Below, piece by piece: positions 1 through 37,286 of a stretch of 37,286 nucleotides of DNA; position 1 is the first letter of the stretch; every line of letters starts with the position of its first letter. A program made the position numbers and the translations under genes. A model generated the notes under the pieces. That model did no database searches and was not told where the DNA came from. It saw only the letters and a list, made by a program, of their open reading frames with translations. This DNA comes from Mariniphaga sp. Lineage in GTDB: Bacteria; Bacteroidota; Bacteroidia; Bacteroidales; Prolixibacteraceae. The DNA lies in assembly GCA_010906965.1 (NCBI GenBank), contig JAAFHB010000021.1, positions 1-37,286 of the forward strand, read 5' to 3'.

Positions 1-136
1 ATGTTGGTGAAATCCACCAACCGGATTTGTATTGCCCTACTCGAAAGAATAACTTTATCTTAGCAACAAAATTCTTTAAGCCGAATCGCTGAAAAGCAAT
101 GATAATTATTGCAATTCCAATGATAATTAAAAACAT
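1..136 (-). CDS. N-terminus of a small membrane protein (runs off window)
   Basis: Reading leftward from an ATG at 136 gives 45 codons without a stop before the window edge. The first 14 or so residues after the start are almost entirely Ile, Leu, Phe, Val, Ala and Gly, which is a membrane segment or signal anchor. A basic, aromatic stretch follows (QRFGLKNFVAKIKLFFRVGQ), as expected on the cytoplasmic side of a membrane helix. The gene is divergent from the GH106-like gene at 396, with about 260 bp between them. I do not recognise the family. A chance open frame of this size is possible, but the hydrophobic-then-basic layout supports a real gene. Confidence 0.45.
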   Translation of the reverse strand, partial: MFLIIIGIAIIIIAFQRFGLKNFVAKIKLFFRVGQYKSGWWISPT

Positions 137-291
137 TTGTTTTAGATTTAAAGATTAATAATCAGACCGGTAAGTAGGTGATAAATATACTACATAAATT
201 TCTAATTTTACCTTCTAAGCGAAAAGTTTGAAAATTAATCTTGCGACAATTTTAAATCGTACATCTAAAACTGGTCTTCGACTAAAAACCA

Positions 292-299
292 TATATTTG
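292..299 (+). promoter_or_regulatory. Bacteroidota-type -7 element upstream of the GH106-like gene
   Basis: TATATTTG matches the TAnnTTTG -7 consensus of Bacteroidota housekeeping promoters exactly. It would place the transcription start near 306, about 90 bases before the gene. No clear TTTG -33 box is found at the expected distance (the bases there read around CTGG), so this is a partial match only. Confidence 0.4.
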
Positions 300-395
300 A
301 CGGCAGTAATCCGTAAAATCAATCATCTGTAAAATGGGAGCACAAAAAGCGAACTCAATAACAATCAATTATATTGACATGTAAAAACCCAGGCT

Positions 396-3300
396 ATGAT
401 AAATAATTCCATGAAGAATTTTGCAAAATACACAATCATCTTATTGCTGTTGATTTCACTACAATCGGCAGCACAAACAAGCTTACCTGCAGGATATCCC
501 GACAGGAGTCCTTCGCTTGATGTCTTGCCGGGATTTATGAACCCTCCAAATGGCTATGGTGAAGTTCCTTTTTATTGGTGGCAGGGCGACACACTCACAC
601 ATGAACGTCTGCTGTGGCAATTAGATCAGCTGAAAGGCAAAGGGATACCGAGTTTGCAAATTAATTACAGCCATCAGGATTCCGGAGGTATTTCTTACGG
701 TTCTTCGAATCCAAGTAAACCCGCTCTTTTTACAGCCGAGTGGTGGACATTGTTTAAATGGTTTGCCGTTGAAGCTCAAAAACGGGGAATGACCGTAAGC
801 CTTAGCGATTATACGCTTGGCATTGGTCAGGGTTTTGCGATGGATGAGGCTATCAAACAGAACCCGGAATTAAACGGATCGATGTTAAATGGCTCTTCTC
901 AAATACTCACAGGTGCAGGCAACCTTAAAATACACGAAAATCTGCTGACGCTGACAGCCTTCAAAACAGCAGCAGACAGTTCCTTCATCATTGATACAAG
1001 AAAGAATTTACTTTCACGCGTTAAAAACGGCAACCTGAGTTACAACTTCGGAAATGAAACATGGACGGTCATAAGTGTCTATTCTGAAAAGTTAATTCCC
1101 TCGTACGATCCGATGCATCCGCAAAGTGGCAAAGCATACAATCACTATTTCTTCGGGAAATTTGATAAAGCCTTACCGGATAAAAATTCAGGAGCACTTA
1201 ACTTCTTCTTTTCGGATGAATTGAATTTCAGGGTTGGTGGCAATCTTTGGAACAAATACTTCGCCACGGAATTCAAAAAACGAAAAGGGTACGATATCGT
1301 TCCTTTCCTGGATGCTTTGTATGTCAATATCGGCGCGATAACCCCCAAAATCAAACTCGACTACAATGATGTGATAGTTGGATTAAGCGAAGAAAACTTC
1401 TTTAAACCGGTGTATAAATGGCACCAGGACCGGGGATTGATATTTGGTTGCGATCATGGCGGGCGTGGCAGAGATGTAGCTGAGTTTGGCGATTATTTCC
1501 GCACCCAACGATGGAACCAGGGACCCGGTTCAGATCAGCCACGACTGTCGAAAGATATCATTAAAGCTAAAGTTGCTGCCTCTATTGCTCACCTGTATAA
1601 CCGGCCACGTGTTTGGCTCGAAGGCTTTCACAGCAGTGGCTGGGGAACTTCCTCTGCAGACCTGACGGATGCAATTTTTGCCAATTACGTGGCCGGATAC
1701 AACCTCTTGTCGTTTCATGGCCTCTACTATTCGACGCAAGGCGGATGGTGGGAATGGGCGCCTCCATGCAACCATTCCCGGATGCCTTACTGGCAACAGA
1801 TTGATCCTTTAATGGACTGCATTCAGCGGCTTTCCTATTTATTGTCACAGGGTTATCACAATTGTGATGTTGCCATACTATATCCAACCGAACCTGTTGT
1901 TGCCGGAATGGACGGTGAAAAATCGGTGAAAATAGCTTTTGAAACAGGGGAACAACTTTACAACAAAGGGATTGATTTTGATTTTATCGATTTTGAATCG
2001 CTGGCACGTTCGGAGGTTAAAAATCAGGAATTGAATGTTTCAGGTGAAAAATACAAGGTTTTGATTGTTCCTTCAATGAAAGCGATACGGTCGACGTCGC
2101 TCAAAAAAATGGCAGAATTTAAGAAGGGAGGCGGAATCATTGTAAATATAGGAGACAAACCCGAGGCAACAGAGAAAACCGGGGTTAACGATGCGGCGAT
2201 GAATAAACTTGTAGCGGACCTCTTTTCAAAAAGCGAAAACCTGTTTCAATGCGAAGATGCGAAGAATATTTCATTGGCAATTTCAGGGAAATACATTCCT
2301 AATTTTAAAATACTTTCTGACTTGAAAGAACGTCCATATGTGATGCACAGGGTGATCGGGAAACGTGATGTATATGCACTTTATAACTTTCAGGAAGGAA
2401 GCAAATGTTTCTTCAAGGCAAAAGGCAATGTGCAGTTATGGAATCCATGGAATGGTGAAACAGCATCGATTTCGAAATTTGCGGTTCAAACGAATGATGG
2501 GACAGAAGTAACATTACCATTGACGTTTAAAGAAATGCAGATTGTTGTTTTCGATCCTGGCAACAGCAAAGGGATGAATGTTTTAAATGAAAACAAAGTG
2601 ATCAGACAAGTTGAACTTGGTACAAAATGGGAATTCGAACTGAAGCCTTCGCTCGATAATCAATGGGGAGACTTTCAGCTTCCGGCCACAAAAGAGCTAT
2701 TGGGTGCGCAGGTTCGCCAACTGCATTTTAGTGAAAACTCAAATTATACAGGTGAGAAACTCACATTCGATACGACATGGAAAAATGTCACTTGCGCGTT
2801 TGGAACACAATTTCTTAAAATCGGAGCAATCCCCAATCTACCTTCGGATGAAGAAATCCTGAAATTAACCCCTGAAAATAGAATCGAAGAAGTGACTATT
2901 ACAGGTAAAAAATACCATTGGGAAGCATATGCATTTTCGTGGCAGCACGGTGTAGAGAATGATCCCGGACACCAGGGTTATCACGGACTGAAAGGAAATA
3001 TGTATGATAATTTCATCCGTTTGGGCGATATGAAAGATGTGAAGATGTCGAAGATAAGAGTTCCGGAACCAACCGGGAATTACTACCTGCTTTACACAAA
3101 CCTCATTGCGCCTTCTGACGGAACTTTCGATTTGCTGACGGGTGATGAAAAACCATTTGCGCTGTTTGTAAATAACACAAAAAGAGATGTAAACGGCAAG
3201 ACCATTCAATTAAAAAAGGGAGCTAACCCTGTCTTAATGGTTTATGACAAGGCCTGCGAAACTTACCTCATCGCACGAAAACCCGGGACCCTACGTCCGG

Positions 3301-3998
3301 AAAAGAGACAGGTTGCGATGAGCTGGTATGGCGATGAGGGTGTATTGCCTTTCGATTGTTCGATGAAGAACGATGCTTCAGGATTGTTTGCTTTTGAATC
3401 AGCGCCGGGGTTACAATCATTCACATTTGCTGCCTACGGGAAAGTAACGGCATGGATAGATGACACTCAGGTTCAAGCCACAACCGGGCAAAAACAATCC
3501 ACCGGATTAACGAACTACAACATTAGCATCAAAGATTTAAAATTAACAACGTCACAGGTTGTTCTGAAAATAGAATATCAGCCGGGGTACAGTGGTGCTG
3601 GTGCAATTCCGCAATATATCAATCAGCAATGTGGCAAAAGCACGATCAATTTGGGCGACTGGTCCGAAATTGATGGCTTAAGGACCTATTCAGGGGGTGC
3701 GTATTACAGGAAAACCATTCAAATCGACGAACAGGATTTAACAAACAGGTTGGAAATCGACTTCGGTGATCTCGTATCTTCGGCCGAATTGCGTGTAAAC
3801 GGCAAGAGCGCAGGCATCAAACTTTCGCCACCCTGGAAATTCGACATCACCTCCTTCGCCAAAGCCGGTGAAAATCAAATCGAAGTATTAATCTACAATA
3901 CGATAGCCAATAATTATACTTCCGTTCCCACTATGTACAGGGGTGAAATAAAATCAGGATTACTTGGACCGGTCGTATTAAAAATGATAAAACAATAA
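396..3998 (+). CDS. Secreted GH106-like glycosidase (alpha-L-rhamnosidase-type)
   Basis: This is a 1200-aa exported protein. A hydrophobic signal sequence covers residues 8-27, ending at QSAAQ; the Met at residue 6 (base 411) is an equally good start. The segment FYWWQGDTLTHERLLWQLDQ near residue 60 resembles the start of the catalytic barrel in GH106 and related large glycosidases. Candidate acidic catalytic residues are E275 (in FSDELNFR) and E409 (in VWLEGFHSSGWG). The final 100 residues (YYRKTIQI to the end) look like the galactose-binding beta-sandwich found at the C-terminus of GH106 and GH2 enzymes. It probably removes alpha-linked deoxysugars such as rhamnose from the outside of glycans. 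The family assignment is by recognition and the linkage is inference. The gene stands alone on the + strand and is convergent with the oxidoreductase gene that ends at 4037. Confidence 0.65.
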   Translation: MINNSMKNFAKYTIILLLLISLQSAAQTSLPAGYPDRSPSLDVLPGFMNPPNGYGEVPFYWWQGDTLTHERLLWQLDQLKGKGIPSLQINYSHQDSGGISYGSSNPSKPALFTAEWWTLFKWFAVEAQKRGMTVSLSDYTLGIGQGFAMDEAIKQNPELNGSMLNGSSQILTGAGNLKIHENLLTLTAFKTAADSSFIIDTRKNLLSRVKNGNLSYNFGNETWTVISVYSEKLIPSYDPMHPQSGKAYNHYFFGKFDKALPDKNSGALNFFFSDELNFRVGGNLWNKYFATEFKKRKGYDIVPFLDALYVNIGAITPKIKLDYNDVIVGLSEENFFKPVYKWHQDRGLIFGCDHGGRGRDVAEFGDYFRTQRWNQGPGSDQPRLSKDIIKAKVAASIAHLYNRPRVWLEGFHSSGWGTSSADLTDAIFANYVAGYNLLSFHGLYYSTQGGWWEWAPPCNHSRMPYWQQIDPLMDCIQRLSYLLSQGYHNCDVAILYPTEPVVAGMDGEKSVKIAFETGEQLYNKGIDFDFIDFESLARSEVKNQELNVSGEKYKVLIVPSMKAIRSTSLKKMAEFKKGGGIIVNIGDKPEATEKTGVNDAAMNKLVADLFSKSENLFQCEDAKNISLAISGKYIPNFKILSDLKERPYVMHRVIGKRDVYALYNFQEGSKCFFKAKGNVQLWNPWNGETASISKFAVQTNDGTEVTLPLTFKEMQIVVFDPGNSKGMNVLNENKVIRQVELGTKWEFELKPSLDNQWGDFQLPATKELLGAQVRQLHFSENSNYTGEKLTFDTTWKNVTCAFGTQFLKIGAIPNLPSDEEILKLTPENRIEEVTITGKKYHWEAYAFSWQHGVENDPGHQGYHGLKGNMYDNFIRLGDMKDVKMSKIRVPEPTGNYYLLYTNLIAPSDGTFDLLTGDEKPFALFVNNTKRDVNGKTIQLKKGANPVLMVYDKACETYLIARKPGTLRPEKRQVAMSWYGDEGVLPFDCSMKNDASGLFAFESAPGLQSFTFAAYGKVTAWIDDTQVQATTGQKQSTGLTNYNISIKDLKLTTSQVVLKIEYQPGYSGAGAIPQYINQQCGKSTINLGDWSEIDGLRTYSGGAYYRKTIQIDEQDLTNRLEIDFGDLVSSAELRVNGKSAGIKLSPPWKFDITSFAKAGENQIEVLIYNTIANNYTSVPTMYRGEIKSGLLGPVVLKMIKQ

Positions 3999-4036
3999 AG
4001 CGGGTAATAAATGAATTTATCGTTTTGAATGTCTGA

Positions 4037-5020
4037 CTAATCAGCTTTTGCATCAAGCGTGATCACGATTTTTCCTATAGCATGTCCTTCTTCAAGGTAC
4101 CGCATTGCGTCAGCAACCTCACGTAACGGGTAACGCCTGTCGATAACAGGTTTGACTTTGCCCGCTTCAAGTAGCTCTTTCATAAAAATCAAATCCTCTT
4201 TGTTTGGTTTCATCAGCAGACTACCCATTTTCTTACTCCCGGTCATCGATATCAATGGTCCGTGTAACATTGCCTGAAACATTTGAGCGCCTGAACCGCC
4301 AGTCATCACATAAATTCCATTGGGACTTAAGGCGCGTTTATAATCAGTAATCGGGTGATATCCATTCGCAGCAATAATCAGGTCATAATGCTGCCCGTTT
4401 TTGGTGAAATCTTCCTGCGTATAATCGATGACATGGTCTGCACCAAGTGAACGTACCAAAGCCGATTTGGTCGTGCTGCAAACCCCTGTCACTTCGGCAC
4501 CGAACGATTTGGCAATCTGCACCGCGAAAGTACCCACACCCCCGGAAGCACCGTTGATTAAAACCTTTTGTCCCGGCTGAATATGTCCCTTTTCGCAAAG
4601 CGCCTGCAGTGCGGTAATTGCTGCCAAAGGGACAGCAGCAGCTTCATCAAACGATAAACCGGCAGGTTTCAGCGCAAGTGCATTTTCGGTTGCGCATACA
4701 TATTCGGCAAAACCTCCCCAACCACATGCCGAGATGTCTCCGAATACCTCATCACCCGGATGAAACTCCTTTACATTTCTGCCTACCGCTTCAACACGCC
4801 CTGCAATGTCAGCACCAAGAATATTGATTTTTGGTTTCAAAAGTCCAGACATGAAGCGGGCTATGAACGGGTCAGCCCTCATCAGGTGCCAGTCAGCGGC
4901 ATTTAAGGAGGCCGCATAAATTTTTACCAGTACGTCATTGTCTTTGACAGCAGGTTTTTCCACCTCTTTATATTCAAGAACATCCGGTGATCCGTATTTT
5001 GTGTATACAATTGCCTTCAT
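4037..5020 (-). CDS. Zinc-free MDR family NAD(P)H-dependent oxidoreductase
   Basis: This 327-aa cytoplasmic protein belongs to the medium-chain dehydrogenase/reductase superfamily, in the quinone-oxidoreductase-like branch. The N-terminal GroES-like fold begins with the usual MKAIVYTKYGSPDVLEYKEV. The Rossmann fold carries GASGGVG at residues 157-163, the nucleotide-binding loop typical of NADPH-dependent members. The cysteine-rich structural zinc site is absent. The length is normal for the family. It is the last gene of a probable three-gene leftward set, starting 46 bp after the cytochrome c gene. This suggests a redox role alongside the sugar dehydrogenase, but the substrate cannot be read from the sequence. 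Confidence 0.8.
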   Translation of the reverse strand: MKAIVYTKYGSPDVLEYKEVEKPAVKDNDVLVKIYAASLNAADWHLMRADPFIARFMSGLLKPKINILGADIAGRVEAVGRNVKEFHPGDEVFGDISACGWGGFAEYVCATENALALKPAGLSFDEAAAVPLAAITALQALCEKGHIQPGQKVLINGASGGVGTFAVQIAKSFGAEVTGVCSTTKSALVRSLGADHVIDYTQEDFTKNGQHYDLIIAANGYHPITDYKRALSPNGIYVMTGGSGAQMFQAMLHGPLISMTGSKKMGSLLMKPNKEDLIFMKELLEAGKVKPVIDRRYPLREVADAMRYLEEGHAIGKIVITLDAKAD

Positions 5021-5066
5021 CTTTTGATAATTTGTTTTTAAAGGTCAGATGGAATAAAATAACAAT

Positions 5067-5549
5067 CTACTTCCCGCTTCTGACTTTTTTAACCAGATCA
5101 ACACTCACTGCGCCAAAATTATTTCCGAAATCTGACCGGATATACGTAAGCACATCAGCAATCTCCTGATCGGTTAATTGCGACTGTGCAGGCATAGCAC
5201 TTTTATATACTTCGCCATTCACTTCAATTTTTCCGTTGAGACCTTTCGTGATAATGAGAACCAGCTCTTTGGGATCTTTTCCTGCCCAACTTCCCTTCCC
5301 CACCGGCGGAAACATCCCTGGAACACCCGATCCGTTCGCCTGGTGACAAACCAGGCAATACTTTGTATAGGCAGCCTTACCAGGATGCTCTTTTGCTGAC
5401 GGTTTTGCAGGCTGATTACCCAGGATTTTTTTCGCCTGCGGTTCCGAACGAACAATCTCCGCTCTCATTTTTCCACTGCTGTCCTGATGCGAAATAACAA
5501 ATACACCCAAAACGACACCAAATACTAATTGTTTAACGATTCTGCTCAT
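5067..5549 (-). CDS. Exported class I cytochrome c
   Basis: This 160-aa protein has an N-terminal hydrophobic segment (VKQLVFGVVLGVFVIS) that directs export or anchors it. One haem-binding motif, CLVCH, lies at residues 65-69. M119 in SAMPA is the likely distal haem ligand. The C-terminal helix LTDQEIADVLTYIRSDFGN is the classical last helix of small monohaem cytochromes c. It most likely accepts electrons in the periplasm from the sugar dehydrogenase encoded 178 bp upstream, a pairing common among PQQ-type dehydrogenases. The downstream oxidoreductase starts 46 bp later on the same strand. Confidence 0.85.
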   Translation of the reverse strand: MSRIVKQLVFGVVLGVFVISHQDSSGKMRAEIVRSEPQAKKILGNQPAKPSAKEHPGKAAYTKYCLVCHQANGSGVPGMFPPVGKGSWAGKDPKELVLIITKGLNGKIEVNGEVYKSAMPAQSQLTDQEIADVLTYIRSDFGNNFGAVSVDLVKKVRSGK

Positions 5550-5727
5550 AAAATGAATTTAAAGATTTAAAAAGATCGTCTTAAAAGTTATATCTAAACA
5601 CTATGAAAATAAAGGAGGAACAATGTCCACAAAGTCAAAACGCTCAATATTAAACTTTTGTGTAAACACTTTGTGTTTTTTGTAGTTAATTTTTCTTTTA
5701 AGACAAACGCTATGTTTTACAAATAAA

Positions 5728-7014
5728 TTATTGTCCTTTGTATGCGATCCGGTAAATGCGGCCATTCGCATCATCCGAAACAAACAGCGAACCGTCGGGT
5801 GCCTGCGCCAAACCACACGGACGGTGTTTTGCATCACCCGGATTCTTCACTTCACCAATCCCTGCAAAACCATTTGCAAAGATTTCCCAAGCTCCTGATG
5901 GAACACCACCTTTAAACGGAACAAATGCGACGTAATATCCCTCCTGTGGTAACGGAGTGCGGTTCCACGAACCATGAAACGCAATGAAACCGCCGTTTTT
6001 ATATTTCTCGGGGAACATACTTCCAGTGTAAAACAGCACATCATTCGGACCCATATGCGCAGGAAATGCTACGATTGGATTTTCTTCATTCGGTCTGCCC
6101 GCTTTTTTGCCATCACCACCATATTCAGGAGCAAGCACTTTCTTGTTTTGGATGGGATCGTAATAACTGTAAGGCCAGCCAAAATTCGAACCTTCGCTGA
6201 CAGATAAAAACTCTTCAGCCGGTAGTTGTGCATTTTGTTCGTTGGTATAAAGTTCTGGATAGAACTGACCAAGCTGATCCCTTCCATGCTGAAGAGCAAA
6301 CAACTTGTTTTCAGTACCATTCCATGTTATCGCGACTGCATTCCTGATTCCCGTTGCATACCGATAACCATCTTTGACCTGATCCTGGTTCAAAACATCT
6401 GCTTTAAATCGCCATATCCCGCCATGCTTTTCGAGTATCGGACAAGGATCCATCCCTGGCGAACCTTTCGTGCGGTCCTGAACCTGACAAGCATTCGATG
6501 GTGCTCCCACTGTGACATACATATTGCCCGCCTGATCGAATGTAAGCGGTTTGGTAGCGTGCTGGTTTTGAACATCAAACCCTTTGGCAATGACCTCAGG
6601 AGTAGCAGCCGGAACCAATTCGCCCGGTGTCAGTTTATAACGGACAACAATTGTATCTGCACCAAAATAAATAAACCCATTGTAAATTTTTAAGCCTGTT
6701 CCGTCATAAATACCATGGTATTTAATGATATCAGCCCTTCCATCCTTATTGTCATCGCGAAGACAAACGATACCGCCACCATTTTTCACATTACTGAGCG
6801 ACACATACACATCACCATTTGTATTAATCGCCATATGACGGGCATGACCGATATTATCGGCATACACAAGTGCAGAAAAACCGGCAGGAAGTTTCAGCCC
6901 GGCATTGTTCTTGTCGGATGCAATTGTACCGGATGGATCTGAAATCTTGTTTGGATTTGACTGGCAAGCTCCTATGAATGCCATTGTAATCATCAAAAAG
7001 ACGAATTTTTTCAT
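5728..7014 (-). CDS. PQQ-type glucose/sorbosone dehydrogenase lipoprotein
   Basis: This 428-aa protein carries a lipoprotein signal (IGAC, Cys17), so it is likely membrane-tethered in the periplasm or at the cell surface. The body has repeated beta-propeller blades: LPAGFSALVYADNIGHARHM, GDVYVSLSN, YRYATGIRNAVAITWN, SEGSNFGWPY and HRPCGLAQAPDGSLFVSDD. This pattern is typical of the GSDH/sorbosone dehydrogenase family that oxidises aldoses using pyrroloquinoline quinone. The exported cytochrome c directly downstream is a natural electron acceptor. PQQ biosynthesis genes are not in the window, so the cofactor would be scavenged or made elsewhere. A remarkable palindrome array lies 185 bp upstream of the start. 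Family confidence is high; the actual sugar is unknown. Confidence 0.8.
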   Translation of the reverse strand: MKKFVFLMITMAFIGACQSNPNKISDPSGTIASDKNNAGLKLPAGFSALVYADNIGHARHMAINTNGDVYVSLSNVKNGGGIVCLRDDNKDGRADIIKYHGIYDGTGLKIYNGFIYFGADTIVVRYKLTPGELVPAATPEVIAKGFDVQNQHATKPLTFDQAGNMYVTVGAPSNACQVQDRTKGSPGMDPCPILEKHGGIWRFKADVLNQDQVKDGYRYATGIRNAVAITWNGTENKLFALQHGRDQLGQFYPELYTNEQNAQLPAEEFLSVSEGSNFGWPYSYYDPIQNKKVLAPEYGGDGKKAGRPNEENPIVAFPAHMGPNDVLFYTGSMFPEKYKNGGFIAFHGSWNRTPLPQEGYYVAFVPFKGGVPSGAWEIFANGFAGIGEVKNPGDAKHRPCGLAQAPDGSLFVSDDANGRIYRIAYKGQ

Positions 7015-7198
7015 ATTAAATGGATTTAAAATTTCAATTCAATAGACTGAACGGTTGCCGGATAAATCAGTTCTGCCGTTGCCTTCTTTCAAGAAACAGG
7101 AATCAGCAGAAATTGTTTATAACGATTCTATTTAAGTGTATTTAAGGATGGACATTAAAGATTATACAAATTAAAACAGATCGCACTGTTGTTCCATT

Positions 7199-7492
7199 GT
7201 ATCACTTTTTAGCGCTTTAAGTCATGACTTGTCTATGAATAGTCATGACTTTTTAGACGTCAAGTCATTTTTTTGATTCAATAGTCATGACTTTTAGAAT
7301 ATCCAATCACTTTTTTGATTCAATAGTCATGACTAATCGTTAAAATAACCACCTAATAAGTTCATCAATGCGATCCAAATTCAATAAAGTCATGACTATT
7401 CGCGTATAAAGTCGCTTTGGTAATAGAAAAGTCATGACTTTTGATGTAATAGTCATGACTTTTAATTTTAGGAAGTCGTTTGTTTTCACATA
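7199..7492. repeat. 21-bp-phased array of AGTCATGACT palindromes
   Basis: Seven perfect copies of the 10-bp palindrome AGTCATGACT start at 7220, 7241, 7283, 7325, 7388, 7430 and 7451. The distances are 21, 42, 42, 63, 42 and 21, all exact multiples of 21. The gaps hold related units in the same register with half-sites such as AAGTCATTTT (7262), AATCACTTTT (7305) and AAGTCGCTTT (7409). Units 7262-7282 and 7304-7324 match at 18 of 21 positions, giving a local 42-bp higher-order repeat. Translation across the units gives SHDF on the + strand and KVMT on the - strand, but stop codons interrupt both, so the array is not coding now. It lies between the 3' end of the hypothetical gene at 7595 and the start of the sugar dehydrogenase gene at 7014. 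The rest of this 580-bp gap shows nothing I recognise. Confidence 0.9.
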
Positions 7493-7594
7493 AAAGCAAC
7501 CGGAGATTCAATTCTGGTGCATCAATACAACAAGCAAGCGCAATGATACCCTGCTGTTATTCATCGATCACTCACCGGATGACCCGGCAAGACC

Positions 7595-8299
7595 TTACAA
7601 AATAAGCATTGTTTGCATACTGCTCCAGGGACCCGCAAGGGATGGATGTTTTACAAGGTACCAACGCAAATAGATGTAAAGGTATTTACCCGAACTGGCC
7701 GGACTTAGCGTTAAATGAATGGTAGCCTTCGTAGAAATTTCACGCTGCAGGCCATAGGCATCAGCCATGCCGGGTGGTGTATCGCCAACAAAGTATGAAT
7801 ATTGAACCGCGTCAGCGCCTGCAAATATGGATGCCCTCCCACCGCTGGAGCCATGGCATTTAATCGAAACAGTGCCACCACCAATGGGCTGAATGGAAGC
7901 AAACAAGGGTTCAGTGAGTGCTGCCTGAGGTCGCGTATGCGTGGTTTTAATCAGTATCCCCTTTTTGATGTTAAAAATTTCCATATCCGAAACCGTAACA
8001 ACAGGCGATGCCGCGATACGATCGAGTATATGATTTGTCTGATCAAATTGTACGCAACCGGCAACGATAGCATGCAACTGATCTGTTATTGCAGTGGTGC
8101 GGCTCCCTTTCCCATCGATATATTTGAGGTATAAAGGATTCCACTTGCCGACGAAAGCTGTCCAGCCCATAACTTCAGCCGGCAAAATCCCCAACCGGAT
8201 GGCATTGGCAGCGTTTTCCGCGACCAGGTAGGAATTCGTATTGGAAATGTAATTGTTGAACCGATCAATTGCTCGTGGAATTCTGGACCTATCGGGCAT
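7595..8299 (-). CDS. Hypothetical protein of a Bacteroidota-restricted type
   Basis: This 234-aa protein has no signal peptide or membrane segment. The N-terminal half (residues about 10-110) is helix-like, with RFNNYISNTNSYLVAENAAN and WTAFVGKWNPLYLKY. The C-terminal half looks like beta-sandwich, with VQYSYFVGDTPP and HLTLSPASSGKYLYIYLRWY. The layout resembles a group of uncharacterised Bacteroidota proteins of about 230 aa that I recall only as hypotheticals. No function is assigned. The start lies 18 bp after the serine hydrolase stop on the same strand, so the two are probably co-transcribed. The palindrome array begins about 100 bp beyond its stop. Confidence 0.6.
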   Translation of the reverse strand: MPDRSRIPRAIDRFNNYISNTNSYLVAENAANAIRLGILPAEVMGWTAFVGKWNPLYLKYIDGKGSRTTAITDQLHAIVAGCVQFDQTNHILDRIAASPVVTVSDMEIFNIKKGILIKTTHTRPQAALTEPLFASIQPIGGGTVSIKCHGSSGGRASIFAGADAVQYSYFVGDTPPGMADAYGLQREISTKATIHLTLSPASSGKYLYIYLRWYLVKHPSLAGPWSSMQTMLIL

Positions 8300-8317
8300 A
8301 ACTAAAAATTTTGAATG

Positions 8318-9913
8318 TTATTTAAAATTTTCCTTACTCTCCGCACGTTTAAAATCCAAATCCTGGAAGTCGAAACTAAAATCGGTTAACGGAGAGATCG
8401 CATTCATTTTCATTCCGGCTGCTTTCCCTGAATTATCAAAGTTAAACAACACATACGCATCAGCATCCATGCTCCGGTCGTTCCACTTCACAATAAAGGT
8501 ATTGCCTTTATAAGCAAGTAATTCGCCTGTGAGTGTCGGAGATCTTTTAGAATCGAACCAGAGTTTGCCATTCTTTACCGAAATGGTCACATCTCCAAAC
8601 CACTTATCGGCATACGTACCCATGAAAAGGGAATCATTTATTTTTGCAGTCGCACTTTTTTGCTGTTCGGCAATCGTTTTCCAGATGTCGCCGGTAATTT
8701 TACTGGCTTTCTCCACCCCTTTCGCCGAACCCTCAGCATATTGTCTGACCCTGTCAATTCCTTTCATCCCAAAATAACTATCCTTGATCGTATTTGTAAT
8801 TGCACTAAATGCAGCCCCCGACTGCTGATTCGTAAATACGAGAATGCCCAATTTCAGTTCGGGGATCAGTGTTACCTGGGTAACAATTCCTGCCAGTCCG
8901 CCCGTATGCGACACTTGTTTATACCCCATCACATCACTTAACGACCAACCCAATCCATAGGCAGCGAAGTGTGTATGATAAGTTGTTGAATCGCCGACCT
9001 GGATAATGGTCTGTGGCGCCCACATTGCCCGGTGAACATCACTGCTGAAAAGCACCTTATCGAGTCCATCGCCATATTTACCATTGTTCATCTGCATCAT
9101 AATCCATTTAGACATGTCGGTGATGTTGCTGTAAATTCCCCCCGCCGCATTAAGCGATGCATTTAAATCGCGGCCGATCACCTGTACCTTTCCGTTTACC
9201 GGCGCATGAGGATCGATCACATTGGAACTGTCCTTTAAACGACTGTAGGAAGCAGCACTGCGGGTCATACCGAGCGGAAGCATGATACGAGTTTCAATAA
9301 ATTTTTCCCAGCTCATCCCGGAAACCCTTGCCACCACTTCACCGGCAACAATATAGAGCAGGTTGTCGTAATCGTATTTTGTCCGGAACCCAGAAACAGG
9401 TTTTAAATAGCGCAGGTTATGGATGATATCCTTTGTTGTAAAATTGTTTTTTCCGGGAAAAATCATCAGGTCGCCAGCCCCTAATCCAAGTCCACTGCGG
9501 TGCGTGAGCAGGTCCCTGATTGTAAACTCTTCTGTAACGTAGGGGTTATACAATCTGAATTCAGGGATGTAATCGATCACCTTATCCTCCCACGTCAACT
9601 TCTTTTCGTCGATCAATATGCCCAGCGCCGCCGCCGTAAATGCCTTGCTGTTCGAAGCGATGCCAAACAATGTATTTTCATCTACTTTTTGTTTCGTATT
9701 CAGCGAGCGAACACCATATCCTTTGGCAAGAATGATCTGATTGTCCTTTACAACAGCCACAGCAATCCCCGGAACATCAAATGTTTTCAGCGTGCGCTCA
9801 ACAAGACTGTCGATCCTGGCAGGAGTAATTATTTGTGCATTCACTGCAATGCAGCCAAGCATTAAAAAAGCAAAAGAGATTAAACGCCTGCGAAACTGGC
9901 TCATCTTGTTCAT
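8318..9913 (-). CDS. Exported class C beta-lactamase-like serine hydrolase
   Basis: This 531-aa protein has a signal peptide (LISFAFLMLGCIAVNAQ) and a penicillin-binding/beta-lactamase fold. The nucleophile motif SxxK is SNSK at residues 87-90, the YxN motif is YDN at residues 182-184, and the third motif HTGG starts at H336. These are the three signatures of the AmpC/esterase EstB/D-aminopeptidase group. A C-terminal beta-rich domain of about 110 residues follows, as in DUF3471-bearing members. The Bacteroidota homologues are a diverse group of peptidases and esterases, so antibiotic resistance should not be assumed. It is probably the first gene of a two-gene unit with the hypothetical protein 18 bp downstream. 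Confidence 0.85.
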   Translation of the reverse strand: MNKMSQFRRRLISFAFLMLGCIAVNAQIITPARIDSLVERTLKTFDVPGIAVAVVKDNQIILAKGYGVRSLNTKQKVDENTLFGIASNSKAFTAAALGILIDEKKLTWEDKVIDYIPEFRLYNPYVTEEFTIRDLLTHRSGLGLGAGDLMIFPGKNNFTTKDIIHNLRYLKPVSGFRTKYDYDNLLYIVAGEVVARVSGMSWEKFIETRIMLPLGMTRSAASYSRLKDSSNVIDPHAPVNGKVQVIGRDLNASLNAAGGIYSNITDMSKWIMMQMNNGKYGDGLDKVLFSSDVHRAMWAPQTIIQVGDSTTYHTHFAAYGLGWSLSDVMGYKQVSHTGGLAGIVTQVTLIPELKLGILVFTNQQSGAAFSAITNTIKDSYFGMKGIDRVRQYAEGSAKGVEKASKITGDIWKTIAEQQKSATAKINDSLFMGTYADKWFGDVTISVKNGKLWFDSKRSPTLTGELLAYKGNTFIVKWNDRSMDADAYVLFNFDNSGKAAGMKMNAISPLTDFSFDFQDLDFKRAESKENFK

Positions 9914-10051
9914 GTTTATACCTGGTAAAATTGTTATTTGATAAGATTAGTTTTGACAAATATCTTTAAAATGTGTTTCCTCCACGAAGTGGCAACATAT
10001 TCCAGCCCAATGGCATTGCCTTGGGCGTTGTCGAAAATTTATCGCACCAAT

Positions 10052-10693
10052 TTATTTTTTCAACGAGAGGATGACGGGTTCAAGATAGTTCAGAATCAAT
10101 TCCACACTTTTATCAAGACCGGCTTTACCGGTATCGAGCGTAAGGTCAAACTGCGTGGCATCGAACCATTTCTTTCTGGTAAATGTTTCGATATAACTGG
10201 TTCTCGCTTTATCGTTTTTGGTAATCATTTCCAAAGCGGCTTTATGGGTGAGATTGTATATCTCCTGGACTCGCTTACTTCTAAAAGCAATATCAGCGTG
10301 CAAAAACAGGCTGATACAATTGTAATGCTCACGAAGGATTTGAAAACCACATCTTCCAATAATAACCGAAGAACGATCTCTTGCAATATGTTTTATTACC
10401 TCAGTTTCTGCGTCGAATATCTCCCGGTCAAACGGAAAATTCATTTGCGGTGGCAGCTGATAATCCCCGGCAAATCCGTTGATATGAAAGAATGAATTCC
10501 AAAAAGAGAGCAATCTTTCATCACGTGATTCTAAATCGGCTTCAACCAAAGCCAGCTGTTTGGCTGCCAAGCTAAGAATTTCGCGATCGACATAGTCTAT
10601 ATCCAGCTTTTTAGCAAGTTGCTGTCCGATATAAGCACCTCCACTTCCCAACTGACGACTAATTGTAATTACAAATGGTGTAGTTTGTTTCAT
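10052..10693 (-). CDS. Cytidylate-kinase-like family protein
   Basis: This 213-aa cytoplasmic protein has an N-terminal P-loop variant, ISRQLGSGGAYIGQQLAKKL (residues 11-30), followed by DIDYVDREILSLAAK. This is the signature of the cytidylate kinase-like family (Pfam Cytidylate_kin2). RSSVIIGRCGFQILRE and the FLHADIAFRSKRVQEIY segment match the rest of the fold. The housekeeping Cmk is usually a different, shorter-motif protein, so this paralogue may act on another nucleotide or metabolite. An unusually good Shine-Dalgarno sequence precedes it. The remnant of an ABC transporter lies immediately upstream, and the serine hydrolase gene begins 138 bp downstream. Confidence 0.8.
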   Translation of the reverse strand: MKQTTPFVITISRQLGSGGAYIGQQLAKKLDIDYVDREILSLAAKQLALVEADLESRDERLLSFWNSFFHINGFAGDYQLPPQMNFPFDREIFDAETEVIKHIARDRSSVIIGRCGFQILREHYNCISLFLHADIAFRSKRVQEIYNLTHKAALEMITKNDKARTSYIETFTRKKWFDATQFDLTLDTGKAGLDKSVELILNYLEPVILSLKK

Positions 10694-10700
10694 TGTAGTA

Positions 10701-10706
10701 CCTCCT
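10701..10706 (-). promoter_or_regulatory. Strong Shine-Dalgarno sequence (AGGAGG)
   Basis: On the minus strand, AGGAGG lies seven bases before the ATG of the cytidylate-kinase-like gene (10693). Most other genes in the window lack a recognisable Shine-Dalgarno sequence, as is usual in Bacteroidota. This supports the chosen start and suggests strong or differently controlled translation. Confidence 0.6.
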
Positions 10707-10783
10707 CTGTTTTAATGTTGGTTTCCGTTCATTAAAGGTATAGAAAAACTTAAACACAACTGCATATTTTGCAACAATAATAT

Positions 10784-11145
10784 TCAGTAGATCTCCGGAA
10801 CATATCCCCAGTATTTCAGGTCCTCAACATTATTTATTGCCTTTGTGCCACCGTCATGCATCAATATAATTCTTGTGGCAATATCCAGGATATTTCTGTA
10901 ATCGTGGTCTGTAATGATAAATCCTTTCTCCGTGGAATGTTGTTTTATTAAACCTTTTATAACCTCCTTATAAATAGGGGCTATTCCGTTAAAAGGCTCG
11001 TCGCGAGAATATATGAAACTGCAAGATTGATCATGGAGTAGGAACCCGTTCCTAAAAACGTCAGAAAACCCAGTGCTAGTGAAAATGACAACGCTGGCAT
11101 AATCAGCTTTTCATAAAACATCCAAATACTTTTGACTGTTCTCAT
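10784..11145 (-). pseudogene. Deletion-fused remnant of an ABC transporter (membrane subunit + ATPase)
   Basis: Two overlapping reading frames remain. From the ATG at 11145, a 54-codon frame begins MRTVKSIWMFYEKL followed by a hydrophobic segment and stops at 10981; it resembles the N-terminus of a small membrane protein. A second frame, entering near 11030 and ending at the stop at 10784, reads FIYSRDEPFNGIAPIYKEV, then GFIITDHDYRNILDIATRII, and ends KYWGYVPEIY. This is the C-terminal third of an ABC ATPase, with the Walker B/D-loop region (DEPFNG) and the H-loop (TDHD). Walker A and the ABC signature are missing. The simplest reading is an operon of membrane subunit then ATPase, in which one deletion removed the end of the first gene and the front of the second. 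The ATPase part has no in-frame stop, so decay may be recent. Confidence 0.75.
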
Positions 11146-11230
11146 GTTCAGTTTACTGCATACAACTTGTTTTTATTCCTGTCTTGTTCAATACATCAAC
11201 AAGTCAGACGCACTTTAACTTCAGCCAATT

Positions 11231-13927
11231 TTACTTACTGCACGAAGCCTTCACAGCTCCCATTTTCCGGTTCGAATCAACCATCGCAATTACTTTCAGG
11301 AGTTGCTCGCCCATACCGATCTTATAACCCGATGAAAACAGGTATATATTGCCGGTTTCGTCGCAGAACAGCACAAGCGGCAGTTTATCCTTGAGTCCGT
11401 CACCATAAATGGCGGCTATCGCACGAAAGATATTCCCATCCTTATCGGTACCGCTTTCCATTTTAGAAGGAAGTTTGTAAGTTTTCAAAACACCGGCCTG
11501 CGCTGCTTTATCAGCAGGAATCGCAAATACAAATTGTCCACCCCACTTGTTGAATTGATCGACATACGGACCCAAATCGTTTAAGATATGCTTCGAAGGT
11601 TCTTTATCGGGATCGAGTAATACCAGCACAGCGTGTTTGCCTGCTGACAACGACAATAGATTGATCAGTTTACCGTCTTCCGTCTTTTCAATGTTCAACT
11701 CATTAAGGTTCAGTTTTCCAGAGGGTTTTAATGCGCCTGTTTGCTTGCGAAGTTCAACCGGCACAGTGGTCAGTTTTCCTTTCTCAATTGTAAAAAAGGT
11801 CATCTGGCTCAATACCGATCCGTCTTCAAGACGGGTTCCGGTAACCAATGCATAATGACCAACCTCGAGCGTTTCAGGCAGGGCTGTGTTTGATAGTTTT
11901 TCGCCTTCGGGAAATTCAAGCGTATGATAAAACCCGTCGCGCAGAAAAGCAATCGTGTAGTGCAGGAAATACTGAGGTACAACGGGATTATTTTTGTCCA
12001 TCAGCTTGAGTGAACCTTTTTCTGGTTGAACGACTGCAACAGGATCGAATCCTGCACGAAGCCATTCACCATTTTTGGAATACTCCGGAATCTGTGTTTC
12101 GGGATTCAACCTTGCAGGAATTCCAAACGTGCGACAGGCCGCGACAAAGAATATATCTCTCGAAATCGGATCGGCAACCCTTAAATTGTAAACGCCAATC
12201 GGGGACAACGGATTACGTGAAAGGATATTTGCAACTGTATTGACTTGAATGTTTTCGCGCATCCAATTAATAAGAACGGCGATATCGTTGCGGCTCGACT
12301 GTGCCATTTCCTCACCCAATGAAGTGCTTAAGAAACTTCTCCACGAACTTAAATTTTCGAGTGCGATACGCGGAGATAATACGTATTTTGTAAAAAGTTC
12401 TTTCGAAGGAACCAGTCTTTGCGCACCTGATTTGGCTGTTTGTATCAGGTGGTCGGTAAGAATTGATTCAGAAACATCGCTGAAATCCTTGTCCGCAATC
12501 TGTATCGCCATTTCAAGCACGGTACTCCGGTATTGTGAAGTATTCTTTTCGAGGTAAGATGAAATCTCGTTCCAGTTGCCATAGCTTAATTTGATAAAGC
12601 GTGAAATGGTATCAACAGGAAGTTTTGTCTTTTCAGCAAAAGCGGCCATCCACGCCGAATCTTTAAACGTTTTCATATAGGCATTGCGGATGGAATCTTC
12701 GCGTGAAAGACGACGGTCGTTTGCTTTACGCGCCTCCGGAGTTACATTCATCGCAACTTTAGTAGCACGAGGAGGAACAAGATCATACGTCTCGGTTATA
12801 TTTGCAGGTGTAATTTGATTGATCACAAGCTGAAGTGTATCTTTTTCAGGAACAGAAAGTCTTTTGTAGTCAAACTTTCCGTTTTTTGAAGCCCATATTA
12901 TTAGAGCGCCCATTCCTGTCGTGAGGCTGGCCTTTCCGCCCGCATCGGTAAAAGCAGTTGCAATGGGATAATACTCCGCATAATTGTACAGCTGAAATTC
13001 CACTTTCGTGCTGTCAGCAGGCGTCCCGTCTTCATTTTTAACCGAGATGACCACCTTCTTAACAGGTGCATAGTTTGTGGTGAGGTTGAGTTCCGAAAAG
13101 CGGTCATTTGCTGTAACAACATTTTCAGCGCCAAGATAACGTCCGTAAGCACGTGTATGAACAAGCATAACACGCGTTGCCGGCTCACTGAACCAACCCA
13201 TGTTCAGGTCAACATCAGGCTCGCAGGCACCCAGGTAATTCCATTTACCATCGATTAATACTTCCACCCATGCATGGTTATCGTCGGAGTGAGCCCAGCG
13301 TGGTGTATAAACTTGTCGTGCAGGGATTCCGGCGGTACGCATCGCGGTAACTGTAAAGGTTGATTCTTCACCGCACCGTCCGAAAGATTTCTTTATTGTA
13401 CTCAGGGGTGCACTTGTACGTGAATCAGTTCCGCGGTAATTGACTTTCTCGTGACACCAATGGTTGATCTCAAGCGCGGCATCTTTCATGCTCAGCCCTT
13501 TTATTCTTTCTTTTATCTCGGGATACATCACTTCCCTGAAATTATCGAGATTTTCGTTGTTCACCCGTAAAGGCAACGTAAAATGAAGGAACTCCTCTTC
13601 CGGAATTGTCTTTCCCCATGGCATTTCCTGACGGGCCAGCAAGGCAAACTGCACATTCTTCAGAAAGAATTCTGGTTTGTAATCGGCGAGGTCACTCAGT
13701 GGCATATAGGCATATAAAAATTCCATGGCCTGCTTCTCCGATTCTGTTAGTTGCTGTTGAAAGATATCCCAGATAGGCAACAGGCTTTTTGATGTGAGCG
13801 ATTTCTGTTCTGTCAGCATCCGCTGAACATCCGCAATACGTTTTGGGTTTTGGATGATCACCTCTTTCTTTGCACACGACACAAAGAGAATTGAAATCAG
13901 TATAACAGCTAAGAATTTATTTACCAT
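11231..13927 (-). CDS. Transglutaminase-like lipoprotein with second TG-like and thioredoxin-like regions
   Basis: The start at 13927 is preferred because it opens directly into a lipoprotein signal (ILFVSC, Cys18); the frame is open 40 codons further upstream but that extension looks non-coding. The protein has 898 aa. The first transglutaminase-like domain carries the triad C185 (RCGEES), H218 (DNHAW) and D238 (CEPD). A second transglutaminase-like segment (DIFFVAACRTFGIPARLNP) lacks an obvious catalytic Cys-Gly pair. The last 150 residues (HAVLVLLDPDKEPSKHILND, GGQFVFAIPADKAAQ, LPLVLFCDETGNIYLFSSGY) look like a thioredoxin fold without a CxxC. It is probably a periplasmic or surface-anchored peptidase-like or cross-linking protein. 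The substrate is unknown, and no co-directional neighbour starts close by. Confidence 0.75.
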   Translation of the reverse strand: MVNKFLAVILISILFVSCAKKEVIIQNPKRIADVQRMLTEQKSLTSKSLLPIWDIFQQQLTESEKQAMEFLYAYMPLSDLADYKPEFFLKNVQFALLARQEMPWGKTIPEEEFLHFTLPLRVNNENLDNFREVMYPEIKERIKGLSMKDAALEINHWCHEKVNYRGTDSRTSAPLSTIKKSFGRCGEESTFTVTAMRTAGIPARQVYTPRWAHSDDNHAWVEVLIDGKWNYLGACEPDVDLNMGWFSEPATRVMLVHTRAYGRYLGAENVVTANDRFSELNLTTNYAPVKKVVISVKNEDGTPADSTKVEFQLYNYAEYYPIATAFTDAGGKASLTTGMGALIIWASKNGKFDYKRLSVPEKDTLQLVINQITPANITETYDLVPPRATKVAMNVTPEARKANDRRLSREDSIRNAYMKTFKDSAWMAAFAEKTKLPVDTISRFIKLSYGNWNEISSYLEKNTSQYRSTVLEMAIQIADKDFSDVSESILTDHLIQTAKSGAQRLVPSKELFTKYVLSPRIALENLSSWRSFLSTSLGEEMAQSSRNDIAVLINWMRENIQVNTVANILSRNPLSPIGVYNLRVADPISRDIFFVAACRTFGIPARLNPETQIPEYSKNGEWLRAGFDPVAVVQPEKGSLKLMDKNNPVVPQYFLHYTIAFLRDGFYHTLEFPEGEKLSNTALPETLEVGHYALVTGTRLEDGSVLSQMTFFTIEKGKLTTVPVELRKQTGALKPSGKLNLNELNIEKTEDGKLINLLSLSAGKHAVLVLLDPDKEPSKHILNDLGPYVDQFNKWGGQFVFAIPADKAAQAGVLKTYKLPSKMESGTDKDGNIFRAIAAIYGDGLKDKLPLVLFCDETGNIYLFSSGYKIGMGEQLLKVIAMVDSNRKMGAVKASCSK

Positions 13928-14705
13928 GGATGAAAGATGTTTAAAAATTGTTTCTAATTGCAAATAACGTGATTTTCCGTGGAATATCAGGGTGACAAAA
14001 CACAGGATTTTGGATTTATTGAGTAACAAATAACCACTTAGGCACATGTAATAAGTCTAATGCGGGACATCATACCGAATTTCTGCTGACCGGCAAATGA
14101 TTATTTTAACTTTAAACCACCTAATTAATTGAAAATCATTTTTCAAGCGCTATCAATAATCATCTGATTTTGAAAACGCGATAATGTTGAATACGATTTT
14201 TCGAAACGATCGCCTATTAAAGATTTATAAAGACAGGCAAATTATCCGGTTGAAAAGAGAATTGAGCATTAAATATTAAAACCTGCAATTTATTCATCTG
14301 TGCGTAAATAATTATCCTGAGTATATTTTGCCAAATATATTTATTAATAACCCGCGAATTACAAATAATTTACAATCATGGAGCCATTGTGGATATAGAT
14401 ACACTTAGCCGATATATTAGTTTATGTTTTAAAATAATCGGCCCTGTATTTTTAGAATTTACATTGCTGGAACATTAGAAACAGGCAATTTCTAATCAGT
14501 TTTTTATTAGCAATCTACTTTGAAACTATATAAATAAAAAATTAATAAATTGACTTGTATTTTATAATATTTATTTTCAACTCTTTATATAAACAAAGAG
14601 TCCTCTCCATTATTTTATTTTTAAATTTATTTTCAAAAACGTACTGAAACAATTTTCGGCGCTGCGCGTACTGAATTAGAATTTTAACTATATAAATTTA
14701 TAATC
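13928..14705. other. Long AT-rich divergent intergenic region
   Basis: These 778 bp separate two divergently transcribed genes and contain no credible open frame. A minus-strand TATATTTG at 14339-14332 matches the TAnnTTTG -7 consensus exactly, and a TTTG lies 22 bp upstream of it (14365-14362). This is slightly longer than the usual 19-bp spacing and would leave a leader of about 400 bases before the lipoprotein gene. The segment 14500-14640 is extremely AT-rich and includes a hairpin listed separately. Nothing else is recognisable. Confidence 0.5.
14580..14601 (+). promoter_or_regulatory. Leader-region hairpin
   Basis: ACTCTTT (14580-14586) and AAAGAGT (14595-14601) form a perfect 7-bp stem with an 8-base loop. 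It lies about 105 bases before the start of the secreted protein at 14706. It could be a leader structure, an operator or chance in very AT-rich DNA. Confidence 0.3.
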
Positions 14706-15500
14706 ATGAGAACAATAATAACATTGGTTTTGGGTTTGGTGTTGTTGACAACTGTCAGTATTAAAGCGCAGGAGAAGCCTTCGGAATTGTATTTACTATT
14801 TGAGTTTATGCAGGTAAATGATGAACATGGATCAGATTATTGGCAATCGGAAGAGTTCTGGTCCGGGATTCACAAACAACGCATTGCCGATAAAACAATT
14901 CTCGGCTGGGATCTTTGGTCATTAAGTCCTTACGGAACGAAACAAGGCTCGCAATACCTGACGGTAACACAATTTGCCAATCTAAAGGACATGCTGACGG
15001 CTATTGGTTCGCTCGATGTGATGAAGTATGCTAAAAAAGCCTATCCGAATAAGTCGGAAAAAGAATTGAATGCATTGATGGACAAAACTGTAAAATCGCG
15101 TGATATGGCTCACCAGGTTCTCTTTAAAGGTGTCGACAAAACAAAGGATGACTTTAAAATGAAGGTTGGCACAATAATAACGATGGATATCATGAAACAA
15201 CTGGACGACAGCTATGAAAAAGCAGAATCAGAGATTTTCAAACCCTGGCACCAGGACATGGTCACAACAGGAAAGAAAGGAACATGGGGATTGCTCAGAG
15301 CTATTTTACCTTTTGGCAGCGAAGCTTACGGAACGCATATTGCATATAGCATGTATAATGATCCCGCTCAGTTGGCTGCTTTTATGGAAGGGTCCGGTGG
15401 TGAAATGAATTTAACGATGCAACTTGCCGTGAAGGAAGGTTTGAAAACGAGGGATTTGAAAGAAATGAAAATCGGAAAACTTGAGATGATGGTCAGGTAA
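14706..15500 (+). CDS. Secreted protein of unknown function
   Basis: This 264-aa protein has a clear signal peptide (ITLVLGLVLLTTVSIKAQ) and no further membrane segment. The mature part begins EKPSELYLLFEFMQVNDEHG and contains two similar-looking halves. Each pairs a strand rich in aromatic residues (YLLFEFMQV; KVGTIITMDIM) with a WSLSPYGT or LPFGSEAYGTHIAYSMYND segment. This hints at a duplicated ferredoxin-like, dimeric alpha/beta-barrel fold (ABM-like), which is inference only. I do not recognise a named family. It stands alone on the + strand with a long AT-rich leader and converges on the mannosidase cluster, sharing a hairpin terminator candidate with it. Confidence 0.7.
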   Translation: MRTIITLVLGLVLLTTVSIKAQEKPSELYLLFEFMQVNDEHGSDYWQSEEFWSGIHKQRIADKTILGWDLWSLSPYGTKQGSQYLTVTQFANLKDMLTAIGSLDVMKYAKKAYPNKSEKELNALMDKTVKSRDMAHQVLFKGVDKTKDDFKMKVGTIITMDIMKQLDDSYEKAESEIFKPWHQDMVTTGKKGTWGLLRAILPFGSEAYGTHIAYSMYNDPAQLAAFMEGSGGEMNLTMQLAVKEGLKTRDLKEMKIGKLEMMVR

Positions 15501-15522
15501 TTTTCAGCTAAACCATATAATA

Positions 15523-15569
15523 CACATCGTCACACAGGGAAAAATCTAAGTTTCCGATGTGACGATGTG
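15523..15569. terminator. Bidirectional hairpin terminator candidate
   Basis: CACATCGTCACA (15523-15534) is perfectly complementary to 15558-15569, and an inner stem GGAAA/TTTCC (15538-15542, 15551-15555) extends it to an 8-base loop. It lies between two convergent stops (15500 and 15619), where a shared terminator is expected. There is no strong T-run on either side, so function is inferred from structure and position. Confidence 0.6.
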
Positions 15570-15618
15570 GTTAAATAATCTAAAAGCCAATTTTCCAGAC
15601 TTTTTGGCAACAAAGGAT

Positions 15619-18282
15619 TTACTTCGTAAGGATAAATGTAACCGGCTGATAAGCATTAAGTTTCACCTCAAATAAATTTGCCTTGACAGGAATTACTTTC
15701 CCCAATGTTTCACCTCTTAAATTGCACGGACGGGCAAATTTATAAAGACTGGTTTTCGGAAATGTAACGATGCAATTTGTGTCTTTGCCGTTTTGTTCCC
15801 ATAAGCGGATGATGTCACCTTCGCCATCTCTGTTCTTTCCAAAAGATGTCACCAATATGCCTTTCTCTGACAAACTGATCCCCTGATTTGATGCAGAAAG
15901 TACTCCTGGTTTGCCCGTTGCAAGTGCTGCCATCAGCGGATTCCGAAACTCTTCGGAAGGAATAACAATTGATTGAGCATTTGAATATGCATTAATGCTC
16001 CAGATATAAAAGCGGGTACTCCACGAACCCTCAACCCATTCTGTAAAATTGGTACTCCACTGATTGTTATACAGGTTAAAGAATACATTCGCTTTCCGGG
16101 GAACGAAGGTGGGTGAATATTTCCACAATCCAGGGCGATCGAGGCTAACTGCAGGAACGTCGGGTGACATGATTCCAAAACCCTGGCTTTTTGCATCAAG
16201 TACCGCCATTCCTGTATTCAGAAAGCAATAATCCATGTTAGACCCTTTAATAAAATCGGTGGCAGGATCAACCACTGCACCTAATCGGCCTAGTTTAAAC
16301 TGCGGGTTTTCGATGTTAAACGGGAAACTGATCCAACCGCCTTCGGGCCATGCATCAGCAGGCTTGCCGTTGATACTCCAGATAATTTCTACTGCTGGAT
16401 TGTTTTTGTACAAACTAAAGGTAAGCGAATAACGATGTTTCAAATCTGCATCCGCCTCAAAATGCATGACCGCCGAAACAGATGCGGAATCTTTTAAAAA
16501 TTCGACGCGTACGTTTTTTCCTGATGTTCGCCGGTACGGTTCATCCGAAAGGTTCATCCTTCCAAGTTCGGCATAAGCCCAATCCCATCCGCCTTTGATG
16601 TAATCTTTGGCATATTTGTCGGTATTCTCTTTGCTGAAACGTTCATAAACGTATTGCCCGTATTGAAACTCAGATTCTGCTTTAACAGCTTCACGTCCTG
16701 ACTTTTTATCGATCATTGACCGGATGGTTCCGCTATTCGGATCAAATGAAATCCGGAAGTATTCGTTTTCAATAGTGGCATTCTTTGTGTCACATACCAG
16801 CGTCGATTTTTGTGGAACACCAGCATCATCAACCGGAACAAAGGTAGTATACCCCATTGAAGGGATGTGATTTGCTTCAAATTGAATGATGTTCCTGTTT
16901 CGGGAAAGAGGTACAATTTCACCAGTTTCCGTATTTTTCAATGCTCTTTTAAGTGTCTGAATTGTTTGTATCGTCACCAAACCGCTTCGTTCCCATGGTA
17001 ATGGATTGTAGACAACGATGCGTTCACCAGATATATTAACTGCTCCTGCAAGCCCTTTCATTTGTCGGCTAACCGCTGGATAGATAAACTTTTCAGCCTG
17101 CGAGATATGATTCGATTTTTCTTTCCACGAATATTCAATGGGTTCGTAATATCCCTTTGCCCGCAAATTCTCAAATTCATCACCATATGCCCAGTAGCCA
17201 CCATGTCCATGACTCATTGCCATTCCGAAAGAATGCTCATCAAAAAGATTTATTTGTTCGAGCGCGCCATCAACCACCGGGATTATCGCCTCTTCGCTCG
17301 ATTTTCCCCAAATAGCGGTAAGCGTATTTAGTGCTTCCAGATTGGTAGCAGATTTACTCAATGACATACCTGCTTTCACCTCACGCGGCATCGACATATA
17401 TCCGTGAATCCAGGTATCGGGCATATCCCCTTTTACAACAGGCAATTCGGGCTTCTCCCTGATGATCGCATTGTAAAAATCGGCCATGCTTCCTGTACGA
17501 ACTTTTGCTCCCGGATTTTTCTCTTCAATGTCTTTCAGCGCTTTTTTAAATTCATCAAAAGAAGGTGCTCCCGTATTATCATTGGTATGAATGATCGCCA
17601 TCCAGGTCTGATAAGGCCATCCTTCGGGTGGTGCAGGAGAGGTTCCATAATACGGACCAAAATACATCGTCATTAAACGCGACTTATCGGGGCCTTCCCA
17701 CCAGAAAAGCAAAGGAACTTCCGGAGATTTTGATGCCGCATTACACCCAATGTGAAGAAATTTGATCCCTGCATTCGAAAGAATGGTTGGCAATATCCAT
17801 GAATGACCGGGGACATCGGTTTGTTTTGCATCAATCGGCAGCGATAAACCTGCGTCTTTATTTATTTTTGAAGAATACGATAATGATCGGACCAATGGTT
17901 CGAGGTCGGAAGCTTCCGTTTCAAAAGTAAATGGCATACCATGAACCTGGAAATTACCATCTTTGATCGCCTTTTCAATCCTTAGCTTTACTTCCGGCTT
18001 CGATTTCGAAAGCATCTCTTTCATCGGCCAGCCTGAAACGGTCCATTTGAATTGCTGGTTCGAAGGCAATTGTTTCGACTGATCGATGATATCCAAAGCG
18101 CCGGTCACCATTGATGTCGAATAGTTATAAATCACGTTGTCCGACCAATCTGTATAGCCAATATCAAAATGAGTTTTGAAAACAACGATAACCTCTTTCA
18201 CCTTCGGCTGAACTGGTTGGGCCTGCCCCATTAAGTGTAGAGTCATCGTAAAGAGCGACAAAAAAACTATTGAAGTCTTCAT
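15619..18282 (-). CDS. GH38-like (DUF5054-type) exported alpha-mannosidase
   Basis: This 887-aa protein has a signal peptide ending near MGQAQ. The N-terminal domain has the GH38/GH57-like zinc site: H38 and D40 in THFDIGYTD, the presumed nucleophile D156 in TDVPGHSW, and H350 in FDEHSFG with a nearby SHGHGG. The runs FLHIGCNAASKSPEVPLLFW and DTWIHGYMS match the bacterial DUF5054 branch rather than classical lysosomal or Golgi-type GH38. The C-terminal half is beta-sandwich, as in GH38 C-domains. It is the last gene of the mannosidase cluster, 33 bp after the previous gene, and is followed by the shared hairpin. It probably removes alpha-mannose, with linkage unknown; the branch is poorly characterised. 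Confidence 0.7.
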   Translation of the reverse strand: MKTSIVFLSLFTMTLHLMGQAQPVQPKVKEVIVVFKTHFDIGYTDWSDNVIYNYSTSMVTGALDIIDQSKQLPSNQQFKWTVSGWPMKEMLSKSKPEVKLRIEKAIKDGNFQVHGMPFTFETEASDLEPLVRSLSYSSKINKDAGLSLPIDAKQTDVPGHSWILPTILSNAGIKFLHIGCNAASKSPEVPLLFWWEGPDKSRLMTMYFGPYYGTSPAPPEGWPYQTWMAIIHTNDNTGAPSFDEFKKALKDIEEKNPGAKVRTGSMADFYNAIIREKPELPVVKGDMPDTWIHGYMSMPREVKAGMSLSKSATNLEALNTLTAIWGKSSEEAIIPVVDGALEQINLFDEHSFGMAMSHGHGGYWAYGDEFENLRAKGYYEPIEYSWKEKSNHISQAEKFIYPAVSRQMKGLAGAVNISGERIVVYNPLPWERSGLVTIQTIQTLKRALKNTETGEIVPLSRNRNIIQFEANHIPSMGYTTFVPVDDAGVPQKSTLVCDTKNATIENEYFRISFDPNSGTIRSMIDKKSGREAVKAESEFQYGQYVYERFSKENTDKYAKDYIKGGWDWAYAELGRMNLSDEPYRRTSGKNVRVEFLKDSASVSAVMHFEADADLKHRYSLTFSLYKNNPAVEIIWSINGKPADAWPEGGWISFPFNIENPQFKLGRLGAVVDPATDFIKGSNMDYCFLNTGMAVLDAKSQGFGIMSPDVPAVSLDRPGLWKYSPTFVPRKANVFFNLYNNQWSTNFTEWVEGSWSTRFYIWSINAYSNAQSIVIPSEEFRNPLMAALATGKPGVLSASNQGISLSEKGILVTSFGKNRDGEGDIIRLWEQNGKDTNCIVTFPKTSLYKFARPCNLRGETLGKVIPVKANLFEVKLNAYQPVTFILTK

Positions 18283-18315
18283 TTGATTTTTTAATTTACT
18301 TTTTAATTAAGCGGT

Positions 18316-19614
18316 TTACTTTTTAATCGCCTCCTCAAACATCACAATGGCAGTAAATAAAACACCAGCTTCACCCCTGAATGTACCTGAACCTCTGGGT
18401 TTATTATCAACCGAATACCACTCATAGAATCCGTTATTATCCTTTACCCGTTTGAGCATTGGTTGCAGCTGTTCGTAAGCCTCCTGCAAAAAACCGTTTT
18501 TAATCAATTCATGAATCATTCGTCCGCCAAACCAGGTCCAGTCGCCCCCGTTTTGGTAACTATAAACAGGATTCATGATTTTATTGGCAAAGAATCCTTC
18601 AGGATAGGGTGGATAAAGCGTCAGTCCGATTGAGCCTGCACCTGCTAGTTTTACCCGCTTAATCATCTCATCGATTGAAGCTTTTATCTCTTTCTTGCTT
18701 AGCAGACCTGCTTCAATCGCAATAGCGGTTCCGCCAAAGTAGTAAATCTTGTTTTCATCAAAATCAGCTGGGAAAGGAGACCCTTTTTCGAGATAAAGGT
18801 GAGGAATAAATTTTTGATTCTTAACGTCCCATAAGTACTCACGGCTGTTTTCAACAATACTTTTCCTGATCTTGCCCCATTTCGCCTTTGTTTCAGGAAG
18901 CATTTCCATCAGGTCATTCAAGGCGATAATAAACATCGCATTGTCGTAGATATCGATGGCCGGGTGTGTATTCGCATCAAGATCGACGCCCCAGCCATGT
19001 TCGGGTTGCACATCACCCCAGTCAGCAGTTGTTGCACCGATTATTAGCCCGTATTTCTGATTGAAACGATTATTCATCAGGAAATCCATTGACCATTCAA
19101 GACGCTCACTGACTGTTTTATCACCTATTTTTTCATCAAGAATGGTCCGGTCTCCGGTTAACTGGATGTATTTATAAACGGCCTGCATCAGCGAACTTTC
19201 CTGATCGGTTTCCACGGTATTCTTATGGCCTGCATAACGCGGTTCAAGTTTCGAAAAAATAAAATCATATTTAACAGCACCAATCTTTTCTGCTGGTGTA
19301 AATCCGTCAATGATATTTCCATCATCACCCTGCATCCTGAAAAAGACCAGCAAGTTTTCCTTAAGAACTGCCTTATCGTTCACCTGAGCTGCAAGTTCAA
19401 TAAAGGTATTGTAATCGCGGATCCACACTTCACGGTAACCATCACCGGCATTAAAACCCGCTTTCATCACCTCCAGGGCCTTCGCCTTAACAAAAGGGAA
19501 ATATTCATTGCTTTTTACTTTTAAGGCTAGTTCGCTGTCAGTTATTTTTTTAGCGGATGTTGTGACGGCAAAGGCCAGTACAAACAGGACAAATAAGGAA
19601 TAATATTTTTTCAT
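18316..19614 (-). CDS. Exported (alpha/alpha)6-barrel glycosidase candidate
   Basis: This 432-aa protein has a signal peptide (FVLAFAVTTSA). Repeated helix pairs separated by loops rich in aromatic and acidic residues indicate a six-hairpin barrel, as in GH15, GH37, GH63 and related families. Recognisable points are REVWIRDYNTF (D67), VETDQESSLMQAV, the tract YQNGGDWTWFGGR, and GTFRGEAGVLFTA near the end (E415). D67 and E415 are plausible acid and base, but this is inference. It is not a clear GH125 or GH47. It starts 27 bp after the 785-aa protein gene. In this cluster it might remove terminal glucose or mannose residues from an alpha-linked glycan. Confidence 0.6.
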   Translation of the reverse strand: MKKYYSLFVLFVLAFAVTTSAKKITDSELALKVKSNEYFPFVKAKALEVMKAGFNAGDGYREVWIRDYNTFIELAAQVNDKAVLKENLLVFFRMQGDDGNIIDGFTPAEKIGAVKYDFIFSKLEPRYAGHKNTVETDQESSLMQAVYKYIQLTGDRTILDEKIGDKTVSERLEWSMDFLMNNRFNQKYGLIIGATTADWGDVQPEHGWGVDLDANTHPAIDIYDNAMFIIALNDLMEMLPETKAKWGKIRKSIVENSREYLWDVKNQKFIPHLYLEKGSPFPADFDENKIYYFGGTAIAIEAGLLSKKEIKASIDEMIKRVKLAGAGSIGLTLYPPYPEGFFANKIMNPVYSYQNGGDWTWFGGRMIHELIKNGFLQEAYEQLQPMLKRVKDNNGFYEWYSVDNKPRGSGTFRGEAGVLFTAIVMFEEAIKK

Positions 19615-19641
19615 GATAAATTATTTAATAAATTAAATTGA

Positions 19642-21999
19642 CTATTTCGTAATTATTTCGGGGTTGCTTATTGTTTTTATGATGAACCTATTGGTCAATT
19701 CGATATCCTCCGGAAATTTACAATCAAATTTGAAGATATGCTTGCCGGTTTTTAATTTTGGAATGGCTTGCTGAATTGGAATATCTTTCATGAAGCTTCC
19801 TTTATTATTGTACATTTTGATTGTTGTTCCATCGCAAACGATCGTATTTCCGGCCGTATATTCGCCAGGCAACTTAAGCATGAAATAGCCATCCAGTTCG
19901 ATCCATGGATTGCTGATCGCACCCTCTTTGCCCATGAAAGTCAGCGTGAAATTTAGTGGTTGTTCCGCATCTTTATTAACGATTTCCCATTCTGAAAAAG
20001 TTGGCTGTCCAGGCTGAAGAAGCTGCCTGGTATGCTCAAATTTAAACTTTTTAAACGGGAAAAGTTTCCAGCCCAGCTTATCTTTTTCAAGGTGAAAATC
20101 GTTTTCTGGATTTTTTAATCTTGCCAATTGGTCTGGAGAGAAAATATGTGTTTTGTATGCCGCCTGCCAAAGTTTGATAAGGGCAAGTAACTGGTTTGTA
20201 TCCGGATTTTTCTGCAAGCTTTTATACCGTGCAACCAGCGCAAAACCTGCGTTATACCCTGCAGCCCTGGCCATCATCCATTCGATGTCTTCAACCGTTG
20301 TTGTTGGTGAGAGTAAAAACCATCCCAGCATGTTGGGCATATAATTGCGTTCCAGGAAGGGTTGATTTTCCAATCGGTAATCGCCCTGTGAATCACGGAA
20401 GCCTCCATACCATGGTTCGCCCCAGTTCCAGTAATGACAAATGTGCCAGTAATAATGACTCGACCGGCTGGTGCCGTTAACAAGGGTGTGATTAGTTTCC
20501 TTAATAACCTTTTCGGCAAAGGCTTGCATACCATAATCCCCTTCGCCTGAAGATATGCATCCTTCGTGACCATCAAAGTCCATATGCGAAACGCCTGTTT
20601 CAGTAAAAAAACGTCCGAGGTTACCTGCGATTTCCTGCTGCAGATCGAAATTTGGGAAAAGCGTATTGTAAGGGTAATCCATGAGCATAGCCACCTGTTC
20701 ACCTTTGGTATGACCGGAAGCTGTTGTACCGTAAGCTCCACGCTGGCATTCGAGCAATTTATAAGGTTCCTTGGCACTCACTTCTTTGAAACGGATAATT
20801 TCTTTCCCGATTCGTACCGCATGCAAAGTGCTCGGCTTGATGTTTTTAAAATACTGATCAGACTGAACCGGGATTTCGGCAGTTGTGGAAATTATACTTT
20901 CGGTCAGTGAAGATGATCCCGTTTGGGCAAGGCGCATGTCGGGCACCGGGGTAACATACGGATCGTTGGTGTTGATAAAAGTACTGAGCGTATGGACACC
21001 GATACGAAGTCCTTTGACAGAAGCTTTCTCAACACACATTTTCATTCCTGCAATACCGTTGGGGAAGCTGGCCGGGTCGAGTATAAAATGTCCCCATGAT
21101 TTAAACGGACCTTCATGGTAGAGCGACATAAGACCTGCCTGTTGGGTGTAATCCAACATTGCATCGATGTTCTTTTCATCGAAATCAGAAATGAGGTACG
21201 CCCGTCCGGTTTCGGGTGACTGTTTTAGCCAAACGCCGTTAATCATAGGGTGAGGAAGTCCTTCAGCAAGTTCGATCACACCAATGCGCGACAGTACCTG
21301 AGCTTCGGGACAGCCAAAGAGTGCAATTGCCGAACCAACGGTTGTTTCGTTGGGTATTGCATCAACAGGCATGGCCGGATAATTCTGGCCCCAAACGGTA
21401 AACTTTCTGGCTTTTGAACGATCGAGACTAAAGGCTTGCAGGCTGCTGCCATAAGGCTGACCAAGTGCAACTGAACCCCGCGACTCATCTGCTCCTTCGT
21501 CATTCTTCAAAACGCCGCCGATCGTTTTTGCATTTAATGTTTGAAGACCAATGGCGTAATTGCCATCGCGCACCACACCGACAACTTCACCAATCGTTTT
21601 GCCTATTATGGTAGGATATGATCCCCAGCAAACGGCATTCACCTTTTCTTTAGCATTCAGCCGAATTAACCGGAATGCCAGATGGCTTTTATGTTGGGCA
21701 ACTTTAATTTCGGCTGAGATTTTAGAAACCGGGAAATTCAGCGTAATTACATCCGATCTGCTATTAAAAAGGGCCCGGTCCGGATCTTCCCATTCGCTAC
21801 CAACACGAATTCTTAATAAAGGTGCCTTTTCACCAACTGGCAGATAATTTTTACCTGTTGAAGGGTTCATCATTTCTGTTAACTGGCCACCTGGTGAGAT
21901 GGTCAGGTTTAAGTCATCAGTCCGAAGGCTTATCTGCTGTGCAGAAAGCGTCAAAAACTGAGAAAACAGGATCAAGCTAATAAAGAGCAGTTTTTTCAT
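19642..21999 (-). CDS. Uncharacterised exported protein, candidate new glycosidase
   Basis: This 785-aa protein has a signal peptide ending LTLSAQQ. Residues about 25-260 look like a beta-sandwich (ISLRTDDLNLTISPGGQLTE onwards), as found before the barrel in GH31, GH36 and GH97. The middle shows barrel features: INGVWLKQSPETGRAYLISD, then GVSHMDFDGHEG with D474 and D476 as candidate catalytic acids, and DIEWMMARAAGYNAGFAL. A C-terminal beta domain of about 120 residues ends the protein. I do not recognise a numbered GH family. Its position between the GH2 and the six-hairpin enzyme (25 and 27 bp gaps) strongly links it to the same glycan. A non-catalytic role is possible but less likely. Confidence 0.6.
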   Translation of the reverse strand: MKKLLFISLILFSQFLTLSAQQISLRTDDLNLTISPGGQLTEMMNPSTGKNYLPVGEKAPLLRIRVGSEWEDPDRALFNSRSDVITLNFPVSKISAEIKVAQHKSHLAFRLIRLNAKEKVNAVCWGSYPTIIGKTIGEVVGVVRDGNYAIGLQTLNAKTIGGVLKNDEGADESRGSVALGQPYGSSLQAFSLDRSKARKFTVWGQNYPAMPVDAIPNETTVGSAIALFGCPEAQVLSRIGVIELAEGLPHPMINGVWLKQSPETGRAYLISDFDEKNIDAMLDYTQQAGLMSLYHEGPFKSWGHFILDPASFPNGIAGMKMCVEKASVKGLRIGVHTLSTFINTNDPYVTPVPDMRLAQTGSSSLTESIISTTAEIPVQSDQYFKNIKPSTLHAVRIGKEIIRFKEVSAKEPYKLLECQRGAYGTTASGHTKGEQVAMLMDYPYNTLFPNFDLQQEIAGNLGRFFTETGVSHMDFDGHEGCISSGEGDYGMQAFAEKVIKETNHTLVNGTSRSSHYYWHICHYWNWGEPWYGGFRDSQGDYRLENQPFLERNYMPNMLGWFLLSPTTTVEDIEWMMARAAGYNAGFALVARYKSLQKNPDTNQLLALIKLWQAAYKTHIFSPDQLARLKNPENDFHLEKDKLGWKLFPFKKFKFEHTRQLLQPGQPTFSEWEIVNKDAEQPLNFTLTFMGKEGAISNPWIELDGYFMLKLPGEYTAGNTIVCDGTTIKMYNNKGSFMKDIPIQQAIPKLKTGKHIFKFDCKFPEDIELTNRFIIKTISNPEIITK

Positions 22000-22024
22000 A
22001 ACTGGTGGCTCATCAGGTAAAAAA

Positions 22025-24631
22025 TTATATTTTTATTCTATTGATTTTAATATTCCATCCCTCCATTTCAAGATTCAGTGACTTTGACTTTTCAATTTCT
22101 GGAAGTTGGTTAAGATCAACACTGATCTCCCGGCTTTCTCCAGGCATCAGTGTGAAGTAATTATCGCTGAAGAAAACGGGAAGAGCCAGCTCGCCGCTCT
22201 TTTCATCGGCAACTTTAAGCCGGACAAAAAAGGCTGTTTCACTTCCGGGATTGCTTATAAGCGCTACTTTTTCACCTTTGGAATTGGACTTGAATGTTGC
22301 CTGTAAAGTAGTTTGCTTTAAATCATTCAGCTTATCGTAGCTTTTCCCGGGTTGCGATAACCAGTAGAAATTCTGATCTTTCAGTTTGTTTTCCTTATCA
22401 AGCAATTTTAACCTTAAAAAATAGACTTCATCCTTTATTCCTTGTGACTTGATTTTATTCAGTACCGAAACTTTATTGGCTAAGAATGAAGCTTTATAAT
22501 CGTCCTTTGACAGAAGCTTTCCGTGAATATCAAACAATTCAGCACTGATTGTCATGTCCTTTTGATCGAAGAGTGTTTGATTTACAACGCAAACCGAAGA
22601 ATCATTCAGGTTTAATTGAATATGAAGTGGTATTGCACCATGCTGATATCCGTAGAAACCACCATTTTGCTCAAGGAAAACATCATAAAACTGTCCGCGC
22701 AAGGCAGTCCATGGATTTTGGTTCTTCCAAACCAGCATACCTGAATAAGTGGTCCACATGCCAGCGCTGAAACCTTCCTGAAGTGCACGGTATTGTTCGT
22801 AATTAACCAACTGAGCTTTTTTGCAGAAATCGTCGATACCCGTTGGTTTGCCGTACTGAACGATATAATTGTCGTATCCGATGTATTTGTGATACGTCCA
22901 TGTAGGATGTTCACCTCTTTTCCCAGGGAGAACCAGGTCCTTTTCGACCATTATTTTGCGCATTGTTTCCACATTTGGCATTCCCACTGAACCTAGCTCA
23001 GGATTAAAAGGGAATGAAGTTACGGTGAAGAAGTGAAGTGGATTTTGTATACCATAAGGTCCGTCTCCGTTTCCGCCCAATGTATTCATCGCCAAATCGG
23101 TTGAAGTTGATTCATTTAAATAGAAACGTGTCCCATCGTATTTCGGAAAAACTTCATTCTTCAGTTTTTTATCGATATCAGCCGGTGGAGGAAACTCGTT
23201 ACCACCAACCCAAATATAAAGACTTGGATGGTTTCGCAACATCTTTACCTGATCAATTACCGTGTTGACGAACAACGAATGACTATCAGGGTATGCACGT
23301 CGTCGTTCCTGGGTTTCCTTTTTTTGGGGGTCGAACCAGCGACCATTGCAATCACCCGAGATATAAAGATCTTGCCATACCAATAAGCCATATTTATCAC
23401 ACGCATCATAAAATTCGGGGCGTTCTGTCATTGAGCCTCCCCAAACCCTGATCATATTCATATTCATTTCGGCGTGCATCTTCACATCTGCTTCATAACG
23501 TTGGGCCGACAATCGCAACAGCGCATCCGAAGCAATCCAGTTTCCACCTTTGATGAATACATCCTGACCGTTTACAGAGAAGATCCTGGCCCTGATTTTT
23601 TCATCAAAACGGCTTGCAGTTTCACGGATTCCAAAAGAAACATTCTCTTTATCAGAAACAGTGCTGCCATTAAGTACGAATGAAAATTCAATATTAAACA
23701 GCGGATGTTCACCCATTCCATTTGGCCACCACAACAATGGATTTTCAATTTTGAATTCAGGAAGTGCAACTGTAATTTTCTCACCGGCAGGGATCTCAAC
23801 CATTTTTGAAACCTCCAGTTTGCCACAGCGTGCCATCACTTTACCACTTTGTTTGGTATCGGTGCTATTCAGCAGATCAACCGAAGTAACAACCATCGCT
23901 GCTGCCTGTTTCCCTGTTGGAACTCTTTTCTCTGGCACTTTCGTTTGCACAAAAGGATCTAGGACATCAACAGGACCTGTAATTTCAAATGCGACTTCAT
24001 CCCAGATACCTGCATTACGGTCCTTAATCGGACAAATCCAGTCCCATCCTGCCGTAAACTGCATCGTTACTGACTTTGCGATGGTTCCGTCACCACCTTG
24101 TCCATTAGGCGCTCCGACAGGATCGGGCGGACGAACCAGCACTGCAAGACGGTTCATCCCTTTTTCAAGATAGGGGGTAACCAGGTATTTCTCGCGAAGG
24201 AACATCCCCTGATGGGTATCCGGATTGATCTTTTTTCCATTCAGGAACATATCAGCCGAATAGTTTATTCCCCTGAATTTCAGCCAGACCTGCTCCCCTT
24301 CCTTCAGATCGGGAAGATTGAACTGATTATAAAACCAATACGTGTAGTAATCGGCTCCTGTATTATAAATATCAGGAATCAGCTCATTGTTCATCCCAAA
24401 GAAAGGATCAGGAACCTTCTGGTTATGCAGCAATGTCGTCAGTACCGTTCCCGGAACGACCGCTTCCATCCAATCGTATAACTTAAAATCTTTTCCGGAA
24501 ACAACAGTTCCGTCAACAAGTACATCAATTGCTTTTTTAGCTTTCCATCCCGAATTAAGTTTGATTAGTTCATGTTGTGCGATCGCCGGAAGGGTAAGAA
24601 TTGTCAACAATACGACAAGTAGTCTTTTCAT
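22025..24631 (-). CDS. GH2 beta-mannosidase / exo-beta-glucosaminidase-type enzyme
   Basis: This 868-aa protein has a signal peptide (VVLLTILTLPAIAQ). The domain order is that of GH2: a sugar-binding jelly roll (WMEAVVPGTVLTTLL, FRGINYSADMFLNGKKI), an immunoglobulin-like domain, and a TIM barrel. The barrel contains the acid/base E479 in WVGGNEF and the likely nucleophile E545 in FNPELGSVG. The motif GWDWICPIKDRNAGIWDEV is typical of the branch that includes exo-beta-D-glucosaminidases and mannosylglycoprotein endo-beta-mannosidases. In a mannosidase cluster, cleavage of a Man-beta-1,4-GlcNAc core bond is the most attractive reading, but the sequence alone does not settle the specificity. It starts 10 bp after the lipoprotein GH92 gene. 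Confidence 0.8.
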   Translation of the reverse strand: MKRLLVVLLTILTLPAIAQHELIKLNSGWKAKKAIDVLVDGTVVSGKDFKLYDWMEAVVPGTVLTTLLHNQKVPDPFFGMNNELIPDIYNTGADYYTYWFYNQFNLPDLKEGEQVWLKFRGINYSADMFLNGKKINPDTHQGMFLREKYLVTPYLEKGMNRLAVLVRPPDPVGAPNGQGGDGTIAKSVTMQFTAGWDWICPIKDRNAGIWDEVAFEITGPVDVLDPFVQTKVPEKRVPTGKQAAAMVVTSVDLLNSTDTKQSGKVMARCGKLEVSKMVEIPAGEKITVALPEFKIENPLLWWPNGMGEHPLFNIEFSFVLNGSTVSDKENVSFGIRETASRFDEKIRARIFSVNGQDVFIKGGNWIASDALLRLSAQRYEADVKMHAEMNMNMIRVWGGSMTERPEFYDACDKYGLLVWQDLYISGDCNGRWFDPQKKETQERRRAYPDSHSLFVNTVIDQVKMLRNHPSLYIWVGGNEFPPPADIDKKLKNEVFPKYDGTRFYLNESTSTDLAMNTLGGNGDGPYGIQNPLHFFTVTSFPFNPELGSVGMPNVETMRKIMVEKDLVLPGKRGEHPTWTYHKYIGYDNYIVQYGKPTGIDDFCKKAQLVNYEQYRALQEGFSAGMWTTYSGMLVWKNQNPWTALRGQFYDVFLEQNGGFYGYQHGAIPLHIQLNLNDSSVCVVNQTLFDQKDMTISAELFDIHGKLLSKDDYKASFLANKVSVLNKIKSQGIKDEVYFLRLKLLDKENKLKDQNFYWLSQPGKSYDKLNDLKQTTLQATFKSNSKGEKVALISNPGSETAFFVRLKVADEKSGELALPVFFSDNYFTLMPGESREISVDLNQLPEIEKSKSLNLEMEGWNIKINRIKI

Positions 24632-24641
24632 TTTGAATTTA

Positions 24642-27047
24642 TTAACGATTTATAGATTTCTGATCACTCATACTTGGTGGAAGATTTTTAACTCCCCATG
24701 CGATATTGGGTTGTGCTCCCATTTCAAAGATCAAAGTTCCACCATTTGTCAGTTTTTTGCGGTCTATCCAACAGTTTTCAACTTTTTCGCTGTTGAATGA
24801 AGCAGACTGAATATACATATTCGTTTTCGAATTGTTTTTTGTTTCGAGAACCAGCGTCTTTCCTGAATAATACTTTGGATCGAGTTGAATGGTTACTTTG
24901 TCGAAGAGGGGGCTGCCAAACTGAAAAGTCGGATTCATACCTGCATGTCCCTGAACATCAAACAACCCCATTGCGGCCATCACATACCATGCGCCCAACT
25001 GACCCTGATCTTCATCCTGTCCGAAACCATAACCATGCAAGGGCTCTGCTCCGTAAAATTCATTGCAAATCGTCCTGCTCCATTTTTGCGTCAGCCATGG
25101 TTTTCCCGAATAATTAAAAAGAAACGAATGGTGCAAACAAGGCTGATTGCCATGATTGTACAACTTTTCGAGGCCGGAGAAACTATCGATCTCCTTCCCT
25201 CCCCCAAAAGTTGATTTCTGACTTTCTGTAAAAGTCTTCTCAAGTCGCTCATTAAATAAATCTTTCCCTATCAATTGCATTAAACCGGCAGGATCCTGCG
25301 GCACATACCAGGTGTATTGAAATGCATTTCCCTCCTGAAATCCGCGCCATGCCTGCATGGGGTTAAAGTTTTCGACAAACTGCCCGTCCGCGTATTTCGG
25401 CCGGATGAATTTGGTTTCCGGATCAAACAGATTTTTCCAGTAGCCAGCCTGTTTCATTAGTTTCTTATAATCTTCTTCCTTGCCCATTGATTTGGCAAAC
25501 TGAGCAACGGCATACGAACTGAAGCTAAATTCGAGCGTGTGCGAGGCGGAGAAATTAAAGGTCCAATTTTTGGAAATTATTGTATCTTTTGAAGGTATAT
25601 AACCATTATTTACAAAATAATGCAGATCGTATTTTCCTGAACCAAATGAACGATTTACGTATCCGGTTTCATTTTTATAGGCCGTTTGGTAGGCTTGCTC
25701 CAAATCAAAATCGCGTATTCCACAATTATAGGTTGCAGCAAACATCAATCCGAAGTAATTGGTTTGCACACCATTCGAGTGTGCGCCCGCTGCCACTCCG
25801 TCGTGTAGCCAGCCGGTTTCCTTCGCAAAATCGAGATTCGACTGCATGTATTCACTTTGATAATCGGGATAGGCCAACGCCCATAGCTGACCAAGGTTCC
25901 AGAAAGCGCCCCAAATGCCATCGGTATTGTAATGGTTGTAAGTGGGTTTCCCCTTATCGTTCAAAGGAATCTGACCTATTCCGCCATCATTGCGCGGATA
26001 TTGCCCATTCGCATCACTCGCGAGCCCGCGACCCAGAAGTGCATGATAAAGCCCCGTGTAAAACTTCACGCGATCAATACTGTCACCTCCTTCGGCTTTG
26101 ATTCTTCCCAGTTTTTCATTCCATTTATCGTGCGTAGTTTTTTTCACGGCATCGAATGTTTGTCCGGTGGCTTCTGACACAAGGTTTTTACGTGCATTTT
26201 CGATGCTTGTGTACGAAAGTCCCACCTGCATCTCAACCACTTCATCTTTCTTTGTCGTGAAATTCAGGAACATTCCATTTCCGATCCCTTTTGTTTCCTT
26301 CTGATTCTGAAAAATAAGTGAATCGGTGAAGGAGCCAAATGATTCGGGTTCCTTGTTCAGTTGTATAACGAAATACATTTTTACACGTTTTCCCGGATCG
26401 CAAACTTTCAGGTATTCCGGATAGGTTTCGATCGAGCCTTCCAAACCGAATTTTCCTGACAACCGGATAATGGCTTCGGTCACCTCGCTGCTTTCTCCCT
26501 GACGATGCCCAACATCAAAAATGATGCGTGATTCTTTTGATTCAGGGAATGTATACCGGTGAAAACCGACACGCTCTGTGGCTGTCAGTTCCGCTTTGAT
26601 GCCATAATCTTTTAGAAATACAGAATAATAGCCAGGTTCGGCATGTTCCGTTGCTTTATCGAAACGTGAACGGTAACCGGCATCCGGGTTTTCAAGCGTT
26701 CCCGGGACAGTTTGCAAAACACCCGTTATTGGCATCGCAACCAATCCACCAATCTGGAATTCATGAAAATGGCCAAAACCCTCAATGGATGTATGACGAT
26801 CGTCATAACCACATGGCATCCAACTACCTGGACTTCCATAAGCATTGGTATGAGGCGCTAATTTAGCCATTCCAAATGGCAAACATGCAGGGGTATAAAA
26901 GAACCAGCGACCATGCACCGAACCAATCTGTGGATCGACATATGCCGAAGGATTAAAGGGTTTCTTTTCGACTGAGCAAGAAGCAAGAATTCCGATAAGG
27001 CTAAACAGAACCAGAATTCTTAATCTGAAATTAATAGATGAATGCAT
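24642..27047 (-). CDS. GH92 alpha-mannosidase, lipoprotein
   Basis: This 801-aa protein carries a lipoprotein signal (GILASC, Cys24) and so is probably anchored to the outer membrane. From residue 35 the GH92 fold begins (YVDPQIGSVHGRWFFYTPAC, then IEGFGHFHEFQIGG). The presumed general acid is E572 in QEGNAFQYTW, and the base pair is D678/D680 in QDEDQGQLGAW. The fold is calcium dependent in the family. The acceptor-side loop reads HGNQP (N634), not the GNEPxHH form I associate with alpha-1,2-specific members, so another linkage is likely. It follows the ROK kinase gene by only 16 bp. Confidence 0.9.
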   Translation of the reverse strand: MHSSINFRLRILVLFSLIGILASCSVEKKPFNPSAYVDPQIGSVHGRWFFYTPACLPFGMAKLAPHTNAYGSPGSWMPCGYDDRHTSIEGFGHFHEFQIGGLVAMPITGVLQTVPGTLENPDAGYRSRFDKATEHAEPGYYSVFLKDYGIKAELTATERVGFHRYTFPESKESRIIFDVGHRQGESSEVTEAIIRLSGKFGLEGSIETYPEYLKVCDPGKRVKMYFVIQLNKEPESFGSFTDSLIFQNQKETKGIGNGMFLNFTTKKDEVVEMQVGLSYTSIENARKNLVSEATGQTFDAVKKTTHDKWNEKLGRIKAEGGDSIDRVKFYTGLYHALLGRGLASDANGQYPRNDGGIGQIPLNDKGKPTYNHYNTDGIWGAFWNLGQLWALAYPDYQSEYMQSNLDFAKETGWLHDGVAAGAHSNGVQTNYFGLMFAATYNCGIRDFDLEQAYQTAYKNETGYVNRSFGSGKYDLHYFVNNGYIPSKDTIISKNWTFNFSASHTLEFSFSSYAVAQFAKSMGKEEDYKKLMKQAGYWKNLFDPETKFIRPKYADGQFVENFNPMQAWRGFQEGNAFQYTWYVPQDPAGLMQLIGKDLFNERLEKTFTESQKSTFGGGKEIDSFSGLEKLYNHGNQPCLHHSFLFNYSGKPWLTQKWSRTICNEFYGAEPLHGYGFGQDEDQGQLGAWYVMAAMGLFDVQGHAGMNPTFQFGSPLFDKVTIQLDPKYYSGKTLVLETKNNSKTNMYIQSASFNSEKVENCWIDRKKLTNGGTLIFEMGAQPNIAWGVKNLPPSMSDQKSINR

Positions 27048-27063
27048 GGCCTAAGCTTTAGAT

Positions 27064-28002
27064 TTATGACATTTGGGGTAAAAGTGATTTTACACGGTCG
27101 TAGTAGGTATTGTCAACCAAAACTGCACTTCCGATCATCGAGGCCGTTTCTTTTAATTCCGAAACTTCAATCCGGATAGTAACACCATTTAAGTGCAGGT
27201 GGGTTCTTAAGCTTTCGCCAAAAAGTGGAAACGCGTTCGAGATATTGCCGCCAATAACCAATACTTCCACACCAAACTTAACCATCCACGGCTGCAGAAA
27301 TACGCCAAGTTTAGTTCCAAAATCCACGAAAAGTGATTGTACAACAACATCACTGACAGCCTTCTGTGCAAGTTCCTTTACGCCGGGAAGCTCAATTCCG
27401 GTTTTTTCGGCATAGCGGTTGATTAAACCCCGCGTGGAAAAGTAATCGTCAGCATTCCCATTTTCGAATGGAAGGTACCAGATGCAACCCATATCAGGAA
27501 CTTCGGGTCCCGAGACGACAGGTAACCGGTTGTTTAAGAACGCTGAGCCAAAACCTGTTCCGAGGGTTATTGCAAGTACACGCGCTGAACCATTTGCCTT
27601 CCCGATCCAATCTTCGCCAATCGCAAAGGCAGTAGCATCATTGATAAACCGGACCGGAAAATCATCAGGAAGGTTCATCTTCTTTCTTAAAGCATCCGGC
27701 ACATTTAGCCCATAAATATTTTCATACTTTTTATTGTTACCCTTGAACAATGCGATTCCATTGGCATAGTCAAATGGACCAGGCATAGCAAACCCAATTC
27801 CGCTCACATTTTCTAAACCAACTTTATCAATCGTTCTTTGAATTGTACGACTCCAGGCGTCAATTATCTCCTCAACTGTACCCTGGTTATCCAAGTCACT
27901 TTCAGAAAATGTTTCTGGCAGATATTTCTTTTCATCAATATTACAGGCAGCACAGCTAACATGGCTGCCACCTATATCTACTCCAATCGCGATCGTTCTC
28001 AT
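27064..28002 (-). CDS. ROK family sugar kinase (glucokinase/mannokinase-like)
   Basis: The start at 28002 (MRTIAIGVDIGGSHVS) is chosen because the longer open frame (to 28053) would overlap the preceding GH92 gene. The protein has 312 aa and is cytoplasmic. DIGGSH is the phosphate-binding motif, the catalytic Asp is D122 in INDATAFAIGE, and LGTGFGSAF is the second glycine loop. The CxCGxxGCxE zinc motif of classical ROK proteins is missing; PEVPDMGCIWYLPF occupies the region. There is no N-terminal DNA-binding domain, so it is a kinase and not a repressor. It most likely phosphorylates mannose or a related hexose released by the cluster's glycosidases. Confidence 0.85.
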   Translation of the reverse strand: MRTIAIGVDIGGSHVSCAACNIDEKKYLPETFSESDLDNQGTVEEIIDAWSRTIQRTIDKVGLENVSGIGFAMPGPFDYANGIALFKGNNKKYENIYGLNVPDALRKKMNLPDDFPVRFINDATAFAIGEDWIGKANGSARVLAITLGTGFGSAFLNNRLPVVSGPEVPDMGCIWYLPFENGNADDYFSTRGLINRYAEKTGIELPGVKELAQKAVSDVVVQSLFVDFGTKLGVFLQPWMVKFGVEVLVIGGNISNAFPLFGESLRTHLHLNGVTIRIEVSELKETASMIGSAVLVDNTYYDRVKSLLPQMS

Positions 28003-28037
28003 CTCTAATATATTATTTACTTTATAAATCCCATTAT

Positions 28038-30317
28038 TTAATTGATACCCCAATTTTTATTTGGAGTCGATCCCATCTCCAACTCCAACTTTCCACCATC
28101 AGTCACATCTTTAAACTTCAACTTCGGCATTTTTAATGGCTTTCCATTCAATTTTGCAGATTGAATATAGATATTTTCATCGGAGTTGTTTTTTGCTTTG
28201 ATCACAAAGGATTTCCCCCCATTGTACATCTTATCAATGTGGATATTGACTTCTTCGAACAATGGTGAAGTAAGATCGAAGGTTGGATCGTCGGTCACCG
28301 CTCCGTTCATTTCGAATAAACCCATCGAGGCAATTACAAACCAGCCGCCCATCTGACCCTCATCTTCATCACCTTCCCATCCATGATATGGTGTATTTCC
28401 ATAGAAATTATCGAGGATGGCCCGCGAATATTTCTGGGTGAGCCATGGTTTCCCGGAGTAGTTGAATAAAAATGAAGCCTGCATATTTCCTTCGTTGCCA
28501 TGGTTGATGTAGTATTCAAAAGCGATCTCCTGGTGACGGTCGAATGCGTGAGCGGCGAAATTATGCTTTACCGATTTTTCAAATCCTTCTTCCAAGCGTT
28601 TATTAAACAGATCCTTTCCGATAACGGATACCAAACCAGGGATATCATGCGGAACATACCAGGTATATTGCCAGGCATTCCCTTCAACCCAGTGTTTGCC
28701 AGAGAAAGGATCGAAATTTTTCATCCAGTTTCCGCTGGAGTCTTTCGGAACCTGCATCTTCAGCTCCGGATGAAACTGGTTCTTCCAGTTTTCCGACCTT
28801 TTGCTGAAAAGCTTGTAATCGGTATCCTTATTCATTGCTTTTGCCAGTTGGGCAGCGCAAAAATCAGTATAAGCATAATCCAAAGTCCGGCACGCAGCAT
28901 CAATTTCAAGCGGAACATATCCTAATTCGTTGTAAACATTTAATCTTTCCATACCCGAGAGTCCGGTTCCCGGAAATCTTTTACCTTGCTCCATTCCGTT
29001 ATGCCTGACAGCATCATACAATTTGTTCTTGTCGTAATCCCTGATCCCCTTTTGATAAGCCGAAACCATCAGTGCAATTTCATGGGTTACTTCCATGATG
29101 CCTGTCAGTTTCAAACCTGTCGGACCATTGTTTGTCCATCCTGTCTTGTCGTAAAGTTCAAGTTCTGTTTTTACCCAGTTATTCATGATATCAGGAGCCA
29201 CAAGCGATAGAATTGTATTGTAATTCCAGAAGGTGTTCCAGAATGCATCGCCACCATACATCACATCACCTTTAGGTAATTGTTGAATTTTATTAAAAGG
29301 GTCAACATAACGGCCATCCACATCGCTCCAGGTTTGCTTGGCAAAACTTCGGTAAAAATTGGTATAGAATTTCTCCTTATTTACTTCGCTCCCTTTCACT
29401 TCAATTGTTGAAAGAAGGTTGTTCCATTGTTCGCGGGCTGATGCAGCGGCTGCTTCAAAATCCCATCCGAAAGGTTCCAGTTCTGTTTTCAGGTTGTTTC
29501 TTGCCCCAGCCATATCAACCAATGATAGCCCCACTTTCATCATGATGGCTTCATTATCATTTGTTGAATAAGTTACGAAGGCACCCACATCCTTTTTGCC
29601 GGTGATTTGATCAACATTGGTTTTAATCGTATTATCCTGCCAACCATTCAGTGACTTAAATGGCTTATTAAACTGAATCGTAAAGTAAAGTGTATACTCA
29701 CCAAAATCGGCCTTCGTTTTGGCAAATCCCTCAACCACATCCTTCCCAACTTTACTTATAACGGCATTTTGAATATCAATTTTATATTCCGTTGGAAAGT
29801 TTAAAACCAACATGATGCGGACATCATCCTTTGCTTTGAAGGTATATTTATGAAAACCGCAATGTGTGGATGCAGTAAGTTCGGCTTTGCAATCGGCATC
29901 GTACAGTTCGCAGGAATAATACCCCGGCGAGGCTTTCTCACTTTCCTTCAGAATACGGGAATGAAAACCCGCTCCTGCGCCGCGATAAGCTTTTGAACTG
30001 GCGCCATTCTCCTTTGTAAAATCCTGTGTTGCGGGCATTACCATCAGACCAGCCATTGTCCAGGCATGAATATGACTAAAACCTGTGACATTCATGATCG
30101 AATAATCGTAGCCTGCCATCCAGCCCGATTTCTGATTATCGGGACCTAATTGAACCATTCCATACGGAACACTAGCATAGGGTCCTAACATCCATCGCGA
30201 ATTGGAAGTGCCTGTAAACACATTCACATAATCCACAGGATTGTGTTTGTTCTGAGCAATATTGGTTTGGATAAAACCAATGATTACCAATACCAATAAA
30301 AAGAATTTTAGCTTCAT
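28038..30317 (-). CDS. GH92 alpha-mannosidase, secreted
   Basis: This 759-aa protein has a cleavable signal peptide (IIGFIQTNIAQ), and the GH92 domain starts almost at once (YVNVFTGTSNSRWMLGPYAS, VTGFSHIHAWTMAGL). It is the smallest of the four, with no accessory domain. The presumed general acid is E545 in VEGNAWQYTW, and D650/D652 in GDEDEGQMGGW are the base pair. The acceptor-side loop is HGNEG (N608), which differs from the other three copies. The gene begins 61 bp after the large GH92 and ends 35 bp before the kinase start. The family assignment is firm and the linkage is unknown. Confidence 0.92.
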   Translation of the reverse strand: MKLKFFLLVLVIIGFIQTNIAQNKHNPVDYVNVFTGTSNSRWMLGPYASVPYGMVQLGPDNQKSGWMAGYDYSIMNVTGFSHIHAWTMAGLMVMPATQDFTKENGASSKAYRGAGAGFHSRILKESEKASPGYYSCELYDADCKAELTASTHCGFHKYTFKAKDDVRIMLVLNFPTEYKIDIQNAVISKVGKDVVEGFAKTKADFGEYTLYFTIQFNKPFKSLNGWQDNTIKTNVDQITGKKDVGAFVTYSTNDNEAIMMKVGLSLVDMAGARNNLKTELEPFGWDFEAAAASAREQWNNLLSTIEVKGSEVNKEKFYTNFYRSFAKQTWSDVDGRYVDPFNKIQQLPKGDVMYGGDAFWNTFWNYNTILSLVAPDIMNNWVKTELELYDKTGWTNNGPTGLKLTGIMEVTHEIALMVSAYQKGIRDYDKNKLYDAVRHNGMEQGKRFPGTGLSGMERLNVYNELGYVPLEIDAACRTLDYAYTDFCAAQLAKAMNKDTDYKLFSKRSENWKNQFHPELKMQVPKDSSGNWMKNFDPFSGKHWVEGNAWQYTWYVPHDIPGLVSVIGKDLFNKRLEEGFEKSVKHNFAAHAFDRHQEIAFEYYINHGNEGNMQASFLFNYSGKPWLTQKYSRAILDNFYGNTPYHGWEGDEDEGQMGGWFVIASMGLFEMNGAVTDDPTFDLTSPLFEEVNIHIDKMYNGGKSFVIKAKNNSDENIYIQSAKLNGKPLKMPKLKFKDVTDGGKLELEMGSTPNKNWGIN

Positions 30318-30378
30318 GATAATATTTTCATTTTAGGAATTCGACAGTTTACTCTTTTCCAGTTTCGATAACACCTTG

Positions 30379-33300
30379 TCAATGAATATCAATCCCCCAA
30401 TTCATATTGGCTTCCGGACCCATTTCCAGGATCAGCGAGCCACCTTTTAAAAGTTCGCTTGCAGGAAATTGAAAAGACCTGAGTGGCGCACCATTTAGCG
30501 TTGCGCTTTGTACATATTTGTTCAAGCGGGAAGCATTCTTAGCTTCAATAATGAAGTTCTTTCCACGTCCAAAACGCTGTCCCAAATCAATTTCCACCTT
30601 CCTGTAAAGAGGACTTCCTATTTCGTAGATCGGATCTACACGACAACCTCCGTCCGTCTGGAATAAGCCCAGGGAAGCCATGATAAACCAGGCGCTCATC
30701 TGTCCCTGGTCTTCATCACCAAGATATGCATTTGCCAATCCATAACCATAGTAACGGTCAACAATCGCGCGACTCCATTTTTGAGTCAGCCAGGGTTTGT
30801 CTACCCAGTTGAAAAGAAATGCAAAATGCATCGATTGCTGATTTCCCTGCATCACTGGGTAGTCCCAATACTGATCATTCGGCGCATTAAAACGCCATTT
30901 GTAGCTTTCATTGAAGCCCCAATCCAATCGATCGGTAAAACGTTTCTTCCCGATCGCTTCGGCCAGAGCCGGAACATCCTGAGGAACAAAAAAGGTTAAT
31001 TGCCAGGCATTTCCTTCCACATATTGCTCATTGCGTCCTGATTGGTACGGATCAAAATCGGGCATCCACGAGCCATCGGACTTCCGTAAACGGGCATAAC
31101 CACTTTCCACGTCAATCACATTTCGCCAGTATTCCCCGCGTTTTTTAAATTCCTGATAATCGCCTTCCTTACCTAAGGATTTGGCAAACTGACTTACAGT
31201 CCAGTCGTCGTGACTGTATTCCAATGAATTGGAAAAACGACCTTTGTCATAAGGAACGTAATGATATTTCAGATAGGGTACCAGGTCTCTGTTTCCTGCA
31301 AAACCACCTCCCACTTTTTGAGCCGGAGTTGTCTGCATTTTCTTTACAGCTTCAAAGGCTTTTTGAGCATCGAAATCACGGATACCCATTTGATAAGCAC
31401 CTACAATTAACGGGATTTCGTGCTCAGCCACCATTACCGGAATATATTCCATTCCTGCAGGTCCTTTGGCTAACCACCCATTTACATCGTACATTGCGAG
31501 TTGAGATTTCACCCAGCGGTTGCTCCATTCCGGTGTAACCAGGTTCCAGAATTGATTGAGATTCCAGAAGGTATTCCAAAAGGCATCACAGCCCAGCGCC
31601 GGCGATTCGGGATCAGCAAGTTGTCTTACATTTTCATCGGCATCTACCCATTTACCATCCACATCGCTGAAGGTATTCCTGCTGCACAAAGCACGGTACA
31701 TATTTGAATAAAACCGGATTTTCTCACGCCGATCGTTGGTTGATATTTTAACGCGTTCAAACAAGTTATTCCAGGTATTAACATTGTTTTGCCTGACAGC
31801 ATCAAAGTCCCAGCCAAAGGGTTTTGTTACTTCTGTTTCCAGGTTAAGTGAGGCATTCCCGATGCTTACATACGAAATGGCCGTACGAACCTGCACCTGT
31901 TGGTGCTCTCTTGTATCGAACTCCATATAAGCACCCGCATCTTTACAATTCTTCAGTAGTAGAATTGCAGTTTTATCCTGGACGCCTTTTTCGGACCACA
32001 CCCCAAAATTCTTGATGGGCTGATCAAATTCGATCACAAAATTGACAATGTATTCCTGCGAAATTCCGCCTGACCAAGTGTTTGGAGATAGCTGTTTACT
32101 AAATCCTTCCACACGATGGTCGCTCACCTTTTTGATCTGAACTTCTTCTAATTGATAACCATATTCAGCCGGTATCTGCAGATCGATCAATACACGCGAT
32201 CCCTCTTTATCTTTAGGAAATGTATAGCGTTGAAAACTGCAGCGCGTTGTGGCAGTCAGTTCGGCCCTGATCCCGTAATCTGTAAGGTCGGCTTTATAAT
32301 AACCAATAGGCGCTTCTTCAGTCTGTTTGTTCAGGCGTGAGCGGTAACCTTCATCCGGTTTTTTCTCGTCACCAACTTTTGTTTGCAATTTGCCATTAGT
32401 TGGCATCAACGATAATCCGGCCATGGTCCATTCGTGGATATGACTAAACCCGCCAATGGTTTCAAAGATAGGATCATAACCAGCCTGCCAGCCGCCGTTT
32501 TGATTATCGGGACTGAGTTTCACCATACTAAAAGGCATCCACGGACCGGGAGCGATCATCCAGCGTGAATGAGCAGTTCCCATCATTGTGTCTGCATAAC
32601 CTGCCGGGGTGATCCGTTTTTGAGGCGAACGAATTACTTCACCTGTTTGTACTTTGTTCCCATCAATCCTGATTTCATAATTACTTGTGCGATTAGCTTC
32701 AACCGTTGGCATCGGGGCTTCAAAAACAGATCGCCCGGTTTCGATATTTTCGGTAAATATCTCGTCTCCATCAAGAAGGATACTCAATTGTGGTTTCCCC
32801 GTAAGATGTTCTATATCTACCAATAAAGGCTGTGCTTTTCCATCAGGTGTTTCAATTTCATAATCAGCAGCTTTGATATCACGCAAAAAAACGTTTTTAT
32901 TCAGGATTAGTTTGGCACTTTCCGGACCTTCCATGCGAATCTGATCAAATTTAATCCACGAACCTTGCAAGGTTGTCAGTCGGATTTCATTGCCTCCATT
33001 TTTCAGAAGATCGTGCCCGACAGGTATTTCAATTAAATATTCTTTCCCCAATCCGGTACTGTCATTAACGGAATGCTTCACATGGTCTCCCGGCAACTCA
33101 AATTTTGTTGGGTTTCCATTAATGGAGACTTTAAAAATGGGTGGATTTTCTGAATTGTAATCGAAAAGATCAATAATCAGTTTCCATTCTCCCTGTTTGG
33201 GTAGATTGTCAATTCCAAAAAGAATGTTCAGCGTATGCGAACGCCATCCGGCCGTTGACCAGGTTCCGCCCCATTCGTCTGCCGGACCCGGTAAAATATA

Positions 33301-33552
33301 GGGGAAGTCAGTTTTAACTTCCGACCGGCCAATCAGGAAATAACGGTCTTCCCAACCAAAATCTTTTTCAAGAAAACGTTTATACCCATTTGGAGCAAGC
33401 GAAAATTCGGAAGCACTGTTATTTGCCTCCCCAATTTGCCAGATCAGCTGATTCTCCGTTTTGAACGAATAAAACAGGAACCCAAAACATAAAAGGGAAA
33501 TGAACGGGATTAGCTTTACTTCCTGCAAAATTAGCCTTGTTGTTTTTTTCAT
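30379..33552 (-). CDS. GH92 alpha-mannosidase with N-terminal PL4-like domain
   Basis: The start at 33552 (MKKTTRLILQEVKL) is preferred; a frame open to 33678 would overlap the preceding gene by 46 bp. The protein has 1057 aa. A hydrophobic segment (residues 13-28) serves as signal or anchor. Residues about 35-220 (IWQIGEANNSASEF, PYILPGPADEWGGTW, GGNEIRLTTLQGSWIKFDQI) resemble the carbohydrate-binding third domain of PL4 rhamnogalacturonan lyases. A beta linker follows, then GH92 from about residue 315 (YADTMMGTAHSRWMIAPGP). E846 (VEGNAWQLTF) and D946/D948 (GDEDQGQMSAW) are the presumed catalytic residues. The acceptor loop reads QGNQQ (N904). The architecture is unusual for GH92, and the added domain may bind the substrate. 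Confidence 0.88.
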   Translation of the reverse strand: MKKTTRLILQEVKLIPFISLLCFGFLFYSFKTENQLIWQIGEANNSASEFSLAPNGYKRFLEKDFGWEDRYFLIGRSEVKTDFPYILPGPADEWGGTWSTAGWRSHTLNILFGIDNLPKQGEWKLIIDLFDYNSENPPIFKVSINGNPTKFELPGDHVKHSVNDSTGLGKEYLIEIPVGHDLLKNGGNEIRLTTLQGSWIKFDQIRMEGPESAKLILNKNVFLRDIKAADYEIETPDGKAQPLLVDIEHLTGKPQLSILLDGDEIFTENIETGRSVFEAPMPTVEANRTSNYEIRIDGNKVQTGEVIRSPQKRITPAGYADTMMGTAHSRWMIAPGPWMPFSMVKLSPDNQNGGWQAGYDPIFETIGGFSHIHEWTMAGLSLMPTNGKLQTKVGDEKKPDEGYRSRLNKQTEEAPIGYYKADLTDYGIRAELTATTRCSFQRYTFPKDKEGSRVLIDLQIPAEYGYQLEEVQIKKVSDHRVEGFSKQLSPNTWSGGISQEYIVNFVIEFDQPIKNFGVWSEKGVQDKTAILLLKNCKDAGAYMEFDTREHQQVQVRTAISYVSIGNASLNLETEVTKPFGWDFDAVRQNNVNTWNNLFERVKISTNDRREKIRFYSNMYRALCSRNTFSDVDGKWVDADENVRQLADPESPALGCDAFWNTFWNLNQFWNLVTPEWSNRWVKSQLAMYDVNGWLAKGPAGMEYIPVMVAEHEIPLIVGAYQMGIRDFDAQKAFEAVKKMQTTPAQKVGGGFAGNRDLVPYLKYHYVPYDKGRFSNSLEYSHDDWTVSQFAKSLGKEGDYQEFKKRGEYWRNVIDVESGYARLRKSDGSWMPDFDPYQSGRNEQYVEGNAWQLTFFVPQDVPALAEAIGKKRFTDRLDWGFNESYKWRFNAPNDQYWDYPVMQGNQQSMHFAFLFNWVDKPWLTQKWSRAIVDRYYGYGLANAYLGDEDQGQMSAWFIMASLGLFQTDGGCRVDPIYEIGSPLYRKVEIDLGQRFGRGKNFIIEAKNASRLNKYVQSATLNGAPLRSFQFPASELLKGGSLILEMGPEANMNWGIDIH

Positions 33553-33632
33553 TCTGTAAAAGTTATTTATAGAAACCATGATTAATTTTAATTGTTCAAC
33601 ATTACAACCAAACAGTGCGCCAGTATCCATTT

Positions 33633-36401
33633 TTAATCTTCCTTCCCAAAATCTTTGTTTGGAGTTGCCCCCAACCAAAGTTCAAGCAAGCCCCCTTTCG
33701 CAAAATCCCGGTGATAAAACCAGTTCTTTTTCCAGGATTCACCATTCATCTGTGCCTTCTGGATGTAATAGTTTTCGGTTGAATTATTGTAGGTCTTTAT
33801 CACAAATGTCTTACCTGGATAGTATTTGGGATCAAGTTTGATTGTAATTTCATCAAAAACCGGACTGGTAATATCATAAACCGGATCGACTTCTGTTGTG
33901 CCGCGTAAACTAAAAAGTCCAAGCGACATCAATGCACTTACTCCGCCCATCTGGCCCTGATCTTCATCATGTCCTCCATAACCCTTATCCGGAGTGATGG
34001 CACCATAGGCTTGCTCGTTTACCTTCCTTACCCAGTATTGCGACAGCCAGGGCTTGCCTGCATAGTTGAAAACATGTGCATTGGAACATCCTGGCTGATT
34101 GGCATAACTTACATATCCTCCCCCGTATCCGAATACAAAATCTTGCGGTTCTGCCTGCTCAAATGCATAATTCAGTTTGGCGCATAGCGTGTCATTACCA
34201 CCCATTAAGTCTGCCAGGCCTTTGATATCGTGCGAAACAGACCAGGTGGCCTGCCAGGAATTGGCTTCAATCCATCCGCGCCCACTCAACGGATCATTGT
34301 GAAGCCAGTTGCCATTTTTATCTTTCGGGAAAATGAGATTTTGCTGATCATCAAACAATTTTTTCCAGCCGGATGAGCGTTTCAGAAAGTAATTGCTGTC
34401 ATTTTTCTTTCCAAGCTTTTTTGCCATCTGCGACAGCGACCAATCTTGAAAGGCACACTCTAAGGTGATACCTGCATTCGATGGAATATAACCATGATCG
34501 ATATAAAACTGCAAATCTCCGGAATTAAGTCCCATCCCCATCATACCACCCGGCATATGGTTTGATTTCATGACCTGATAGGCGCTGTTTACATCCATTT
34601 TAGTGAGTACCCCTTTTTGGAATGCACTAACAATCAAATTTGTTGCGGGGCAACTGGTCATGATGTACGAATATCCGCCGGCATTGGGTCCACGAGGCAG
34701 CAATCCTCCGTTTTTGCTGTACTGTACCAATGAGGCAGCAAATTCGTCTAACACTTCAGGCCATGCAAGGCCCCATAAAATATTAAGATTCCATTGAGTC
34801 AACCAAAAAGCATCAGAATTGTACATGTGAAATGCAACTTTCCCATGGTCGTTTTTAGGAAGGGAACGGATTTTCAGTTTTGCATTTAATGTATGCGTTC
34901 CGCTTCTTTCGCCTTCGGTATAATCGGGATAATCACCACTTATATCATCCAACTTGTGGCGTCCCAAAAGGACATGCCATAAATCGGTATAAAACTTAAT
35001 TTTTTGAGCATCACTTCCTCCTTTAACCTTGATACGCCCCAACCATTGGTTCCACTCGTCCCGCGAATCCTGCTTTACTTTGTCAAAATCCCAGTGATTA
35101 CATTCAAGATCCATATTATTTCGGGCATTTTCAATGTTTGTATATGAAACAGCAACTTTAACCTGTATATTGTCTCCGGCTTTGACCGTATAATTGGCCT
35201 TAACACCGGTAGTTGGAGAGTCATGATAACTCCAGCCTTCGGCAATTCGGGGAGTACTTCCCGGTTTTCCACTCAATTTAGAAATATCGGACAGATTTTC
35301 AGAATCGACCCAGCCATCTAGTCTGTCGAAGGGATGATCAAACTTCATCACGAAATAGATCCGGACATTATCAGGCCCACCCCATAATCGTCCGGTGGTG
35401 TTGACCGAGCCTTCAATTTCCGTATTGCTAACTTTTGTGACTTCAGCATCGGTCATTGTTGACGTTGAGAGGTAACCTCCGAGGTTTAGCAGGATGCTGG
35501 CCGCCTCATCGCGGGTATACTTAAAACGGTAAAAACTTACACGCTCGGTGGAAGTCAATTCTACCCAGGTATGATAATCTTTTAAGAATAAACGTTGATA
35601 TCCTGGCTGTACAATTTCATCGTCGTGAGAAAAGCTTGATTTCCAGCCTTGCTCACCTTTTGTCGGATCGGTTGTACCGGCAACCGGCATCAGTGTAATT
35701 CCTGAAAGCATCCAGCAATGCACCTGTGGAAACCCTAAAACTTCGGTTGAATTGTAGTTATATCCTCCTCCATACTGATTCTTATTACGGGTTAAAGGAG
35801 CTGCTCCTACCATTCCGAAAGGACGATTGCCAGTGATAAAGAAAAAGTACCTTCCCCTGGTTGTTTCGATATATGGATCAACCCATGAAACAGGGTCAGG
35901 ATAATCCTCAGGAGACGGAAAAACTTCGATCTCGGATAATCCCAGGTTTACACCGTCACCATCGGTAACATCAAACCGTAACCATTTAATCCTTTTTGAC
36001 GGGAACAAAATTACTTTCGGGCTTCCGTCGTTCGGAATCTGGGTAACACTGATTTTACTTCCATCACTGAATAAGAGTGTACCACCAGCCGTATGCGACT
36101 TTCCGTCAGGGCGATCATACAAAATTATTTTGCTGATATTTACAGAGCTGTCACTATCCAAACGAATCCAGGGATAATCAATCTGACCCCAAAAAGTCAT
36201 GCTGCTGCCCGAAACCCATTCGCACTGATTCATTATTCCGATCTGTCCGTCATTTACTTTCGATGAACCCGATTCAGTATTTAATGATGAAGATGCTGTC
36301 GTTTTGAACCGGGATGCAATATTGTCCGCACCGGCCACTGCAACTTTTAAACAAAAAAACAGCAAACTAACTGATAATAAGACTTTAAAATTCAGGTTCA
36401 T
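33633..36401 (-). CDS. GH92 alpha-mannosidase with N-terminal discoidin-like domain
   Basis: This 922-aa protein has a signal peptide (LLFFCLKVAVAGA). Residues about 25-165 form a discoidin/F5-8-type-like domain (NIASRFKTTASSS, EWVSGS, ISKIILYDRPDGKSHTAGG, GLSEIEVFPSP), comparable to DUF7402. GH92 begins about residue 172 (WVDPYIETTRGRYFFFITGN). E712 lies in the divergent motif IEANSWQATW, where the other copies have EGNA. D812/D814 are in HDEDQGQMGG. The acceptor loop is YANQP (N768). It is the first glycosidase after the regulator gene, with a 51-bp gap. This divergence suggests a different linkage or aglycone from the other three. Confidence 0.9.
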   Translation of the reverse strand: MNLNFKVLLSVSLLFFCLKVAVAGADNIASRFKTTASSSLNTESGSSKVNDGQIGIMNQCEWVSGSSMTFWGQIDYPWIRLDSDSSVNISKIILYDRPDGKSHTAGGTLLFSDGSKISVTQIPNDGSPKVILFPSKRIKWLRFDVTDGDGVNLGLSEIEVFPSPEDYPDPVSWVDPYIETTRGRYFFFITGNRPFGMVGAAPLTRNKNQYGGGYNYNSTEVLGFPQVHCWMLSGITLMPVAGTTDPTKGEQGWKSSFSHDDEIVQPGYQRLFLKDYHTWVELTSTERVSFYRFKYTRDEAASILLNLGGYLSTSTMTDAEVTKVSNTEIEGSVNTTGRLWGGPDNVRIYFVMKFDHPFDRLDGWVDSENLSDISKLSGKPGSTPRIAEGWSYHDSPTTGVKANYTVKAGDNIQVKVAVSYTNIENARNNMDLECNHWDFDKVKQDSRDEWNQWLGRIKVKGGSDAQKIKFYTDLWHVLLGRHKLDDISGDYPDYTEGERSGTHTLNAKLKIRSLPKNDHGKVAFHMYNSDAFWLTQWNLNILWGLAWPEVLDEFAASLVQYSKNGGLLPRGPNAGGYSYIMTSCPATNLIVSAFQKGVLTKMDVNSAYQVMKSNHMPGGMMGMGLNSGDLQFYIDHGYIPSNAGITLECAFQDWSLSQMAKKLGKKNDSNYFLKRSSGWKKLFDDQQNLIFPKDKNGNWLHNDPLSGRGWIEANSWQATWSVSHDIKGLADLMGGNDTLCAKLNYAFEQAEPQDFVFGYGGGYVSYANQPGCSNAHVFNYAGKPWLSQYWVRKVNEQAYGAITPDKGYGGHDEDQGQMGGVSALMSLGLFSLRGTTEVDPVYDITSPVFDEITIKLDPKYYPGKTFVIKTYNNSTENYYIQKAQMNGESWKKNWFYHRDFAKGGLLELWLGATPNKDFGKED

Positions 36402-36452
36402 GAACAGATGTTTTTAAAACAGTTGACTTTGGGTCAAAACGACAATTATTTC

Positions 36453-37181
36453 TTACCTCTTTATATCAATCGTATAGGTGAACTTTTCGGCAATGTAAAA
36501 ACCAATATTGTATTCGATTGGACGGTTGCCCGGATCAGAAACAAAACGCTCACGCACCAACACAGGATCTCCCCTTCCGATTCGTAACCGTTTGGCAGTA
36601 ATTGCAGAAGCACTTTTTGCGCGAATTCTTTCAGAAGATATTGAAGGTGCAACATGGTAATCGTGCTCAATAATATCATAAAGAGGTCGTGTAAAATCTT
36701 CTTTCCCAGTCAATCCAATTCGTGGATGGAAATAACTTTCAAAATAGACAAAAGGTCCATCTTCGAATCCCCTCAACCGAACCAGGCAAAGCAATTCAGT
36801 TTCCTCCGGAGTCTGCATAAAAGCGGCAATTTTGGCATCCGCCTTTACCCATTTCGTCTCAATCAGAAAATTGACGAAAACAACACCCTTCTCCGACATC
36901 TCCTGGGTAAAACTGTGCCAGCTATCCAGGTTCGTTGTCACTGTATTTTGTGAAACCTTCGTTCCAACCCCTTTTTTCCTGACCAGAAGACCTTCATATT
37001 CGAGCTTATTTGAGGCCTGCCGGATTGTATTTCTGGATATTCCTAACCGTTTTGCAAATTCAACTTCTTTGGGTAAAAATCCTCCGTTTTTATATTCAGG
37101 AAGTTCAATCAATTTCCGCAGCAACTCTTCAACCTGATAATGAAGTGGTACCGGACTATTATGATCTATCTTTAATTCCAT
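36453..37181 (-). CDS. GntR/HutC-type transcriptional regulator with UTRA domain
   Basis: This 242-aa protein has an N-terminal winged helix (residues about 10-77), with the helix-turn-helix EVEFAKRLGISRNTIRQASN and wing LLVRKKGVGTKV. The C-terminal UTRA effector domain (about 95-240) contains LLCLVRLRGFEDGPFVYFES and RERFVSDPGNRPIEYNIGFY, typical of sensors for sugar phosphates and related small molecules. It heads the mannosidase cluster and a GntR-type palindrome lies eight bases upstream of its ATG. It therefore probably represses its own operon and is released by a breakdown product such as a hexose phosphate. The effector is inference. Confidence 0.9.
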   Translation of the reverse strand: MELKIDHNSPVPLHYQVEELLRKLIELPEYKNGGFLPKEVEFAKRLGISRNTIRQASNKLEYEGLLVRKKGVGTKVSQNTVTTNLDSWHSFTQEMSEKGVVFVNFLIETKWVKADAKIAAFMQTPEETELLCLVRLRGFEDGPFVYFESYFHPRIGLTGKEDFTRPLYDIIEHDYHVAPSISSERIRAKSASAITAKRLRIGRGDPVLVRERFVSDPGNRPIEYNIGFYIAEKFTYTIDIKR

Positions 37182-37188
37182 TTGTACA

Positions 37189-37202
37189 TATGTTCAGACA
37201 TA
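37189..37202. promoter_or_regulatory. Candidate GntR/HutC operator palindrome
   Basis: TATGTTCAGACATA is a perfect inverted repeat of TATGT with a 4-base spacer and fits the GT-N4-AC core typical of HutC-subfamily operators. A further pair, ATTTGTA (37180-37186) and TACAAAT (37201-37207), overlaps it. The site lies between the regulator's ATG and the -7-like element, where bound protein would block transcription. Confidence 0.55.
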
Positions 37203-37210
37203 CAAATAAA
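37203..37210 (-). promoter_or_regulatory. -7-like promoter element of the mannosidase operon
   Basis: On the minus strand TTTATTTG matches TAnnTTTG with one mismatch. It directly abuts the operator candidate, giving a start near 37196 and a leader of about 15 bases. The -33 region is AT-rich and holds only a weak TTTT match, so the assignment is tentative. Confidence 0.35.
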
Positions 37211-37286
37211 ATGAAATTAATTGGAATATAAAACCAGTTATAAAACATGTAATTAAAAACCAGTTGTTCGCAGATGATCCGGATCA

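Follow-up and report, generated by a model that had tools for sequence, protein, structure and literature searches.

Arrays of short palindromes in a 21-bp register recur in Bacteroidota, several of them beside genes of an unclassified family

The DNA analyzed here (the window, 37,286 nucleotides of a Mariniphaga sp. contig) carries an intergenic array of 21-bp units between two minus-strand genes (Table 1). The array lies 185 bp upstream of a gene with a GSDH domain and 103 bp downstream of a gene for a 234-aa protein. The first-pass annotation of this DNA named the former as neighbor and overlooked the latter, which is the linked partner of the array.

Table 1. Coordinates of the array, its perfect palindromes and the adjoining genes in the window
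Feature	Position	Strand	Remark
Whole 21-bp register array	7178..7492	.	15 units, seven with a perfect palindrome; from in-phase unit scores and the lag-21 region
AGTCATGACT copy 1	7220..7229	.	exact match
AGTCATGACT copy 2	7241..7250	.	exact match
AGTCATGACT copy 3	7283..7292	.	exact match
AGTCATGACT copy 4	7325..7334	.	exact match
AGTCATGACT copy 5	7388..7397	.	exact match
AGTCATGACT copy 6	7430..7439	.	exact match
AGTCATGACT copy 7	7451..7460	.	exact match
234-aa gene	7595..8299	-	unclassified family, members near 21-bp arrays elsewhere; array on its 3' side here
GSDH-domain gene	5728..7014	-	neighbor named by the first-pass annotation; probably not part of the module

The seven perfect copies of AGTCATGACT described in the annotation were recovered exactly as claimed, at steps of 21, 42, 42, 63, 42 and 21 bp between 7220 and 7460, and allowing one mismatch added no further copy in the window. 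None of 100 dinucleotide shuffles contained at least seven copies (mean 0.82, largest 4). The window holds 49 perfect 10-bp palindromes; the four commonest listed are AGTCATGACT, with its seven copies, and three that occur once. The degenerate units keep the same phase, as had also been proposed, with a mean pairwise identity of 0.408 in register versus 0.287 (sd 0.022) at random shifts; for the seven degenerate units, in-phase likeness had p ~1e-4 (20,000 draws of random relative shifts). Shift 0 scored best for every unit from 7178 to 7451 and the edge unit at 7472 preferred shift 2, using a scoring matrix built from units 7199-7472 themselves, with unit 7178 left out. The span originally given (7199-7492) is in register, but the register starts one unit earlier, at 7178. 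Within the window, 21-bp autocorrelation exceeded the threshold used only at 7169-7416. The host genome (G000, 5.87 Mb, 509 contigs) contains exactly seven copies of AGTCATGACT, all in this array, compared with five occurrences of the control, this 10-mer read backwards. Copies at random phase elsewhere in the genome, which the annotation had named as counting against an element, were not found in these 5.87 Mb.

The array is non-coding, as the annotation held, with stops in all six frames. Its alternative suggestion was a decayed coding repeat of seven residues (SHDF or KVMT); seven codons do span 21 bp, and mechanical open reading frames (ORFs) cover several homologous arrays. Repetition of any stop-free 21-bp unit leaves a frame open at no cost, and caution is warranted wherever ORFs are called on arrays of this type. 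Between two arrays of genome G104, substitutions counted by codon position number 37, 25 and 24 (one 311-bp block, ~104 sites each), a distribution with no significant bias and hence no sign of coding. Together with the six-frame stops in the window, this leaves the coding origin next to no chance. Transcription of the array into an RNA with a series of hairpins was also considered, as the array folds far better than its shuffles on both strands (z -7.7 and -6.5). These scores are uninformative because copies of one palindrome pair mutually by construction, and alike on both strands. On average the palindrome has symmetric arms, but matched versus shuffled arm pairing gave no significant covariation (p = 0.11 for G356 plus G436), and none of the seven arrays scanned (window, G104, G356 and G436) had an Rfam match at gathering score. 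We regard an RNA as improbable; symmetric arms without significant covariation lead us to take the dyads as duplex-DNA sites, which fit better than RNA hairpins.

The position upstream of the GSDH-domain gene would suit an operator array of sugar dehydrogenase genes, the tie drawn in the annotation. Dehydrogenase matches were obtained in 9 of 18 genomes of the same genus (host included), and two besides that of the host are orthologues (85% and 82% identity), both without an array upstream: AGTCATGACT is absent from the 1,790 and 4,549 bp of upstream DNA in G080 and G078, two incomplete genomes (84% and 68%). In G080, the upstream DNA resembles the window for 131 bp (88%) above the start codon, after which the likeness ends; in G078, BLAST above the start codon gave nothing beyond a 14-bp chance match. 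Where genes around other arrays were scanned, they included no dehydrogenase-type neighbor. The tie to the dehydrogenase is thus not supported, and a dehydrogenase operator is very improbable.

Recurrent non-coding arrays of variable length, which the annotation considered the mark of a real element, are present in other genomes. Across 20 AGTCATGACT arrays from 10 genomes (window included), successive spacings of the core GTCRYGAC were multiples of 21 bp in 102/106 cases (52 of 21, 39 of 42, 8 of 63 and one each of 84, 126 and 147 bp). These arrays were retrieved by motif, so their palindrome content is selected and their further spacings are unselected; G533 contributes two copies only. The off-register spacings were 41 (twice), 43 and 104 bp: three lie in G530 arrays (C8, C51 and C44), all without a perfect 10-mer, and the fourth is the 43-bp spacing in G528 C126. 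Weighted over genomes, the site consensus is AAnAGTCATGACTnTT. Pairs of AGTCATGACT at 21 to 51 bp occurred in 2 of 140 genomes of the host family, namely the host and Mangrovibacterium lignilyticum (G104, family Prolixibacteraceae). At the order level, 7/393 genomes held a pair of the core GTCATGAC, including the host (with both 21- and 42-bp steps), G356 and G436 (42 bp), and G159, G304 and G473 (single pairs at other spacings). In G413 (L140 C33 and L141 C46), GTCATGAC sits inside a different, 16-bp tandem repeat near contig ends. A scan of 84,980 species (one genome each, all spacings of 21-51 bp) yielded 41 stretches, 13 of them with a pair at 21 or 42 bp; spacing varied widely among the rest, with 30 bp next in frequency (5 stretches). 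Those 13 stretches come from eight genomes, seven titled Bacteroidota or its groups or genera and one titled Saccharibacteria (G532, 3.1 Mb), which we suspect to be misbinned.

Two species of one genus (G356 and G436) show how the arrays change. Their palindromes are kept and the units between them drift, tending to resemble another site of the AAGTACTT type. The register also extends past the palindromes. Of two orthologous array pairs, one is unchanged in span and the other differs by 105 bp (5 x 21). Among the flanks of 15 of the 20 arrays (700 bp on each side), similarity was limited to those of G104 and to the comparison of G356 with G436, apart from short G529 matches that lie in the family gene described below.

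The protein encoded on the far side of the window array was searched in the 140 genomes of the host family and matched in four; one match adjoins a second G104 array that had first been found by DNA alone, before the protein match. Homologues adjoining arrays were identified in G529 (52% identity to the window protein), G356 C3 (49%), G436 C68 (49%), G104 C9 (39%), G532 (31%) and, weakly, G528 C46 (23%, E 0.001). A profile search of the fetched loci placed a family member beside 7 of the 20 AGTCATGACT arrays and none beside the other 13 in the surrounding DNA examined, a count in which the G531 contig ends at its array and that side is without sequence. The profile behind this count included the G528 C46 and G786 proteins among its sequences. 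Independent support for the membership of G528 C46 comes from its matches to the G529 protein (E 1.8e-6) and the window protein (E 0.001), and for that of the G786 proteins from E-values of 1e-17, 3e-10 and 7e-10 (with a query that contained the G528 C46 row). The family is rare in the samples, with 4/140 genomes of the host family and 2/395 genomes of the phylum.

Searching by protein led to eight loci, two with known arrays (the window's own and G104 C9) and six new ones: G105, G104 C8, G103 and three in G786, a genome from another family of the same phylum. Mangrovibacterium lignilyticum (G104), an isolate, has two of these family genes near arrays. In 8/8 of these loci, 21 bp was the strongest local period (of 13-33), compared with 3/29 controls. 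The controls (39 loci listed, 10 dropped for holding at least two GTCATGAC copies, 29 used) were drawn from G104, G356, G436 and own-genus dehydrogenase homologues, with none from G786, G103 or G105, and one of the 29 (L037) is a 21-bp array itself. At a signal threshold of 0.42, 7/8 family loci pass, and L224 stands at 0.39. Periodicity scans of six 13-kb regions found one array each. None of the six new loci contains AGTCATGACT within the fetched DNA, yet all have period 21; the constant feature is therefore the 21-bp step near the gene, and the letters vary. Dyad symmetry exceeded that of shuffled columns in 2/3 G786 arrays, and no significant dyad was present in four of the six protein-found arrays (G104 C8, G103, G105 and the third of G786). 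It was significant in all six AGTCATGACT arrays tested, as expected given their discovery by motif. Palindromy is common but not universal among 21-bp arrays near family genes. In the G104 C9 array the alternate units lack the palindrome, and the units of G103 look like these, so that the two arrays may be related even though the palindrome is confined to one of them; the corresponding proteins are sisters in the tree.

The array lies 46-301 bp 5' of the gene in 9/13 linked cases. In G105, G104 C8 and G103 it is ~1.1-1.2 kb 5', with a gene carrying a GerE/LuxR-type domain in between (array starts at offsets 5254 in G105 and 5266 in G103 correspond to ~1.2 and 1.1 kb to the gene). The window is the sole case with the array on the 3' side, against 12/13 on the 5' side; 5' of the window gene, just 18 bp precede the next gene.

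Neither Pfam nor NCBIfam assigned the 234-aa product to a family. In a scan reaching E 10, five members of its family had no Pfam match above cut-off, and no NCBIfam model scored above its own. PADLOC returned nothing for the family and PHROGs only weak matches; at the search sensitivities applied, the family was also unmatched on plasmids (two members searched), on phages (one member) and on viral contigs. A structure model from five sequences (mean pLDDT 69.9, pTM 0.47) has its main helices in the part that ends at residue 108 and seven strands between 133 and 232; confidence is low for residues 114-140 and 149-162. Searching the PDB gave nothing at E <= 0.001; the best matches were mostly fibronectin-III (FN3) and related immunoglobulin-like domains (best E 4.4e-3, whole-query TM-score 0.23). 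The family proteins (~220-260 aa) are thus predicted to join a helical N-terminal part to an FN3-like C-terminal part. Residues 1-110 of the window protein carry no net charge. The idea that the palindrome is a mark of the linked protein is not supported: AGTCATGACT needs three changes on the tree of 13 proteins, and 62/500 label shuffles were as low. Palindrome type thus agreed with the protein tree no better than chance allows, and the linked protein may not be the reader of the palindrome.

We hypothesize that the array is a phased duplex-DNA docking array, that dimers read it from a single face of the helix, and that it is linked to this gene family; we give this tentative reading nearly even chances. 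The array would act in cis as a docking platform on duplex DNA, with dimeric DNA-binding proteins sitting on dyads exactly two helix turns apart; at that distance, bound dimers would be aligned along the same side of the DNA, each in contact with the next. Array and gene would together form a module, gene-less extra arrays would serve as additional docking sites or be copies that had spread, and the reader could be the linked protein or another host factor. This reading builds on what was observed: the sites keep register, the palindrome recurs, arrays and gene family are associated, the 21-bp step persists where the palindrome is missing, and orphan copies exist. From these we infer that the sites are bound by protein, that binding is cooperative, and that the array controls or serves the linked gene. 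Cooperative binding or a filament, as the annotation suggested, would be plausible. Against a module stand the 13 of 20 AGTCATGACT arrays with no family gene beside them in the DNA examined, the four of six protein-found arrays in which no dyad was significant, the palindrome type that fails to track the protein tree, the uncharged first 110 residues of the window protein, the occurrence of 21-bp arrays away from the family (L037, one of the 29 controls), the 3' array of the window, alone among 13 cases, and the gene that intervenes in G105, G104 C8 and G103.

Slippage offers a neutral account, in which a minisatellite yields 21-bp tandem repeats and the palindrome is whatever became amplified. 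Some 21-bp arrays are indeed near-perfect tandem repeats, and repeat number shifts by whole units. AGTACT triplets at 20-24 bp steps occur in 13/393 genomes of the order, several as plain tandem repeats, for which reason this count was not used as support for the module. Slippage is harder to reconcile with the same 10-mer in different genera and families, with palindromes that are kept while spacers diverge and a phase that survives in degenerate units, and with repeated association with one gene family. We consider a neutral minisatellite unlikely.

The main rival is dispersal as a REP- or MITE-like element, whose non-autonomous copies would spread via the linked gene or some transposase, with the register reflecting the copying of units and not regulation. 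Orphan arrays without a family gene occur in G104, G356, G436, G528 and G530. The orphan on G104 C13 is a 612-bp, 74% copy of the DNA 5' of the linked G104 C9 gene; the gene itself is absent, and the copy stops 22 bp before the C9 start codon. The restriction of AGTCATGACT pairs to two of the 140 genomes of the host family is also in keeping with dispersal, as are several G530 arrays at contig ends, a position typical of multi-copy repeats. Terminal inverted repeats of 9 bp, however, were not found at the ends of the G104 orphan, the five family members scanned have no Pfam family, and the protein was unmatched on mobile replicons and viral contigs as searched above. Similarity of flanks confined to G104 and G356/G436 (plus the gene-internal G529 matches) likewise speaks against it. 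Dispersal appears rather unlikely; it and the docking array are not mutually exclusive.

Among known systems, REP/BIME sequences with their REP-associated tyrosine transposases (RAYTs) are nearest in kind (PMC2817692). Like the arrays studied here, they consist of intergenic groups of short palindromes, some with a dedicated gene next to them, and have gene-less copies elsewhere. The gene of REP/RAYT systems encodes an IS200/IS605-like tyrosine transposase, whereas the protein linked here has no Pfam transposase match; that gene is flanked by two inverted repeats, whereas here the array is on the 5' side in 12/13 cases and the 3' side in 1/13. Few arrays were found per genome here and the 21-bp spacing is strict. 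Repeat and gene co-evolve in REP/RAYT; here, palindrome type needs three changes on a tree of 13 proteins only, with 62/500 shuffles as low. BrickBuilt, a minisatellite or MITE of Porphyromonas gingivalis, has a 23-nt period, the consensus AGAYCATARTATCCTCTCRTRTG, and leader and tail ends with terminal inverted repeats (PMC4596501). Like the arrays studied here, it is a dispersed intergenic tandem repeat of about two helix turns with variable repeat number in Bacteroidales. The arrays here differ from BrickBuilt in their 21-bp period, their letters and their associated gene family, and no 9-bp terminal inverted repeats were found at the G104 orphan ends, the one pair examined. By the features tested, we assign the module to neither system.

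Iterons and multi-copy operator arrays also present repeated protein sites in helical phase. The putative protein sites of our arrays share this phasing, but no replication initiator was seen among the neighbors scanned here, and the unit sequence differs between arrays of one gene family. The array and its gene family point to an undescribed gene-plus-DNA module; no description of such a module was found in the open-access literature searched. A bolder version, possible but doubtful, is a Bacteroidota module in which a small helical and FN3-like protein is paired with an intergenic array that conserves its geometry, the 21-bp step, across great evolutionary distances although the letters change; either this protein or one of its partners would polymerize on DNA at two-turn pitch and could itself drive the making of arrays. 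If the association holds in a larger survey, the result would be a DNA element defined by helical pitch and not by sequence, tied to a family with no Pfam or NCBIfam model above cut-off and no convincing PADLOC, PHROGs or PDB match. It would open to test how array geometry is inherited while letters turn over, and it would provide a handle on an unstudied gene family.

Several further repeats and array neighbors were recorded. Two palindromic repeats of the TAATACGTCAGGATT kind (L015, 8062-8092 and 8819-8849) flank the G104 orphan and are possibly REP-like. The L037 array (~2050-2380, near 1439000 of G104 C8) is an intergenic 21-bp array with other units; it adjoins a gene that is presumably formate-transporter-like, and the 14 kb fetched around it contained no significant family match. 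In G530, a nine-copy array (L139 7381-7559, C115) lies between tandem paralogous genes of the Pfam family Beta-lactamase2. In Paludibacter (G529, L147 6472-8254), the array is ~460 bp upstream of a small gene that is followed by a ParA-like AAA_31 gene. A partition system was considered and set aside, as the ParA-like gene was near the Paludibacter array only, among the neighbors scanned. No shared function by Pfam was seen among those array neighbors that were scanned, a subset of all. A scan of a viral collection returned 14 stretches. Viral contigs L177 (7217), L183 (13899), L187 (6159) and L185 (51) carry pairs of AGTTAGTCATGACTAACT-like sites at 42-44 bp, which we take to be probably phage operators. 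These make up four of the seven viral stretches inspected, among which a viral origin of the array found no support.

A second palindrome, CAGTACTG, recurs at 21 or 42 bp in G530 (L148-L153; contigs C49, C95, C107, C111, C121 and C92), a genome that holds AGTCATGAC arrays as well; several of the CAGTACTG arrays end their contigs. G225 C1 (L156-L175) offers an analogue of the layout, with dispersed intergenic arrays of a palindrome around CAGTACTG and differing spacers. This 2.2-Mb genome holds 137 CAGTACTG pairs, and 1/20 listed arrays lies between convergent genes (simple ORF caller). Five copies at 22, 23, 22 and 22 bp, or the mirror of this order, make up 14/20 arrays listed, and the rest miss at least one exact copy.
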